Shown piece after piece: positions 1 through 55,233 of a stretch of DNA of 55,233 nucleotides. The notes under the pieces are model-generated. The model made no database searches and was not told the origin of the DNA. It worked only from the letters and a program-made list of their open reading frames with translations. The position numbers and the translations under genes are program-made. Positions within the stretch are counted from its first letter, which is position 1, and every line of letters begins with the position of its first letter. The stretch covers positions 1 through 55,233 of the forward strand of contig JACOTA010000070.1 of the NCBI GenBank assembly GCA_016178585.1, given 5' to 3'. Source of the stretch: Nitrospirota bacterium (lineage in GTDB: Bacteria > Nitrospirota > Nitrospiria > JACQBW01).

Positions 1-111
1 CAGTCAGGAATGAGATGGACCGTCAAAGGCGCCAATGCGATTATCGCCCTGCGCTGCTGCCAGATCAGCGGCCGGTGGGAGGAGTTTTGGGGAAATCGGG
101 CAACCGGGTGA
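1..111 (+). pseudogene. ISKra4-family transposase, C-terminal end (cut by window edge)
   Basis: Frame 1 is open from the first base to a TGA at 109-111 and encodes 36 residues. They include MRWTVKGANAIIALRCC followed by SGRWEEFW, which resembles the C-terminal end of ISKra4-family transposases as I recall it (GMRW, KGANAI, ALR, then an aromatic-rich tail). The rest lies outside the window, so I cannot tell whether the copy is intact. The bases after the stop (112-156) may include the terminal inverted repeat of the element, but the other end is not visible. It abuts the ATPase promoter, so the element lies directly upstream of that operon. Confidence 0.7.
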
Positions 112-157
112 GAAGTTTACCCATAAATTTGTCTCACACCCGTCTTGGGTCCCCCTC

Positions 158-186
158 TTGACTTGTTAAATCTCCCGGAATAGGAT
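158..186 (+). promoter_or_regulatory. Probable sigma70 promoter of the V/A-type ATPase operon
   Basis: TTGACT (158-163) and TAGGAT (181-186) are separated by 17 bases. The start of transcription would be near 193, giving a leader of about 40 bases with GAGGA at 225-229 before the ATG at 235. It sits just beyond the transposase remnant, so the insertion may define the upstream edge of the promoter. Confidence 0.55.
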
Positions 187-234
187 AAGCAGACGCTTTT
201 CAAATTTCAGCCGATGGATGGGATTGAGGAATAG

Positions 235-588
235 ATGGATGCCAAAGGTTTCGATGAAACTGCAATTCTAAAGAAAATCCAGGAAGTTGAAGCGGAGTTG
301 GAAGAAACGATTCAGCGGGCTCAAGCGGAGACCGGGGAAAAGGTTAGAAAGGCCAAAGAAGAAGCCGATCAGCTTTTCCGGAAACGGGGCGAAAGTATAA
401 AAGCGGAGTGCGAGCGATGGCTTCAAAATGAGAAATCAGAAGGGGAAAAGGAAGCCGCTTTAATCTTTTTAGCGGCGAAAGTAGAGGCGCAAGATTTAAG
501 GGAACAGGTTGGTTCGAAGATTGAGGAGGGTTCGAAACATGTTCTCAGGGGGATCTATCCAGATCTCTCCGAGGATCTTCATAAATGA
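235..588 (+). CDS. ntpF: V/A-type ATPase peripheral-stalk subunit G/H (NtpF-like)
   Basis: A 117-residue protein that is almost entirely a charged heptad-rich coiled coil (about residues 8-100, rich in E, K, A and Q). This is the form of the peripheral-stalk subunit called G/H in Thermus and NtpF in Enterococcus. In those enzymes it pairs with subunit E and braces the V1 head against subunit I in the membrane. It has no enzymatic motif, so the call rests on the coiled coil plus its place as first gene before subunit I. GAGGA lies 6 bases before the ATG. Its TGA overlaps the ATG of the next gene by four bases (ATGA), implying translational coupling. Confidence 0.8.
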   Translation: MDAKGFDETAILKKIQEVEAELEETIQRAQAETGEKVRKAKEEADQLFRKRGESIKAECERWLQNEKSEGEKEAALIFLAAKVEAQDLREQVGSKIEEGSKHVLRGIYPDLSEDLHK

Positions 589-2447
589 TCCTTGGGATGG
601 CCAAATTGAGGATCGTCGGCCCTCTTGCTCTTTTGGAGGAGGTGACTCGTCATCTTCAGGAGCTTGGCGATGTCCACCTCGAGTTTTCTCCTGTCCAAAC
701 TGGGGGAGTTTCCGGTTTGGCCAGGATTTCTCTCGATCCGGAGAACCAGAAGAAAAAAGCCGGCCTCGAAAATCTCAAAAAGGAATTAAATCATCTTATT
801 GTTTCCTTGCCGGTGATTGAATCAACTGAATCCTCCATCACTGAAAATCAACCTTTGATCATTGAATCCCTTCGCCGGCAGGTGGAAAAGGTTCTGGAAC
901 AGGTCAGGGAGAGCGAAGAGGAGCAGGGCCTTCTTTTGAAATACGAGCGTGTCCTTGAGGCCCTGGCGCCGCTGCTTCACCAGATCAAAGACAAAGAGAA
1001 TCTCGAACTGGATTTCATTGGATTGGTTCTGGAGGCGGAAACCGGGTCATCCATCCACGCCATTCGGCAGATTCTGTCTGAATTAACCGCCGGACGTTAT
1101 GAATTATTTTTCTCCCGGGTGGATCCGAAAACAGTGGCTGGCCTCCTGGTTATTCCGCGCGAATTGTCGGGGACCGTTAGAGCTTCCCTATGGCAGAAGA
1201 ATATTTCAGAGCTTAAGCTCCCCGCTTCCTTGATCAATCAGCCCGTCGGTCAGGCTCTTAAAATTCTTCTGAGGAAACGTTTAGAACTTCCTTGCCGGCT
1301 CCGGGAACTCCGTGAATCCCTTCACCGGCTTTCTCTTCAATGGCGGGACCGGTTAGTCCAATATGAAAGAAGCGTTGAAAATCAACTGGCTCAGCTGGAA
1401 TCGGCCTTCTTCTTTTATCATACCCAGACTGCCTTCCTGGTCTTCGGCTGGGTTCCGGAGAGCAGGGTTTCCGGGGTTGTTCAACGATTAACCGGAATTT
1501 TTTCCGAACGGGTGGTCGTTGAGCGGTTAGTTATTCCAAAAGAAGAGCTCAGGAACGTTCCTGTTGCCTTGAGCAATCCCCCTCCGGTAAGATCCTTTGA
1601 ATTGTTGACCAGATTAGTGGCTCTTCCCCGATATGGATCGATAGATCCAACCCCTTATTTGGCTTTTTTCTTTCCCCTTTTCTACGGAATCATCCTTGGA
1701 GACATTGGATACGGCGGATTGTTGCTTGCCCTTTCTCTTTACAGCAGGAAGCGGTGGGCGGGCAACCCGCTCATCCGGGATCTTTCGCTCGTTTTTATTC
1801 TGGCCTCCCTTTCGTCTATTCTCTTTGGCGTTCTCTATGGAGAGTTTTTTGGAGAGTTGGGAAAACCGGCGGGGATCCACCCTCTTTTGATCAACCGGAT
1901 GGAGGAATTTATTTCTTTGATTAAAGTGACGCTTGGAATCGGTTTGTTTCAGATGTTTCTTGGAATGATTTTGGGGTTAATTACCGCATTTCGATATGGG
2001 GATTTCCGGAAGTTGATGATTAAGGGATGTAGTATGATCTTTTTTGTTTCCGTTCTCCTGACCCTTGCGGGGGCGGCGGGTCTGTTAAGCTCCGCTTTTT
2101 CGCTTGCCGGCGGGGCGACAGTCCTGGTCATGTTCTTTGCAATTTTTGTTTTAGGGGGAGCCCGTTCCCTCATGGAACTTCATAGCCTGGTCAGTGTCCT
2201 CTCCTATCTCCGTTTAATGGGAATCGGCGTGGCTTCAGCCGCGTTAGCGTTTGCGGCCAATACGCTTGGCCGATTGCCCGGCAACATCGTTGCCGGGATT
2301 TTTATCGGATTTTTTCTTCATCTGATTAATTTTTTGTTTGGGGTCTTTTCTCCGATGATTCAGTCTCTCAGACTCCACTATGTTGAGTTTTTTGAGAATT
2401 TTTTCCAACCGGGAGGCCGTGAGTATCGGCCGTTTAAAAAACTGTAG
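585..2447 (+). CDS. ntpI: V/A-type ATPase membrane subunit I (a subunit)
   Basis: A 620-residue protein with an N-terminal hydrophilic half (about 1-340, with coiled-coil stretches) that anchors the stalks, and a C-terminal membrane half (about 350-600) with roughly seven or eight hydrophobic segments. SYLRL places Arg543 in the position of the essential ion-channel arginine of a subunits, which lets ions onto and off the c ring. The sequence around PTPYLAFFFPLFYGIILGD is typical of the family's first membrane hairpin. Length is within the bacterial range (about 600-660). The start overlaps the previous stop by four bases, and subunit K follows after 20 bases. Confidence 0.95.
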   Translation: MILGMAKLRIVGPLALLEEVTRHLQELGDVHLEFSPVQTGGVSGLARISLDPENQKKKAGLENLKKELNHLIVSLPVIESTESSITENQPLIIESLRRQVEKVLEQVRESEEEQGLLLKYERVLEALAPLLHQIKDKENLELDFIGLVLEAETGSSIHAIRQILSELTAGRYELFFSRVDPKTVAGLLVIPRELSGTVRASLWQKNISELKLPASLINQPVGQALKILLRKRLELPCRLRELRESLHRLSLQWRDRLVQYERSVENQLAQLESAFFFYHTQTAFLVFGWVPESRVSGVVQRLTGIFSERVVVERLVIPKEELRNVPVALSNPPPVRSFELLTRLVALPRYGSIDPTPYLAFFFPLFYGIILGDIGYGGLLLALSLYSRKRWAGNPLIRDLSLVFILASLSSILFGVLYGEFFGELGKPAGIHPLLINRMEEFISLIKVTLGIGLFQMFLGMILGLITAFRYGDFRKLMIKGCSMIFFVSVLLTLAGAAGLLSSAFSLAGGATVLVMFFAIFVLGGARSLMELHSLVSVLSYLRLMGIGVASAALAFAANTLGRLPGNIVAGIFIGFFLHLINFLFGVFSPMIQSLRLHYVEFFENFFQPGGREYRPFKKL

Positions 2448-2467
2448 CGATCAGATAAGGAGGATCT

Positions 2468-2686
2468 ATGGAGGCGGGACTTATTGCCATTGGGGCAGGA
2501 TTGGCCATTGGACTTGCGGCGCTTGGAACAGCCATTGCCCAGGCAAAAATTGGAGCTGCAGCGATTGGAGCGATTTTGGAAAAACCTGAATCCTTTGTAA
2601 CCGTTTTAATTTTGCTGGTGATTCCGGAGACCCTGGTGATTTTTGGCTTTACGATAGCCATTCTTATTATTTATACCTTAAAATAA
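2468..2686 (+). CDS. ntpK: V/A-type ATPase ring subunit K (proteolipid)
   Basis: A 72-residue two-helix hairpin, the short 8 kDa type found in Thermus and F-type enzymes rather than the four-helix 16 kDa NtpK of Enterococcus. The ion-carrying acid is Glu54 in IPETLVIFG on helix 2. Gln25 on helix 1 lies 16 residues before the P-E of the loop (EKPES), the same spacing as the Na+-ligand Gln32 of Ilyobacter c subunit, and Thr55 follows the glutamate where Na+-type rings have Ser or Thr. This fits Na+ binding but does not prove it. AAGGAGG precedes the ATG. Confidence 0.95.
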   Translation: MEAGLIAIGAGLAIGLAALGTAIAQAKIGAAAIGAILEKPESFVTVLILLVIPETLVIFGFTIAILIIYTLK

Positions 2687-2689
2687 GGC

Positions 2690-3298
2690 TTGTCGTTGGG
2701 CTATCAGGTTTTGATTGAAACCCTTTTGAAAGAGGGAAAACGGAAAAGCGAGGAAATTGTTGAAAAAGGACGTCTGGAATCCCAGGCCCTTTTCCTGAAG
2801 GCCAAAGAAAAAGCCGGCCATTTTGAACAGGAAAAACGAAGGGAAATTCAGAAGGAAATCCTTTTGACCCGGGCCAAAATTTTAAATGAGGCCCGTCTGG
2901 AAAGCCGCCGGATTATTTTAGAGGCCAAACATGAAATCTTGAAGCGCGTATTTGAAAGGGCTGAAGAATGTTTACAAACCTGGTTAAACGAGACGGCCGG
3001 AGAGGAACGACTCCGGATCTTTTGGAAAAAAAGGATGGAAGAGGCATTGCAGGAGACTCGAAGCGCTTCTTTAAAAGCTTTTCTTCCAGAGGACGGATCT
3101 AAAGGCCTCGAAGCTGTTTTTAAGGAAAAGGGGATTCCTTATGAAAAGGTGAAAGATCCCGATCTTCGCTATGGTTTTAAATTGGCGTTGGAGGAGGAAA
3201 AAGTGACGGTGGTTAACAGCTATCCTTCCCGGGTTGAAAAAATCCGAACGGAACTGATCACCGATCTTCAGAGCCTGCTTTTTAAAAAAAATGGATGA
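2690..3298 (+). CDS. ntpE: V/A-type ATPase peripheral-stalk subunit E
   Basis: A 202-residue protein: a long N-terminal coiled coil (about 12-110) followed by a globular C-terminal domain (about 115-195), the subunit E plan. In the family it forms the peripheral stalk with the G/H coil and holds the top of the A3B3 head. No ATG is available; the frame opens with TTG at 2690 (TTG TCG TTG), overlapping the TAAGG that follows the stop of subunit K, so TTG at 2690 or 2696 is the likely start. Its last bases overlap the ATG of subunit C at 3291. Confidence 0.88.
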   Translation: MSLGYQVLIETLLKEGKRKSEEIVEKGRLESQALFLKAKEKAGHFEQEKRREIQKEILLTRAKILNEARLESRRIILEAKHEILKRVFERAEECLQTWLNETAGEERLRIFWKKRMEEALQETRSASLKAFLPEDGSKGLEAVFKEKGIPYEKVKDPDLRYGFKLALEEEKVTVVNSYPSRVEKIRTELITDLQSLLFKKNG

Positions 3299-4337
3299 TT
3301 ACGCTTATCTCAATGCCCGCATCCGGTTTCTAAGATCGGAATTGTTGGACCCTCGAGTTTACGGGGAACTGATGAGCCTTCCTGACCTCATCTCCGCCAG
3401 GGGAGTTCTTGGAAAGACGGTTTATGAAAAGGTTCTGGGGGATTCTTCGGATAGACCGTCCTTGAGCCGGCTGGAGGCGGGTATCCGGGAGGAGTGGGCG
3501 CGGACGGTCAACAAGATTCACCAAATGACCGATGGGCGTCCAAAGGCGTATCTCCAGGGTTTAACGGCGTGGTGGGAGGGGGAGAACCTTAAGGCAATCC
3601 TCAGAGGCAAAACCAATCATTTTGGAGAACAGGAAATTTTTTCAATCCTCCTGCCCATAGGGTCTTTAAACCCATCGGCTCTCCGGGAGTTGGTTCGTCA
3701 GCCGTCGGTGCAAGGAATGGTCGATAGGCTGGTTGCCTGGCGTTCTCCCTATGCCAAACCTTTGAACATAGCTTTAAAAAATCAACCTGACCTTAAGAGG
3801 CTGGATCTCCTGGAACTCTCCCTGGATCGATTTATCTTCGAGGAGGTCTTCAAAAAAATAACAAATGGCGGACAGGATGCGAGCCTGTTTCACCAGCTGG
3901 CGGGTCTTATGGTTGACAAATTAAATCTTCTGACGGCATTTAAAGTTTTTCGTGAAGGAGGATTCGCGGCCTCCGACCCCGCCGATTATTTTATTCGGGG
4001 GGGAAATCACGTGATTCTAAAGGTTTTTCAAAAGGTAGCCCGTGCGCAAGATTTAAACGACGCCATTGAAATGATCAAAAAAACACCTTATTCCGGCGTT
4101 GTCGCCGGGATAAAACCGGAGGGAGAGCTCTTCCCGGCCCTCCGGTTAGAAATCGGTTTAAACCGGTTCATTCTTCGGCGGGCCAGAAAAATGGGGGTAG
4201 ACGACCCCCTTGGATTTGGTTTAATCGCAGGATATTTTTTACAAAAATATTTTGAGGTGGTTAATCTTCGAATGATATTCAGGACAAAGTCTTACGGGAT
4301 GTATGATTCTGATATTCGGTCGTTGTTGGTGGTTTAG
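3291..4337 (+). CDS. ntpC: V/A-type ATPase central-shaft socket subunit C (d subunit)
   Basis: A 348-residue all-helical protein beginning DDYAYLNARIRFLRSELL, typical of subunit C (called d in eukaryotes), which caps the membrane ring and grips the rotating D-F shaft. The C-terminal GLIAGYFLQKYFEVVNLRMI with the final Arg-rich helix is the conserved signature region. Length matches the family (about 320-350). It overlaps the end of subunit E by 8 bases. A 40-base gap to the next gene holds a small palindromic stretch (TAGCG ... CGCTA, 4336-4362). Confidence 0.92.
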   Translation: MDDYAYLNARIRFLRSELLDPRVYGELMSLPDLISARGVLGKTVYEKVLGDSSDRPSLSRLEAGIREEWARTVNKIHQMTDGRPKAYLQGLTAWWEGENLKAILRGKTNHFGEQEIFSILLPIGSLNPSALRELVRQPSVQGMVDRLVAWRSPYAKPLNIALKNQPDLKRLDLLELSLDRFIFEEVFKKITNGGQDASLFHQLAGLMVDKLNLLTAFKVFREGGFAASDPADYFIRGGNHVILKVFQKVARAQDLNDAIEMIKKTPYSGVVAGIKPEGELFPALRLEIGLNRFILRRARKMGVDDPLGFGLIAGYFLQKYFEVVNLRMIFRTKSYGMYDSDIRSLLVV

Positions 4338-4377
4338 CGACGACCCGACGGGGCGACGCTACAGAGGAAGGTAAAAG

Positions 4378-4707
4378 GTGGCCTGGATTGCGGCTCTGAC
4401 AAACCCGGAAATGGCTTTAGGATTTCGGTTAGCCGGGATCGAAACTTTTTCGGCTCAAGACGCCCTTGAAGCCGAAGGCCTTCTGAAGGGTTTATTAGAG
4501 AGAAAGCTGCCGGGTATTGTGGTGATTAGCGAGGAGTTTCTTCCTTATTTTTCCGAAGGGACTCGGAAAAAGGTTGAAGAAAATTTTCAGCCGGTATGTG
4601 TTCCGGTCCCCCATATTCAATCATGGCGGGAAGGAGAGAAAAAGGAAGAATATCTCTCCCGGTTAATGCAAAACGTAATGGGTTACCAAATTAAAATTAA
4701 ACGATGA
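4378..4707 (+). CDS. ntpG: V/A-type ATPase shaft subunit F (NtpG-like)
   Basis: A 109-residue Rossmann-like protein. GFRLAGIETF near residues 18-27 and the GIVVISEEFLPYF strand-loop are the hallmark of subunit F (NtpG in Enterococcus). F binds subunit D to form the central rotor shaft and modulates ATPase activity. The start is GTG at 4378, 5-6 bases after GGAAGG. The stop overlaps the ATG of the catalytic subunit by four bases (ATGA at 4704-4707). Confidence 0.88.
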   Translation: MAWIAALTNPEMALGFRLAGIETFSAQDALEAEGLLKGLLERKLPGIVVISEEFLPYFSEGTRKKVEENFQPVCVPVPHIQSWREGEKKEEYLSRLMQNVMGYQIKIKR

Positions 4708-6458
4708 AAACTAAAGGCAAGATCGTCAAAGTGTCAGGACCGACCATCGTCGCATCCGGAATGAAAAGCGCAGGGATCTACCATCGGGTGACCGTCGGGA
4801 CTTTGAAGCTCCTGGGTGAGGTCATCCGGTTGGAAAGGGATCGGGCGACGATTCAGGTTTATGAAGATACGATCGGGCTCTCTTTGGGAGAAGAAGTCGA
4901 AGACCTGGGAGAGCCTCTGATGGCTGAACTGGGTCCCGGTTTGATTTCTTCTATTTTTGACGGTGTTCAGAGGCCTTTAACGGCGTTGCTTGAGAAACAG
5001 GGAGATTTTATTTCGAGGGGATTTGCTGTTCCGGCCCTTTCCCGGTCGATGAAATGGCGGTTTGTTCCCTCCGTGAAACCCGGAGCAGGGGTTTATGGGG
5101 GAGACCTCCTCGGAACGGTTCAGGAAACCGACCGGATCATTCACCGGATCATGGTTCCGCCCGGACGGTCTGGAAAAATAAAAGAGATTCGGGCCGGAGA
5201 GTTTACGGTTCAGGAGACAATAGCGGTCTTGGACGGCGGTATAGAAATCAGCCTCATGCAGAGGTGGCCGGTGAGATCCCCGCGCCCCTTTAAAAAGAAG
5301 CTCCTCCCGAACCTTCCCTTCATTACCGGCCAGCGGATATTTGATATGGTGTTTCCGATCGCCCTGGGAGGGACGGCTATTATGCCGGGAGGATTTGGGA
5401 CAGGGAAAACGGTGGCAGAGCAAAGCCTGGCAAAATACGCCCGGGCAGAGATCATCGTTTATATCGGATGCGGCGAGCGGGGCAATGAGATGACCGACGT
5501 CTTATCCGAGTTTCCAAATCTTCAGGATCCGCAAACCGGCCGGCCGTTAATGGAGAGGACGATTCTTATTATCAATACCTCTAATATGCCGGTTGCGGCA
5601 CGGGAAGCTTCTATTTTTACGGGAATTACGGCTGCCGAATACTACCGGGATATGGGATATCACGTCGCTTTGATGGCGGACAGCACGTCCCGCTGGGCTG
5701 AGGCGCTTCGGGAGATTTCATCCCGGCTGGAGGAAATGCCGGGGGAAGAAGGTTATCCAACCTATCTTTCCACCCGGTTGAGTCATTATTATGAAAGAGG
5801 AGGCCGGGTGGCCTGTCTTGGCCGGGAGGAGCGGGTTGGATCGGTGACCATCGTGTCCGCCATTTCTCCGCCCGGAGGGGATTTTTCCGAACCGGTTTCC
5901 CAGAGTTCAATGAGGATCGCGGGCGGCATATGGTCGCTCGATTCCGACCTCGCTCATCGCAGACACTTTCCGGCCATTAATTGGAAACGAAGTTACTCCC
6001 TTTATACCGATCTGCTTGATCCCTGGTTTCGGCAACAAGTGGCTTCTGATTGGTCTGAACTACGCGCCTGGTTAATGGAAGTCCTTCAGCAGGAAGAAGA
6101 GCTTTTAGAAGTGGCTCAACTGGTTGGAAAGGATGCGCTCCAGGAAGGGCAGAGAGCCATTCTGGAAATTAGCCGGCTGATCAGGGAAGATTATCTCCGT
6201 CAAAGCTCTTTTTCGCAGAGCGATGCCAACTGTCCGCTTGAAAAGCAATACTGGATGCTAAAAGTCCTCCATCGGTTTTATCAGCTTTTAATGGCGTCCG
6301 TTCAAAAAGGAACAGCCATTGACGTTGTTCTCGATCAACCTTTTGTTTTAGAGTTGATCCGGATGAAAGAGTGGCCTTCTGAGGGATTTGAACCCAGGGC
6401 AATTTCCTTGATCAATTTAATGGATGAGGGGATCACACAAGAGCCAGTCCATGGATAA
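4704..6458 (+). CDS. ntpA: V/A-type ATPase catalytic subunit A
   Basis: 584 residues, the usual length. It has the N-terminal barrel, the non-homologous bulge (about 110-190), the nucleotide-binding domain with Walker A GGFGTGKT at 229-236 (most relatives have GPFGSGKT), and the catalytic glutamate in GERGNEM near 258. [16 protein letters not shown] is the Walker B and arginine-rich region. It hydrolyses or makes ATP at the A/B interface of the V1 head. Whether the enzyme runs as a synthase or a pump cannot be read from sequence. The stop overlaps the start of subunit B by 8 bases. Confidence 0.97.
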
Positions 6459-7887
6459 GCGATCTTCCGGTCTTTTAACATTAGATTACCAGTCTGTGGG
6501 ATCCATTTCCGGACCCCTTTTATTTGTGGAAGGGGTTCGAGGCGCTCACCTGGGGGAGATGGTTTCAATTTTAATGCCAGGGAATGAGCAGAGGAGGGGG
6601 CAGGTGATTGAACTCTCCGAACGGCACACCGTTGTTCAGGTCTTGGAAGAGACGTCAGGAATGCGTCTTTCCGACACCCGTGTCCGTTTTACCGGAAAGG
6701 CGGCGCGAATGGATCTTTCCCTCGATATCCTGGGGCGGCGATTTAACGGGGCAGGAGCGCCCGTCGACCTCCTTCCGCCCGTGATTCCGGAAAGGCAGAC
6801 TTCCATTATCGGAAGCCCGATCAATCCCCTGGCGCGGGAAAGGCCCTCCCGCTTTATTCAAACCGGTATTTCAGCCATTGATGAACTTAATACGCTGGTA
6901 CGGGGTCAGAAACTCCCGATTTTTTCGGGAGCAGGTCTTCCTGCAAAAGAAATTGCCGCCCAAATTCTCCGCCAGGCTGAAATTGTCTCTCCCCTCGATC
7001 AGAGCGAAGAAAAAATCGAAGAGCAGGACCCGGACGGTCGATTTGCCATCGTGTTTGCCGGGATGGGGATTCCATTCCGCGAAGCGGCGTTTTTCACCGA
7101 GGCGTTTGAGGAAAGCGGGACAACGTCCCATACCGTGGCCTTTTTAAATCTGGCTGATGATCCCACCATCGAACGTTTGTTAACCCCCCGTTTTGCGTTG
7201 ACTGCGGCAGAGTACCTTGCTTTTGTTCATGATTTCCACGTTCTGGTCATTATGATGGATATGACCCATTACTGCGAGGCCCTTCGGGAAATTTCCACGG
7301 CCCGCGAAGAAATCCCAGGCCGCCGGGGGTTTCCGGGTTATATGTATACCGACCTGGCTGCATTGTATGAGCGAGCCGGGCAGATCAAAGGAAAAAAAGG
7401 TTCCGTAACGCAGATTCCGATCTTGACGATGCCGGATGATGATATCACCCATCCTATTCCTGATTTGACCGGTTATATCACCGAGGGACAAATTGTCCTG
7501 TCGAGAGAGCTGCACCGGAAAGGGATTTATCCTCCCATTGATGTTCTCCCCTGTCTTTCCAGACTGATGAACCACGGAATTGGAAAGGGACGGACAAGGG
7601 AGGATCACCGCGGCGTGGCCGATCAGCTTTATGCGTTATATGCTCAAGGGAGGGAATTGAGGCAGGTCGAAGCCATTGTCGGGCAGGAAGGATTAAGCGG
7701 GGACGATAAACGTCTTCTGGATTTTGCCAATCTCTTTGAGACGAAGTTTGTCAATCAGGGGAATCAGAAGAGAGGCCTGAAGGAAACACTCGACCTGAGC
7801 TGGGAACTGTTAAGGGGGATTCCGGTAGAAAGGTTGACCCGGATCAAGCCGGAACATCTCCAAAAATATGATCGGCCGCGGGGATAA
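6451..7887 (+). CDS. ntpB: V/A-type ATPase regulatory subunit B
   Basis: The non-catalytic partner of subunit A. The degenerate P-loop reads [10 protein letters not shown] instead of GKT, as in all B subunits, and [15 protein letters not shown] is the family signature that gives the arginine finger region. I chose ATG 6451 (MDKRSSG, 478 residues) because it gives the normal N-terminus and has AAGAG 7 bases upstream. An in-frame ATG at 6424 would add nine residues overlapping subunit A. The order A then B with overlap is normal for ntp operons. Confidence 0.95.
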
Positions 7888-7896
7888 AAAAAAGCG

Positions 7897-8520
7897 ATGG
7901 AAAAAACAAGCCCCACACGGTTGAACCTTCTTCTTCTGAAACAGCGCGTTCAGACAACTGAAAAGGGACTTGGCCTGCTGGAAAGCAAGCGGGAAGCGCT
8001 GGTGAAGGAGTTTTTTAAGATGGCGGCGTCGGCCATGACAGCGAGAGAAAATCTTCGTCAAGGGATGCAAAAGGCTCAAAACGCCTTAACGCTTTCAATG
8101 GCTGTTTTTGGGAGAGAATCCCTGACTTCTGCCGCTTTTGCGTCCAAACGAAATCTGGCGCTTGAAGTGTCGGAAAAAAATATCTGGGGGGTGCGTTTCC
8201 CGGACCTCCAGTTTCAGACGGCAGTTCGTTCCGTGGAGGCAAGGGGCTATTCAGTGACCAGTACCACCCCCCATTTAGACGAGACGGTCAAAGGGTTCGA
8301 AGAAGTCATCGACCTTATTCTCAAGACGGTATCGGTGGAGATGAAACTCAAACGGATTGGCCAGGAAATTAAAAAGGTGACCCGCAGGATCAATGCCTTG
8401 AAGGAATTAATTCTGCCCCCCGTGAGGGCTTACATCCGTGAAATTAAGAACAGCCTTGAAGAAAGGGAACATGAGGAGATTTTCAGGATTAAACGGTTTA
8501 AGAGAAAATGGAAAGACTAA
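7897..8520 (+). CDS. ntpD: V/A-type ATPase central-shaft subunit D
   Basis: A 207-residue two-helix coiled coil. PTRLNLLLLKQRVQTTEKG at the N-terminus and the C-terminal RRINALKELILPPVRAYIREI stretch are the family signatures. Subunit D is the long rotating coil inside the A3B3 head. It ends the operon: the next gene, a Rieske protein, starts 11 bases after the stop with its own AGGAG, so the bc genes could be co-transcribed. Confidence 0.95.
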   Translation: MEKTSPTRLNLLLLKQRVQTTEKGLGLLESKREALVKEFFKMAASAMTARENLRQGMQKAQNALTLSMAVFGRESLTSAAFASKRNLALEVSEKNIWGVRFPDLQFQTAVRSVEARGYSVTSTTPHLDETVKGFEEVIDLILKTVSVEMKLKRIGQEIKKVTRRINALKELILPPVRAYIREIKNSLEEREHEEIFRIKRFKRKWKD

Positions 8521-8531
8521 AGGAGAATAAA

Positions 8532-9038
8532 ATGCCTGAAGAAGTGACGCGCCGGAGTTTTTTTGGAAAAGCCATTGCAGCGATTGCAGGATCCATTGCC
8601 CTGATTTTATCTGTTCCCATTCTGGGATACACCATCCTTCCTGCCCTTCGAAAACGGGAAGAACCCTGGTCGGAGGTCGGGCCGGTCACTCAATTAGAGA
8701 TGAATCAGCCTAAAGAGCTGGAAGTCGTTCGTTCGGTTTCCAGCGGCTGGATGAAAGCCGCCTCGGTCAGATCGATTTGGGCGTTTCGTAAACCTGAGGG
8801 GGAGGTGGTGGTTTATTCGCCGATTTGCACCCACCTGGGATGCGGTTACCATTGGGACGATCAAAAAAAGAAATTTCTCTGCCCCTGCCATAATAGTTCT
8901 TTTGATTTGAACGGCCAGGTTTTGGGAGGCCCGGCTCCCAGACCGCTTGATGCGCTTCCGGCTAAAGTGGAGGGCGACCGGCTCTATGTGGTTTATAAAG
9001 AGTTTAAGTCCGGGATTTCACGAAAAGAGGAGATATGA
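8532..9038 (+). CDS. petC: Rieske [2Fe-2S] protein of a cytochrome bc complex
   Basis: 168 residues from ATG 8532, chosen because AGGAG (8521-8525) precedes it; an ATG at 8508 lies inside subunit D. TRRSFFGK at residues 6-13 is a twin-arginine export signal, followed by one membrane anchor (about 14-38). Cluster ligands are C99-T-H101-LGC104 and C117-P-C119-H120, with C104/C119 the expected disulfide. The domain carries electrons from quinol to cytochrome c on the periplasmic side. The TGA overlaps the ATG of the cytochrome b gene. The symbol follows b6f usage; qcrA would also be acceptable. Confidence 0.93.
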   Translation: MPEEVTRRSFFGKAIAAIAGSIALILSVPILGYTILPALRKREEPWSEVGPVTQLEMNQPKELEVVRSVSSGWMKAASVRSIWAFRKPEGEVVVYSPICTHLGCGYHWDDQKKKFLCPCHNSSFDLNGQVLGGPAPRPLDALPAKVEGDRLYVVYKEFKSGISRKEEI

Positions 9039-10360
9039 TGAAACGGATATCGGCATGGATTTCCAAACGATTAAATCTTCCTCCTGTACTCCATCATCTT
9101 CTGGATGAAAAAATCCCCGGCGGAGCCAGCTGGATCTATATCTTCGGAAGCGTGACCCTGTTTCTTTTTCTCCTCCAGGCGCTGACCGGAATGTTTCTGG
9201 CTATTTATTATGCGCCCACGCCGGATCATGCCTATGAGAGCGTCCGCTTTATTCAAGAAGAGATTCCTTTCGGTTCTTTTATACGGGGTCTCCATCATTG
9301 GGGAGCCAGTGCGATGATGGTCATGATCGGACTTCACATATTGCAGGTTTTCCTCTATGGCGCTTTTAAAGCTCCCCGGGAAATGATGTGGATGGTCGGC
9401 GGTTTTCTCCTGATCCTGACGTTGTCTTTTGGATTTACCGGATACCTTCTGCCCTGGGATCAAAAAGCCTACTGGGCCACCCAGGTCGGAATCAACCTGG
9501 TGGGGACTGTTCCGTGGATCGGAGGAGCCTTGACCCGGATCTTGAGAGGAGGGGGGGATCTGGGCGCTTTAACCTTAAGCCGTTTTTTTGCCGTCCATAC
9601 GCTCTTTCTTCCCTGGTTGGTTGTGATGATGATTGCGCTTCATCTCTTTATTTTAAGGCGAGTTGGAGCGGCTGGCCCCTGGGATAAGAAAAAGGCAGAG
9701 GCCGTTTCAGAGCCCTTTTATCCCAGGCAGGTCTTCATGGATGCGGTGGCGATGGGAGTGATGTTTATTGTGCTGGTGGTTCTGGCGGCTAATGTTCCGG
9801 CTCATCTGGCCGATCGCGCCGATCCCACCGATACCACCTTCCGGCCTGTTCCTGAGTGGTACTACCTTTTTTATTACCAGTTCCTGAAATATTTCGAGGG
9901 ACGTTTTGAAATTGTGGCGACCTTTGTCATTCCTCTCCTTTTTTTCGGAATATTTTTCGCGATTCCTTTTTTAGGACGCCGGTGGGAACGGATTCCCGTT
10001 AAACGGCCGATGGCAATGATATTAGGCGGGTTGTTTCTTGTTTTTGTGTTTACGATGCTGGGACTGGCCGTGAAAGAGACCGCTTCGATTGTCGTCGCCG
10101 ACCCGGCGATTGCCCGGGGGAAGGCGATTTATGCAAAACTGGCCTGCGCCGGCTGTCACAGGATTCAGGGAGAAGGGGCTCAGGTGGGACCTGATCTTTC
10201 GTATGAAGGGGATAAGCGGGACAAGACCTGGCTGGAGGCCCATTTTAAGGACCCACAAAGTCTTTCTCCCGGTTCTTTTATGCCCTCTGTTCGGTTAAGC
10301 GAGGCAGAATTGGAAAGTTTAACCCGGTATATGCTGAGCCTAAAAAAAGAAGCCCGATAA
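9035..10360 (+). CDS. Cytochrome b6/subunit IV/cytochrome c single-chain fusion
   Basis: 441 residues that combine three parts. Residues 30-210 are the four-helix cytochrome b6 core with heme ligands H87/H101 and H188/H203; the second pair is separated by 14 residues, as in b6f-type proteins. Residues 230-345 are the subunit IV part with PEWY at 273-276 (quinol oxidation site). Residues 355-441 are a C-terminal mono-heme cytochrome c domain with CAGCH at 371-375 and Met416 as likely axial ligand. Together with the Rieske protein this would make a two-gene bc complex. Start is ATG 9035 or 9038 after GAGGAG. Confidence 0.93.
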   Translation: MMKRISAWISKRLNLPPVLHHLLDEKIPGGASWIYIFGSVTLFLFLLQALTGMFLAIYYAPTPDHAYESVRFIQEEIPFGSFIRGLHHWGASAMMVMIGLHILQVFLYGAFKAPREMMWMVGGFLLILTLSFGFTGYLLPWDQKAYWATQVGINLVGTVPWIGGALTRILRGGGDLGALTLSRFFAVHTLFLPWLVVMMIALHLFILRRVGAAGPWDKKKAEAVSEPFYPRQVFMDAVAMGVMFIVLVVLAANVPAHLADRADPTDTTFRPVPEWYYLFYYQFLKYFEGRFEIVATFVIPLLFFGIFFAIPFLGRRWERIPVKRPMAMILGGLFLVFVFTMLGLAVKETASIVVADPAIARGKAIYAKLACAGCHRIQGEGAQVGPDLSYEGDKRDKTWLEAHFKDPQSLSPGSFMPSVRLSEAELESLTRYMLSLKKEAR

Positions 10361-10377
10361 ATATTATTGCAATCGTG

Positions 10378-10406
10378 TTGACGCGTAACTGAAACTCTTG
10401 ATAAAG
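10378..10406 (+). promoter_or_regulatory. Possible promoter for the stress-protein/SQR pair
   Basis: TTGACG (10378-10383) is followed after 17 bases by ATAAAG (10401-10406), a weak -10. The gap between cytochrome b and the stress protein gene is 99 bases and also contains ACCCT ... AGGGT (10422-10441), which could be a small operator. Confidence 0.35.
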
Positions 10407-10459
10407 GCTTGTCTGTTGCGCTACCCTGAAACTAGAGGGTTAGATTGAAGGAGGTCAAA

Positions 10460-11149
10460 ATGTCCAATTCCGCAACCAATCGCGCAAGTGTTCAATTGAA
10501 CATACAAAAGATACTGGTCCCTACAGATTTTTCGGAGTGTTCTGAAAGGGCGATGGCGTATGCTGGTTCTCTCGCGAGAGATTTCAAGGCTCGAATCATC
10601 CTTTTGCATGTCATCGAGTCGTCAGTTTATGCATTGGATACTTCTTTAATGCCTCCCGGAGACCCCCTTGGGTTGAGGCAGAAACTCATTGAGATGACCG
10701 AACAAAGAGTGAACCGGTTGAAAGAGAGCGGACTTGAAGCCGACGGGTATTGCGTCACGGGTGTCCCTTCGATTGAGATTATTAAAGCGGCCAGGGAGGT
10801 TCAGGCCGATCTGGTGGTCATGGGAACCCGAGGGAGAACGGGTTTGGCCCACATCTTACTCGGGAGCACTGCGGAACGGGTGATTCAACGCGCTCAATGC
10901 CCTGTTTTGACGGTTAAAGCGGAAACCATGCGGGCAGAGAAAGGGGAAAAGAAACAAACGATTGAAGAGAAAAGAAACACGGTAAAGGAGCTTGTCCCGC
11001 CCGGGGAGAATTTAACCTTTTGCCATTTATGCGCTCAGCCTTCTCATGACATCATTTGTGATGCCTGCAAGGTTCGTGTGCAGTCTGAGGCTTTTGACAT
11101 GAAGCAGAGGGTTGAAAAGGAAGGGCGGGCCGATACCGGCCGGAGATAG
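10460..11149 (+). CDS. Universal stress protein with C-terminal zinc-ribbon extension
   Basis: 229 residues from ATG 10460, which has a perfect AAGGAGGT 6 bases upstream; the upstream TTG at 10445 is rejected. Residues about 15-155 are a UspA fold, with the ATP-loop pattern G-x2-G-x9-G-S in GTRGRTGLAHILLGST. A charged linker (about 160-190) leads to C-x2-C-x8-C-x2-C (FCHLC ... CDAC), a likely zinc ribbon that ordinary USPs lack. The USP core is closely similar to the truncated gene at 54770. It is followed after 34 bases by SQR, suggesting a role in the same redox or sulfide response. Confidence 0.85.
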   Translation: MSNSATNRASVQLNIQKILVPTDFSECSERAMAYAGSLARDFKARIILLHVIESSVYALDTSLMPPGDPLGLRQKLIEMTEQRVNRLKESGLEADGYCVTGVPSIEIIKAAREVQADLVVMGTRGRTGLAHILLGSTAERVIQRAQCPVLTVKAETMRAEKGEKKQTIEEKRNTVKELVPPGENLTFCHLCAQPSHDIICDACKVRVQSEAFDMKQRVEKEGRADTGRR

Positions 11150-11183
11150 TTTAATTACAGTTTGAATAGGGAAGGAGGAAAAT

Positions 11184-12425
11184 ATGGCCCGCGTTGTTAT
11201 TATTGGCGCTTCAATCGGAGGTCTTCCAGCGGCCTATGAATGTCGGAAAATGCTAGGTCAACGGCACTCCGTAACGGTTATTTCTAATGTTGATTATTTT
11301 CATTTTGTGCCTTCCAATCCCTGGGTGGCCGTGGGTTGGCGGACGCGTAAGGAGATCTCCTTTCCATTAGCGCCTGTTCTTCGGAAAAAGGGGATAGAGT
11401 TTATTCAGTTGCCTGCAGAGGGAATCGATCCGAAGCAAAATCAGGTGATGACGTCAAAAGGCCCCGTAACGTATGATTATTTGATTATTGCTACGGGTCC
11501 TAAATTGAATTTTGGCGCGATTCCGGGGTTGGGACCCGGCGGATATACGCAGTCCATCTGTACAGTCGCTCATGCTGAACAGGCCTGGGGCGCCTATCAG
11601 GAATTTTTAAAAGATCCGGGGCCGATTGTCGTGGGAGCCGCGCAGGGAGCGTCTTGTTTCGGTCCGGCTTATGAAATGGCCTTTATTTTTGCGGCTGATT
11701 TGAAAAAGAAGAGGCTGCGCCGAAAAGTGCCAATCACCTTTGTGACGCCGGAACCTTATGTCGGTCATATGGGTCTCGCAGGCGTAGGCAAATCGAAACG
11801 ACTGATGGAAGATGAGTTTGCCGATCATGACATCAAGTTTGTGACGAATGCCTCAATTAAAGAGGTCAAACCCGGAAACCTGACCCTTGAAAGCGGACAG
11901 GAGATCCCTTTCCGTTACTCGATGTTTATCCCTCCATTTGCCGGTGTGGACGCGGTTGCCGGGACATCGGGGCTTTGCAATCCAAAAGGGTTTGTGAACA
12001 TCGATCCTTATCAGGCCAATCCCGGCTATAAAAATATCTATGCCGCGGGGGTTTGCGTCGCCATTCCTCCCGTGGAACAGACGCCTGTTCCGACCGGAGC
12101 GCCAAAGACGGGCTATATGATCGAATCCATGGTGGCGGCCGCTGTTCATAATATTAAAGCGGACATTGAAAATAACCCGAAAAGGGCAACTGCGACCTGG
12201 AATGCGATCTGTCTGGCGGATATGGGGGATACAGGAATCGCCTTTGTGGCTCTTCCGCAGATGGCGCCCCGCAATTTAAACTGGACCAAGAAGGGAAAAT
12301 GGGTGCATCTGGCCAAGATAGCTTTGGAGAAATATTTCTTGCATAAAATGAAAAAGGGGATCAGCGAGCCTTATTTTGAAAAAGCCATTTTAAAAACGCT
12401 TGGGATTACCAAGCTGGAAAAATAA
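11184..12425 (+). CDS. sqr: Sulfide:quinone oxidoreductase
   Basis: 413-residue FAD enzyme. VVIIGASIGG at 4-13 is the dinucleotide-binding loop. Cys126 (SICTVAHA), Cys158 (GASCFGPAYE) and Cys343 (AICLADMG) match the three redox cysteines of the Acidithiobacillus ferrooxidans enzyme (128, 160, 356) in local sequence. The C-terminus has the amphipathic helices (WVHLAKIALEKYFLHK) used for monotopic membrane attachment. It would oxidise sulfide and reduce quinone, feeding the bc complex encoded just upstream. AAGGAGGAAA precedes the ATG. Flavocytochrome c relatives are less likely because all three cysteines are in SQR contexts. Confidence 0.92.
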   Translation: MARVVIIGASIGGLPAAYECRKMLGQRHSVTVISNVDYFHFVPSNPWVAVGWRTRKEISFPLAPVLRKKGIEFIQLPAEGIDPKQNQVMTSKGPVTYDYLIIATGPKLNFGAIPGLGPGGYTQSICTVAHAEQAWGAYQEFLKDPGPIVVGAAQGASCFGPAYEMAFIFAADLKKKRLRRKVPITFVTPEPYVGHMGLAGVGKSKRLMEDEFADHDIKFVTNASIKEVKPGNLTLESGQEIPFRYSMFIPPFAGVDAVAGTSGLCNPKGFVNIDPYQANPGYKNIYAAGVCVAIPPVEQTPVPTGAPKTGYMIESMVAAAVHNIKADIENNPKRATATWNAICLADMGDTGIAFVALPQMAPRNLNWTKKGKWVHLAKIALEKYFLHKMKKGISEPYFEKAILKTLGITKLEK

Positions 12426-12428
12426 GAA

Positions 12429-12446
12429 CTAATACAAACGTATTAG
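12429..12446 (+). terminator. Small hairpin after sqr
   Basis: CTAATAC and GTATTAG (7 bp arms, 4-base loop) stand just after the sqr stop. There is no U-run behind it, so termination is only a possibility; the larger palindrome at 12465 may serve instead. Confidence 0.35.
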
Positions 12447-12464
12447 ATGTTGTTGCATTTCATC

Positions 12465-12517
12465 GTAGGGGCAGGCCCCTGTGCCTGCCCTGGGCAACCA
12501 CGGGGGGTTGCCTCTAC
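12465..12517. repeat. Nested palindromic intergenic repeat between convergent genes
   Basis: GTAG and CTAC close a structure with two inner hairpins: GGGCAGGC/GCCTGCCC and GGCAACC/GGTTGCC. Such GC-rich three-way palindromes are commonly dispersed in bacterial genomes. Its right edge supplies the TAG stop codon of the minus-strand GGDEF gene (12514-12516), and it lies between the 3' ends of two convergent genes, where it could act as a bidirectional terminator. Confidence 0.7.
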
Positions 12518-13953
12518 CTGTCAGAAGAGTTCCTTGGGATGATTCGTGTAATCCCAGGCCTGCGATTTTTCTGATCTTTAATGATTAATCCTTTTAATTT
12601 ATTGTTTGGAGAAAAACTTATTTTATTTCTTCCATTTTGTTTGGATTCATATAACGCGGTATCTGCATGGTGAAGAAATTCATCGGGAGTCGTTTTTTTG
12701 GTTTCAGATTCGGACAAAGTATGAATTCCAAAACTACAGGTAACCGCGGAGTCATCCGGAAGAAGTTTGGCATTCGAGATCGAGCTTTTCAGCCTTTCAC
12801 AAAGTTTCATAGCGGCCGTCCCATCCGCATCGGGTAGAAGAATCAGAAATTCATCTCCACCAAACCTGGCAAAGGTATCATATTTTCGTACAGAAGATTT
12901 AAATAACCGGGCCAGGCTCTGAATGACGCGATCGCCGGCCAAATGCCCGAACTTGTCATTAATCTTCTTGAAATGATCAATGTCAAAAATAATTGCGGAT
13001 AGAGGATGATTCAGCCGGAGAGCCCTGTCGATTTCCAAAGTAAGAATTTCCATAAAATATCTTCGATTATACAAACCGGTTAGCGGATCGCGAATCGAGA
13101 GGGTCTTTAACTTTTCCAATGCTTGCTGTTTTTGAATCGCTAAGGTCGCTCTTGAGGCCAAAAGCTTTAAGATATCAAGGCAAGATTGCGAGAATTCACG
13201 GGGTTTAAAGTCGTCAAGAAAAAGGATCCCCATTGGACCATCCTGGGCTGCTAACGGAACACCGATAAGAGATTTTACCCCTTCCTTTATTAACAAGGAG
13301 TTGTTAAAGGACGGGTTCTCTTCCACATTGGACACGACAAAAGGTTCTTTCTTGGACAGAACATGTTCTGTCAGACCTCCTGTCCGGACCAGGTCAATGG
13401 CATGTTGATAGAATTCAGTTGAAAAACCCTTTGCGTAGACTAAAAATAATTCATCTTTTGAATCGTTATAAATCGATAAAGAGGCCGCCGGAACCCCTGC
13501 CAGATTCATTCCTCCGTTTACGATGGTCTCGAATATATTGTCGGAAGTTTCAGCTTCGGAAAGTTTAAGCGCGACTTCGGCTAGAATCTGATGTTCTTCA
13601 AGCGATTCCTTTATTTCCTCTTTTTGTTTGTTTTCCTGACGAATCAAATTCATGAAAAGGGCGGCAGTTTCGCCCGTAGCAATGTTGAATTTACCGTTTG
13701 TCATATTCAAGAGATTGGATGCTATGGCGGGATCTTCTGTAAGATCAAAAACCAGATCGATATCCAGTTTTTCCAAATAATCTAATGAATCTTCAATAAA
13801 AACAGGAATGCCATTTTCCTCGGCAACGAACAGGCCTGGAGCAGAGGATTTAATATCGGAAATTCCTATCACCTTCACCCAATCAAGATTCAGGAACTGG
13901 TCTAATAATTGGGTTCCCTTATCTCCGGCACCCATCAAAAATACGTTTAACAT
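12514..13953 (-). CDS. Diguanylate cyclase with Rossmann-like and GAF domains
   Basis: 479 residues. Residues 1-105 look like a nucleotide-binding Rossmann domain (MLNVFLMGAGDKG start, DLVFDLTEDP, NIATGETAALF). After a coiled linker (105-130) comes a GAF domain (about 130-275), then GGDEF (about 285-455). The catalytic motif is intact, GGDEF at 365-369, and the inhibitory site RxxD is present as RKYD at 356-359, so it should make c-di-GMP under product inhibition. No signal peptide or membrane segment is seen, so it acts in the cytosol. The start has AAAGGAG 8 bases upstream. Confidence 0.88.
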   Translation of the reverse strand: MLNVFLMGAGDKGTQLLDQFLNLDWVKVIGISDIKSSAPGLFVAEENGIPVFIEDSLDYLEKLDIDLVFDLTEDPAIASNLLNMTNGKFNIATGETAALFMNLIRQENKQKEEIKESLEEHQILAEVALKLSEAETSDNIFETIVNGGMNLAGVPAASLSIYNDSKDELFLVYAKGFSTEFYQHAIDLVRTGGLTEHVLSKKEPFVVSNVEENPSFNNSLLIKEGVKSLIGVPLAAQDGPMGILFLDDFKPREFSQSCLDILKLLASRATLAIQKQQALEKLKTLSIRDPLTGLYNRRYFMEILTLEIDRALRLNHPLSAIIFDIDHFKKINDKFGHLAGDRVIQSLARLFKSSVRKYDTFARFGGDEFLILLPDADGTAAMKLCERLKSSISNAKLLPDDSAVTCSFGIHTLSESETKKTTPDEFLHHADTALYESKQNGRNKISFSPNNKLKGLIIKDQKNRRPGITRIIPRNSSDR

Positions 13954-14075
13954 GATGAGAAATCTCCTTTAAAAATATTTTACTTATTTCAGTTCATTTT
14001 ATAAGTATAACCGATTTTTGGAATTATGATTCAGGTTGAAGTTACAATGCTGTAAAGATCGATACAGGATGACAG

Positions 14076-14945
14076 TCAGGAGGAACATTTAACATGCTCT
14101 TTGAAAAGATTCATCAAAAGTTTTGTTAATGGACCAGGTTTGCCGTTTCCGATCTTTTTCCCATTCACTTTTGTGGCGGGCATGATTTCATAGCCGGTAC
14201 TCGTGATCAAACATTCATCCGCCATCAAGAACTCTTTTGGCTTGACGAGTTTTTCAATGACTCGAACGCCAATCTCTTTTGCAATTTCAATCACGATGTT
14301 ACGGGTGATTCCTTCTAAAATCCCTGATTTTAAAGAAGGAGTGACCAAGACCCCGTGTTTGATATAAAAAACATTACTGATGGTTCCTTCGGCGATATGC
14401 CCCTTGTCATTTAATAGAATCCCTTCATCTGCTCCGCTTTGTTTGGCTTCCATTTTTGCCAGAATATTGTTTAAAAAATTGGCAGATTTGATATCGTTCG
14501 GAATCGCTCCTGGATGGTTCCGGATGGTTTTGACAATTTTCAGGGCAAGCCCTTTTGAATAAAGAGATTCAGGGGGAGGGTTAAACGGAAACGCCATGAT
14601 CATAAAAGTAGAACGGGGACATAGGGAAGGGTCTAGTCCAATTTCACCCGGACCTCGAGAACAGGCGATACGGATGATCCCGTCTTTAATTTTGTTTCTT
14701 GCCAGAGTTTTTTCGACAATTGTTTGAATTTTTATTGGAGATTGGGGAAACCGCAATCCGATCCTGCGGCAGGAATGAACGAGCCTTTTTAAGTGATCTT
14801 TTAATTTAAAAGGCCGCCCATGGTATGACCGGATGGTTTCAAAGACCCCGTCGCCGTAAAGAAATCCATGGTCCATCGGAGAAACGCGGGCGGATTTTAA
14901 AGGAACCCACCGGTTGTTGAAATAGATGACGAGGTTTTTATTCAA
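14076..14945 (-). CDS. pabC: Aminodeoxychorismate lyase (class IV PLP aminotransferase fold)
   Basis: 289 residues of the fold-type IV PLP family (IlvE/PabC/D-amino acid transaminase). MDHGFLYGDGVFETIRSYHG is the family N-terminal signature; the PLP lysine is expected in the KSANFLNNILAKMEA region. These enzymes are hard to separate by sequence. The call rests on immediate linkage to the synthase gene: the TTG start (14945-14943) overlaps its stop. It would cleave aminodeoxychorismate to p-aminobenzoate and pyruvate for folate synthesis. A branched-chain aminotransferase is the alternative. Confidence 0.78.
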   Translation of the reverse strand: MNKNLVIYFNNRWVPLKSARVSPMDHGFLYGDGVFETIRSYHGRPFKLKDHLKRLVHSCRRIGLRFPQSPIKIQTIVEKTLARNKIKDGIIRIACSRGPGEIGLDPSLCPRSTFMIMAFPFNPPPESLYSKGLALKIVKTIRNHPGAIPNDIKSANFLNNILAKMEAKQSGADEGILLNDKGHIAEGTISNVFYIKHGVLVTPSLKSGILEGITRNIVIEIAKEIGVRVIEKLVKPKEFLMADECLITSTGYEIMPATKVNGKKIGNGKPGPLTKLLMNLFKEHVKCSS

Positions 14946-16372
14946 ATTTTAAGCTCCATTGCGTTAAAGAGGGCCCGGGCCTTTTGGATTGTTTCTTCAT
15001 ATTCCTTTTCAGGATCGGAATCCGCGACGATTCCGGCGCCGGTTTGAATATAGCCCTTGCCGTCAGTGAGAAAAAGGGTGCGGATAAGGATGTTTAAATC
15101 GAGGTCCCCCGAAAAACTGATATAGCCCAGGGAGCCGGTATAAGGCCCCCGGGTGACCTTTTCTAATTCTTCAATAATTTCCATGGCTCTGATTTTAGGC
15201 GCGCCGGTAATGGTCCCTCCCGGAAAAACCGCCTTTAAAATGTCATACCATCCTTTTCCCTTTTTTATTTGACCGGTAATATTTGAAACAATATGGATGA
15301 CATGAGAGTAGCTTTCAAGGCCCATTAATTCATCGACTTTAACCGATCCAAATTCGCAGACCCTTCCAAGATCGTTTCTTTCCAGGTCAACAAGCATGAG
15401 ATGTTCCGCTCTTTCTTTTTCATTGGCGATCAGGTCGGACGTCAGCCCGGCATCTTCAAGAGAATTTTTTCCCCGGGGCCGGGTTCCCGCGATCGGGCGG
15501 GTATTAAGCCGTCCTTGAAAGAGATTGACCAGCCTTTCCGGGGAAGAACTCACGATTTGAAAGTCCCCGGCATCCAAAAAAGATGAAAACGGAGCCGGGT
15601 TAATTTTTTTCAGGACTTCATAAAGAGAGAGAGGGGAGGCGCCGACTTCAGAAACGGTAAAACGTTGTGACAAATTGGCCTGGAAAATCTCTCCGTTACG
15701 AATATATTCTTTACACTTAAGCACATTCTCTTGAAACGCCTCTTTTGAAATGGACGGAGAAATGGCGGGAGTCTGGAATGCGGAGCATGGAACGCGGGGG
15801 CATTTCGGGGAAGTTTTTAGTCTTTCAAAATACAAGAAGACTTTCTCCTGACCGGTTTTTTCGAGACTTTCCCAATCTTTTTCTAATAAATCTTCGGGTG
15901 AAGGACAATAAATAATTTTCCCGGTTCTCTCCAGGTGGTCAAATACGATGATGGTATCGACAAAGAGAAGAAAACAGTCGGGGAAACCGATCCCTTCCCT
16001 GGGTTGGAAAGGAAGCCGCTCAAAATAACGGACCATCTCATACCCAAAAAAGCCGACCGCTCCTCCGAAAAAGGGAGGAAGACCCGGTGGTCTTGAAAAA
16101 TTAAAACGGTCGATTAGCGGCTTTAGATATAAAAAGGGGTTACCTTTTAAAATTTTGGCCGGGCCTCCTTTTTTTTGGATGACGACCGTGTTTTTCCCGG
16201 CGTTAAATGTCAGATAGGGGTCGGAACCCAGAAAAGAGTAACGTCCTGTGATCGGATTTTCCCGCGCGCTTTCAAGAAGAAACCCGGGCGGGGAACGAAA
16301 GATTTTCTTAAAGCAGAAAAATGGGGATTCGTAAGGGATCACTTTTACAATAGGCTTAAATTTAAATCCCAT
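14942..16372 (-). CDS. pabB: Aminodeoxychorismate synthase component I
   Basis: 476-residue chorismate-binding enzyme. The C-terminal catalytic domain has GGTITGAPKIRAMEII and GRYSFLGSDPYLTF in the N-terminal domain. The active-site signature reads PIAGT rather than the PIKGT of E. coli PabB, a residue shared with anthranilate synthase TrpE. I keep PabB because pabC follows with overlapping codons and no trpG/trpD is nearby. It converts chorismate and ammonia to aminodeoxychorismate. The glutamine amidotransferase partner (pabA) is not in the window. pyrF lies 8 bases upstream, forming a pyrF-pabB-pabC unit. Confidence 0.82.
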   Translation of the reverse strand: MGFKFKPIVKVIPYESPFFCFKKIFRSPPGFLLESARENPITGRYSFLGSDPYLTFNAGKNTVVIQKKGGPAKILKGNPFLYLKPLIDRFNFSRPPGLPPFFGGAVGFFGYEMVRYFERLPFQPREGIGFPDCFLLFVDTIIVFDHLERTGKIIYCPSPEDLLEKDWESLEKTGQEKVFLYFERLKTSPKCPRVPCSAFQTPAISPSISKEAFQENVLKCKEYIRNGEIFQANLSQRFTVSEVGASPLSLYEVLKKINPAPFSSFLDAGDFQIVSSSPERLVNLFQGRLNTRPIAGTRPRGKNSLEDAGLTSDLIANEKERAEHLMLVDLERNDLGRVCEFGSVKVDELMGLESYSHVIHIVSNITGQIKKGKGWYDILKAVFPGGTITGAPKIRAMEIIEELEKVTRGPYTGSLGYISFSGDLDLNILIRTLFLTDGKGYIQTGAGIVADSDPEKEYEETIQKARALFNAMELKI

Positions 16373-16380
16373 GGTAAAGA

Positions 16381-17103
16381 CTATTCTGTGGGAGAAATTT
16401 CCTGAATGATCCTCTGAAGGGCCTTCTCGGGATCTTCAGCGGTCAGAACAGGTCTGCCGATGACTAGGAAACTGGCCCCATGAGCAAGGGCTTCTTCGGG
16501 TGTTACGACTCTTTTTTGATCGTCATGGGCGGCCCATGCGGGCCGGATTCCGGGGACCACATAAGAAAAATCTTTTCCAAACTCTTTCCTTAAGAGGGGG
16601 AGCTCAAGCGCCGAGGTAACGACACCTTCGATCCCCGATTCCTTTGCGAGCTTGGCGAGCCGAATTGAATGGTATACGAGGGGGCCCTGAAGACCCATTT
16701 CTGTTTCGACCATGATTTTGCTATGGCTCGTGAGGAGCGTAACGGCCAGGATTTTGGGGAGAGGGAGGTTATTTTGAATCGCAAAATTACGGGAAGATTC
16801 TATGCAGGTTTTCATCATTTCGGCCCCTCCAAGGGCGTGGACATTGAACATCCCGGCACCCATCCGGGTTGCTTCAATTCCGGCTTTTGCGACGGTATGT
16901 GGAATATCGTAGAACTTCAAATCTAAAAAAACTTTCGACCCGTTCCGAAGGACTTGATCGACGATCCGGGGACCTTCCGCGAGAAAGAGCTGGCTTCCGA
17001 TTTTAAACCATTCGATAAAGGGTTTTAATCGATCGACCCATTCAAGGGCTTCGCCGCCGGATTCAACATCAAGGGCTAAAATGATTTTTTCGTTGGGAAT
17101 CAT
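16381..17103 (-). CDS. pyrF: Orotidine 5'-phosphate decarboxylase
   Basis: 240 residues with the diagnostic active-site D61-L-K63-F-Y-D66-IPHTV (DxKxxD) and the N-terminal ILALDVES. It catalyses the last step of UMP synthesis as a TIM-barrel dimer. The C-terminal phosphate-binding GIRPAW and VIGRPVL are present. Length matches the bacterial enzyme. It leads a minus-strand set with pabB and pabC. Confidence 0.96.
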   Translation of the reverse strand: MIPNEKIILALDVESGGEALEWVDRLKPFIEWFKIGSQLFLAEGPRIVDQVLRNGSKVFLDLKFYDIPHTVAKAGIEATRMGAGMFNVHALGGAEMMKTCIESSRNFAIQNNLPLPKILAVTLLTSHSKIMVETEMGLQGPLVYHSIRLAKLAKESGIEGVVTSALELPLLRKEFGKDFSYVVPGIRPAWAAHDDQKRVVTPEEALAHGASFLVIGRPVLTAEDPEKALQRIIQEISPTE

Positions 17104-17172
17104 GAATAGGTGCCGTTAGATTTAACTCGAAGGTATCATACAATGAATCTCATTAAAGTCAATATGTTGTTT

Positions 17173-17319
17173 AAGCCCAAGAACAGCGATAGGATTTGTA
17201 ACTCCTTGTTTTGCCTGTCATCGCGAGCGCCCGCAGGGTGCGTGGCGATCTCGGTTCACGATGGCGAGATTGCTTCGCTTCGCTCGCAATGACAACTTTC
17301 TATCGCTGTTCTTGGGTTT
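17173..17319. repeat. Doubly nested inverted repeat
   Basis: Outer arms of 20 bases (17173-17192 and 17300-17319) are inverted copies with one mismatch. Inside are arms TGTCATCGCGAGCG (17216-17229) and CGCTCGCAATGACA (17281-17294), again with one mismatch, plus GGCGATCTC/GAGATTGC. The inner part looks like the dispersed TGTCATTGCGAGC palindrome seen in many bacterial genomes. The element fills most of the 234 bases between pyrF and the HEAT gene and ends 18 bases before the latter's GTG. Confidence 0.75.
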
Positions 17320-17337
17320 GCGCCTATATTTTATAAT

Positions 17338-19155
17338 GTGACAGCTGACCCGAATAAATATTCTAAAAACCCTTCCACGCCGGTTTTGAAGGACAGTGAT
17401 GACGGTGAGGATTTTTCTTCTCAGGCAGTTAAATCTATCGGAGAGGTTTTTAAAATCCTTGTTAAAGCCCTCAAGAATTTAAAAATTTACCTTCCCAATA
17501 ATCCCGTTCACCAACGGTTCTTAAAAGAGTTTTACGCGCAGCTGGATACCCATTTAAAAAACTTCGGAGAGACTGTTTTGACGGTCGGACAGTATACCCT
17601 GTCTTATGATGATCAGGTCATATACGAAAATATGAACCGGCTTGATAGTCTGGCTTTTAAATTGTTCGTGGACGGTGTTAGACAGATGACTTTATTAGAA
17701 GGGATGACCGATGAGGAATCAAGAGAACTTCTGGAGGTCTTGGGGAAAACCTATGACGCGGAATATCCCGATGATGACCTGGTGACCTTGCTGTGGCAGC
17801 GGCATTTTCATCATATTAAGTTTCAAATTCTTGAAGATTACTTTTCGGACTCGAATGAATCGTCTCTGATCCCCGATCTACAGGCTAAAGCGGGATTCAC
17901 GAACCTTATCCAATCGGAATTAAAGGATTCGCAAGAGTTAAAAGATCAAACGGATGCCTCTGCAAGCCACCGTCCCTCGATCAGCGTGGAAACCAAAGGC
18001 CTTCAATTCAGTCAGGTTTTTAGGTTGACAGATGATGAGATCGAAAAAATAAAACAAGAAATGAAAGAGGAGGGGGACAAAGACCTGATCCTGGAAATGA
18101 TTGGAATTATTTATTCTGTTCTTCAGGTCGAAAAAGATAGTCAGTTTTTCTCAGAGATGATCGGGGCCTTGACAAAGAACATCACTCAGTTTTCGGACCA
18201 GGGGGATTTTGTCCAGGTAGAAAAAATCACCCGGCTCTTTGTCTTGTTAAAAGAGCAAATTCCGCCCTTGCCTGAAAACCAATTGGCGATCTTAAACGAG
18301 TTCATTGATTCGCTCGCGAAGCCTGAATGTTTGATGAATCTGGAACAGCATATCAACAGCCTGGATGACAAAAATATAGCGGCTCTGGCAAATTTTTTAG
18401 GCATGTTAACCCTTTCGGCCGTTCCTTCCATTATTAATATTCTAGGAAAGGCTAAAACGAGGAAGACGCGGAAAGTATTGTCCGACATCCTTGTCGAATT
18501 TGGAAAAAAAGATATTGGACCGATCATTAAACGGCTTCAGGGAGGTGAATGGTTCGTCATCCGAAACCTGGTTCAGATCATCGGGCGGATCGGGAACAAA
18601 CAGGCGATTGATTCTTTGAGAAAACTGGTTCAATACCCCGATGAAAGAGTTCGCAAAGAAGTGGTGGCCACTCTGCTAATGATCGGAAATGAAAAAGAAA
18701 ACGCCAGGGAGATGATGCTCCAATTCTTACATGATCACGACCTGGCGATCCGGAAACAGGTTATTCATGTCGTTCAATTAAACAAAAATGTTAAAGCGGT
18801 GCCTGTTTTAATAAAAATGATCGGAGAAGAAGATTTTAGTTCCAGGGATCCGGAAGAAAAACATTTAATCTTTAGCGCATTGGGCAAATTAGGAAATGAT
18901 GATTTAATTCCCCTGTTAGGAAGCTATTTAAAGCCGACATTTTTGTATTTTGTCAAAAGAAAAAAAAAGGAAGAAAAAGCGATCTGTGCGGTTCATGCCT
19001 TAAAACATTTAGAAACCGCGAAGGCTGTAAACCTGCTGACAGAAGCGAAAAAACACCCTTATAGGCCGGTGAGTGATTTTGCCGCCCGGGCGTTATTTGA
19101 AATTCAAAGGGCCAATGAAAAACGGGAGTTAAAAAGAAAAAATGAATCCGAATAG
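17338..19155 (+). CDS. HEAT-repeat protein of unknown function, paired with HD-GYP gene
   Basis: 605 residues. Residues about 30-185 form a module (LYLPNNP-like segment reading IYLPNNPVHQRF, then YTLSYDDQVIYEN and a helical stretch) that resembles the N-terminus of the next gene. Residues about 370-590 contain HEAT-like helical repeats (IGRIGNKQAIDSLRKL, DERVRKEVVATLLMIG, DHDLAIRKQVIHVV), a protein-protein scaffold. No catalytic motif is seen. The frame opens with GTG 17338, but there is no Shine-Dalgarno and TATAAT abuts it, so translation may be leaderless or start elsewhere. It overlaps the next gene by 14 bases, implying coupled function in c-di-GMP signalling. Confidence 0.75.
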   Translation: MTADPNKYSKNPSTPVLKDSDDGEDFSSQAVKSIGEVFKILVKALKNLKIYLPNNPVHQRFLKEFYAQLDTHLKNFGETVLTVGQYTLSYDDQVIYENMNRLDSLAFKLFVDGVRQMTLLEGMTDEESRELLEVLGKTYDAEYPDDDLVTLLWQRHFHHIKFQILEDYFSDSNESSLIPDLQAKAGFTNLIQSELKDSQELKDQTDASASHRPSISVETKGLQFSQVFRLTDDEIEKIKQEMKEEGDKDLILEMIGIIYSVLQVEKDSQFFSEMIGALTKNITQFSDQGDFVQVEKITRLFVLLKEQIPPLPENQLAILNEFIDSLAKPECLMNLEQHINSLDDKNIAALANFLGMLTLSAVPSIINILGKAKTRKTRKVLSDILVEFGKKDIGPIIKRLQGGEWFVIRNLVQIIGRIGNKQAIDSLRKLVQYPDERVRKEVVATLLMIGNEKENAREMMLQFLHDHDLAIRKQVIHVVQLNKNVKAVPVLIKMIGEEDFSSRDPEEKHLIFSALGKLGNDDLIPLLGSYLKPTFLYFVKRKKKEEKAICAVHALKHLETAKAVNLLTEAKKHPYRPVSDFAARALFEIQRANEKRELKRKNESE

Positions 19156-20620
19156 CCAGACTCTGTCAAATGAATCCCATTATTCCAAAACCGTTGACGC
19201 CGAATTTTTAAACTACGGGAAACAGTTGGTAAGCCAGTTTAATATCATTTTAAAAATGGCGTTGATTCATCAGGTCCAAAATTCCTCTTTTGACACTCCG
19301 ATTTCCAATTTAATGAAAACTTTTCAATTTTTATTTACGATCGATGATGAGATCGCCATTAACCGGGAAGCCGACTCGTTGTTCCTGAATGAAGAAAAAT
19401 TAAAAATGGATATTGAAACTTTTAATTCGTTTTCGAGTTTTATCGATGCCCTTTTAAAACGCAACATCGGGAAAATCGTGTTTTTGAATACGGCGACGCC
19501 TCAGGATATAAAAACTTTTGTTTTCATTTTTAATGGAATCGATTTGAAAAAAACCGAAACGCCCTTTAAAGATCTGGAAGACTCCCTTATCGAGGCCGGT
19601 TTAACAGCGATTAAAATTGAAGAATATATTGAAAAAAAAGGGGCCGATCTTTCTTTCAATGTGAATAAAGGAACCAGGGAGTTTGTAAAAAAAACCTATT
19701 TTAATACGGTCTCGGCAGTGAATCAGGTGATGGAGAGTTGTAAATTAAATCAAGCCGTGAGTTTGAAGAAAACGAAGAGAATGGTTCAATCCATGGTCGA
19801 TTTGATTCTGCAGGAAGAATCTGTTTTATTGGGATTAACCAATCTTCGGTGTTATGACGAATACACTTACAATCATTCCGTCAATGTCTGTGTTTTAAGT
19901 TTGGGAATTGGACAAAGGCTGGGTTATGACAAGATTGAATTGTCGAATCTGGGGATGGCAAGCCTTTTTCATGATATCGGGAAAGCCAACGTTCCTATTG
20001 ATCTCTTGAATAAACCGACAGATTTTAATGACGAAGAATGGAATGTGATTCGAAGGCATCCTGTTTTAGGGATTAGAAATATTATGAGGATCAAAGGGCT
20101 TAACGAATTAACCATAAAAGTGATGTATGGATCATTTGAACATCACATGAATTATGATAGTTCAGGTTACCCGAAACTGGCCAAGAAACGCAAAATTTCC
20201 CTTTTCGGGAGGATCATTTCCACCGCGGATTGTTATGACGCGATGACCTCGGCCAGAGTTTATAACCGTACGCCGATACCTCCTGAAAAAGCGCTTCAAT
20301 TTATGCTGAAAAAGAGTGGGACGGCTTTCGATCCTGTTTTACTCAAAATTTTTGTCAATTGTGTTGGAATATTCCCTATTGGAACATTGGTGCTGCTGAA
20401 CACCCATGAAATTGCGGTCGTTTTTCAGATTCATCCTGATTCCGACAAAGGGGACCGTCCGAAGGTGAAGATTATTGTCAATTCGTCAGGGCAGGAAGTC
20501 GACGGAGAGATCATTGACCTGAATGAAACAATTGGTGGAACTTCAGAGTTCAAACGAAGTATTCTGAGAACGATTGATTCTCACAAATATAAAGTGGATG
20601 TGAGCCGATTTTTTCTGTAA
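19142..20620 (+). CDS. HD-GYP domain cyclic-di-GMP phosphodiesterase
   Basis: 492 residues. The C-terminal half (about 225-410) is an HD-GYP domain with H277-D278 in FHDIGK, downstream histidines H306 and H334-H335, and GYP at 342-344, so the metal centre and the c-di-GMP specificity motif look intact. The N-terminal part (about 20-190) resembles that of the preceding HEAT protein (FLFTIDDEIAINR and a long helical region). It lacks a transmembrane segment and a receiver domain. It likely hydrolyses c-di-GMP, with the HEAT partner as sensor or adaptor. Confidence 0.88.
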   Translation: MNPNSQTLSNESHYSKTVDAEFLNYGKQLVSQFNIILKMALIHQVQNSSFDTPISNLMKTFQFLFTIDDEIAINREADSLFLNEEKLKMDIETFNSFSSFIDALLKRNIGKIVFLNTATPQDIKTFVFIFNGIDLKKTETPFKDLEDSLIEAGLTAIKIEEYIEKKGADLSFNVNKGTREFVKKTYFNTVSAVNQVMESCKLNQAVSLKKTKRMVQSMVDLILQEESVLLGLTNLRCYDEYTYNHSVNVCVLSLGIGQRLGYDKIELSNLGMASLFHDIGKANVPIDLLNKPTDFNDEEWNVIRRHPVLGIRNIMRIKGLNELTIKVMYGSFEHHMNYDSSGYPKLAKKRKISLFGRIISTADCYDAMTSARVYNRTPIPPEKALQFMLKKSGTAFDPVLLKIFVNCVGIFPIGTLVLLNTHEIAVVFQIHPDSDKGDRPKVKIIVNSSGQEVDGEIIDLNETIGGTSEFKRSILRTIDSHKYKVDVSRFFL

Positions 20621-20758
20621 TCCCAATTCTTTCAAAAATTAACCTCCTTTCAAAAGACCCTCCGATAAACCTACAGCCCTTTTATCCGATCTTTTTAATC
20701 GTAATTTAGAAGGTTGATTTCATTAATAAAAATATTCCAATAACCGAATAAAAAAGGC

Positions 20759-20788
20759 TTGACACCCATTAAGGGAACATGCTAAATT
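20759..20788 (+). promoter_or_regulatory. Promoter of the Rrf2-isc operon
   Basis: A perfect TTGACA (20759-20764) is followed after 17-18 bases by CTAAAT/TAAATT (20782-20788). The -10 hexamer falls inside the left arm of the large palindrome, so a protein bound there would block polymerase. Confidence 0.6.
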
Positions 20789-20839
20789 TATATACGACCA
20801 GATAAGTCTCAATCTAAAATGGTCGTATATAAATTTAGC
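20781..20839. promoter_or_regulatory. Perfect 20-bp inverted repeat, probable operator of the Rrf2 regulator
   Basis: Arm 20781-20800 (GCTAAATTTATATACGACCA) is repeated exactly in reverse complement at 20820-20839, separated by 19 bases. A further outer pair ACCCAT (20764-20769) and ATGGGT (20843-20848) extends the symmetry. It covers the -10 region and ends 13 bases before the regulator's ATG. The stretch ATATACGACC-AGATAAGTC partly resembles type-1 IscR sites. Autoregulation by the encoded Rrf2 protein is the simplest reading. Confidence 0.75.
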
Positions 20840-20852
20840 CAGATGGGTTTAC

Positions 20853-21317
20853 ATGCTTAAGTTATCAAAAAAAATAGATTACGCCCTAATCGCCATGCAT
20901 TATATCGCGTTTATGGAAAATGATCAGGTGGTCAATACCAAAACGATTGCTGAAAAATACAATATCCCTTTAGAACTTCTCGCGAAAATTCTGCAGAAAT
21001 TGGCAAAGAAAGGTTTGGTCATTAGTCATAATGGGCCAAAGGGAGGGTATATTTTAGCAAAAGACCCGGCCGAAATTTCCGTAGGAGAGGTGATTCAGGC
21101 CATTGAGGGGCCGATTGGAATTGCCGAGTGCTATCATGATCGTGATAACCCCTGTTCTCAAAAGGCCAATTGTAATATTCGTACCCCCCTGGGCGTCATT
21201 CAAATGAGTATCATTAATTTATTGAGTGGCATTTCATTGTATCAGATGCATCAGGAAACCTTTGGTGCAACCTTCAATACTAACCATTCGAACATTGTTA
21301 ATTCTTTAATCAAGTAA
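20853..21317 (+). CDS. iscR: Rrf2-family Fe-S regulator, IscR-like
   Basis: 154 residues with the Rrf2 winged helix: KKIDYALIAMHYIA, then NIPLELLAKILQKLAKKGLV and GPKGGYILAKDP (recognition helix and wing). Three cysteines in ECYHDRDNPCSQKANC (spacing 7 and 5 residues) are the expected cluster ligands; E. coli IscR has 5 and 5. It is first in the isc operon, 13 bases before iscS, and probably senses Fe-S status and represses its own promoter. Because the spacing differs from IscR, the symbol is a best guess. Confidence 0.85.
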   Translation: MLKLSKKIDYALIAMHYIAFMENDQVVNTKTIAEKYNIPLELLAKILQKLAKKGLVISHNGPKGGYILAKDPAEISVGEVIQAIEGPIGIAECYHDRDNPCSQKANCNIRTPLGVIQMSIINLLSGISLYQMHQETFGATFNTNHSNIVNSLIK

Positions 21318-21330
21318 GGAGTAACGGGTA

Positions 21331-22551
21331 ATGGATTTGAAAACGCCGATTTTTATGGATAATCATTCGACAACCCCGGTTGACCCAAGGGTACTGGAGG
21401 CGATGATTCCTTATTTTACGGAAAAATTCGGAAATGCCGCGAGTCGGAATCACCTTTTTGGATGGGAAGCCGAAAAAGCCGTTGAGAATGCAAGAAATGA
21501 TATTGCCAGTCTGATTCATGCTGACCCCAAAGAGATCATTTTTACCAGCGGCGCCACAGAATCAAACAATCTTGCCTTAAAAGGCGTCGCTGAAATGTAC
21601 CGTGAAAAGGGAGGCCATATCATCAGCTCTGCGACTGAGCATCGCTCTGTTCTTGATACCGTGCGGCGTCTTGAAAAATCGGGCATGAAGGTCACGCTGG
21701 TTCCCGTCGATTCCCAGGGTATTGTTCATCCGGAAGAGATTCTAAAAGCGATTACGGATAAGACGATTTTGATTTCTGTGATGCTGGTCAATAATGAAAT
21801 CGGCACCATTAATCCGGTTGCGGAAATCGGAAAATTAGCCAAAGAAAAGGGAATTATTTTCCATTGTGATGCCACTCAGGGCGTTGGGAAAATCCCTGTC
21901 GATGTCGAAGCGATGAAAATTGATTTAATGTCTTTTACCGCCCATAAGATTTACGGTCCGAAAGGCGTTGGCGCTTTATATGTGAGAAGAAAAAACCCGA
22001 GAGTCCGGCTGGCTCCCCAGATGGACGGGGGCGGGCACGAAAGAGGGATGCGATCCGGGACTTTGAATGTTCCCGGGATTGTCGGGTTTGGCAAGGCCTG
22101 TCAAATTTGCAACGAGGTCATGCCCGAAGAATCCGCCAGAATCAAACGTTTGAGAGATAAATTGCAGGATGGGATCATGGGAGCGCTCGATTTTGTCCAT
22201 TTAAACGGACACCCCACGCTGAGAATTCCTAACAACCTCAATATCAGTTTCGCCTATGTGGAAGGAGAATCTCTGCTCATGGGATTAAATAAGATCGCCC
22301 TTTCTTCGGGATCCGCCTGTACGACGGCCACCCTTGAACCCTCTTATGTGTTGCGGGCGCTTGGCGTGGGACATGATTTAGCCCATTCCTCGATTCGTTT
22401 TGGAATAGGACGTTTTAACACCGAAGAAGAAGTGGATGAAGTGGCAAAAAGAACCATAGAGGCCGTAAGACGGTTACGGGAAATGTCTCCCCTCTATGAA
22501 ATGGCGTTAGAGGGCGTTGATTTAACAAAAGTACAATGGACCCAACATTAG
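21331..22551 (+). CDS. iscS: Cysteine desulfurase IscS
   Basis: 406 residues, near E. coli IscS (404). Key residues are present: H104 (TEHRS), D180 and Q183 (HCDATQ), the PLP lysine K206 in [10 protein letters not shown], and the persulfide cysteine C330 in [21 protein letters not shown]. It takes sulfur from cysteine and hands it to IscU for Fe-S assembly, and to other acceptors such as thiolation relays. It follows the regulator directly and has AAGGAG upstream. The C-terminal [13 protein letters not shown] is also IscS-like. Confidence 0.97.
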
Positions 22552-22581
22552 ATAAGAATACAAAACAAAGGAGAAATTAAA

Positions 22582-22992
22582 ATGTCCTATAGCGAAAAGG
22601 TCATCGATCATTACAATAACCCAAGAAACCTCGGCAGTTTTGATAAAAAGGATAAAAATATCGGAACGGGGATTGTTGGCGCTCCTGAATGCGGTGATGT
22701 CATGAAACTGCAGATCAAAGTCAATGAGGAAGGGGTTATTGAAGATGCCCGTTTTAAGACCTTTGGCTGTGGAAGCGCGATTGCCAGTTCAAGCCTCGCG
22801 ACTGAATGGGTCAAAGGAAAGACGATTGATGAGGCGTTGCAAATTAAAAATACCGATATCGTGAACGAGCTTAATCTGCCTCCTGTGAAAATCCATTGTT
22901 CGGTTTTGGCTGAAGACGCCATTAAAGCGGCCCTTTCGGACTATAAGAAAAAAGCGGAAGAGCAGGCATCGGTCGGCGCAGAAAAAAAATAG
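22582..22992 (+). CDS. iscU: Fe-S cluster scaffold IscU
   Basis: 136 residues with the scaffold ligands: Cys in GAPECGD with its following Asp, Cys in FKTFGCGSAIASSS, and Cys in KIHCSVLAEDAI. The LPPVKIHC segment is the site recognised by the HscA chaperone in E. coli. The C-terminal tail (KKKAEEQASVGAEKK) is a little longer than in E. coli. It receives sulfur from IscS and builds [2Fe-2S] and [4Fe-4S] clusters. AAGGAG precedes the ATG by 8 bases. Confidence 0.97.
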   Translation: MSYSEKVIDHYNNPRNLGSFDKKDKNIGTGIVGAPECGDVMKLQIKVNEEGVIEDARFKTFGCGSAIASSSLATEWVKGKTIDEALQIKNTDIVNELNLPPVKIHCSVLAEDAIKAALSDYKKKAEEQASVGAEKK

Positions 22993-23004
22993 TCCTTGAG
23001 CGGA

Positions 23005-23736
23005 ATGAATGATCAGATTTGTTGGTATTGTCAATCCGGGGTAAAGGATTATTTTTGCGTTAAATGCGGACGCATTCAGCCTATTCCCGCCTGTGACGAT
23101 TTTTTTTCCTATCTGGGTCTGGAGCGAAAGCTCAATTTAAACGCTCCAAAGCTTGAAAGGCGATTCCATACGCTAAGCCGTCTGTTTCATCCCGATTTTT
23201 TTCAAAGAAAATCTCCCGAGGAACAGGAGGTTAGTCTGGAAAATTCTTCAGTTTTAAATAAAGCCTACCGGACATTAAGGGATCCTATATCAAGACTTGA
23301 ATACCTGATACAGCTTGAAAAAGGGGATACCGGAGGGATTCGCGCCAAAGCTCCCCCCGATTTGCTTGAAGAGGTTCTGGAATTACAGGAAAAGCTTGGA
23401 GAGATCCGTGGTTTGAAGCAAGAAGGAAATCTTTATTTACTTGAAAATGCAAGAGGCGAGCTTAGAACAGAGCTCAAAAGTCTTGAAAACAGATTATTAA
23501 AACTTGAAGGCCGGATGATTCAATTGTCCGGTCAATGGGACGACTTGCCCCTTCCGGGGACGTCCCGCGGCGGTTTTGTTGAAGGCGGGCCGCAAGACCA
23601 GGAAATCAGGGGGGGGGGAGAAGACGCGGAAACGCGGCGTCGGAAGGGGGAAATACTTTCGGAATTTAGAAATATTCTTTCTCATCGGACGTATATTATG
23701 AATATTACCGAAGATATTAAAAAGGAACTATCCTGA
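23005..23736 (+). CDS. hscB: Co-chaperone HscB with N-terminal zinc finger
   Basis: 243 residues from ATG 23005 (a TTG at 22996 is the only earlier start). C6-x2-C9 and C18-x2-C21 form an N-terminal zinc finger like that of eukaryotic HSC20. The J domain follows with RLFHPDFF, then a C-terminal helical IscU-binding domain ending in ILSHRTYIMNITEDIKKEL. Between its helices sits a Gly/Arg-rich insert (about residues 180-213) that contains a run of ten G bases at 23609-23618. It delivers IscU to an Hsp70, but no hscA follows. Confidence 0.88.
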   Translation: MNDQICWYCQSGVKDYFCVKCGRIQPIPACDDFFSYLGLERKLNLNAPKLERRFHTLSRLFHPDFFQRKSPEEQEVSLENSSVLNKAYRTLRDPISRLEYLIQLEKGDTGGIRAKAPPDLLEEVLELQEKLGEIRGLKQEGNLYLLENARGELRTELKSLENRLLKLEGRMIQLSGQWDDLPLPGTSRGGFVEGGPQDQEIRGGGEDAETRRRKGEILSEFRNILSHRTYIMNITEDIKKELS

Positions 23737-23776
23737 AGGCATATTTTATAATATTAAAATAATAACGAGATGACTT

Positions 23777-24130
23777 ATGGAAACAACGACGCAAAAAGAG
23801 ATGGAACAGAAAAATAAAACCGGAAAGAAATATAAGATTGTGTTTCTTCCCATGAATGTGGAAAGTATGGCTAATGAAGGAGAAAGCATTCTCGACGCCG
23901 CGGAAAATTGCGGAGTGGACCTTCCCCATAACTGCGGCGGGGTCTGTGCCTGTTCAACCTGCCATGTGATCATCAAAGAGGGAATGGAAAAGCTGACTCC
24001 GAAACACGAAGAAGAGGAAGACCGTCTTGATATGGCGGAAAATCTGACGCTCGACTCACGGTTAGGATGCCAGGCAAGAATTTATGGCGATATTGTCGTG
24101 GAATTGCCGGAATGCACCCGGAAGGAGTAA
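23777..24130 (+). CDS. fdx: ISC-type [2Fe-2S] ferredoxin
   Basis: 117 residues, adrenodoxin-like. Cluster ligands follow C-x5-C-x2-C (NCGGVCACSTCHV) with the fourth cysteine in GCQAR. The region LTPKHEEEEDRLDMAENLTLDSRLGCQA is characteristic of ISC ferredoxins that donate electrons for cluster assembly. A 16-residue Lys/Glu-rich N-terminal extension precedes the fold. It follows hscB after 40 bases, where hscA would normally lie between. Confidence 0.95.
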   Translation: METTTQKEMEQKNKTGKKYKIVFLPMNVESMANEGESILDAAENCGVDLPHNCGGVCACSTCHVIIKEGMEKLTPKHEEEEDRLDMAENLTLDSRLGCQARIYGDIVVELPECTRKE

Positions 24131-24133
24131 CTA

Positions 24134-24340
24134 ATGGAATGGAGTAACATCGAAGATATTGCCATTTTGTTGGCAGAAAAATTTCCGAATACCGATCCGC
24201 TGACCGTCCGGTTTACGGAGATGCACAAATCGATCGTCAGCCTTCCCGGTTTTACGGGCGATCCGATGAAATCAAACGAAAAAATTCTGGAAGCGATCCA
24301 GATGGCCTGGCACGAAGAATACCAGGACGCGCATCAATAA
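24134..24340 (+). CDS. iscX: IscX, ISC-associated small acidic protein
   Basis: 68 residues matching IscX (YfhJ): WSNIEDIAILLAEKFPNTDP, VRFTEMHKSIVSLPGF and SNEKILEAIQMAWHEE. In E. coli IscX binds IscS and iron and tunes the rate of assembly. It lies 3 bases after fdx and ends the operon. Confidence 0.93.
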   Translation: MEWSNIEDIAILLAEKFPNTDPLTVRFTEMHKSIVSLPGFTGDPMKSNEKILEAIQMAWHEEYQDAHQ

Positions 24341-24403
24341 CTGATTTTCCATTTCCCGCCCACGAAGACCACGAAAAACATCCGTACCGTAAAAATTCAA
24401 CCG

Positions 24404-24670
24404 TTACCAGCCCACCACGGAATCGGCCTCAAACATCAAATCAATGAACTCACCATAACCAATCACCTCAACCCCCTGAGGAAGGGGAGCGGGGAGAGGG
24501 GTCTCATCTTTCAAGAGATAGGTTTTAGATTTCCATCTCGGTTTGACCTTGATGCCGTCTTGAATAAGGACGACCCTCATATTGGCAGGATTAGACCGGG
24601 ACAGCTCCTCAATCATAGTCAAAGCTGTATGATCAGAAGCGTTTTTTAATATATGAAGGAATTTCTTCAT
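24404..24670 (-). CDS. DsrH/TusB-like sulfur-relay protein with repeat-derived insert
   Basis: 88 residues. The C-terminal IGYGEFIDLMFEADSVVGW fits the DsrH/TusB end pattern (Y-x2-F-[VI]-x-L ... W), and the N-terminal MKKFLHILKNASDH also fits. It has no cysteine, so it would be structural. In the middle is DETPLPAPLPQG, encoded by a C/G-rich stretch (about 24466-24506) that looks like a dispersed intergenic repeat inserted in frame. It is the last of three adjacent DsrE/F/H-type genes. Confidence 0.65.
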   Translation of the reverse strand: MKKFLHILKNASDHTALTMIEELSRSNPANMRVVLIQDGIKVKPRWKSKTYLLKDETPLPAPLPQGVEVIGYGEFIDLMFEADSVVGW

Positions 24671-24671
24671 T

Positions 24672-25037
24672 TCAAAATATTAAAAACCGGTCTCCTTGCG
24701 CCATTTTTTCGGCGATTTTTTCTCTGGAAACCGGTTCGTAAGGATAAATCGTATCAAATTCCGGGTGTTCTTTTAAAAAAGTCTCTTCTACAAAAAACGG
24801 CTGTTCAGCGTCTTCGAAATTAGAAATGTATTTTTCGAGCGTGTCAAAATCGGCGATTTTATCCCTTTCTTCTGTTAAAAGATAAGGGGCCTGTCCCATT
24901 AAAATAATGTCGACGCGGTTTATTCCGCTCCCCAGGCCCAGTGCCATACGAATGGCTTCTACAGCTCTTGGCGATTGAAAGGGGTCCTCTTTGACGAGAA
25001 CAATGATATGGAGCGGCTTTTTTTCAGAGTGATTCAT
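24672..25037 (-). CDS. DsrE/DsrF-family protein (TusC position)
   Basis: 121 residues. HIIVLVKEDPFQSPRAVEAIRMALGLG matches the start of DsrE-fold proteins (strand, loop, helix over a subunit interface), and VDIILMGQAPYLL gives the second strand. It contains no cysteine. Position between a DsrE-like and a DsrH-like gene makes it the DsrF/TusC equivalent. In the known TusBCD and DsrEFH systems these three form a hexamer that passes persulfide sulfur; here only the first gene carries cysteines. Confidence 0.65.
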   Translation of the reverse strand: MNHSEKKPLHIIVLVKEDPFQSPRAVEAIRMALGLGSGINRVDIILMGQAPYLLTEERDKIADFDTLEKYISNFEDAEQPFFVEETFLKEHPEFDTIYPYEPVSREKIAEKMAQGDRFLIF

Positions 25038-25041
25038 AAGG

Positions 25042-25353
25042 TTAATTGAGGGAGAAGAATCTGTCCGTCCCCTCCATCAAAGTCGACAAAATCACCAAAC
25101 CGCAGTAAGTCGCCCGGGGGTCGTCGATCGGGATGTTCCGGTTTTGACAGCCGTAAGCGCAGACAAACAGTTTTGCCCCCTGTTTTTTCAGATCAAAGAG
25201 GGAGTCATTTTTTAAATTATAAACCCCGTCATCCGTGACATATAAATAGACATCGATCTTTTTATCGAGAGCGGTTCTGGCCACTTCAAGCGTGGTTTTT
25301 GTACCGGGATCTTCGGGTTTGGTTGTCAGAACGATGGCCATCTTTTTCTGCAT
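25042..25353 (-). CDS. DsrE-family protein (TusD position)
   Basis: 103 residues. MAIVLTTKPEDPGTKTTLEVARTAL and VDVYLYVTDDGVY-like strands are typical DsrE fold. Cys65 and Cys69 in KLFVCAYGCQNRNI sit where DsrE/TusD carry the persulfide cysteine, so this would be the sulfur-carrying member. First gene of the minus-strand trio, 98 bases from the divergent desulfurase-like gene; the shared gap holds a perfect 17-bp palindrome. Confidence 0.7.
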   Translation of the reverse strand: MQKKMAIVLTTKPEDPGTKTTLEVARTALDKKIDVYLYVTDDGVYNLKNDSLFDLKKQGAKLFVCAYGCQNRNIPIDDPRATYCGLVILSTLMEGTDRFFSLN

Positions 25354-25394
25354 AGCTTGTTTCCGGTTCGATTTTTAGAGTAACATTCAGTTTT

Positions 25395-25411
25395 GAGGAT
25401 TGTCAATCCTC
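25395..25411. promoter_or_regulatory. Perfect 17-bp palindrome between divergent sulfur genes
   Basis: GAGGATTG-T-CAATCCTC is fully symmetric around 25403. With a one-base centre it cannot form a normal RNA hairpin, so a DNA operator is more likely. It lies midway between the DsrE-like gene and the PLP-less desulfurase paralogue. Confidence 0.5.
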
Positions 25412-25451
25412 TATCGTCGCGCAGACCAATAAAACTAAAAGGAGAATTACC

Positions 25452-26600
25452 ATTAAAAGTATCTATCTGGATTATCTCAGTGCGGCTTCCATACTTCCTG
25501 AAGCTTATGAAGGGATGCTTCCCTATTTATCGGAGTCGCACGGAAACCCTCAGAGCCTCCATGCATGGGGAAAAGAGGCCCGTGAGGCGGTTGAAGCCGC
25601 GCGGAGGGAAGTGGCCCTTTTAATCGGGGCAGATTCCGGCGAAATTTACTTTACCTCCTCCGGATCCGAATCGAACAATTGGGTCGTTAAAGGGGTCTCT
25701 TCCTTTTTTAGAAAAAAGGGGAATCACATCATGACCAGTGCTGTTGAGCATGTATCGCTGACCAATCCTCTCAGGACTTTGATGACACAGGGATTCGCGG
25801 TGACCTTTCTCCCGGTCGATGCCTCAGGCCGGATGAACCCGGACGACATTGAAAGAAATATCACCGAGCGAAGCCTTTTATTGACCTTTCATCATGCGCA
25901 AAGTGAAATCGGAACGATTCAGCCGGTCAAAGACCTCGGTGAAATCGCGCGAAAATCCAATCTTTTGTTTCATCTGGACGGCGTGGCCGCGGCGGGCTTG
26001 ATCCCGGTGGATGTCAAAACCCTCGGGGTTGATTTTTACACCCTCTCCGCTCAATCGGTTTATGGTCCAAAAGGGATTGCCGCGCTTTATATCAAAAAGG
26101 GGAGACGGCTGGACCGGTTAATCGAAGGGGGAAACCAGGAAGAGGGACGGCGCGCAGGTTTGGAAAATGTTCCCGGGATTGTGGGATTCGGGATCGCCGC
26201 GCGTCATGCCAGAGAACATCTGGCCGAACGCCGGGCCTCCCTGTGCGCCAGGAGAGATCGCCTGATCCAGGGGATTTTGAGCGCTGTTGCGGGATGTCAC
26301 CTGACGGGAGACCCGGTTCACCGCCTGCCTCACCACGCCAGTTTTTATTTCGAAGGGATCGAAGGGGAAGCGCTCGTTCTTTTACTGGCCAGGGAAGGCG
26401 TTGCCGCGGCCACCGGTTCCAGCTGCGTTTCCGGAGCGGTCAAGCCCCCTTCCGTGTTAACGGCGTTGGGAATACCGCCGGTTCAGGCGAGAGGGTCGCT
26501 CGTTTTAACGCTGGGATGGAAGACGACCGATGAAGAGATCAAAGAAGCCGTTCCTATCATTGCGAAATCTGTTGAAAAGTTAAGAAGACTTAACCCCTAA
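25452..26600 (+). CDS. Cysteine-desulfurase paralogue lacking the PLP lysine
   Basis: 382 residues if begun at ATT 25452. The family N-terminus (SIYLDYLSAASILPEAYEG) is encoded in frame upstream of the first ATG (25515), and AAAGGAG lies 7 bases before the ATT; no ATG, GTG or TTG serves. The fold is IscS/NifS-like, and the persulfide Cys325 (TGSSCVSGAVKPPSVL) remains. The PLP lysine is gone: where IscS has [10 protein letters not shown] this has SAQSVYGPKG, with Ser202 for Lys and Gln201 for His. The helper Gln of HCDATQ is also lost (HLDGVA). It is therefore unlikely to be a normal desulfurase; a persulfide carrier or scaffold is possible. Confidence 0.82.
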   Translation: MKSIYLDYLSAASILPEAYEGMLPYLSESHGNPQSLHAWGKEAREAVEAARREVALLIGADSGEIYFTSSGSESNNWVVKGVSSFFRKKGNHIMTSAVEHVSLTNPLRTLMTQGFAVTFLPVDASGRMNPDDIERNITERSLLLTFHHAQSEIGTIQPVKDLGEIARKSNLLFHLDGVAAAGLIPVDVKTLGVDFYTLSAQSVYGPKGIAALYIKKGRRLDRLIEGGNQEEGRRAGLENVPGIVGFGIAARHAREHLAERRASLCARRDRLIQGILSAVAGCHLTGDPVHRLPHHASFYFEGIEGEALVLLLAREGVAAATGSSCVSGAVKPPSVLTALGIPPVQARGSLVLTLGWKTTDEEIKEAVPIIAKSVEKLRRLNP

Positions 26601-26611
26601 AACTGCTCGCG

Positions 26612-28015
26612 TCAGGGGGAGAGGAGTTGAACGGCCCGGTCAATGCGAAGGAGGGCCCTTTCTTTCCCCAGCAGGCGAAGGACATCATAAATTCCCGGGC
26701 TGACGGTTTTACCGGTCAAAGCAATCCGCAACGGCTGGGCCACTTCACCCATCTTTTTTCCGGTTTTCGCCATAACCTCCTTAAACATCTTTTCCAGAGG
26801 TTCATGTTCCATAGGGAGCGGAGCGAGTTTTTCTCTAATTTCTTTTAGCAGTCCCATCGCTTCCGGCCCCAGTTTCTTTCTTGCCTCGGATTCGATTTGA
26901 ATTTCGTCGACGAAATAACCAATGGCCGAATAAACCAATTCGTTTAAATCCCGCGAGCGTTCTCTTAGACTGTTATAAATCTCCTTAAGTTTCGTTTCTT
27001 CTATTTTTACCCCGTCGATTAAGCCCAGGTCATGCATTTGACTGTGCATCAAATGAGCAAATCTGTCGGGATCGCCGGTTTTAAGATAATGGGCATTTAA
27101 CCAGAGGAGTTTTTCCGGGTTAAACACCGCGGCGGATGAGCCGACCGATTCAAACGAAAAAAGCCCAATCAATTCATTTAAACTGAAAACCTCCTGGTCT
27201 TTATAGGACCATCCGAGCCGGACAAGGTAGTTCATCATTGCCTCGGGGAGAAACCCCATCTTTTTATATTCCATAATCGAAGTCGCGCCATGCCGTTTCG
27301 AAAGCCTGGCTTTGTCCGGTCCCAAAATCATGGAGAGATGGGCGAATTTTGGAACCGGATAGTTAAAAGCTTCAAACATCGGAATCTGCCGGGGTGTGTT
27401 GTTTAAATGATCGTCTCCCCGGATGACATGAGTGATGTTCATCAAGGCGTCGTCAACCACCACGCAAAAATTATAGGTGGGCCAGCCATCTGATCGGATA
27501 ATAATCAGGTCGTCCAGCTGTTGTCTGTCAAAGGTCACTTTCCCTTTAACCAGGTCTTCAATAACCGTTTCACCCTCATGAGGCGCCTTGAACCGGAGAG
27601 CGGCAGGGCGGCCTTCGATTGGTTTTGTCAATTCCCGGCACCGGCCGTCGTACTTCGGCGTTTTACCCGCGGCCAATGCCGCTTTTCTCCGCTCTTCGAG
27701 TTCTTCGGGGAGGCAATAACAACGGTAGGCCTTCCCTTCGGCTAACAGCCGGTCGGCATGTTGATGATAAAGGGCCATCCGTTCGGTTTGACGAAAAGGG
27801 CCTTCGTCCCAATCGAGACCCAGCCATTTCATTCCGTCGATTATCGCCCGAATCGACTCGTCGGTCGACCGGCTCTGGTCGGTATCTTCAATCCGTAAGA
27901 TCAATTTCCCTTTATGGTGGCGGGCAAAAAGCCAGTTAAACAGGGCGGTCCTGACACCGCCGATATGCAAATAGCCGGTGGGGCTGGGGGCAAACCTTAC
28001 TCTTACGTCAGACAT
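26612..28015 (-). CDS. gltX: Glutamyl-tRNA synthetase
   Basis: 467 residues, class I synthetase. VRFAPSPTGYLHIGG is the HIGH region and RLSKRHG the KMSKS loop. A cysteine-rich insert (CYCLPEEL ... GRCREL) resembles the zinc site of many bacterial GluRS. The anticodon-binding C-terminal domain starts near 325. It charges tRNA-Glu, supplying translation and tetrapyrrole synthesis. Whether it is the discriminating or non-discriminating form cannot be told here. It converges with the desulfurase-like gene, 11 bases away. Confidence 0.96.
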   Translation of the reverse strand: MSDVRVRFAPSPTGYLHIGGVRTALFNWLFARHHKGKLILRIEDTDQSRSTDESIRAIIDGMKWLGLDWDEGPFRQTERMALYHQHADRLLAEGKAYRCYCLPEELEERRKAALAAGKTPKYDGRCRELTKPIEGRPAALRFKAPHEGETVIEDLVKGKVTFDRQQLDDLIIIRSDGWPTYNFCVVVDDALMNITHVIRGDDHLNNTPRQIPMFEAFNYPVPKFAHLSMILGPDKARLSKRHGATSIMEYKKMGFLPEAMMNYLVRLGWSYKDQEVFSLNELIGLFSFESVGSSAAVFNPEKLLWLNAHYLKTGDPDRFAHLMHSQMHDLGLIDGVKIEETKLKEIYNSLRERSRDLNELVYSAIGYFVDEIQIESEARKKLGPEAMGLLKEIREKLAPLPMEHEPLEKMFKEVMAKTGKKMGEVAQPLRIALTGKTVSPGIYDVLRLLGKERALLRIDRAVQLLSP

Positions 28016-28135
28016 CTATCTTCCCTTAAATTGATTAAAACCAGAGGATTATCATATAACAAAATATGGAGGATAGCAAAGAGATGAAATTAAAAATTAG
28101 TTATTCATTCCGGGGAGGGTGGTGGAGAAAAAAAA

Positions 28136-30217
28136 CTACACTTTAAAACGGTCGACTTCGTTTTTCAGGATAGTGGTTTGCGAGGTAAGGACTTCCACGG
28201 TTTTACTCATCTCTTCAGAAAGCTGAAGGCTGGTCTTGGAAACCTTTCTAATCCCTTCCATCGTTCCCATAAAGACCTCGGTCCCTTTTTTTTGTTCTTT
28301 TATCGCATTTGAAATGTGTCTAACCCGTTCAGTGACCTCTCCCATTGCGTCTGTGATCTGCCGGCTTCCTTTCGATTGCTCCTGAGTCGATTTTTGAACG
28401 CCCCGGGTCGAATCCCGCATTTTTTCGGCATTTTGCAGAATTCTATCGCTCCCTTTTTTTTGCTGCATGGTAGCGGTTGAAATCTGCAAGATCATCCCGT
28501 TGATCTGTTCGATTGCCTGGGTGATTTGTTTGATTTGCCGGGACTGTTCACCGGTGGCTTTCTCAATTTCGTTTGCCATGGTACTGGAGAGGTTTGAACT
28601 CTTTAAGATGCTTTTTAACGCTTCCCGGGCGTTTAATGAGAGTTGAATGCCGGTCTCAACATTGCCAACCCCTGATTGAACGGCTTGAATGGCTTCCTGA
28701 ACCTCTTTTTGAACATCACTGATCAGTTGCGAAATCTCATGGGTCGATCCCGAGGTCTGATCCGCCAGATTCTTTATTTCGTTGGCGACAACGGCAAAAC
28801 CTTTTCCCTGTTCCCCCGCCTGAGCGGCGAGAATTGCCGCATTGAGGGCCAGGAGGTTTGTTTGTTTGGTGACCTGGTCGATGACGGTGAGGATTTTGCC
28901 AATCTGGGTTGACCTTTGTCCGAGTTTATTAATGACCTGCACCGAGGTCTGGACGCTTTCTTTGATCTTATCCATTCCATTAATGGTCTTTTCAATGGCC
29001 GTCATCCCGAGTTGTTCCGCGTCAGCGGTGACCTTTTCCGAGAGGCTGGCAGCATCTTTCGCGTGATTTTCAACCTCTTTGACGGAGGCATTAATTTCCT
29101 GAACCGACGACATGGTTTGCGCCGCTGAACCGGAAAGACTCTCGATGTTTTGGACGACCTCTTTAATCGCGCTGTTCATTTCAATGATTGAAGCGGCGGT
29201 TTCGTCCACGGAACCGACCATATTCGCGGTTGTTTTGGCGACCTCTTCGAAAGAGGCCGATAGTTCCAGGATGGAGGAAGAAGTCGTCTCGGCTGAAAGG
29301 GATAATCCTTCAACATTGGCTGAAATTTCCTTGATTGTGGAGTCCATTTCGATGACGGAGGTGGTGGAGGTTTCGGTCTTTTCCGATTGATTTTTAGCGC
29401 CTTCCATTATGGTTAGAGAATTATTTTTTATCTGTTCGGAGGCGGCCGCGAGGTTAAAGGTTACCTCGCGAATATTTTTAACCATTGAATTTAAACTGCC
29501 TGACATTTTAGCAAAGGCCCCGCCAAGCACGCCAATTTCATCCTGAGAATTGACGTTTATCGTTTGCGTGAAATCTCCGTCAGCAATTTTTGTCGCGAGC
29601 AGAGCCATGTGTTCAATGGGCCTGATCACCTTTCTGATAAATAAAAAAGCGAGACAACTCCCGATGAGAAGAATAGAAGCCGTAAGTCCCAAACTCAACA
29701 AGAGGTTTATTCGAAGTTTTTGTTCAAGGGATTTTAGCGACAATTCGACCCGCACGACGCCGATTTTATTTTCTGAGTTTTTTGTGTAGACAGGTGAAAT
29801 AATATCGTAATAGTTTTCTCCCTGGTCAGAACGGTATTCATAGGCTGTGGCTGTCAACGCGGAGAGAGCTTTTGTCGCTGGCACATCCGAAAGTGTTTTG
29901 CCGATTTGATCTTTTTGAGAATGAGCCAACACTTTTCCATCCATACCCATAATAATAATATTGGACACATCGGGCTCTTTGATCAGTCCCGGTAAAAATC
30001 CCATTAACGTGTCGCTGTCTCCGACCACCACGCCGTAAGAACTGTTATAAGCCAGATTTTTTGAAAGAGCCATTCCGCGCTGTTGGAGGTCTTCTTTTAA
30101 CGAAGACTTTTCTCGGACGATAAAAAACCAGCTCTGCAGTATCCCTTGAAGGAAAAAAAAGGAACAAAAAACCGCGACAAATTTCATCCTGAGGCTGTAT
30201 CTCATTTTATGATCCAT
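28136..30217 (-). CDS. Methyl-accepting chemotaxis protein
   Basis: 693 residues. TM1 is about 12-32, a periplasmic sensor about 33-178 (single Cache-like, GVVVGDSDTLMGFL and VLAHSQKDQIGKTL), TM2 about 182-203, HAMP about 204-257, then a very long coiled coil and the kinase-contact tip NLLALNAAILAAQAGEQGKGFAVVANEIKNLAD split here by description only. Repeated S/T-rich helices before the tip (residues about 270-420) lengthen the stalk. No CheR pentapeptide is seen at the C-terminus. No other chemotaxis genes are in the window, so its ligand and partners are unknown. Confidence 0.93.
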   Translation of the reverse strand: MDHKMRYSLRMKFVAVFCSFFFLQGILQSWFFIVREKSSLKEDLQQRGMALSKNLAYNSSYGVVVGDSDTLMGFLPGLIKEPDVSNIIIMGMDGKVLAHSQKDQIGKTLSDVPATKALSALTATAYEYRSDQGENYYDIISPVYTKNSENKIGVVRVELSLKSLEQKLRINLLLSLGLTASILLIGSCLAFLFIRKVIRPIEHMALLATKIADGDFTQTINVNSQDEIGVLGGAFAKMSGSLNSMVKNIREVTFNLAAASEQIKNNSLTIMEGAKNQSEKTETSTTSVIEMDSTIKEISANVEGLSLSAETTSSSILELSASFEEVAKTTANMVGSVDETAASIIEMNSAIKEVVQNIESLSGSAAQTMSSVQEINASVKEVENHAKDAASLSEKVTADAEQLGMTAIEKTINGMDKIKESVQTSVQVINKLGQRSTQIGKILTVIDQVTKQTNLLALNAAILAAQAGEQGKGFAVVANEIKNLADQTSGSTHEISQLISDVQKEVQEAIQAVQSGVGNVETGIQLSLNAREALKSILKSSNLSSTMANEIEKATGEQSRQIKQITQAIEQINGMILQISTATMQQKKGSDRILQNAEKMRDSTRGVQKSTQEQSKGSRQITDAMGEVTERVRHISNAIKEQKKGTEVFMGTMEGIRKVSKTSLQLSEEMSKTVEVLTSQTTILKNEVDRFKV

Positions 30218-30326
30218 AAGTTCCTTTCTAAAAACAATATTTGAATTCTATCGATAAGATCATTAAAAACTAAAACATCACTTAATTAATTCTAGCATAT
30301 TTAATAAATTCTGTATTCTCAGAGGG

Positions 30327-30502
30327 GTAACCCTTCAGTGAAGGGTGGGCATTGACGAAAGTGCCTGGTATGCCATGGATGGAGACTTCGATGAATTTTG
30401 CTTATCCAACCTTAATGCAATCATCTAGAGATGAGGATAAATTCATCGGCGTCGGAAGGAATGGCGTTCCAGGCGCTTGAGAACCATTGACTGAACGATT
30501 AC
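30327..30502. mobile_element. MITE-like palindromic element, copy 1 (176 bp)
   Basis: The ends are inverted: GTAACCCTTCAGT on the left and ACTGAACGATTAC on the right, and most of the two halves can pair imperfectly. It is flanked on both sides by TCAGAGGG (30319-30326 and 30503-30510), an 8-bp target duplication. It has no ORF. A second copy is at 35570. GTAA ends with 8-bp duplications are the pattern I recall for IS66-family elements, so it may be mobilised by one. It occupies most of the 425-bp gap between the chemoreceptor and porin genes. Confidence 0.85.
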
Positions 30503-30521
30503 TCAGAGGGTTTAAATTAAT

Positions 30522-30554
30522 TTGACAAAAACGTAAATTCTGACTATCTTACGT
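30522..30554 (+). promoter_or_regulatory. Porin promoter with internal inverted repeat
   Basis: TTGACA (30522-30527) and TATCTT (30545-30550) are 17 bases apart. Between and over them lies ACGTAA (30531-30536) with its inverse TTACGT (30549-30554), 12 bases apart, a candidate operator. The promoter begins 19 bases after the end of MITE copy 1, so the element forms its upstream DNA. Confidence 0.6.
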
Positions 30555-30642
30555 TGTGTAAGAGATGTTATTCATGTAATTAATTCCTTAATAATAGGTT
30601 TAATAAAGAAGATTATTTAACCCAATAAAAAGGAGGTTCCTA

Positions 30643-31785
30643 ATGATTAGAAACAAAATGTTTGATTTTTTATTCTTATCTATCTTTTTTTGTTTTATTT
30701 TTGAGATCCTGAGCCCTCTTGCGTGGGGACAATCTGGTGAGATAAAAGGGGCTCAATATGGCTCTCCCGAATCGTTTGCTGAATTTCATGGTTTTGTCAA
30801 TCTCCAATATTATGATTTTGATAATCAATTACCGGCGGGCGTCCCTTCGGGGTTTGATTTAAGAGATTTTTATTTATCTGCGAGAAGCAAGATCCGTCAA
30901 AATGTCACGGTATTTGGTGAAATTGACGCTGAACAGGGCGTTTTCAAATTAGACAGGGCCCTGATTGATTTACAGCTTCATCCGCTGGTCAATTTTCAAT
31001 TTGGAAAGTTCTTTACCCCTTTTGGGATTGATAAGGTTGAGTCCACCCAGGCTCCGTTGAATAAGCTAAGCAGTATCCCTTTGCCCCTGGTGGAATTGGG
31101 TTATGAAGATTGGGCTGACGTCGGGGTTCAGATGTACGGAGAGTATGGGATGAAACCGGTTAAGCTGGGATACCACCTGGCGGTGTTGAAAGGTCCTTCC
31201 GGTTTTACAGAGACCGACATCAGGAATAAGGAAAACAACCGGAATAAATTTCTGACCGCGCGCGGCGTTATCAGGAGTCCATTGACCGGTGAAGGCAGGT
31301 TTGAGGCGGGCGCTTCAGCGGCCTATGGTAAATATGATGACGCCAGCCAGAATACGATCAAAATGATTGGCGCGGATGGAAAACTGCTGTGGAGCGGTCT
31401 TGAGATCCGGGGAGAATATATGATCCGGCAGGGGAATGACTCAACAGCGGCCGTCTCCTGCGACGGAACGAACATCGCTGGCCCTGGAAATTGCACCATC
31501 GCCCGGGCAGACGCAAGTGGATATTATCTTCAAATTTCATATGCTCTGTTGAAAAATATCCCCTCTGTCTATTTACTGGAACCGGTTGTCCGGATAGACA
31601 AAAGCGATTTGGCCGATCACTTTGCCCCTCCGGACCCTGACACGGCCAGACGCCGGGTAACGGTAGGGATCAATTACGCTCCCTATGCGCATTTTCTCCT
31701 AAAAGGAGAGTATGAGTTCGTGAAAAATGATGGGACCGATCTCCATAATGATGGGGTGCTATTATCCGTGGTGACCGACTTTTAA
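30643..31785 (+). CDS. Outer-membrane porin, phosphate-selective O/P-like
   Basis: 380 residues with a signal peptide (about 1-30, ending PLAWG) and a 16-strand-like barrel of alternating hydrophobic residues, ending in ...VVTDF with a C-terminal aromatic for barrel insertion. GFVNLQYYDFDN, DFYLSARSKI and NFQFGKFFTPFGIDKVES are typical of the OprO/P-like family seen in many Gram-negatives; substrate cannot be predicted. AAGGAGG lies 7 bases before ATG. The next gene is 46 bases downstream and may be co-transcribed. Confidence 0.85.
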   Translation: MIRNKMFDFLFLSIFFCFIFEILSPLAWGQSGEIKGAQYGSPESFAEFHGFVNLQYYDFDNQLPAGVPSGFDLRDFYLSARSKIRQNVTVFGEIDAEQGVFKLDRALIDLQLHPLVNFQFGKFFTPFGIDKVESTQAPLNKLSSIPLPLVELGYEDWADVGVQMYGEYGMKPVKLGYHLAVLKGPSGFTETDIRNKENNRNKFLTARGVIRSPLTGEGRFEAGASAAYGKYDDASQNTIKMIGADGKLLWSGLEIRGEYMIRQGNDSTAAVSCDGTNIAGPGNCTIARADASGYYLQISYALLKNIPSVYLLEPVVRIDKSDLADHFAPPDPDTARRRVTVGINYAPYAHFLLKGEYEFVKNDGTDLHNDGVLLSVVTDF

Positions 31786-31831
31786 TCAATACGTGAAATT
31801 TTATTGAGTTCAAAAATAAGGGGGCTGAGAT

Positions 31832-32404
31832 ATGAACCTTATCAGATTGATTTTTACCGTAATGATATGGATTTGGGTGCTTTTATTTCCGTTAAGCGGC
31901 TCATCCGTGGCACAGACCTATCGGGAAATAGGCCTGCCGCCGTCCGAAATTTTTGAAAAAATGATCGGTTACGCTCAGGAAAAAGATTTTGAAAAGCTTC
32001 GCAAGACCCTTCAGATCATCAAACCGATTACACAAACATTGGGAAACAAATACTCTAAAACTCCGGATGAGGCCATTCGGACGGCTATCGACAAAAAGGA
32101 CAGAGAAAAGGCCGTTTTGTCAGTCCAACGTCTGGTGGCCCTCGATTTGCAGGATCTTTTGTCGATAGCCGTGGGGAGCGTTCGGGAATCGTCGGAAAAA
32201 GCGACGACGAAATTCAAAGCGGCTTACCTTGATTATCTGTTGATCAGTCCCTATGTTCAGGTAAAAAGTTTTTCGGCTGATCAAAAAATCAAAAATACCT
32301 TCAGAAAAACGGTAACCACATCGGCAAAAGAGGACGAGCTTAAAGAGATGGCAGAGGTTATTCAAAAAGAATTATTTAATGCTTGCCCCGAGCTTAAACC
32401 TTAA
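31832..32404 (+). CDS. Secreted helical protein of unknown function
   Basis: 190 residues with a signal peptide (about 1-28, cleavage after SVAQ region). The mature part is helical and charged, with a pattern of Lys/Asp/Glu and no cysteine pair or catalytic motif I recognise; two cysteine-free helix-turn-helix stretches repeat loosely (EKDFEKLRKTLQIIKP, DKKDREKAVLSVQRLVAL). Its place behind the porin suggests a periplasmic partner. I do not recognise the family. Confidence 0.75.
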   Translation: MNLIRLIFTVMIWIWVLLFPLSGSSVAQTYREIGLPPSEIFEKMIGYAQEKDFEKLRKTLQIIKPITQTLGNKYSKTPDEAIRTAIDKKDREKAVLSVQRLVALDLQDLLSIAVGSVRESSEKATTKFKAAYLDYLLISPYVQVKSFSADQKIKNTFRKTVTTSAKEDELKEMAEVIQKELFNACPELKP

Positions 32405-32431
32405 AAGACTGAACCGGTCTGATGACCCCGC

Positions 32432-34336
32432 TCAGCCGGTTGTTTCTTTTCTGGTTTCAAGAATTTCCCATCGTTCGATTTTTTCAGCCAGCAAGGATTC
32501 AAATTCCTGAAACTCGATTCCGATTTTTTTCATCTCTTCCCGGTCAATCTGGGCTGGGTTGGCCATCAACCGGTTGATTTCATTCTTTCGGGCCTCCAGA
32601 GCCTCAATTTCTTTTTCAAGGCGTTCCACCTCTTTCAATTCTTTAAAAGTTAATCTTTTTTTTTCTTTTCTTGAAGGTGACGGGGAATGACTCACAAGAT
32701 CTTTTTTTTGAGTTTGTTTTCCTTGTTCTTCTTTTCTGGCCTTCCACTCCCGGTAAATTTCGTAATTTCCTTCAATATAATGAACTTCTCCTCCGGGCTC
32801 GAAACTTAAAATTCCGGTGGCCACTTTATCCAGAAAATATCGGTCATGGGTGACCATGATCACGCATCCTTTAAAGAAGGTGAGGGCTTCGTCCAAAAGC
32901 TGGAGAGTGGGAATATCGAGATCGTTGGTCGGTTCATCCAGCAAAAGAAAATTGCTGTTTTCAAGCATGAGCCTGGCGAGGATCAGGCGCGCCTTTTCGC
33001 CGCCGGAGAGGGTCCGGATAATTTTCCGTTGATCGGCATATGAAAATAGAAACGATTCAAGGTAAGAGGTTTTGGTTTTGGTTTCATCTCCCACTTTGAT
33101 CCAGGCGTTCTCTCCGAGCGCCTCTTCAACCCTTTGTTCGGGGTCTAAAGACTCCCGATGCTGGTCAAAATAAGAAATTTTCGTATTTTTCCCCAGAATG
33201 ATACCCCCCTGGGTTGGAAGTTCCTCTTTTAAAATCAGTTTGAGCAAGGTTGATTTTCCACAGCCGTTTGGGCCAATAACTCCGATACGGTCTCCTTTTT
33301 TCAACGACAGGAGAAGGTTTTTAAAAAGGGTTTTGTTCCCAAACGACTTGGTCAGGTATTGAAGCTCGAGAATAATGTCTCCCAGTCTTGCGTCGGATTT
33401 GAAATCAAGTTGTAACCCCGCTTTCGGGGGGCCTTTGACCTGGTTCTGAAGGGTCTCATATCGTTCAATTCTCGATTTCGATTTGGTGGTCCGCGCGCGG
33501 GCGCCTCGCATGATCCAAGCGGTTTCGGTTCGAAGAAGTGTGAACAGCCGGCTTTGGGCCCTGTTTTCGTGAACGAGCCGCTCTGCTTTTTGTTCAACAT
33601 AACGGCTATAACTTCCGGGATAGGGGGTGAGCGCCCCGTTTTCAACTTCAATAATCCTGTTGACCACGCGGTCCAGAAAATAACGGTCGTGGGTAATCAA
33701 CATCACGGCGCCGGGATAGTCGATAAGGTAGTTTTCAAGCCATTGAGTGGTGTCGGCGTCGAGATGGTTGGTCGGTTCGTCTAAAAGAAGAAGCGCGGGG
33801 GCTTCCAGAATCAATTTTGCGATGGCCACCCTTTTTTTTAATCCTCCCGACAGGTTCCCGATGATTTGATTCTGATCGGGAATTTCGAGATGGAGCAGGA
33901 TTTCTTCGACCCGATGGTTGATGGTCCACCCCTGGTGTTGTGAAATCCAATGCGAAAGCCGTTCCTGTTCCGCAAGCAATTTATCAGATTCAGAAGGGAA
34001 ACGAGGGGATTGGAGCGCGTGATTAATTTCTTCAAACCGGCGGAGGGCGTTTTGAATGGCATGAAGCGCGGATGCCAGCTCTTCCCGGATCGTCAGTTTT
34101 AAATCGAGGATCGGGTCCTGGGACAAATAGCCGAGCGTGGCCCCTCTTTTTGTTGAGATGATGCCGTCATCTTTGGTTTCCTGACCTGCAATGATTCGAA
34201 AAAGAGTTGATTTTCCGCTTCCGTTCAGGCCGATAAAGCCGACTTTTTCCTGCTCTCCAATGGTAAAAGTGGCATGATCAAGCACTTGCTTAAAGGCAAA
34301 TTTCTTATCCAGATTTTGAACGTCTAAAATATTCAT
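32432..34336 (-). CDS. uup: ABC-F ATPase, Uup-like
   Basis: 634 residues from ATG 34336; upstream in-frame codons to 34405 are rejected because ABC-F proteins start at MNILDVQ-type strands and AGGGG precedes this ATG. It has two ABC domains with Walker A GLNGSGKST and GPNGCGKST, signatures LSGGLKKR and LSGGEKAR, the ABC-F linker between them, and a C-terminal coiled coil (about 550-630) typical of Uup. No membrane segments. ABC-F proteins act on ribosomes or DNA structures. Confidence 0.92.
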   Translation of the reverse strand: MNILDVQNLDKKFAFKQVLDHATFTIGEQEKVGFIGLNGSGKSTLFRIIAGQETKDDGIISTKRGATLGYLSQDPILDLKLTIREELASALHAIQNALRRFEEINHALQSPRFPSESDKLLAEQERLSHWISQHQGWTINHRVEEILLHLEIPDQNQIIGNLSGGLKKRVAIAKLILEAPALLLLDEPTNHLDADTTQWLENYLIDYPGAVMLITHDRYFLDRVVNRIIEVENGALTPYPGSYSRYVEQKAERLVHENRAQSRLFTLLRTETAWIMRGARARTTKSKSRIERYETLQNQVKGPPKAGLQLDFKSDARLGDIILELQYLTKSFGNKTLFKNLLLSLKKGDRIGVIGPNGCGKSTLLKLILKEELPTQGGIILGKNTKISYFDQHRESLDPEQRVEEALGENAWIKVGDETKTKTSYLESFLFSYADQRKIIRTLSGGEKARLILARLMLENSNFLLLDEPTNDLDIPTLQLLDEALTFFKGCVIMVTHDRYFLDKVATGILSFEPGGEVHYIEGNYEIYREWKARKEEQGKQTQKKDLVSHSPSPSRKEKKRLTFKELKEVERLEKEIEALEARKNEINRLMANPAQIDREEMKKIGIEFQEFESLLAEKIERWEILETRKETTG

Positions 34337-34622
34337 GATTGAACCCCTAAAATAGCAGATTTTGGTCGTCAATGGTAAAAAATAAAAAAAAGCGGGCGCC
34401 GGCAAGACAGACTAACCGGTGAGTTTATCGATCAGGAACTCTTTGAAGCGCGCCGGGAGGATCCGGGAGCAGGTTTGTCAAAAGGCAGAAAAGAAAGAAA
34501 ACAAGAGATCGCTATTTCTGGCCGTTGAGAAAGGGCCAGGGACCTGAAAAAACCAGCTTCGCTGCGGGATCGCCCGGCGGAGCAAGCTTAGTGGCAGATG
34601 GCTCTTTCCCGACGGCTCAGGA
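34337..34622. other. 286-bp gap with GC-rich palindromes, no gene seen
   Basis: Between uup and the beta-barrel gene. GGCCGTTGAGAAAGGGCC and an AGCTT...AAGCTT pair around 34556-34590 can form hairpins that may end transcription of the barrel gene. I see no ORF with coding character. Confidence 0.4.
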
Positions 34623-35471
34623 TTAGAATTGGTAATTAGCCCGCAGGACAACCGGGGTCCCGAATCCGGAAATGGAGTCGTAAGGCCGTCCGCTGCCGGA
34701 AAGAGAAGCATAGCTCAAGATCATTCCATCTACCGTGACCTTGCTGTTCGGATTGAGTCTGGCCCCCAAACCAATCACGATTGCGGAAGCCGAATTTCCA
34801 TTGGATAGTTTATTCGGATTATTGTTCGTGTCAAATCCAAGTTCCCCGACGAAGGTCAGTTTAGGGATAAGGGGAAGAAGAATGGCGCCGTTTAATTTAA
34901 AATCGGTGGTCGACTGATTATTGCTGACTGTCCCGGTATCGGAGTAGTCAGAGTCAATCGTCAGCTCTCCATTTAAATTGACGATGAGGCTCTTGAGGTC
35001 CTGGGAAAAGGCATATCCGAGGGTTAAATCAACGTCTCCCGTTTTTGTTTGAGGAGGATTTGCCGAGGGAGAGACACGATTAAAATTCACCCTTCCATAT
35101 CCCGCACCGGGACCCAGCACGAGTTTATAGCCGAGGCTTCCGGTGGAACGGATTTTTTCGGTTCCGTATCCCCCTCCGACGCGGAGTTCGCCTCCCCAGA
35201 TCCCCATATTAATTTGGACGGTGGGAATGTAGGCCTGGGTGCCGCCTGGCTGATAGTAGCCCGTTCCATCCAGGGCCGTCAGGTCGACATTGACGTCATC
35301 TTCTTTAATCACTCCGCCCATCTCCTGGGTAATGGTGCGGGTGGGACCGTTCATAGAGGTCATATTACCGCTTGAGGCGCGTTTTGCCGTCGTTGCGGCA
35401 AAAACGGAATAGGCGGTAAAGGTAAGCGATACGAAAAATATGAACAGAAACATGATGCTTGATTTTTTCAT
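34623..35471 (-). CDS. Outer-membrane beta-barrel protein, family with paralogue at 53106
   Basis: 282 residues with a signal peptide (about 1-26, ending VFA) and a barrel-like remainder of alternating residues ending RANYQF, a C-terminal aromatic. After the signal comes RTITQEMGGVIKEDDVNVDL, which matches RALVQELGSVIGADEINVDL in the gene at 53106. I do not recognise the family in known annotation. Its promoter (35523-35550) lies next to MITE copy 2. Function unknown; a pore or structural surface protein is possible. Confidence 0.8.
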   Translation of the reverse strand: MKKSSIMFLFIFFVSLTFTAYSVFAATTAKRASSGNMTSMNGPTRTITQEMGGVIKEDDVNVDLTALDGTGYYQPGGTQAYIPTVQINMGIWGGELRVGGGYGTEKIRSTGSLGYKLVLGPGAGYGRVNFNRVSPSANPPQTKTGDVDLTLGYAFSQDLKSLIVNLNGELTIDSDYSDTGTVSNNQSTTDFKLNGAILLPLIPKLTFVGELGFDTNNNPNKLSNGNSASAIVIGLGARLNPNSKVTVDGMILSYASLSGSGRPYDSISGFGTPVVLRANYQF

Positions 35472-35522
35472 TCCAAAATCCCCTTATTGTTATTAATGAA
35501 TGGTTTGTCTAAAACGGTTTTT

Positions 35523-35550
35523 ACGATACCATAGTATTTTGTTTTGTCAA
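35523..35550 (-). promoter_or_regulatory. Promoter of the beta-barrel gene with AT-rich palindrome
   Basis: Read on the minus strand, TTGACA (35550-35545) and TATCGT (35528-35523) are 16 bases apart. A palindrome centred at 35547 (GTTTTG-T-CAAAAC, extended with ATTTT/AAAAT) overlaps the -35 and is a candidate operator. Confidence 0.55.
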
Positions 35551-35569
35551 AACAAAAATGTCTTGTTTT

Positions 35570-35747
35570 GTAATCCTTCAGTGAACGGTGGCATTGACGA
35601 AAGCGCCTGGTATGCCATGAATGGAGACTTCGATGAATTTTGTTTATCCCACCTTCTTAATATAAAGATATAGAGATGAGGATAAATTCATCGGCGTTGG
35701 AAGAAATGGCGTTCCAGGCGCTTGAGAACCGTTGACTGAAGGATTAC
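35570..35747. mobile_element. MITE-like palindromic element, copy 2 (178 bp)
   Basis: Very similar to copy 1 along its whole length, in the same orientation on the plus strand. Ends are GTAATCCTTCAGT and ACTGAAGGATTAC, a perfect 13-bp inverted pair. The flanking 8-mers (CTTGTTTT and CTTTATCT) match at only 5 of 8 positions, so the duplication is decayed or absent. It lies in the 476-bp gap upstream of the beta-barrel gene; the remainder of that gap holds the promoter, a 14-bp tandem repeat and a GC-rich repeat. Confidence 0.85.
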
Positions 35748-35751
35748 CTTT

Positions 35752-35779
35752 ATCTTAAAGAGGAGATCTTAAAGAGGAG
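35752..35779. repeat. Two tandem copies of a 14-bp unit
   Basis: ATCTTAAAGAGGAG occurs twice head to tail immediately after MITE copy 2. The cause is unclear; it may be slippage or part of an old insertion scar. Confidence 0.8.
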
Positions 35780-35859
35780 ATTGCATTTGAATACGGTATT
35801 CTTTATACTAAACATTATTAGGTTTAATCAAAAATCATGAACGCCTTTAAACTAAAAGA

Positions 35860-35933
35860 GTGAAGCAACCGGCTTGGCCGGTGCGGAACGCGGGGTTCGG
35901 GGGCAATGGGAGCGAAGCGAGCAGGCCCCTGAA
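35860..35933 (+). repeat. GTGAAGC intergenic repeat, copy R1
   Basis: Starts GTGAAGCAACCGGC, with hairpin ACCGGC-TTG-GCCGGT, then AACGCGGGGTTCGGGGGC and the closing GCCCCTGAA. The TTC-GGGGGC and GCCCCTGAA parts can pair to close an outer stem. Same architecture at 40416, 40500, 44726 and, degenerate, 50157. It ends 15 bases before the next ATG. Confidence 0.8.
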
Positions 35934-35947
35934 TTGATCGAATCGCC

Positions 35948-36247
35948 ATGACTGAAAATAAATTTGAAATTCAGTGCCCCTGTTGTCAGGCGAGGCTTAT
36001 CATTGACGGTGCGTCAGGGACGGTCCTATGGCACGAGGCCAGGAAAAGCGAAAAGACCCTGCCGACCATGAGTGATATGATCAGGAATCTCGACCTGCAG
36101 AAGAAAGCCGTTGAAGAAAAAATTCAAAATGAAAGCAAGGCCTTAAAAGACCGATCGAGGATTTTAGAAGAGAAGTTCAAAGAGTCGATGAAGCGTCTGG
36201 ATAAGAATGAAGATTTAAAACCAGTTCGTCCGATCGATCTTGATTGA
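35948..36247 (+). CDS. Small protein with CPxC zinc site and coiled coil
   Basis: 99 residues. IQCPCCQARLIID near the N-terminus is a CxxC-type zinc-ribbon half site, followed by a short beta region (GTVLWHE) and a coiled coil (about 48-88). Such short proteins are widespread as hypothetical genes in this kind of genome; I cannot assign a function. It is followed by a repeat and a pterin-dehydratase-like gene. Confidence 0.7.
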   Translation: MTENKFEIQCPCCQARLIIDGASGTVLWHEARKSEKTLPTMSDMIRNLDLQKKAVEEKIQNESKALKDRSRILEEKFKESMKRLDKNEDLKPVRPIDLD

Positions 36248-36252
36248 TTTCT

Positions 36253-36395
36253 AGGAGCGGGCCGCCGGCTCGCCGCAAGCCGGCGGGTATCCACCCAGCG
36301 AGCGGAAGCGAGCGTGGAGCATCCGAGCTGGCTTTGGGAGCGGTTCCACAGCGGACAGATGCCCTTAATCAAGGGGGCGACGCGAGCCCCTCAGA
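36253..36395. repeat. GC-rich repeat cluster, copy R6
   Basis: Contains GCCGGC ... GCCGGC, AGCGAGCGGAAGCGAGCG and GGGGGC-GACGCGA-GCCCCT hairpins, the last module also present at 40587. It stays open in one frame, which extends the next gene artificially upstream; I treat it as non-coding. Confidence 0.65.
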
Positions 36396-36408
36396 TAGGA
36401 GGATTTCA

Positions 36409-37008
36409 GTGAAAATACCGGAACAGAAGGTGAAAAATATGGAAGGGCTCGAATCCTGGAATTTAATTGATGACGGATTCCGAAAACAGTTTTTTAAGGG
36501 GTCTTATCGGGCCGCGGTTGCTTTTATGAACAAAATCGGGCGTTCATCTAAAGAAGGGTTTCCTCCCGATTTAGTGATCGATAAGGATGGCCTCTGGGTT
36601 ATTTTTCACGCTGAAGGGGACGCGATTTCTCCGGCCCAAAGAGAGATCGCCGCGAAAATTGACCGGGCCTACGAGGAGATCATCTTTGAACAGGATCCGC
36701 CTCTAAGTCAGGAAGAAATCGACGAATTAAAACCCGGACTTTCAGCGTGGAATTTTTCACATCGGGCCCTTCAACGAATTATAAAGATTGATTCTTTTAA
36801 GACGGCGGTTGAGTTTGCAAACCGCGTTGCCGCTGTCGGGATCGGCGCCGGGCATCTTCCTGATCTGGTGATCACCAGAGAAAGCGTGATGATTGTTATT
36901 ACCAGCCGCTTATCCAGCGGAGTGACCGTCTCGGACATTAACCTGGCAAGACAGGTTTCAGAGGTGGTTGAGAAGTTTGATCAGGGCCAGGGAATTCGGA
37001 ACCGCTAA
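36409..37008 (+). CDS. Tandem pterin-4a-carbinolamine dehydratase-like protein
   Basis: 199 residues from GTG 36409, chosen for AGGAGG at 36397-36402; the frame upstream is repeat DNA. Two PCD-like folds are joined: about 15-95 (FRKQFFKGSYRAAVAFMNKI, PPDLVI, AQREIAAKIDRAYEEI) and about 110-195 (LQRIIKIDSFKTAVEFANRV, LPDLVI, VSDINLARQVSEVVEKF). The catalytic HHPD-type histidines are not kept: the sites read GFPPDL and GHLPDL. It may be a structural or regulatory dimer in one chain rather than a dehydratase. Confidence 0.7.
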   Translation: MKIPEQKVKNMEGLESWNLIDDGFRKQFFKGSYRAAVAFMNKIGRSSKEGFPPDLVIDKDGLWVIFHAEGDAISPAQREIAAKIDRAYEEIIFEQDPPLSQEEIDELKPGLSAWNFSHRALQRIIKIDSFKTAVEFANRVAAVGIGAGHLPDLVITRESVMIVITSRLSSGVTVSDINLARQVSEVVEKFDQGQGIRNR

Positions 37009-37011
37009 AGG

Positions 37012-37638
37012 ATGTTTTTTTTTCGTCATTTTAAAAGTTCAAGGACCCATCTTTTAGGATGGTCAGCGCTCGTTCTTTTTATCGGACTGCCGGCATGTGA
37101 GAAACATCCTTCCGCTGAAAATATTACTTCCTCTTCTTCTCCAGACTTTCCAAACTCTTCCGATTCAGACGGCGCAATTTCGGAACCCAATCATCCCGGG
37201 ACCGGAGTCATGGGACAAATTAATGTTTATAAAGACCGGCTGAAAGAAAATCCCAAAGACCTTGAAGCTCTTATTTTTCTTGGGAATTCTAATTTTGATA
37301 TTAAACGGTTTGAAAAAGCAAAGGCCCTCTATCTTCAGGCCCTTTCCATTGATCCGAAAAATCCGTCTGTCCGGACCGACCTTGCGACCTGCTTTAGAAA
37401 CCTGAAACAACCTGATCAGGCCGTGGCGGAGCTTCGGACTGTTCTTGCCTTGACTCCAGGACATCCTCCCGCGCTCTTTAACCTCGGGGTGATTTTATTG
37501 AATGATTCGGGGGACAAGGAGGGAGCGATTGAGGCGTGGCAGCAACTCCTTGAAACTCATCCGAAACATGAACTGGCCAGGGGGTTGGCGGAAAAAATCA
37601 ATCAACTCAAGTCGACGGGAGCCCTGTCAGAAAAATGA
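37012..37638 (+). CDS. TPR protein, probably membrane-anchored or lipoprotein
   Basis: 208 residues. A hydrophobic N-terminal segment ends in GLPAC, a possible lipobox though Pro at -2 is unusual. After a Ser/Pro-rich linker, about 75-195 are three or more TPR units (DLEALIFLGNSNFDIKRFEKA, NPSVRTDLATCFRNLKQPDQA, HPPALFNLGVILLND). Likely a periplasmic scaffold. It starts 3 bases after the previous stop and overlaps the next gene by four bases. Confidence 0.75.
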   Translation: MFFFRHFKSSRTHLLGWSALVLFIGLPACEKHPSAENITSSSSPDFPNSSDSDGAISEPNHPGTGVMGQINVYKDRLKENPKDLEALIFLGNSNFDIKRFEKAKALYLQALSIDPKNPSVRTDLATCFRNLKQPDQAVAELRTVLALTPGHPPALFNLGVILLNDSGDKEGAIEAWQQLLETHPKHELARGLAEKINQLKSTGALSEK

Positions 37639-37883
37639 GATTGATATTGGTCCTTGGATGGATTTTCGTTTTTGTTTTTATCTTAATGACGTTTTTTCTC
37701 TCGCTTTTTAAAAGAAAGTTTCCAAAAGATGCGATTGAAAAAGGGTCTGATATGGTTTTAGACGAGGTGTGCCGGGTGTATGTTCCGAAAGAGCGGGCTA
37801 AATTCCTGAAATTTAAAGGGCGAGACCGGTACTTTTGCAGTCGAGCGTGTGAAGAGAAGTTTTTAGCCCAGGCCGGGAAATGA
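37635..37883 (+). CDS. Small membrane-anchored TRASH/YHS-like metal-binding protein
   Basis: 82 residues. One N-terminal membrane helix (about 3-25), then DEVCRVYVPKERA and YFCSRACEEKF, which matches the TRASH/YHS pattern of a cysteine followed by C-x3-C. Such proteins bind metals or act in metal trafficking; the metal here is unknown. ATGA overlap with the TPR gene. Confidence 0.75.
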   Translation: MRLILVLGWIFVFVFILMTFFLSLFKRKFPKDAIEKGSDMVLDEVCRVYVPKERAKFLKFKGRDRYFCSRACEEKFLAQAGK

Positions 37884-37886
37884 TCA

Positions 37887-39164
37887 ATGCCGCTTTCTAA
37901 TCTAAAGCATCTTATCGAGGAATATGAGACCTGTATCCGCTGCGGAGCCTGTCTTGCGGTTTGTCCGACCTTTGACGCAGAGTTAATTGAGTCTTACGGC
38001 CCCCGCGGGAGGGTCCAGTTGGCCGGCCGTTTTATTCTAAATCAAATGGAGGTGACCCCCGGATTTACCGACAAGATGACCTCCTGCATTGATTGCAAAG
38101 CGTGTGTCGCCGCCTGCCCCAGAGGCGTTGAACTCGACACCCTTTTCAATGCGGCAAAGGAAAAGGTCGCCTTTTTTAAGGGAATGGGATTTTTCAATCG
38201 ATGGATTGCAACGGGAGTTCATTGGGGATGGCCCCTCTATCCGGTCTTAAAAGTTTTGGATTTTTTAAGAAGAGTTTTTTATGAGCGTATTTCCGCCGGG
38301 TCTTTTATGGGTAAATGGCTCCCTTTCGTACGAAACGGAAAAAAACGTCATCTCCCTCCAATTGCGCCGGTTCCCTTTTATCGTTGGTTTAAAAAACAAT
38401 TGAAATCTGCCCCGGTCAAAAGGCGGATCGTCTTTTTCCCGGGATGTGTGATTAATTTTTCAGATACTGAAATCGGCAAATCGACCGTGGATGTTTTACG
38501 CCATTACGGGATTGAAACCATTCTTCCTCCGGCCCAGCTTTGTTGCGGAATTCCGCTGATTTCGATGGGAGAAACGGAAACCGCAAAAAAACTGGCTTTG
38601 AAGAATATCGAAATGCTTGAAAACCTGGAAGTCGAAGCCATGATTACCGCATGCGCTTCCTGTGCGTATACTTTTAAAAAAGAATATCCGAAACTTTTGG
38701 GGGATGACCATGAAAAAACCGGTCGCTTTGGTGAAAAAGTTTGGGATATCCATGAATACCTTGAACAGAGAGTCAATTACAAAGAAGGGCTGGGGGTTCT
38801 GTCCCGTTTGGTCACGTTTCATGATCCCTGTCATTTAAAAAGAGGGTTGGGGATTTCTGAACCCCCTAGAAACATTTTGCAGGCAATCCCGGGAATACAA
38901 TTTAAAGAGATGGCGGACGCGGACCGCTGCTGTGGATTCGGGGGGATTTTCTCTTTGAAACATTATGATCTTTCGATGAAAGTGGCGGAAGAAAAGGTCA
39001 CGCGAATCGATGAAAGCGGAGCGGAAATGGTGGCGACGGGATGTCCGGGCTGCTCATCTCACATTGGGGACGCGTTGTCACAGGCGGGAAAACGAATTGA
39101 GGTCAAACATACGGTGCAGATTCTGGCGGAATCCATCCGGAATATTAAAATGAAAGGGGTTTAA
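37887..39164 (+). CDS. GlcF/LutA-like iron-sulfur oxidoreductase subunit
   Basis: 425 residues. Two [4Fe-4S] ferredoxin motifs ([24 protein letters not shown]) are followed by two CCG domains (PGC ... CCG and HDPCHLKRG ... RCCGFGG ... CPGC). This is the plan of glycolate oxidase GlcF and related lactate or heterodisulfide-type subunits. The flavin partner (GlcD type) is not present in the window, so the substrate is open. It ends one base before the transaldolase ATG. Confidence 0.85.
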
Positions 39165-39165
39165 A

Positions 39166-39816
39166 ATGAAGTTTTTTATTGATTCGGCCAACGTGAAGGA
39201 AATCAGGGAGGCTAACGATTTAGGCGTAATCGACGGGGTAACGACAAATCCCTCGTTAGTTGCCAAAGAGGGAAGAAACCTGAAGGAAGTCATTCAGGAA
39301 ATTTGTTCCATCGTGGATGGTCCAATCAGCGCCGAAGTCGTCAGTCTCGATTCGGAGGAGATGGTGAAAGAGGGCCGTGGTCTGGCGAAGATCCACCCCA
39401 ACGTCGTTGTTAAAATTCCGATGACCCCGGACGGATTAAAGGCGATTAAAAAATTAAGTCAGGATGGGATTGCCGTCAATGTAACGCTTATTTTTTCTCC
39501 CATTCAGGCTCTTTTGGCCGCCAAGGCGGGAGCGGCGTACGTCAGCCCTTTTGTCGGGAGGTTGGACGATATCGGACATGTCGGGATGGATCTCATTCAG
39601 CAAATTGTGACGATCTTCAATAATTATGTTTACAGGACGGAAGTCCTGGTGGCCAGTGTGAGAAATCCCGTCCATATTATTGACGCGGCGATGATGGGAG
39701 CCCATGTGGCGACGATTCCCTATCAGGTGATCATGCAGTTAACGAAACATCCGCTGACGGACTCCGGTTTGAAAAAATTCCTGACGGACTGGGAAAAAAA
39801 CCCCCAAAAACAATAG
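39166..39816 (+). CDS. tal: Transaldolase, short TalC-type
   Basis: 216 residues, the short transaldolase/fructose-6-phosphate aldolase family. [16 protein letters not shown] and [13 protein letters not shown] form the N-terminal signature, and Lys83 in VVVKIPMT is the Schiff-base residue. It moves a dihydroxyacetone unit in the non-oxidative pentose phosphate pathway. rpiB follows after 144 bases. Confidence 0.93.
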
Positions 39817-39960
39817 CTGGAAACAGCGGGGGAGGTCATCCATTTGAAACCCGAAACCGTTTATTTGTCCGAATTGTTAACAGTTTTGGGCTTGACTCCT
39901 CAAACCCACATAAGCTACCATCCCGACTTAATTAAAAACGGGGTAGAGGTTCCGTAAGAG

Positions 39961-40419
39961 ATGAAAATTTCTAAGGTCATCATTGGATCAGATCACGCCG
40001 GGTTTGATTTTAAGCAGAGTGTCATCAATCAGTTAAAGGATCAAAAGGTTGAGGTGGAAGATGTCGGAACCCGCTCCAAAGAATCGTGTGATTATCCCGA
40101 TCCTGCGATGAAAGTCGCAGAGGCGGTTTCGGAGGGGAAAGCGGACCGGGGCGTCTTGATCTGCGGTTCCGGAATCGGCATGTCCATCGTCGCCAACAAA
40201 TTCCCCGGGGTCCGTGCGGCGCTCGTTCACGATGTAGAGACCGCCAAACTTAGCAGGCGGCATAATAACGCAAACGTCCTGATTCTTGGAGAAAGAGTGT
40301 TAAACCCTCAGCGAATTCCTGAAATTTTGTCAGCATGGCTCGACACCGAATTTGAGGGAGGGAGACATCAAAGGCGTTTGGACAAAATTGAAGCTTTAGA
40401 AAAAAAACTCTATAAGTGA
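39961..40419 (+). CDS. rpiB: Ribose 5-phosphate isomerase B
   Basis: 152 residues. IGSDHAGFDFK at the N-terminus, the active-site Cys in LICGSGIGMSI and the RRHNNANVLILGER segment are diagnostic of RpiB. It interconverts ribose- and ribulose-5-phosphate. A weak TTGACT sits at 39893-39898 upstream. Its TGA stop is the second triplet of repeat R2 (AAG-TGA-AGC). Confidence 0.95.
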   Translation: MKISKVIIGSDHAGFDFKQSVINQLKDQKVEVEDVGTRSKESCDYPDPAMKVAEAVSEGKADRGVLICGSGIGMSIVANKFPGVRAALVHDVETAKLSRRHNNANVLILGERVLNPQRIPEILSAWLDTEFEGGRHQRRLDKIEALEKKLYK

Positions 40420-40492
40420 AGCAACCGGCTTAGCCGGTGCGGAACGCGGGGTTCGGGGGCATTGCGAGTGAATTTCTTGAAGGCCCCTGAAT
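40416..40492 (+). repeat. GTGAAGC intergenic repeat, copy R2
   Basis: Hairpin ACCGGC-TTA-GCCGGT followed by CGGGGTTCGGGGGC and GGCCCCTGAA that close an outer stem. Its first bases GTGA include the rpiB stop codon. Confidence 0.8.
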
Positions 40493-40499
40493 ATAAAAA

Positions 40500-40604
40500 G
40501 TGAAGCAACCGGCTTAGCCGGTGCGGAACGCCCAGCGAGCAACGCGAGCGAGAGGGGGAGGCTCAATCCGGCTTTGCCGGTTGAGGGGGCGACGTGAGCC
40601 CCTA
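40500..40604 (+). repeat. GTGAAGC intergenic repeat, copy R3
   Basis: Same start (GTGAAGCAACCGGCTTAGCC) as R2, eight bases after it ends, then diverges into CAGCGAGCAACGCGAGCGAG, CAACCGGC-like hairpin CAATCCGGC/GCCGGTTG and GGGGGC-GACGTGA-GCCCC. The last module is shared with R6. It ends 35 bases before glyA. Confidence 0.75.
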
Positions 40605-40639
40605 TAAAAGATCCTCCTGAATATGAATGAGAGGTAATC

Positions 40640-41878
40640 ATGTCTTCATTAAAGCAGATCGACCCTGAAATCTTTCAGGCTATAGAATCCGAAAAGAAAC
40701 GGGAAAAAGAAAAAATTGTTTTAATTGCCTCGGAGAATTACGCAAGCAAAAGCGTGATGGAAGCCCAGGGGTCGGTTCTGACGAACAAATACGCGGAAGG
40801 ATATCCTGGAAGACGATACTACGGCGGCTGTGAATTTGTCGATATTGCCGAACAGCTTGCCATTAACCGTGCCAAAGAGATTTTTAAAGCGGAACATGTG
40901 AACGTTCAACCCCATTCCGGGTCACAGGCCAATATGGCGGTTTACTTTTCGGTCTTGAAACCAGGGGATACCATTTTAGGAATGAGCCTGGCTCATGGCG
41001 GACATTTGACGCACGGGAGTCCCGTGAGTTTTTCCGGAAATCTTTATAAAGTGTTTTCTTATGGTCTTGACAAAGAAACCGGGCTCATTAACTACAAAGA
41101 GGTTGAAGAGCTGGCCATGACCTACCGTCCTAAAATAATCATTGCCGGCGGGAGCGCATACTCCCGGGTGATTGATTTTAAACGCTTTAGAATGATCGCG
41201 GACAGCGTGGGCGCTCTTTTCCTTGTGGATATGGCCCACTTTGCCGGCCTCGTCGCGGCGGGAATCCACCCCAACCCGGTGGAATGGGCTGATTTTGTAA
41301 CCTCGACGACCCATAAGACTTTGAGGGGACCCAGAGGCGGCCTGATCTTATGTAAAGAACGGTTTGCGAAGGCGCTGGACAAGGCAATTTTTCCCGGTCT
41401 TCAGGGAGGGCCGCTCATGCATGTGATCGCGGCGAAAGCGGTTGCGTTTAAAGAGGCGATGACGAAAGAATTTAAGAATTATCAAAAGCAGGTCGTCGTG
41501 AATGCCAGGACGCTTGCCAGGGCGCTCGTCAATAAAGGTTATCCGGTCATCTCAGGGGGAACGGACACCCATTTGATGCTGGTTGATTTGAGGAGCCAAT
41601 CGTATTCTGGCAAGGATGCTGAGGCTGCGCTGGATGTGGCCGGGATTACCCTGAACAAGAACGCGATTCCTTATGATACCAAACCCCCTTCCATTACCAG
41701 CGGGGTCAGAATCGGAACGCCTTCGGTGACCACCCGGGGAATGAAAGCCGGCGAAATGAATCTGATCGCGGGGATGATCGACACGGTTCTGAGCAACCTG
41801 GACAGCCCTGAGGTTTTTGAAAGCGTGAAAAAAGACGTCAAAACCCTTTGCAGAAAATTTCCTCCTCCTTTTGTTTAA
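40640..41878 (+). CDS. glyA: Serine hydroxymethyltransferase
   Basis: 412 residues, typical bacterial length. PLP lysine is Lys226 in [30 protein letters not shown] and [13 protein letters not shown] form the N-terminal folate/PLP signature. It interconverts serine and glycine while charging tetrahydrofolate. AGAGG precedes the ATG. The APC permease gene follows after 14 bases. Confidence 0.97.
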
Positions 41879-41892
41879 GGATATCTTTCTAA

Positions 41893-43479
41893 ATGGATAA
41901 CTCCGTTTCAGCCTCGACCGCCAACGGTGAACCCAAGCAGGAGTTGCGCCGGAATGTGACCATCTGGGGCTCTTATATGTGGGGTTTTGCCGATGTAGGA
42001 GCAGACAGCTATGTTGCCCTGGGTTTGGTAATGGCCTATGTGCAGGGGGCAACGGGGCTCGCTTTTGCCCTGGCCGGGATCGTCTACATTTTTATCGGAT
42101 TGGCCTATACAGAGCTTGCGTCAGCATATCCGGTGTCCGGAGGAGGCCCTTATTATTGCTTAAGAGGCCTGGGGGATTTCTGGGGGTTTATCGCCGGTTC
42201 GGCGTTGATGCTCGATTATACGATTGATATTGCTCTCTTCGCGGTTGCCAGCGCGGGATATATTAATTTTTTCCTTCCTTCAATGATTGGCCATTCGATC
42301 GAGTATTTTGCGATGGACCTCGGTCCTTTTCACCATGTGAATCCCCTGTGGTGTATAGAATCTCTTGTCATTATCGGGCTTCTCATTGCATTAAATATTA
42401 AAGGCGTCAGAGAATCCTCCTTATTAAATGAGGTTTTGGGAGGGGTGACCATTGCCATGGAATCTCTTTTGGTTATCATTGGTTTTGTGTTTGCCTGGAA
42501 ACCTGATCTTCTGGTCGATCAATGGGTTCATCAATTTCCCTCTTTTCATAATTTTATGTATGGTTCTTCTCTGGCGATTATTTCTTTTGTCGGGCTGGAA
42601 TCGATTTCTCAGGCCGCTCAGGAAACACGCCGGCCGGCCACGATTATTCCACGGACGTCGATCACCCTCGTTTTTTCTGTTTTTATCTTTGCTTTATCGC
42701 TTTCGATTTTGGGGTTGGGCGTGCTCCCCTGGCAGGAATTCGCCAAACATTTGGACAATCCCGTCGCGGTGCTTGCGGGAGCTCTTCCGATTATCGGCCC
42801 GGTTGCCGGGATCCTCGCGGCCTTACTGGGCGCTATTATCCTTTTTATTTCATCGAATGCGGGAATTATGGGGGCCTCACGGCTGGCTTATTCCATGTCC
42901 CAATTCAAACTGATTTCAGGTTGGTTTGACGCTGTTCATCCCAGGTATTATACACCGGTCAGAACCATTTTTGTTTTTTCAATGGTCGCGGTAATACAGA
43001 CCTTTCTTTCCTTCCTCTCGCCAAGCGCCATGGATACCCTTGGAAATATGTATGCGTTTGGAGCGACGTTGGGCTATACCATGGTGTTCATCGCGATGAT
43101 TAAATTAAGATTTTCAGACCCCTACAGCCCGAGGCCCTATCGGATGCCCTTGAATTTGAAATGGAATTATAAGGGGAAGACCGTCTATATTCCGGTGCTC
43201 GCTTTTTTCGGGATGCTCGGGGTGGGTTCAATTTTATTTGAAGTGATTTTGACCCATGCCATAGGCAGGATTGCCGGACCGGCCTGGATTTTGCTTTGTT
43301 TTGGCTATTATGTCTGGTATCGAAAAAAAATGGGGCTTCCTGTCTTTAAGAGCGTTGAGCGGGATTGGGAAAAAGAACAGATCATGGTGTTAACTTCAGC
43401 CGAGGAATTTGAGCTGGTCGAAGAATATAAAAGCGCCCTGGCGGGAAGGGATAAGCTTTTGGGGGTTAAACCCAAATGA
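41893..43479 (+). CDS. APC-superfamily permease (amino acid or cation)
   Basis: 528 residues with about 12 hydrophobic segments. The unwound helix-1 motif YMWGFADVGADSYVALG and the SGGGPYYCLRGLG stretch are typical of APC transporters. The cytosolic C-terminal tail (about 475-528) is acidic and long. The substrate is unknown: amino acids are usual, but K+ transporters of the KimA type also belong here and the nearby TrkA-type genes make that possible. The next gene overlaps by four bases. Confidence 0.85.
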   Translation: MDNSVSASTANGEPKQELRRNVTIWGSYMWGFADVGADSYVALGLVMAYVQGATGLAFALAGIVYIFIGLAYTELASAYPVSGGGPYYCLRGLGDFWGFIAGSALMLDYTIDIALFAVASAGYINFFLPSMIGHSIEYFAMDLGPFHHVNPLWCIESLVIIGLLIALNIKGVRESSLLNEVLGGVTIAMESLLVIIGFVFAWKPDLLVDQWVHQFPSFHNFMYGSSLAIISFVGLESISQAAQETRRPATIIPRTSITLVFSVFIFALSLSILGLGVLPWQEFAKHLDNPVAVLAGALPIIGPVAGILAALLGAIILFISSNAGIMGASRLAYSMSQFKLISGWFDAVHPRYYTPVRTIFVFSMVAVIQTFLSFLSPSAMDTLGNMYAFGATLGYTMVFIAMIKLRFSDPYSPRPYRMPLNLKWNYKGKTVYIPVLAFFGMLGVGSILFEVILTHAIGRIAGPAWILLCFGYYVWYRKKMGLPVFKSVERDWEKEQIMVLTSAEEFELVEEYKSALAGRDKLLGVKPK

Positions 43480-43724
43480 AGAGAGTCGTCCTTTCGTTAT
43501 TTAAAGAGTGGAGGTGGGGGGATTATGTTCAACTTATTCACTCACTGGGCTTTGTCCTTTTTGGATTTTTAATCCTGGTTCGATTAAGAAAACAAGACGC
43601 ATCTCTTGGCTATGTGATCGGTTTATCCTTCCTTTCTTTCGGGTTATACCGTATCAAACTGTTTATCGATTATTTTCGGAAGGTTTATGGAGATTCGAAA
43701 AAGGAATTTTTAATTCGTCATTAG
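43476..43724 (+). CDS. Small two-helix membrane protein
   Basis: 82 residues with two hydrophobic stretches (about 18-37 and 45-62) and a basic C-terminus (FRKVYGDSKKEFLIRH). Unknown family. Overlaps the permease stop (ATGA) and is followed within 3 bases by the anchored USP, so it is probably a subunit or accessory of this transporter unit. Confidence 0.7.
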   Translation: MKRVVLSLFKEWRWGDYVQLIHSLGFVLFGFLILVRLRKQDASLGYVIGLSFLSFGLYRIKLFIDYFRKVYGDSKKEFLIRH

Positions 43725-43726
43725 TT

Positions 43727-44293
43727 ATGGAAATTCACGCTCATCTATATGGAACCCTGCTGGCCCTTATGTTTTCCTCTTCAATGGGCTTTCTTCTCTG
43801 GTGGATGCTCCACCCTCCGAGACAGGTGGGAGAAGCGGCGGCAAAAGCAAGGCACTCTTTATTTGCGGTTAAAAAGATACTGGTTCCTACGAGCGGTTTT
43901 CCCTATTCCGAGAGGGGGGTTGAGCTGGCATGCCGGCTGGGTCAGAAACAATCGGCGGAAATTTTTTTGACCTATATTATGGAGGTTCCCAGAACGATGC
44001 CGTTAGGGGTCCCTTTGCCCGATCTTGAACAAAAGGCAAAAGAGTCTTTGGACCGGGCGGAATCGATCGTCGTCCTTCATGGCCTTAAAACCGAGAAAAT
44101 GATCCACCGGGCCAGGATCGCCGGAGAAGAAATTGCCAGGATTGCCAGAGAAAAAGATGTCGACATGATTGTTCTTGGAATCCGTTCCCATATCGGCTTA
44201 ACGGAGAACCTGTTGGGACACACGTCGGACGTAATTTTACGCCTTTCCCCGTGCGAAGTCATTATTGATAAACTCCCGGGAGAGGTCGTTTAG
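43727..44293 (+). CDS. Membrane-anchored universal stress-like protein
   Basis: 188 residues from ATG 43727; the upstream extension to 43508 is a frame shadow of the previous gene. One N-terminal helix (about 5-27) then a USP fold (KKILVPTSGFPYSERGVELACRLG ...). The ATP loop is degenerate: GIRSHIGLTENLLGHT has Ser for the second Gly and His for the final Ser, so nucleotide binding is doubtful. It lies between a permease and TrkA-type genes and is likely a cytosolic regulator tethered to the membrane. Confidence 0.82.
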   Translation: MEIHAHLYGTLLALMFSSSMGFLLWWMLHPPRQVGEAAAKARHSLFAVKKILVPTSGFPYSERGVELACRLGQKQSAEIFLTYIMEVPRTMPLGVPLPDLEQKAKESLDRAESIVVLHGLKTEKMIHRARIAGEEIARIAREKDVDMIVLGIRSHIGLTENLLGHTSDVILRLSPCEVIIDKLPGEVV

Positions 44294-44329
44294 GGAAAAC
44301 ATTGTTATGGAATTAAAGAGGGATGCAAG

Positions 44330-44728
44330 ATGAGAGTCGTAATTGTAGGATCAGGCCGGTTGGGCTCCAGCGTTGCCATGAGCCTGGAAAAAGAAGGCCA
44401 TCAGGTGACGATCGTTGACGAAGTAGAAGCCAAATTCAGAAATCTGGAAAGTCCCGGCTCGATCCGGAAATTGACCGGTAATATTTTTAATGAGGAAATC
44501 CTCGAACAGGCCTTTGGAGACAAAACAGATGTGGCGATTGTTGTGACCGGCAAAGACAACGTCAATATTATGATTGGTCAGATTATCAAATTGAAACGAA
44601 ACGTCGGCCGGGTTGTCGTCCGTATTTTTGATCCTCCGCTGGCAGAGGTTTATCAAAAGCTGGGGATCGAGACGGTTTGTCCAACAAATTTTGCGTTGGC
44701 CAATATTATTAACCTTATTATTAAGTGA
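44330..44728 (+). CDS. TrkA-N (RCK-type) nucleotide-binding protein, single domain
   Basis: 132 residues: MRVVIVGSGRLGSSVAMSLEKEG is the NAD(H)-binding loop and VTGKDNVNIMIGQII the TrkA-N core. It stops before the TrkA-C ligand domain that most KtrA/TrkA proteins have. AAGAG lies upstream. Its stop is inside repeat R4 (AAG-TGA-AGC). It may pair with the two-domain protein encoded next to gate the permease. Confidence 0.85.
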   Translation: MRVVIVGSGRLGSSVAMSLEKEGHQVTIVDEVEAKFRNLESPGSIRKLTGNIFNEEILEQAFGDKTDVAIVVTGKDNVNIMIGQIIKLKRNVGRVVVRIFDPPLAEVYQKLGIETVCPTNFALANIINLIIK

Positions 44729-44940
44729 AGCCACTGGCTCTGCCAGTGACGGATTGTGGAATGGTCGTGGTTAGACCGAGACGGATTGTGGAATGGTCGT
44801 GGTTAGACCGAGACGGATTGTGGAATGGTCGTGGTTAGACCGAGACGGACTTAGGAATGGTCGTAGTTAGACCGAGCGTAACGCGGGGTTCAGGGGCCAT
44901 CGGAGCATCCGCCGAAGGCGGGGCGTACGGGCCCCTGAAT
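44726..44940 (+). repeat. GTGAAGC intergenic repeat, copy R4, interrupted by a tandem array
   Basis: Begins GTGAAGCCACTGGC with hairpin CACTGGC-TCT-GCCAGTG, a compensated variant of the ACCGGC/GCCGGT hairpin in R1-R3. The outer part AACGCGGGGTTCAGGGGCC ... GGGCCCCTGAAT resumes after the tandem array (44748-44875). Confidence 0.8.
44748..44875 (+). repeat. Four tandem copies of a 32-bp unit
   Basis: Units at 44748, 44780 and 44812 are identical; the fourth (44844-44875) differs at four positions. Each unit contains GGTC-GTGGTTA-GACC, a small hairpin. There are no spacers, so it is not a CRISPR array. Confidence 0.95.
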
Positions 44941-44960
44941 AAGAATGAGGTCAGGCGGAT

Positions 44961-45617
44961 ATGTATATTATCATTGTGGGCGCGGGAAAAGTCGGCCTTA
45001 ATTTAGGGACGTTGCTTCTTGCCCAGAAACACGAAGTCCTTTTAATTGAAAACGACCGAAATAAGCTGCCGGAATTAAAGAAGGTCTTTGGCGAATCGGT
45101 GATGGAAGGGACCGGATCAAGAGTCCAGGTGCTCAAAGAAGGGGGAGCCAATCGGGCGGATGTCCTGGTTGCGGTGACAGGGAAAGATGAAGATAATCTG
45201 GTGATCTGCCAGCTCGCAAAAACCATTTTTCATTGCCGGCGAACCATTGCCAGGCTGCATGACCCTCGCCATGAGGATGTCTTCGCAAAATTAGGCATTG
45301 ATGCGACGGTCAGTTCGACGCGAATTATTGATTCTTTGATTGAAGAACAGGTCCAGGCTGAAGATATGGTCATCCCGCTGCTCACTTTAAGAGGTGGAAA
45401 TGTGGAGATTATTGAATTTGAACTTTCTCCGAACTCCCCGGTTGTCGGAAAGAAGTTAAAAGATATCCAGCCCTCCGAAGGGGCAATTTTGATTTCAATT
45501 CTGAGAAAAGAAGACGTTATTCTCCCCAAAGGAGAAACAGAATTACAGGCCGGCGATCGAGTGGTGGCTTTGATTAAAAAAGGGGCAGAAGGAGGGATTA
45601 AATCCATCCTCCTTTAA
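44961..45617 (+). CDS. TrkA-family regulatory protein (TrkA-N plus TrkA-C)
   Basis: 218 residues. Residues 1-135 are TrkA-N with IIIVGAGKVGLNLGTLL and acidic ligand ENDR for NAD(H); residues about 140-218 are a TrkA-C domain (LTLRGGNVEIIEFELSPNSPVVGKKLKDI). It resembles KtrA/TrkA subunits that gate K+ channels on nucleotide and c-di-AMP binding. No Trk/Ktr membrane subunit is here; the APC permease may be the target. Confidence 0.88.
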   Translation: MYIIIVGAGKVGLNLGTLLLAQKHEVLLIENDRNKLPELKKVFGESVMEGTGSRVQVLKEGGANRADVLVAVTGKDEDNLVICQLAKTIFHCRRTIARLHDPRHEDVFAKLGIDATVSSTRIIDSLIEEQVQAEDMVIPLLTLRGGNVEIIEFELSPNSPVVGKKLKDIQPSEGAILISILRKEDVILPKGETELQAGDRVVALIKKGAEGGIKSILL

Positions 45618-45720
45618 GCGTTTTCTATTTCAGTTTTGAAACATTTTAAGGGCCAGGAGTTTCATCTCTGAAAAAAACAGGTTTTAAAAAAAAAGTTTAA
45701 CCCTCCAGCCCAAAACTCCC

Positions 45721-45748
45721 TTGACTTCCCGTTTGAACGATTGATAAT
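45721..45748 (+). promoter_or_regulatory. Promoter of nrdR and possibly the rnf operon
   Basis: TTGACT (45721-45726) and GATAAT (45743-45748), 16 bases apart. A 46-base leader follows with AAGGAG 8 bases before the GTG of nrdR. Confidence 0.6.
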
Positions 45749-45794
45749 ATTGAGCCCCCGCAAGTAATTTTTTGGGAGAAATAAGGAGTTTTTT

Positions 45795-46283
45795 GTGCGC
45801 TGTCCTTTCTGTACCCACGTCGAAGATAAGGTTGTTGATTCCCGCTTAAGCAAAGAGGGCGACGTGATCAGAAGGCGCAGGGAGTGTATCTCCTGTGAGA
45901 GACGGTTTACGACTTATGAGCGCGTTGAAGGAAACTTTCCGATGGTGATCAAAAAAGATGGCCGGAGGGAGCCATTCGATCGTCATAAAATTCTGCAGGG
46001 AGTCAAAAAAGCGTGTGAAAAAAGACCGATCAGCGTGAGCACGATGGAAGAGGCCGTCGCCCAGATCGAAAAGAAAATTCAGGAGATGGGCGAGTCGGAA
46101 ATTCCGAGCTATGTCATCGGTGAAGAAGTGATGCGGAAGTTGAATGAATTAGATCCTGTCGCCTACGTCAGGTTTGCTTCAGTCTACCGGGAATTTAAAG
46201 ATATCAATGAATTTATGAATGAACTTAAAGATTTATTAAAAGAGGAAAGAAGAGAGAAGCCCCATGATCATGAAAGGAAATAA
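45795..46283 (+). CDS. nrdR: Transcriptional repressor NrdR
   Basis: 162 residues beginning MRCPFC, with a zinc ribbon (C3/C6 and C31/C34, [18 protein letters not shown]) and an ATP-cone ([21 protein letters not shown] ...). The family represses ribonucleotide reductase genes by sensing ATP/dATP. Start is GTG, the usual place for MRCPFC. It overlaps rnfC by 20 bases; no nrd genes are in the window. Confidence 0.95.
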
Positions 46284-47616
46284 ATTTCCGGGGGGGATAC
46301 ATCCTTTTTACGGCAAAGAATTTACCGAAGGAGGAAAAACGGAAACCCTTCCATTACCGGACAAAGTCGTCATCCCCCTTAGCCAGCATATCGGTGCGCC
46401 GTGCAAACCTTTAATGACTATCGGCGCGATGGTCAAAAAAGGCGAACTGATTGGTGAAACAACCGGTGTCATCGCGGCTCCGATTCACGCCTCTCTTTCC
46501 GGAAAAATAACGAATATCGGCCCTTCTCCGCATCCCGGCGGAAATCAAATTCTTTCGATGACGATTGAATCCGACAAAAAGGATGAATGGATCGGCGGTT
46601 TTGAAGAACACCCCGACACGCTTGATATAGATATAGAAACGATTAAAAAAATCATTCACAAGGCCGGAATTGTCGGGCTGGGGGGCGCCGCTTTTCCCAC
46701 CCATGTCAAATTAAATCCGCCAAAAACCAAAAACGTGCATACCCTTATTTTAAACGGTGTGGAGTGCGAGCCCTATTTAACCGCTGACCACCGTCTGATG
46801 GTCGAACAGCCTAACGACGTGATCGAAGGGTTGAAAATATTGACCCGGATTCTGGGTATTAAAAAAGCTTATATCGGCATTGAAGACAATAAGAAAGACG
46901 CGCTCAGGATCATGGAACAGGCCGTTAAAAAAGAGGGGAGCCGTTTAGTCGAAACCCATGTGGTCGAACTTGAAACCAAATATCCGCAAGGGGGCGAAAA
47001 ACAACTCATTCAGGCGATTCTGGGACTTGAAGTTCCAAACGGCGGGCTTCCCATGGATTTGGGGCTTGTGGTTCAGAACGTGGGGACCGCCGCCGCGATT
47101 TACGAAGCCGTTCGGTATGGAAGGCCGTTAATCGACCGGATTATTACCATAACAGGGAGGGGAATTGCTCAGCCTAAAAACCTGAGGGTCAGAATCGGCA
47201 CCCTGGTCCGGGATATCTTGAGTTATTGCGGCGGGTTCGCGGGTGAGCCTGGCAAAGTCATTATGGGAGGTCCGATGATGGGTCCAGCCCAATATACGCT
47301 TGATGTTCCGATTGTGAAAGGAACCGGCGGAATACTTGTTTTCCCCAAGGAAGAAGTTTCGGTTGAAGAAAGCCGTGCCTGTATTCGTTGTGCCGCCTGT
47401 ATAGAAGTCTGTCCGGTGGGACTTCTCCCCAATATGCTTTCGATCACGGCTGAAGTTTTAAATTTCGCTGAAGCAAAAAAATTTCATCCGCTTGCCTGTA
47501 TTGAATGCGGGTGCTGTTCTTACGTTTGCCCTTCCCGCAGACCGATTGTGCATCAAATTCGCCACATTAAAATGGATATGGCGTCGACCAAGAAAAAAGT
47601 GGTCATGGTGACATAA
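46264..47616 (+). CDS. rnfC: Rnf complex subunit RnfC
   Basis: 450 residues. [13 protein letters not shown] and [15 protein letters not shown] are the NADH/FMN-binding Nqo1-like region, and two [4Fe-4S] motifs ([28 protein letters not shown]) lie near the C-terminus. It is the NADH-oxidising or -reducing subunit of the ion-pumping ferredoxin:NAD+ oxidoreductase. Starts ATG 46264 or 46270 inside the end of nrdR. First of six rnf genes in order C-D-G-E-A-B. Confidence 0.96.
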
Positions 47617-47670
47617 TCCGGGCTCTTGATAATAGCTGAAATTAAATAAACCTGATATGGATTAATTCCC

Positions 47671-48744
47671 ATGCCCGAAGATGTAAAAGATATCACTCCC
47701 CCGGTGACTGAACCCAAGACAGTGTCTGCGCCCACGAAGCCAAAGTCCGCTGAAAAAGAAATGGTTCTCGGAATTTGGCCTCATATTCGCACAGAGACCA
47801 ATATCAATAAGATTATGTACACGGTGATCGCCACCCTTATTCCGGGGGCGCTGGCCGGGGTTTATTTATTTGGATGGAGCGCCATCCAGGTGATTGCGGT
47901 TTCTATTGTTGTGGCGATGGGCACCGAAGCCGCGATGCAAAAGTTAATCAAGCAGAAAATGACGGTGTTTGACGGGAGCGCGATTTTAACGGCTTTGCTG
48001 CTGGCGATGACGCTTCCTCCGGGATGCCCCTGGTGGGTTACGGCTTTCGGCTCTTTTTTTGCGATTGCGATCGGAAAACAGATTTACGGCGGATTGGGCT
48101 ACAATCCCTTTAATCCGGCCCTGGTCGGACGGGTGGTTTTGCTGATCGGTTTTCCCCTTCAAATGACAACCTGGGAAAACCTGCATCCCCTCTTTTCAGG
48201 TGTTGATGTCACGACCGGCGCGACCCCCCTTGGAGATGTGCAGGTTGCCCGGCTCTCTCACAAACCTGTGCCGGATATGGAGACCCACCAGTTCTGGAAT
48301 ATGTTTACCGGCAATACCATGGGAAGTCTGGGGGAAACTTCGGATCTCCTTTTGATTCTGGGCGGGCTCTATCTTTTGTACAAACATTTTATTACCTGGC
48401 ATATTCCCGTGTCGATGATTGGAACCGTTGTCATTTTCAGCGGAATTTTCTGGCTCATTGATCCGGCTCATTATGCAAACCCTCTTTTTCATGTTCTCTC
48501 CGGGGGATTGATGCTCGGGGCGATTTTTATGGCGACGGATATGGTGACCTGCCCGAATACGCCTAAAGGACAACTCGTCTTTGGGGCGGGGTGCGGCCTC
48601 TTAACCATCATTATCCGGATGTGGGGGGGATATCCCGAAGGGGTTTCCTTCGCGATTCTTCTGATGAACAGTCTGACGCCGATGATCGATCGGTATATTC
48701 AACCCCATTTATATGGAGCAAAAAAAGGTGCAGGGAATAAATAA
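47671..48744 (+). CDS. rnfD: Rnf complex subunit RnfD
   Basis: 357-residue membrane protein with a 40-residue hydrophilic N-terminal tail rich in Pro/Lys, then about ten helices. The FMN attachment motif T-G-A-T sits in DVTTGATPLGD, with Thr185 as the covalent site. It passes electrons across the membrane with RnfG. The stop overlaps rnfG by 32 bases if rnfG begins at 48713. Confidence 0.95.
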   Translation: MPEDVKDITPPVTEPKTVSAPTKPKSAEKEMVLGIWPHIRTETNINKIMYTVIATLIPGALAGVYLFGWSAIQVIAVSIVVAMGTEAAMQKLIKQKMTVFDGSAILTALLLAMTLPPGCPWWVTAFGSFFAIAIGKQIYGGLGYNPFNPALVGRVVLLIGFPLQMTTWENLHPLFSGVDVTTGATPLGDVQVARLSHKPVPDMETHQFWNMFTGNTMGSLGETSDLLLILGGLYLLYKHFITWHIPVSMIGTVVIFSGIFWLIDPAHYANPLFHVLSGGLMLGAIFMATDMVTCPNTPKGQLVFGAGCGLLTIIIRMWGGYPEGVSFAILLMNSLTPMIDRYIQPHLYGAKKGAGNK

Positions 48745-49330
48745 ACTGGTCATTGCGTTAACCGCTGTCTGTATGGGGGCGGCTTTTATTCTGGGCGGGG
48801 TTTACGCCTTTACCAAAGACAATATTGCCGAGCAAAAACGGCAGAAAAAAATCCGGTCCTTAAAATCGGTTCTTCCGGCAACAGACAATGAAATCGATAA
48901 AGACTTTGTTGAAGTCGATCAGGGGAAAGATTCAAGAGGAAACCCCCTCAAAGTCGTCCTTTACCACGGCAAGAAAGACGGAAAATTAGTAGGGACAGCC
49001 TTTTCTGTCGTAGCCCATGACGGCTATTCCGGCGATATTGAGTTTATGCTCGGTGTGGCTCCGGATAAATCGATCACCGGAATTGAAATCATCAGCTCTA
49101 AAGAGACCCCCGGCCTGGGCGATAAAATTTCAAAAGAGAGCTGGCGGTCAGAGTTTAAAGGTAAATCGCTGGAAACCAAGACGGATAAAGGAACCCCTTT
49201 CCTGGATGTTAAAAAAGACGGGGGAGGAATTGACCAGTTTTCAGGGGCGACCATTTCTCCAAGAGCCATGGTTAAAGCGGTTAAAGAAGGCTTGAAGATA
49301 TATGAAACCGTTGCCTCCAAATCCTCTTGA
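48713..49330 (+). CDS. rnfG: Rnf complex subunit RnfG
   Basis: 205 residues: one N-terminal membrane anchor (about 10-33) and a periplasmic flavoprotein domain with DQFSGATISPRAMVKAV, Thr180 being the covalent FMN site. ATG 48713 has no Shine-Dalgarno; GTG 48728 has GGAG nine bases before it and may be the true start (200 residues). A 126-base gap follows before rnfE. Confidence 0.94.
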   Translation: MEQKKVQGINKLVIALTAVCMGAAFILGGVYAFTKDNIAEQKRQKKIRSLKSVLPATDNEIDKDFVEVDQGKDSRGNPLKVVLYHGKKDGKLVGTAFSVVAHDGYSGDIEFMLGVAPDKSITGIEIISSKETPGLGDKISKESWRSEFKGKSLETKTDKGTPFLDVKKDGGGIDQFSGATISPRAMVKAVKEGLKIYETVASKSS

Positions 49331-49456
49331 AAAAGGAATTTAGAGGTTTGACTTCAAACGGATGGCAGTGGTACCCTTATAACTAAGGATAAAATAAGGC
49401 AAATTCAGTAGGGTATTTGAGAAATGATAGAAATCAGCTTTTGAGAGGGATGAGAT

Positions 49457-50158
49457 ATGGCAGAAATAAATAAATTAGCCGCAGAAATTACCGATATCCA
49501 ACCCGGTATTCAGGTGCCCAGTTTTTCCCTGGCGAAATATAAATATCTCTGGGTTGATTTTATGAATGGACTCTGGTCAGAAAATCCGGTTCTGAAACTC
49601 ATTCTTGGCATGTGTTCAACGCTTGCGGTGACCACATCGACCCAAAATGGATTGGGAATGGGTTTTGCCGGGCTCTTTGTGCTGACGGGATCGAATGTCA
49701 TGGTTTCAGCCTTGAGAAAAGTGATTCCTGCAAAAGTGAGGATTCCTGCTTTTATTGTCATTATTGCCGGGTTCGTCACTCTGACCGATTTAATGATGGC
49801 GGCTTACACCCCTGGCCTTTACGAGGCGTTGGGCATCTTTATTCCTCTCATTGTGGCTAACTGCATTATTCTCGCCCGTTCTGAGGCTTTTGCCGCCCGC
49901 AATCCGGTCGACCGTTCATTAATGGACGGATTAGGCATGGGACTGGGTTACCTTGTGACTCTTACGGTATTAGGGACCATCAGGGAAGTATTTGGCAACG
50001 GAACCGTTTGGGGGGTCAGCGTTTTTGGAGAGCACTATATTCCGATGATCGTGTTTATTCTTCCGGCGGGATCTTTTATTATCCTCGGGCTGTTAACCGG
50101 TCTGTTTAACCGGATTATGGGAAATAAGAAAATTTCGACAGAAGTCGGGTGTCACTAG
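49457..50158 (+). CDS. rnfE: Rnf complex subunit RnfE
   Basis: 233 residues, six-helix RnfA/E-type membrane subunit with a 30-residue hydrophilic N-terminal extension (AEINKLAAEITDIQPGIQV) longer than in E. coli RsxE. Core signatures: GLWSENPVLKLILGMCSTLAV (with the cysteine that shares a cluster with RnfA), VILVANCIILARSEAFA-like VANCIILARSEAF. The stop is followed directly by repeat R5. Confidence 0.94.
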   Translation: MAEINKLAAEITDIQPGIQVPSFSLAKYKYLWVDFMNGLWSENPVLKLILGMCSTLAVTTSTQNGLGMGFAGLFVLTGSNVMVSALRKVIPAKVRIPAFIVIIAGFVTLTDLMMAAYTPGLYEALGIFIPLIVANCIILARSEAFAARNPVDRSLMDGLGMGLGYLVTLTVLGTIREVFGNGTVWGVSVFGEHYIPMIVFILPAGSFIILGLLTGLFNRIMGNKKISTEVGCH

Positions 50159-50275
50159 CGAAGCCATCCGGCTTAGCCGGTGCTGAGCCTCCGAGCTTGT
50201 TTTGGGAGTGCTTTAGCAGCGTACATAAGGGGTTAAGTCAATGGCATTGAGTGTATTTCGCGAAGACCCCAAATA
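50157..50275 (+). repeat. Degenerate GTGAAGC-type repeat R5 inside the rnf operon
   Basis: AGCGAAGCCATCCGGC-TTA-GCCGG starts at the rnfE stop codon, and GGGGT ... ACCCC closes an outer stem later. The hairpin resembles R1-R4 but the rest is diverged. Confidence 0.6.
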
Positions 50276-50347
50276 TAAATAAAACCCTGAACGTTGAGAA
50301 GAGGTCAGTTGGCCTCCTATCGAGGGATCACGTTAAGGAGAATGGTT

Positions 50348-50929
50348 ATGACAGAGTTAGTCTTATTATTCATGAGTACCCTGGTCGTTAACAACTATGT
50401 TTTAACAAAAATCTTGGGATTATGCCCATTTTTAGGAGTGACGAAAAAGGTAGAAAATTCCGTTGGCATGGGGTTGGCGACCATGTTTGTGATTACCGTC
50501 GCATCCTTAATCGCCTGGTTTGTCGACGTATATCTCCTGAGCCCTCTTCATATTACCTATCTTCGAACGGTTATCTTTATTTTAATCATCGCCGCCCTTG
50601 TTCAGTTATCTGAAACCATTATGGAAAAAACAACGCCGGCGCTTTATCAGTCTCTGGGTATCTATCTTCCCTTAATCACGACAAATTGTGCTGTTCTGGC
50701 GGTTCCTCTCTTAATTATGAATAAAGGATATAATTTCTGGGAAACACTGGTTTACGCGATCGGGGCTCCCGCAGGGTTTTATCTTGCCTTAATGATTATT
50801 TCAATGATTAGAGAAAACCTTGCTTTCGCAAAAATACCGCGTATTTTTCAGGGGGCGGCCATTTCTTTAATCACCACCGGGATTCTGGCGCTCGCCTTTA
50901 TGGGATTTTCCGGCTTAATCAGAGAATAA
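50348..50929 (+). CDS. rnfA: Rnf complex subunit RnfA
   Basis: 193 residues from ATG 50348, the same length as E. coli RsxA, with AAGGAG 7 bases upstream; earlier in-frame codons lie in repeat-adjacent DNA. Six membrane helices, KILGLCPFLGVTKK and LITTNCAVLAVPLL hold the conserved cysteines of the RnfA/E intramembrane cluster. Confidence 0.95.
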   Translation: MTELVLLFMSTLVVNNYVLTKILGLCPFLGVTKKVENSVGMGLATMFVITVASLIAWFVDVYLLSPLHITYLRTVIFILIIAALVQLSETIMEKTTPALYQSLGIYLPLITTNCAVLAVPLLIMNKGYNFWETLVYAIGAPAGFYLALMIISMIRENLAFAKIPRIFQGAAISLITTGILALAFMGFSGLIRE

Positions 50930-50977
50930 ATTTTATTCCATTTAAATAACGATTCAACGTAGGAGTTTACTGAATCT

Positions 50978-52027
50978 ATGATCATTGAACTATTGACGAT
51001 GGGAAGTATTGGAATTATCTCAAGCTATGGGCTGGGGTTTGCCGCTAAAAAATTTCATGTCCAGCGCGATCCGAAAATCGAGCAGATTGACGATGTTCTA
51101 CCTCATGCCCAGTGCGGCGCCTGCGGGTACCCGGGCTGTAAGCCCTTTGCAACGGCGGTTGTGGCAGGGGAGGCCCCGCTCACAGGATGCACCGTCGGCG
51201 GCGCGGTGACGGCAAAAGCCGTTGCGGCGGTCATGGGTGTTGAACTGAATAATACCGGCGCTGAAGAACGGTTAGTCGCAAAGATCATCTGCAAAGGGGG
51301 GTGTGAGGAGACCACCAAGAAATTTACCTATGACGGAGTTTATGACTGTACGGCCGCAACGCTGGTTGCCGGAGGAGACAAATCTTGTTCCTTTGCCTGT
51401 ATCGGGTTGGGAACCTGCGTAGCGGTTTGTCCCTTCCCCGGGGCCATCGCCATGGACGAAAATATGCTTCCTATCATTAATGATGATTATTGTACCGGTT
51501 GCGGCATTTGTGCCATTGCCTGTCCGAAAGATGTGATTGAAATGTGGCCGGTAAGTAAAAAGGTGATTGTCGCGTGTGCGTCTCAGGATAAGGGTTCCGC
51601 CACCAAGAAAAATTGCACCGTGGGATGCGTGGCCTGCGACCAGTGTGTCAAAACCTGCCCCTACGAAGCGATTACCATGGAAAACAATCTCGCAAAAATT
51701 CATTATGACAAATGTATCAACTGCGGATTATGCATCCCCAGTTGTCCGACCGATACCATTTCAGATTTTATCGCCCTGCGGCCTAAAGCTGTGATTTATG
51801 AGAGCTGTACCGGCTGTTTAATGTGTAAAAAAGCCTGTCCCGTTGACGCCATTGAAGGGGAGTCGAAGCAGATCCATATCGTCGACAAGAACAAATGTAT
51901 CGGATGTTATATCTGCGCCGATATCTGTCCGGTTCCCGGAGCTCTGGAAATGGTCACGGAAGAGCGGTTTGATATGGTGATGGCGGAGCTCGCGCCAAAA
52001 CTCAAACTGGTTAAAACCGGAAAATAA
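50978..52027 (+). CDS. rnfB: Rnf complex subunit RnfB with extended Fe-S wire
   Basis: 349 residues: one N-terminal helix, an N-terminal [4Fe-4S] binding region (CGACGYPGC ... GC), then six ferredoxin-like motifs (CSFACIGLGTCVAVCP, CTGCGICAIACP, CVACDQCVKTCP, CINCGLCIPSCP, CTGCLMCKKACP, CIGCYICADICP). E. coli RsxB (about 190 residues) has two ferredoxin motifs; clostridial-type RnfB proteins have more. It takes electrons from ferredoxin. Last gene of the set; a terminator follows. Confidence 0.95.
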   Translation: MIIELLTMGSIGIISSYGLGFAAKKFHVQRDPKIEQIDDVLPHAQCGACGYPGCKPFATAVVAGEAPLTGCTVGGAVTAKAVAAVMGVELNNTGAEERLVAKIICKGGCEETTKKFTYDGVYDCTAATLVAGGDKSCSFACIGLGTCVAVCPFPGAIAMDENMLPIINDDYCTGCGICAIACPKDVIEMWPVSKKVIVACASQDKGSATKKNCTVGCVACDQCVKTCPYEAITMENNLAKIHYDKCINCGLCIPSCPTDTISDFIALRPKAVIYESCTGCLMCKKACPVDAIEGESKQIHIVDKNKCIGCYICADICPVPGALEMVTEERFDMVMAELAPKLKLVKTGK

Positions 52028-52050
52028 TCTTTTCTGAAAGAAAAAATGAA

Positions 52051-52090
52051 AATAAAAAAGGGGAGCAGAAATGTTCCCATTTTTTATTTT
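52051..52090 (+). terminator. Intrinsic terminator after rnfB
   Basis: AATAAAAAAGGGGA and TTCCCATTTTTTATT pair around a 9-base loop, and a U-rich tract follows. The A-run on the left means it could end transcription from either strand. Confidence 0.75.
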
Positions 52091-52172
52091 TGGGGTCTTC
52101 TTCTCTTTTTTCTGTCTTGAAAGGAAAGATCGTTTGTCGTATCATCTTCTCACCTTGAAGGAGAAAGTGGTC

Positions 52173-52856
52173 ATGACTGACGTGCTGAAACTGCTTTCCA
52201 ACACCGCGGACGGGGTGTTTGCCATCGATTCCGAGTGCCGGTTCATCTTGTGGAACAAAGCGGCCCAGGAGGTCCTGGGATTTACACCGGATGAGGTGCT
52301 TGGAAAATTATGTTATAAAGTTCTTCCCGGTAAAGACTCGGCGGACAATCCTTTCTGCTTTAAAGGATGTTCAGTGGTGAGTGTGGCCAAAAAGGGGCGC
52401 CTGGTTAAAAACTATACGATTCAGATGACCACAAAAGCTGGCCATCAGGTATGGCTCAATGTAAGTATCCTGTTGGTTCCGGGTCCGGGGCGGAAAGCTC
52501 CCATTATTATCCACCAGTTCCGGCCGGTATCCGGTCCGGAGAGAGTCGAAGGCCTTGTTGAGCAGGTCGCTTCCAGGGTGTTGGAAGTTTTGAAAGTCAG
52601 GGGCCGCGTCCCCGGGGCTGACCAGGCTTCTTCGGCCACAAAGATGTCGGTCCTCACCCGGCGTGAAACTGAAATCCTCAGGCTGATGGCCCAATGCCTG
52701 GGGACAAAGGAGATCGCTGACAGGCTCTGCATCAGTTATTCCACGGTGCGTCTTCACATTCAGCATATCCTTGAAAAACTCCAGGTGCACAGCAAGGTGG
52801 AGGCTGTGGCCCTGGCCTTTCAGCAAAATCTCATTCAAACTCTTTCCGTTAAATAA
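52173..52856 (+). CDS. PAS-LuxR transcriptional regulator
   Basis: 227 residues from ATG 52173, with AAGGAG nine bases upstream; the earlier ATG at 52071 lies in the terminator. Residues about 5-110 are a PAS domain (DGVFAIDSECRFILWNKAAQEVLGFTPDEV) that contains Cys in FCFKGCSVV, and about 160-225 are a LuxR-type helix-turn-helix (LTRRETEILRLMAQCLGTKEIAD ...). There is no receiver domain, so the PAS domain is the likely sensor. A dyad at 52916 may be its site. Confidence 0.87.
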   Translation: MTDVLKLLSNTADGVFAIDSECRFILWNKAAQEVLGFTPDEVLGKLCYKVLPGKDSADNPFCFKGCSVVSVAKKGRLVKNYTIQMTTKAGHQVWLNVSILLVPGPGRKAPIIIHQFRPVSGPERVEGLVEQVASRVLEVLKVRGRVPGADQASSATKMSVLTRRETEILRLMAQCLGTKEIADRLCISYSTVRLHIQHILEKLQVHSKVEAVALAFQQNLIQTLSVK

Positions 52857-52915
52857 ACACAACCTTCTTCTGAATTCTTATCACCAATTTTGTGATCGGG
52901 AAATCACCCATATAG

Positions 52916-52943
52916 CAATTGCATAACTAAAATAGTGCAATTG
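52916..52943. promoter_or_regulatory. CAATTGCA inverted repeat, candidate LuxR-type operator
   Basis: CAATTGCA (52916-52923) and TGCAATTG (52936-52943) are perfect inverses 12 bases apart, with TAT/ATA further out. It lies between the PAS-LuxR gene and the beta-barrel gene, in a 249-bp gap that otherwise shows nothing I can call. Confidence 0.5.
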
Positions 52944-53105
52944 TCATATTGTCTCCCCCCACGATTTCAAGATAGCATAGCCTCCATATCTCGATTATAT
53001 TTCATGTCGCCGGGTTCGTGGTTTGTGGCATCTGGTGACCGATTCCGGAAAATGTCAGTTTCGAACTAAAATAACCTTAACATCAAATAAAGATGGGAGA
53101 TGATC

Positions 53106-53915
53106 ATGAAGAAATTCTTAACTCTTTTAACAGTTGCACTGGTGATACTCGGATTTGCATCACCTTCTCTGGCAGGTCCCTCACGGGCCCTCGTTCAGGA
53201 ACTGGGATCGGTCATCGGAGCGGATGAGATCAATGTCGATCTCGACTGGGTCGGTCAAAAACTGAATGTCCTGAGCACAGGTGACACAACGGTTGGAGGC
53301 GGCGGCGCCACAATCGGAAGTATGGGTTTATCAAGTGTCAATATCGGGATAACTCAAGCTCTTGAACTCCGGCTCGGCCGCTTGCCCGGTTTCAGGAGCG
53401 ATCTAACTCTGCCAGCGGCAAACGCCAATAATCTTGGATTGACCCTGAAAGGCGCAGGCCTTGTCCCCGGGCTGGGCTACTGGATCGGTTATGGTTCCAG
53501 CTCATTAAGCAATACCGCGTCAGCGAGTAGTTCCGGTTCTTCGTTAAGGGTGGGAGCCGCCTATACCTGGGCAGGTCCTCTTATTTTGAACTTAAACCTT
53601 GGGTACGGTCAGGACACGGCGGGGGGCGTAGCGAATAATACAACAAACCTTGACGCCGCCGGGGCAGCTCTTTATCCCCTGAAATCCAATCTCATTGTCG
53701 GGGTAGAGCTTCTTTATACCTCTGTGGATATCGGTGGCGGAACTAAAATAGGCGTTATGGCTCCCGCGCTTGGCGCGCGGGCTACAGCCGGGAATTGGAC
53801 GATAGATGCCGTTGCCGCGCTGCTTGGCACCAGCGTCTCTGTGACAGGGCAGCCCTCCAATGCATCGGCAACGGTGATCGGTGTTCCGAATCTGAGGATC
53901 AACTATAAACTTTAG
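53106..53915 (+). CDS. Outer-membrane beta-barrel protein, paralogue of 34623-35471
   Basis: 269 residues from ATG 53106 (an ATG at 53100 adds two residues). Signal peptide about 1-23 (SPSLAG), then RALVQELGSVIGADEINVDL, the signature shared with the gene at 34623, followed by a Gly/Ser-rich barrel ending VPNLRINYKL. I do not recognise the family. Regulated perhaps by the PAS-LuxR protein encoded just upstream. Confidence 0.8.
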   Translation: MKKFLTLLTVALVILGFASPSLAGPSRALVQELGSVIGADEINVDLDWVGQKLNVLSTGDTTVGGGGATIGSMGLSSVNIGITQALELRLGRLPGFRSDLTLPAANANNLGLTLKGAGLVPGLGYWIGYGSSSLSNTASASSSGSSLRVGAAYTWAGPLILNLNLGYGQDTAGGVANNTTNLDAAGAALYPLKSNLIVGVELLYTSVDIGGGTKIGVMAPALGARATAGNWTIDAVAALLGTSVSVTGQPSNASATVIGVPNLRINYKL

Positions 53916-54021
53916 TCTTCAGGATGTGTTGTTGGATGGACAACAACCTGAAAAAAGAGGTAGTGACCGGCGTATCGGACGTGACCTACAGTTCTGATCG
54001 TTAGAGGCAGTTGATCGGTGG

Positions 54022-54177
54022 TGAATTCCCGATCGCGAATCCGGCGATATGCGGGCCCGAGACCCACCGCGCAGGGTCAACGGGGAATTCAGAGTTGATT
54101 TCTAGGAATCCTCCCCCCTTGATGTGCAGATCAAGGGTTAATTTCCTTGGAATTCTTCTGGGTTCCCCGTTTTTTTT
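54022..54177 (+). ncRNA. Possible transcription attenuator ahead of mtnD
   Basis: CGGGGAATTCAGA (54081-54093) can pair with TCTGGGTTCCCCG (54157-54169), followed by eight T (54170-54177), an intrinsic terminator. The same left arm can instead pair through GGGAATTCA (54083-54091) with TGAATTCCC (54022-54030). An inner hairpin CCCTTGAT/ATCAAGGG (54116-54137) lies in between. I match it to no known riboswitch class, and it could also be the end of an old insertion. Confidence 0.4.
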
Positions 54178-54213
54178 ATAAATGGGCGGCCCCATCATGA
54201 AAGGAAAGATGAG

Positions 54214-54750
54214 ATGGCAACGATCCGGATCCATCGGAGTGGAGAAATCTTGCATGAGAAAAAGGCGGTCTCAACCTACCTGAAAAAGCAGGGAGTAAAC
54301 TATGAATTCTGGGGGGTGGAGCGGATCAATGGTCATCTGAAGGACTCCTACAGGCTCAGCCCTGACGAACAGCATGCAATCATTGAGTTTTACTCTCCGG
54401 AAATCGCCCGTCTGAAGTCCCGACAGGGTTACATTACGCAGGATATTGTGATGTTGTCCGATTTGACTCCAAACCTCGATTCGATCCTGGGAAAGTTCAG
54501 ACGGGAACATCATCATGTTGATGATGAGGTGCGGTTTGTGGCGGACGGGAGCGGCGTCTTCACCATTTGGAAGGCGGACCTGATCTTCGATGTCACCGTG
54601 AGTGCCGGAGACCTCCTGGTGGTTCCGGCCTACACCCGGCACTGGTTTGACCTGACACCGGAGCGAAGGATCAAATGCATCCGCATCTTCAAGGACCCCT
54701 CTGGCTGGGCGGCCATCTATGACGACCCGGCTGCAATGAGAGCAAAATAG
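54214..54750 (+). CDS. mtnD: Acireductone dioxygenase
   Basis: 178 residues, cupin fold. EHHHVDDEVRFV supplies two His and the Glu, and TRHWFDL the third His of the metal site. It oxidises acireductone in the methionine salvage pathway; Fe or Ni decides the product in known enzymes. Other salvage genes are not in the window. AAAGGAAAG precedes ATG 54214. Confidence 0.93.
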   Translation: MATIRIHRSGEILHEKKAVSTYLKKQGVNYEFWGVERINGHLKDSYRLSPDEQHAIIEFYSPEIARLKSRQGYITQDIVMLSDLTPNLDSILGKFRREHHHVDDEVRFVADGSGVFTIWKADLIFDVTVSAGDLLVVPAYTRHWFDLTPERRIKCIRIFKDPSGWAAIYDDPAAMRAK

Positions 54751-54769
54751 AATAAGCTGAGAGGTTAGA

Positions 54770-55233
54770 ATGGTTAAATCGAAAAAAGAAACAGGTTCCC
54801 ATTTGGGAATAGAGAGGATACTGGTTCCAACGGATTTTTCGGAATGTTTCCGGAAAGCGGAGGAATGCGCCGGATCCATTGCCAAAGTATTTAAAGCTGA
54901 AATCTTTCTTCTCCATGTGATGGAATTAGCGGGTTATCCACTCGTTACTTCCTGGATACAGCCCCCCTATCCATTTGATTTAAGGGAAGAATTGGTTGAA
55001 AAGACCAGGAAACAGGCGAATAAGTTAAAAGAAAGGGGAATCGAGGCCGAGGGTTATTGCATTAGCGGGATTCCTTCCATTGAAATCCTCAAAGCGGTTG
55101 AGGAGTATGCGGTGGACCTGGTGGTCATGGGGACTCATGGCCGGACAGGCCTGGCTCATATCTTACTCGGGAGTACGGCGGAGAGAGTGATTCAGCGGGC
55201 TCAATGCCCGGTGTTGACGATTCCGGTATTGAC
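54770..55233 (+). CDS. Universal stress protein, cut by the window end
   Basis: 154 residues are visible from ATG 54770 and the frame is open at the edge. It is closely similar to the USP at 10460: ILVPTDFSEC, GYCISGIPSIEIL, GTHGRTGLAHILLGST (ATP loop intact) and AERVIQRAQCPVLT. Whether it carries the zinc-ribbon tail cannot be seen. Confidence 0.9.
   Translation, partial: MVKSKKETGSHLGIERILVPTDFSECFRKAEECAGSIAKVFKAEIFLLHVMELAGYPLVTSWIQPPYPFDLREELVEKTRKQANKLKERGIEAEGYCISGIPSIEILKAVEEYAVDLVVMGTHGRTGLAHILLGSTAERVIQRAQCPVLTIPVL

Follow-up and report, generated by a model that had tools for sequence, protein, structure and literature searches.

A lysine-less IscS/NifS-fold protein encoded beside isc genes in Nitrospirota: a possible sulfur relay in place of a cysteine desulfurase

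A gene on the forward strand at 25452..26600 of a Nitrospirota contig (the window, by which we mean the whole analysed stretch of 55,233 nucleotides) encodes a protein of 382 residues which, as judged from its translation, alignments and fold model, belongs to the IscS/NifS fold and lacks the PLP lysine. We consider it, with a probability of about one half, to have descended from IscS/NifS without remaining a desulfurase, and to pass on or hold sulfur for carriers of the TusA/DsrE type and for IscU. According to the alignments and the predicted structure, the fold and the mobile cysteine loop remain, and the Schiff-base lysine, its histidine neighbour, Gln183 and the substrate-binding arginine are gone. 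We infer that it serves as a docking and relay protein and would not extract cysteine sulfur fast enough to be useful.

Cysteine desulfurases are generally regarded as the point from which almost all sulfur transfer in biology begins. If our reading is correct, some microbes assemble clusters from sulfur that is held as persulfide beforehand and do not need cysteine for this; in these phyla the annotation 'cysteine desulfurase' may often be given to genes whose products are not desulfurases, and the puzzle of Archaeoglobus fulgidus IscS2 gains a family context. Lysine-less IscS proteins are already known from A. fulgidus, from Methanosarcina acetivorans (IscS1) and from PDB entry 9wfy. In the literature searched, which left most subscription journals outside, we found no description of the breadth of the group, the joint loss of the arginine, the linkage to TusA and DsrE2 or the variant IscU described below.

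Active-site residues and integrity of the gene

Sequence and profile searches match the protein over its whole length to cysteine desulfurases. In E. coli IscS, the aldimine is formed by Lys206, with His104 stacked on the ring and Asp180 and Gln183 bonded to PLP; the carboxylate of the substrate is bound by Arg354, and the persulfide is carried on Cys328. Mutation of His104, Asp180, Gln183, Lys206 or Cys328 costs activity, R354K being the exception, and K206A retains very low activity (PMC9978102). In the protein of the window, the segment SAQSVYGPKG forms residues 199–208, with Ser202 (codon TCG, 26055..26057) in place of the PLP lysine and Gln201 at the position of the neighbouring histidine. 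The DATQ glutamine is also lost, the sequence being DGVA with Ala179 for Gln183 (E. coli numbering), and Cys325 of the persulfide loop is retained (TGC, 26424..26426). These features had been noted in a preliminary description and are borne out by the translation, that of Ser202 by the alignments as well. A further loss, absent from that description, is that of Arg354 (E. coli numbering), which is Val351 here. His100 and Asp176, equivalent to His104 and Asp180 in E. coli, are kept. The possibility that a different lysine fills the PLP site is excluded, since none does so in any alignment. Set against the hallmarks of a type I cysteine desulfurase, the protein has the persulfide-loop cysteine and lacks both the Schiff-base lysine and the arginine for the substrate carboxylate; it also falls below the curated NCBIfam cut-offs for NifS (412 against 530.75 bits) and IscS (336 against 643.2 bits).

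The model of the protein (pLDDT 92.7) has the IscS/NifS fold. Only residues 326–330, just past Cys325, form a segment with pLDDT below 50, as expected of a mobile persulfide loop. The best fold matches are Nfs1, A. fulgidus IscS (4hvk and 4eb5) and E. coli IscS with TusA or IscU, and the nearest solved proteins by sequence are variants of an Aquificaceae protein (apparent wild type 9wfy, lysine-less), followed by A. fulgidus IscS2. Fold and cysteine loop are thus common to the protein and to canonical IscS/NifS, of which TusA is a known partner (E. coli IscS–TusA, 3lvj); unlike these enzymes, it is without the set of lysine, glutamine and arginine needed for cysteine desulfuration.

A. fulgidus IscS2 (4eb5, 4hvk; 40–41% identity in structural alignment) shares with our protein the fold, the loss of the lysine, histidine, Gln183 and Arg354 and the retention of the loop cysteine. 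The substitutions in IscS2 are Asp for Lys, Asn for His, Ala for Gln and Leu for Arg, the lysine site being Ser in the window, and IscS2 has been solved in complex with IscU, whereas our gene has no dedicated IscU or TusA gene beside it. The preliminary description had drawn this comparison and added that the archaeal protein binds no PLP. The absence of the lysine (Asp199; D199K is PDB 4r5f) and of desulfurase activity (PMC7585200) stands; the statement on PLP is not safe, and according to one figure legend in PMC9769115, 4EB5 is drawn with PLP. The Aquificaceae NifS-like protein (9wfy; variants 9wep, 9wer, 9wew, 9wf8, 9wfb and 9wfe), for which no paper was found in the literature searched (most subscription journals lying outside it), is likewise lysine-less and keeps the loop cysteine, with Leu at the lysine site and Val at the arginine site. 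M. acetivorans IscS1 (MA0808), also reported to be without the lysine, is paired with iscU1. The minimal ISC system MIS (MisS–MisU) is an iscS–iscU-like two-gene system described with a cysteine desulfurase, and our gene is not part of a stand-alone pair of this type.

The evident start codon is an ATT at 25452..25454. We regard it as the likely start because no in-frame ATG, GTG or TTG occurs before codon 22 of the open reading frame, a ribosome-binding site (AAAAGGAG, 25437..25444) lies 7 nt ahead, and the ATT aligns with an ATT in one other genus of the family (G001) and an ATG in another (G002). The start would thus be ATT in two genera and ATG in a third; in G001 a strong ribosome-binding site precedes the ATT, and an in-frame stop codon lies a short way upstream. 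ATT is rare as a start codon, and this one may lead to controlled, low expression.

The gene is carried by the same two genera, G002 (60% identity, same SAQS) and G001 (N-terminal fragment only). The residue losses are not a sequencing slip, because of this presence in two other genera and because the losses are common to 40 aligned lysine-less proteins. With dN at 0.345 and dS at 2.78 (saturated), the coding sequence is apparently maintained by purifying selection. A pseudogene or an assembly error is ruled out by the full-length open reading frame, conservation in the family, differences that are mostly at third positions and dN far below dS.

Neighbouring genes in the window

Upstream on the same strand lie genes for an Rrf2-family regulator resembling IscR (20853..21317), a canonical IscS with both the PLP lysine and the arginine (21331..22551) and an IscU with the LPPVK motif and all cluster ligands (22582..22992), each identified by profile match and the latter two also by alignment. 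They are followed by an HscB-like co-chaperone (22996..23736; profile and Pfam), a [2Fe–2S] ferredoxin of the ISC type (23777..24130; best match fdx_isc, under the curated cut-off) and IscX (24134..24340; Fe-S_assembly, PF04384). The isc operon had been called complete; hscA and iscA are on another contig (C38), and this part of the preliminary description does not hold. The canonical iscS and the lysine-less gene are 2.9 kb apart and their products are 40% identical. The only IscU gene of the window is the one that follows iscS, and neither TusA nor a dedicated IscU is encoded beside the lysine-less gene.

Between the isc genes and the lysine-less gene, on the opposite strand, is a trio of the DsrE superfamily in the order dsrE–dsrF–dsrH (tusD–tusC–tusB). 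The first gene, divergent from ours, encodes a DsrE/TusD-like protein with the motif LFVCAYGCQ (Cys65; 25042..25353, Pfam DsrE); the second a DsrF/TusC-like protein (24672..25037, Pfam DsrE); and the third a DsrH/TusB-like protein with a C-terminal tryptophan (24404..24670), its TusB match being weak and below cut-off. All three have matching counterparts in the genome's second DsrEFH set, located on contig C31 between two TusA genes. The arrangement of isc genes and trio recurs in G002, G004 and G036, and the G001 fragment fits the same layout.

Lysine-less homologues and their genomic linkage

Homologues were sought among 40 relatives, 197 members of the window's class and GTDB contigs. Lysine-less proteins occur in about nine families of the class, where search scores separate them (at least 549 bits) from canonical IscS (at most 456 bits). 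Outside the class, record titles place them in Anaerolineales, Dehalococcoidia, Acidobacteria, Deltaproteobacteria, Thermodesulfovibrionia, Magnetobacterium and Smithella, as well as Aminicenantes, Saganbacteria, Omnitrophota, Aquificaceae and one euryarchaeon. In that euryarchaeon the lysine-less homologue (SAHRFYGPKG) lies directly upstream of a lysine-bearing one (L171 and L187, G209:C108). Most genomes with a lysine-less gene also encode a lysine-bearing IscS/NifS; in four, which may be incomplete, no lysine-bearing type I homologue was found.

We tabulated active-site residues for 40 lysine-less sequences, A. fulgidus IscS2 and 9wfy among them, and 62 lysine-bearing ones. In the lysine-less set the lysine site is Q in 25, S in four, P in four, L in three, T in two, R in one and D in one; the arginine site is V (27), L (11) or I (2) and never Arg. 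The loop cysteine, His104 and Asp180 are each present in 40 of 40. Lysine-bearing sequences have the arginine in 61 of 62 and the glutamine in 60 of 62. The exception lacking the arginine, L044 (10001–11146), keeps the lysine, has also lost Gln183, adjoins IscU and TusA and falls near the lysine-less sequences in a quick tree; it may represent a stage on the way to losing desulfurase chemistry. The same residue pattern appears in a fresh sample drawn from two further phyla, comprising 31 lysine-less sequences (one read by eye, and two repeating earlier loci, L195 = L047 and L226 = L066) and 29 lysine-bearing ones. An apparent fusion protein, L246, with an open frame of 887 codons, was discarded as a spurious open frame in GC-rich DNA.

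In the quick tree the lysine state changes three times and A. fulgidus IscS2 falls within the lysine-bearing set, with 9wfy grouping with the lysine-less proteins. A separate origin of the A. fulgidus loss was not upheld, since the tree constrained to hold all lysine-less proteins together scored 29.3 lnL higher (AU test, p-AU 0.797); a single origin that includes A. fulgidus is neither rejected nor established.

A TusA gene lies within 2.5 kb of 15 of 23 lysine-less genes and of one of 57 lysine-bearing genes, the single case being L044 (Fisher 1e-9), and DsrE2 is near five of 23 against none of 57. In the fresh sample the corresponding figures were 16/31 against 0/29 for TusA (2.5e-6), 11/31 against 0/29 for DsrE2 and 24/31 against 12/29 for IscU, the commonest neighbour. 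These p-values overstate independence because some of these loci also went into the TusA profile, the flanks are of unequal length and the sequences are related; nor are the counts independent, because loss of the lysine represents one or a few events, and a test of the TusA linkage with independent pairs had only one or two pairs and hence no power. The stronger point is that the linkage is kept across phyla at about 45% protein identity.

Within the window's class, TusA lies 0–428 bp from 12 of 16 lysine-less genes; the window's gene (L001), L003, L017 and L020 are without it, so that sequence similarity, not neighbours, would place our protein in the TusA-linked group. Most of the class members pair the lysine-less gene with TusA and have no dedicated iscU beside it. 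The typical orders are rrf2–tusA–lysine-less gene–iscU (L041, L049, L053) and lysine-less gene–iscU–dsrE2–tusA (L036, L047), L053 coming from Magnetobacterium casense and L047 from Dehalococcoidia; in the representatives submitted to Pfam, TusA, DsrE2 and NifU_N are confirmed. The IscU proteins encoded beside lysine-less genes have the cluster ligands C37/D39/C63/C106 in 31 of 31 cases and mostly carry LPKNK or LPKQK (LPKxK) where canonical IscU has LPPVK, the HscA-recognition motif.

In many class members the lysine-less gene and tusA are immediately preceded by a gene resembling fatty-acid desaturases (a cluster seen in 11 loci, for example L129 2829–3689 and L131 7848–8720). In Aquificaceae, relatives of 9wfy (L102, 3306–4358, and L098) follow a gene for an Fe–S carrier ATPase of the Mrp/ApbC type; TusA and IscU were not found near these two.

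Proposed role and alternatives

The preliminary description had proposed a persulfide acceptor or scaffold rather than a desulfurase. The joint loss of lysine, glutamine and arginine, the invariant cysteine and the linkage of relatives to TusA and IscU lend this partial support, and that linkage points to TusA/DsrE-type carriers as the probable partners. We envisage that a persulfide would arrive on Cys325 from a sulfur carrier, which would be TusA in most relatives and, in the genome of the window, might be the DsrEFH-like complex, another TusA or the neighbouring IscS; the IscS encoded at 21331 had been put forward as donor and is a possible one. Cys325 would then hand the persulfide to an IscU-type scaffold, or its thiol would help to hold the nascent cluster there. 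Since the cysteine of TusA is about 4 Å from Cys328 when docked on E. coli IscS (PMC2854127), and TusA and IscU compete for IscS (PMC11302665), these surfaces could also serve for transfer the other way. Sequence alone does not tell in which direction sulfur moves.

Relatives with the full cluster, in either of the two orders given above, would on this proposal possess an Fe–S assembly module supplied by carriers and not by cysteine, of which the window's family would retain only the lysine-less protein, next to the isc operon and the DsrEFH-like trio. Speaking against a relay, this family (f1) has neither TusA nor a dedicated IscU adjoining, and the nearest IscU belongs to iscS; the residual activity of E. 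coli K206A and the chance that PLP or PMP still binds, given the kept His104 and Asp180, count against it as well. We offer only tentatively the wider picture of a module widespread in anaerobes (TusA, lysine-less IscS, LPKxK IscU and often DsrE2) that is fed by TusA/DsrE persulfide carriers instead of cysteine, the protein of the window being a trimmed descendant, possibly expressed at a low level from its ATT start and fed by the adjoining trio.

The protein might instead transfer no sulfur and act in the manner suggested for A. fulgidus IscS2, the loop cysteine serving as a ligand that stabilizes a [2Fe–2S] cluster on IscU, with inorganic sulfide as the sulfur source. That function has been proposed for IscS2 (PMC7585200), which has the same set of losses; our model matches 4hvk and 4eb5, IscU with its ligands kept is a neighbour in many phyla, and the tree test is compatible with a single origin of all the lysine-less proteins, that of A. 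fulgidus among them (p-AU 0.80). Such a role would not account for the linkage to TusA and DsrE2, or for the fact that most class members have no iscU of their own alongside, and we hold it to be a minority possibility, though a real one. Rather less likely is a docking station between TusA and DsrEFH/TusBCD-like proteins that acts in tRNA thiolation or inorganic sulfur metabolism and not in Fe–S assembly. The divergent dsrE–dsrF–dsrH-ordered trio, the pairing with TusA and not IscU in most class members and the exchange of persulfide in both directions between TusA and DsrEFH of type II (PMC13293266) would suit it; in the fresh sample from two phyla, however, IscU was the commonest neighbour and TusA second.

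The presence of a lysine-bearing IscS/NifS in most of the genomes, 2.9 kb away in the window, could suggest a catalytically silent regulator that pairs with the canonical IscS or competes with it for IscU, TusA or other partners. We find this improbable: identity to the presumed partner is 40%, a regulator would not need a loop cysteine invariant in 40 of 40 sequences, and four lysine-less genomes (maybe incomplete) yielded no lysine-bearing type I homologue. An enzyme dependent on PLP or PMP, with altered chemistry and another substrate, is very improbable. Purified A. fulgidus IscS carried PMP, and because the invariant His104 and Asp180 contact PLP in IscS, either cofactor may still bind; the solved variants of the Aquificaceae homologue, moreover, differ from the apparent wild type 9wfy at the lysine, arginine and other residues. 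The arginine, however, is gone from all lysine-less proteins, and a new catalytic residue at the lysine site is unlikely, since that position varies freely among Q, S, P, L, T, R, D and A.

The genome of the window contains further genes for sulfur carriers. The second cluster, on the minus strand of C31 (L150, 7119–9870), encodes TusA, DsrE, DsrF, DsrH, TusA, a DsrE2-type protein and an Rrf2 regulator. On C42 (L151, 8346–13153), an 840-residue nitrite/sulfite reductase with a C-terminal TusA domain adjoins a ferredoxin and an FAD protein that resemble AprBA.
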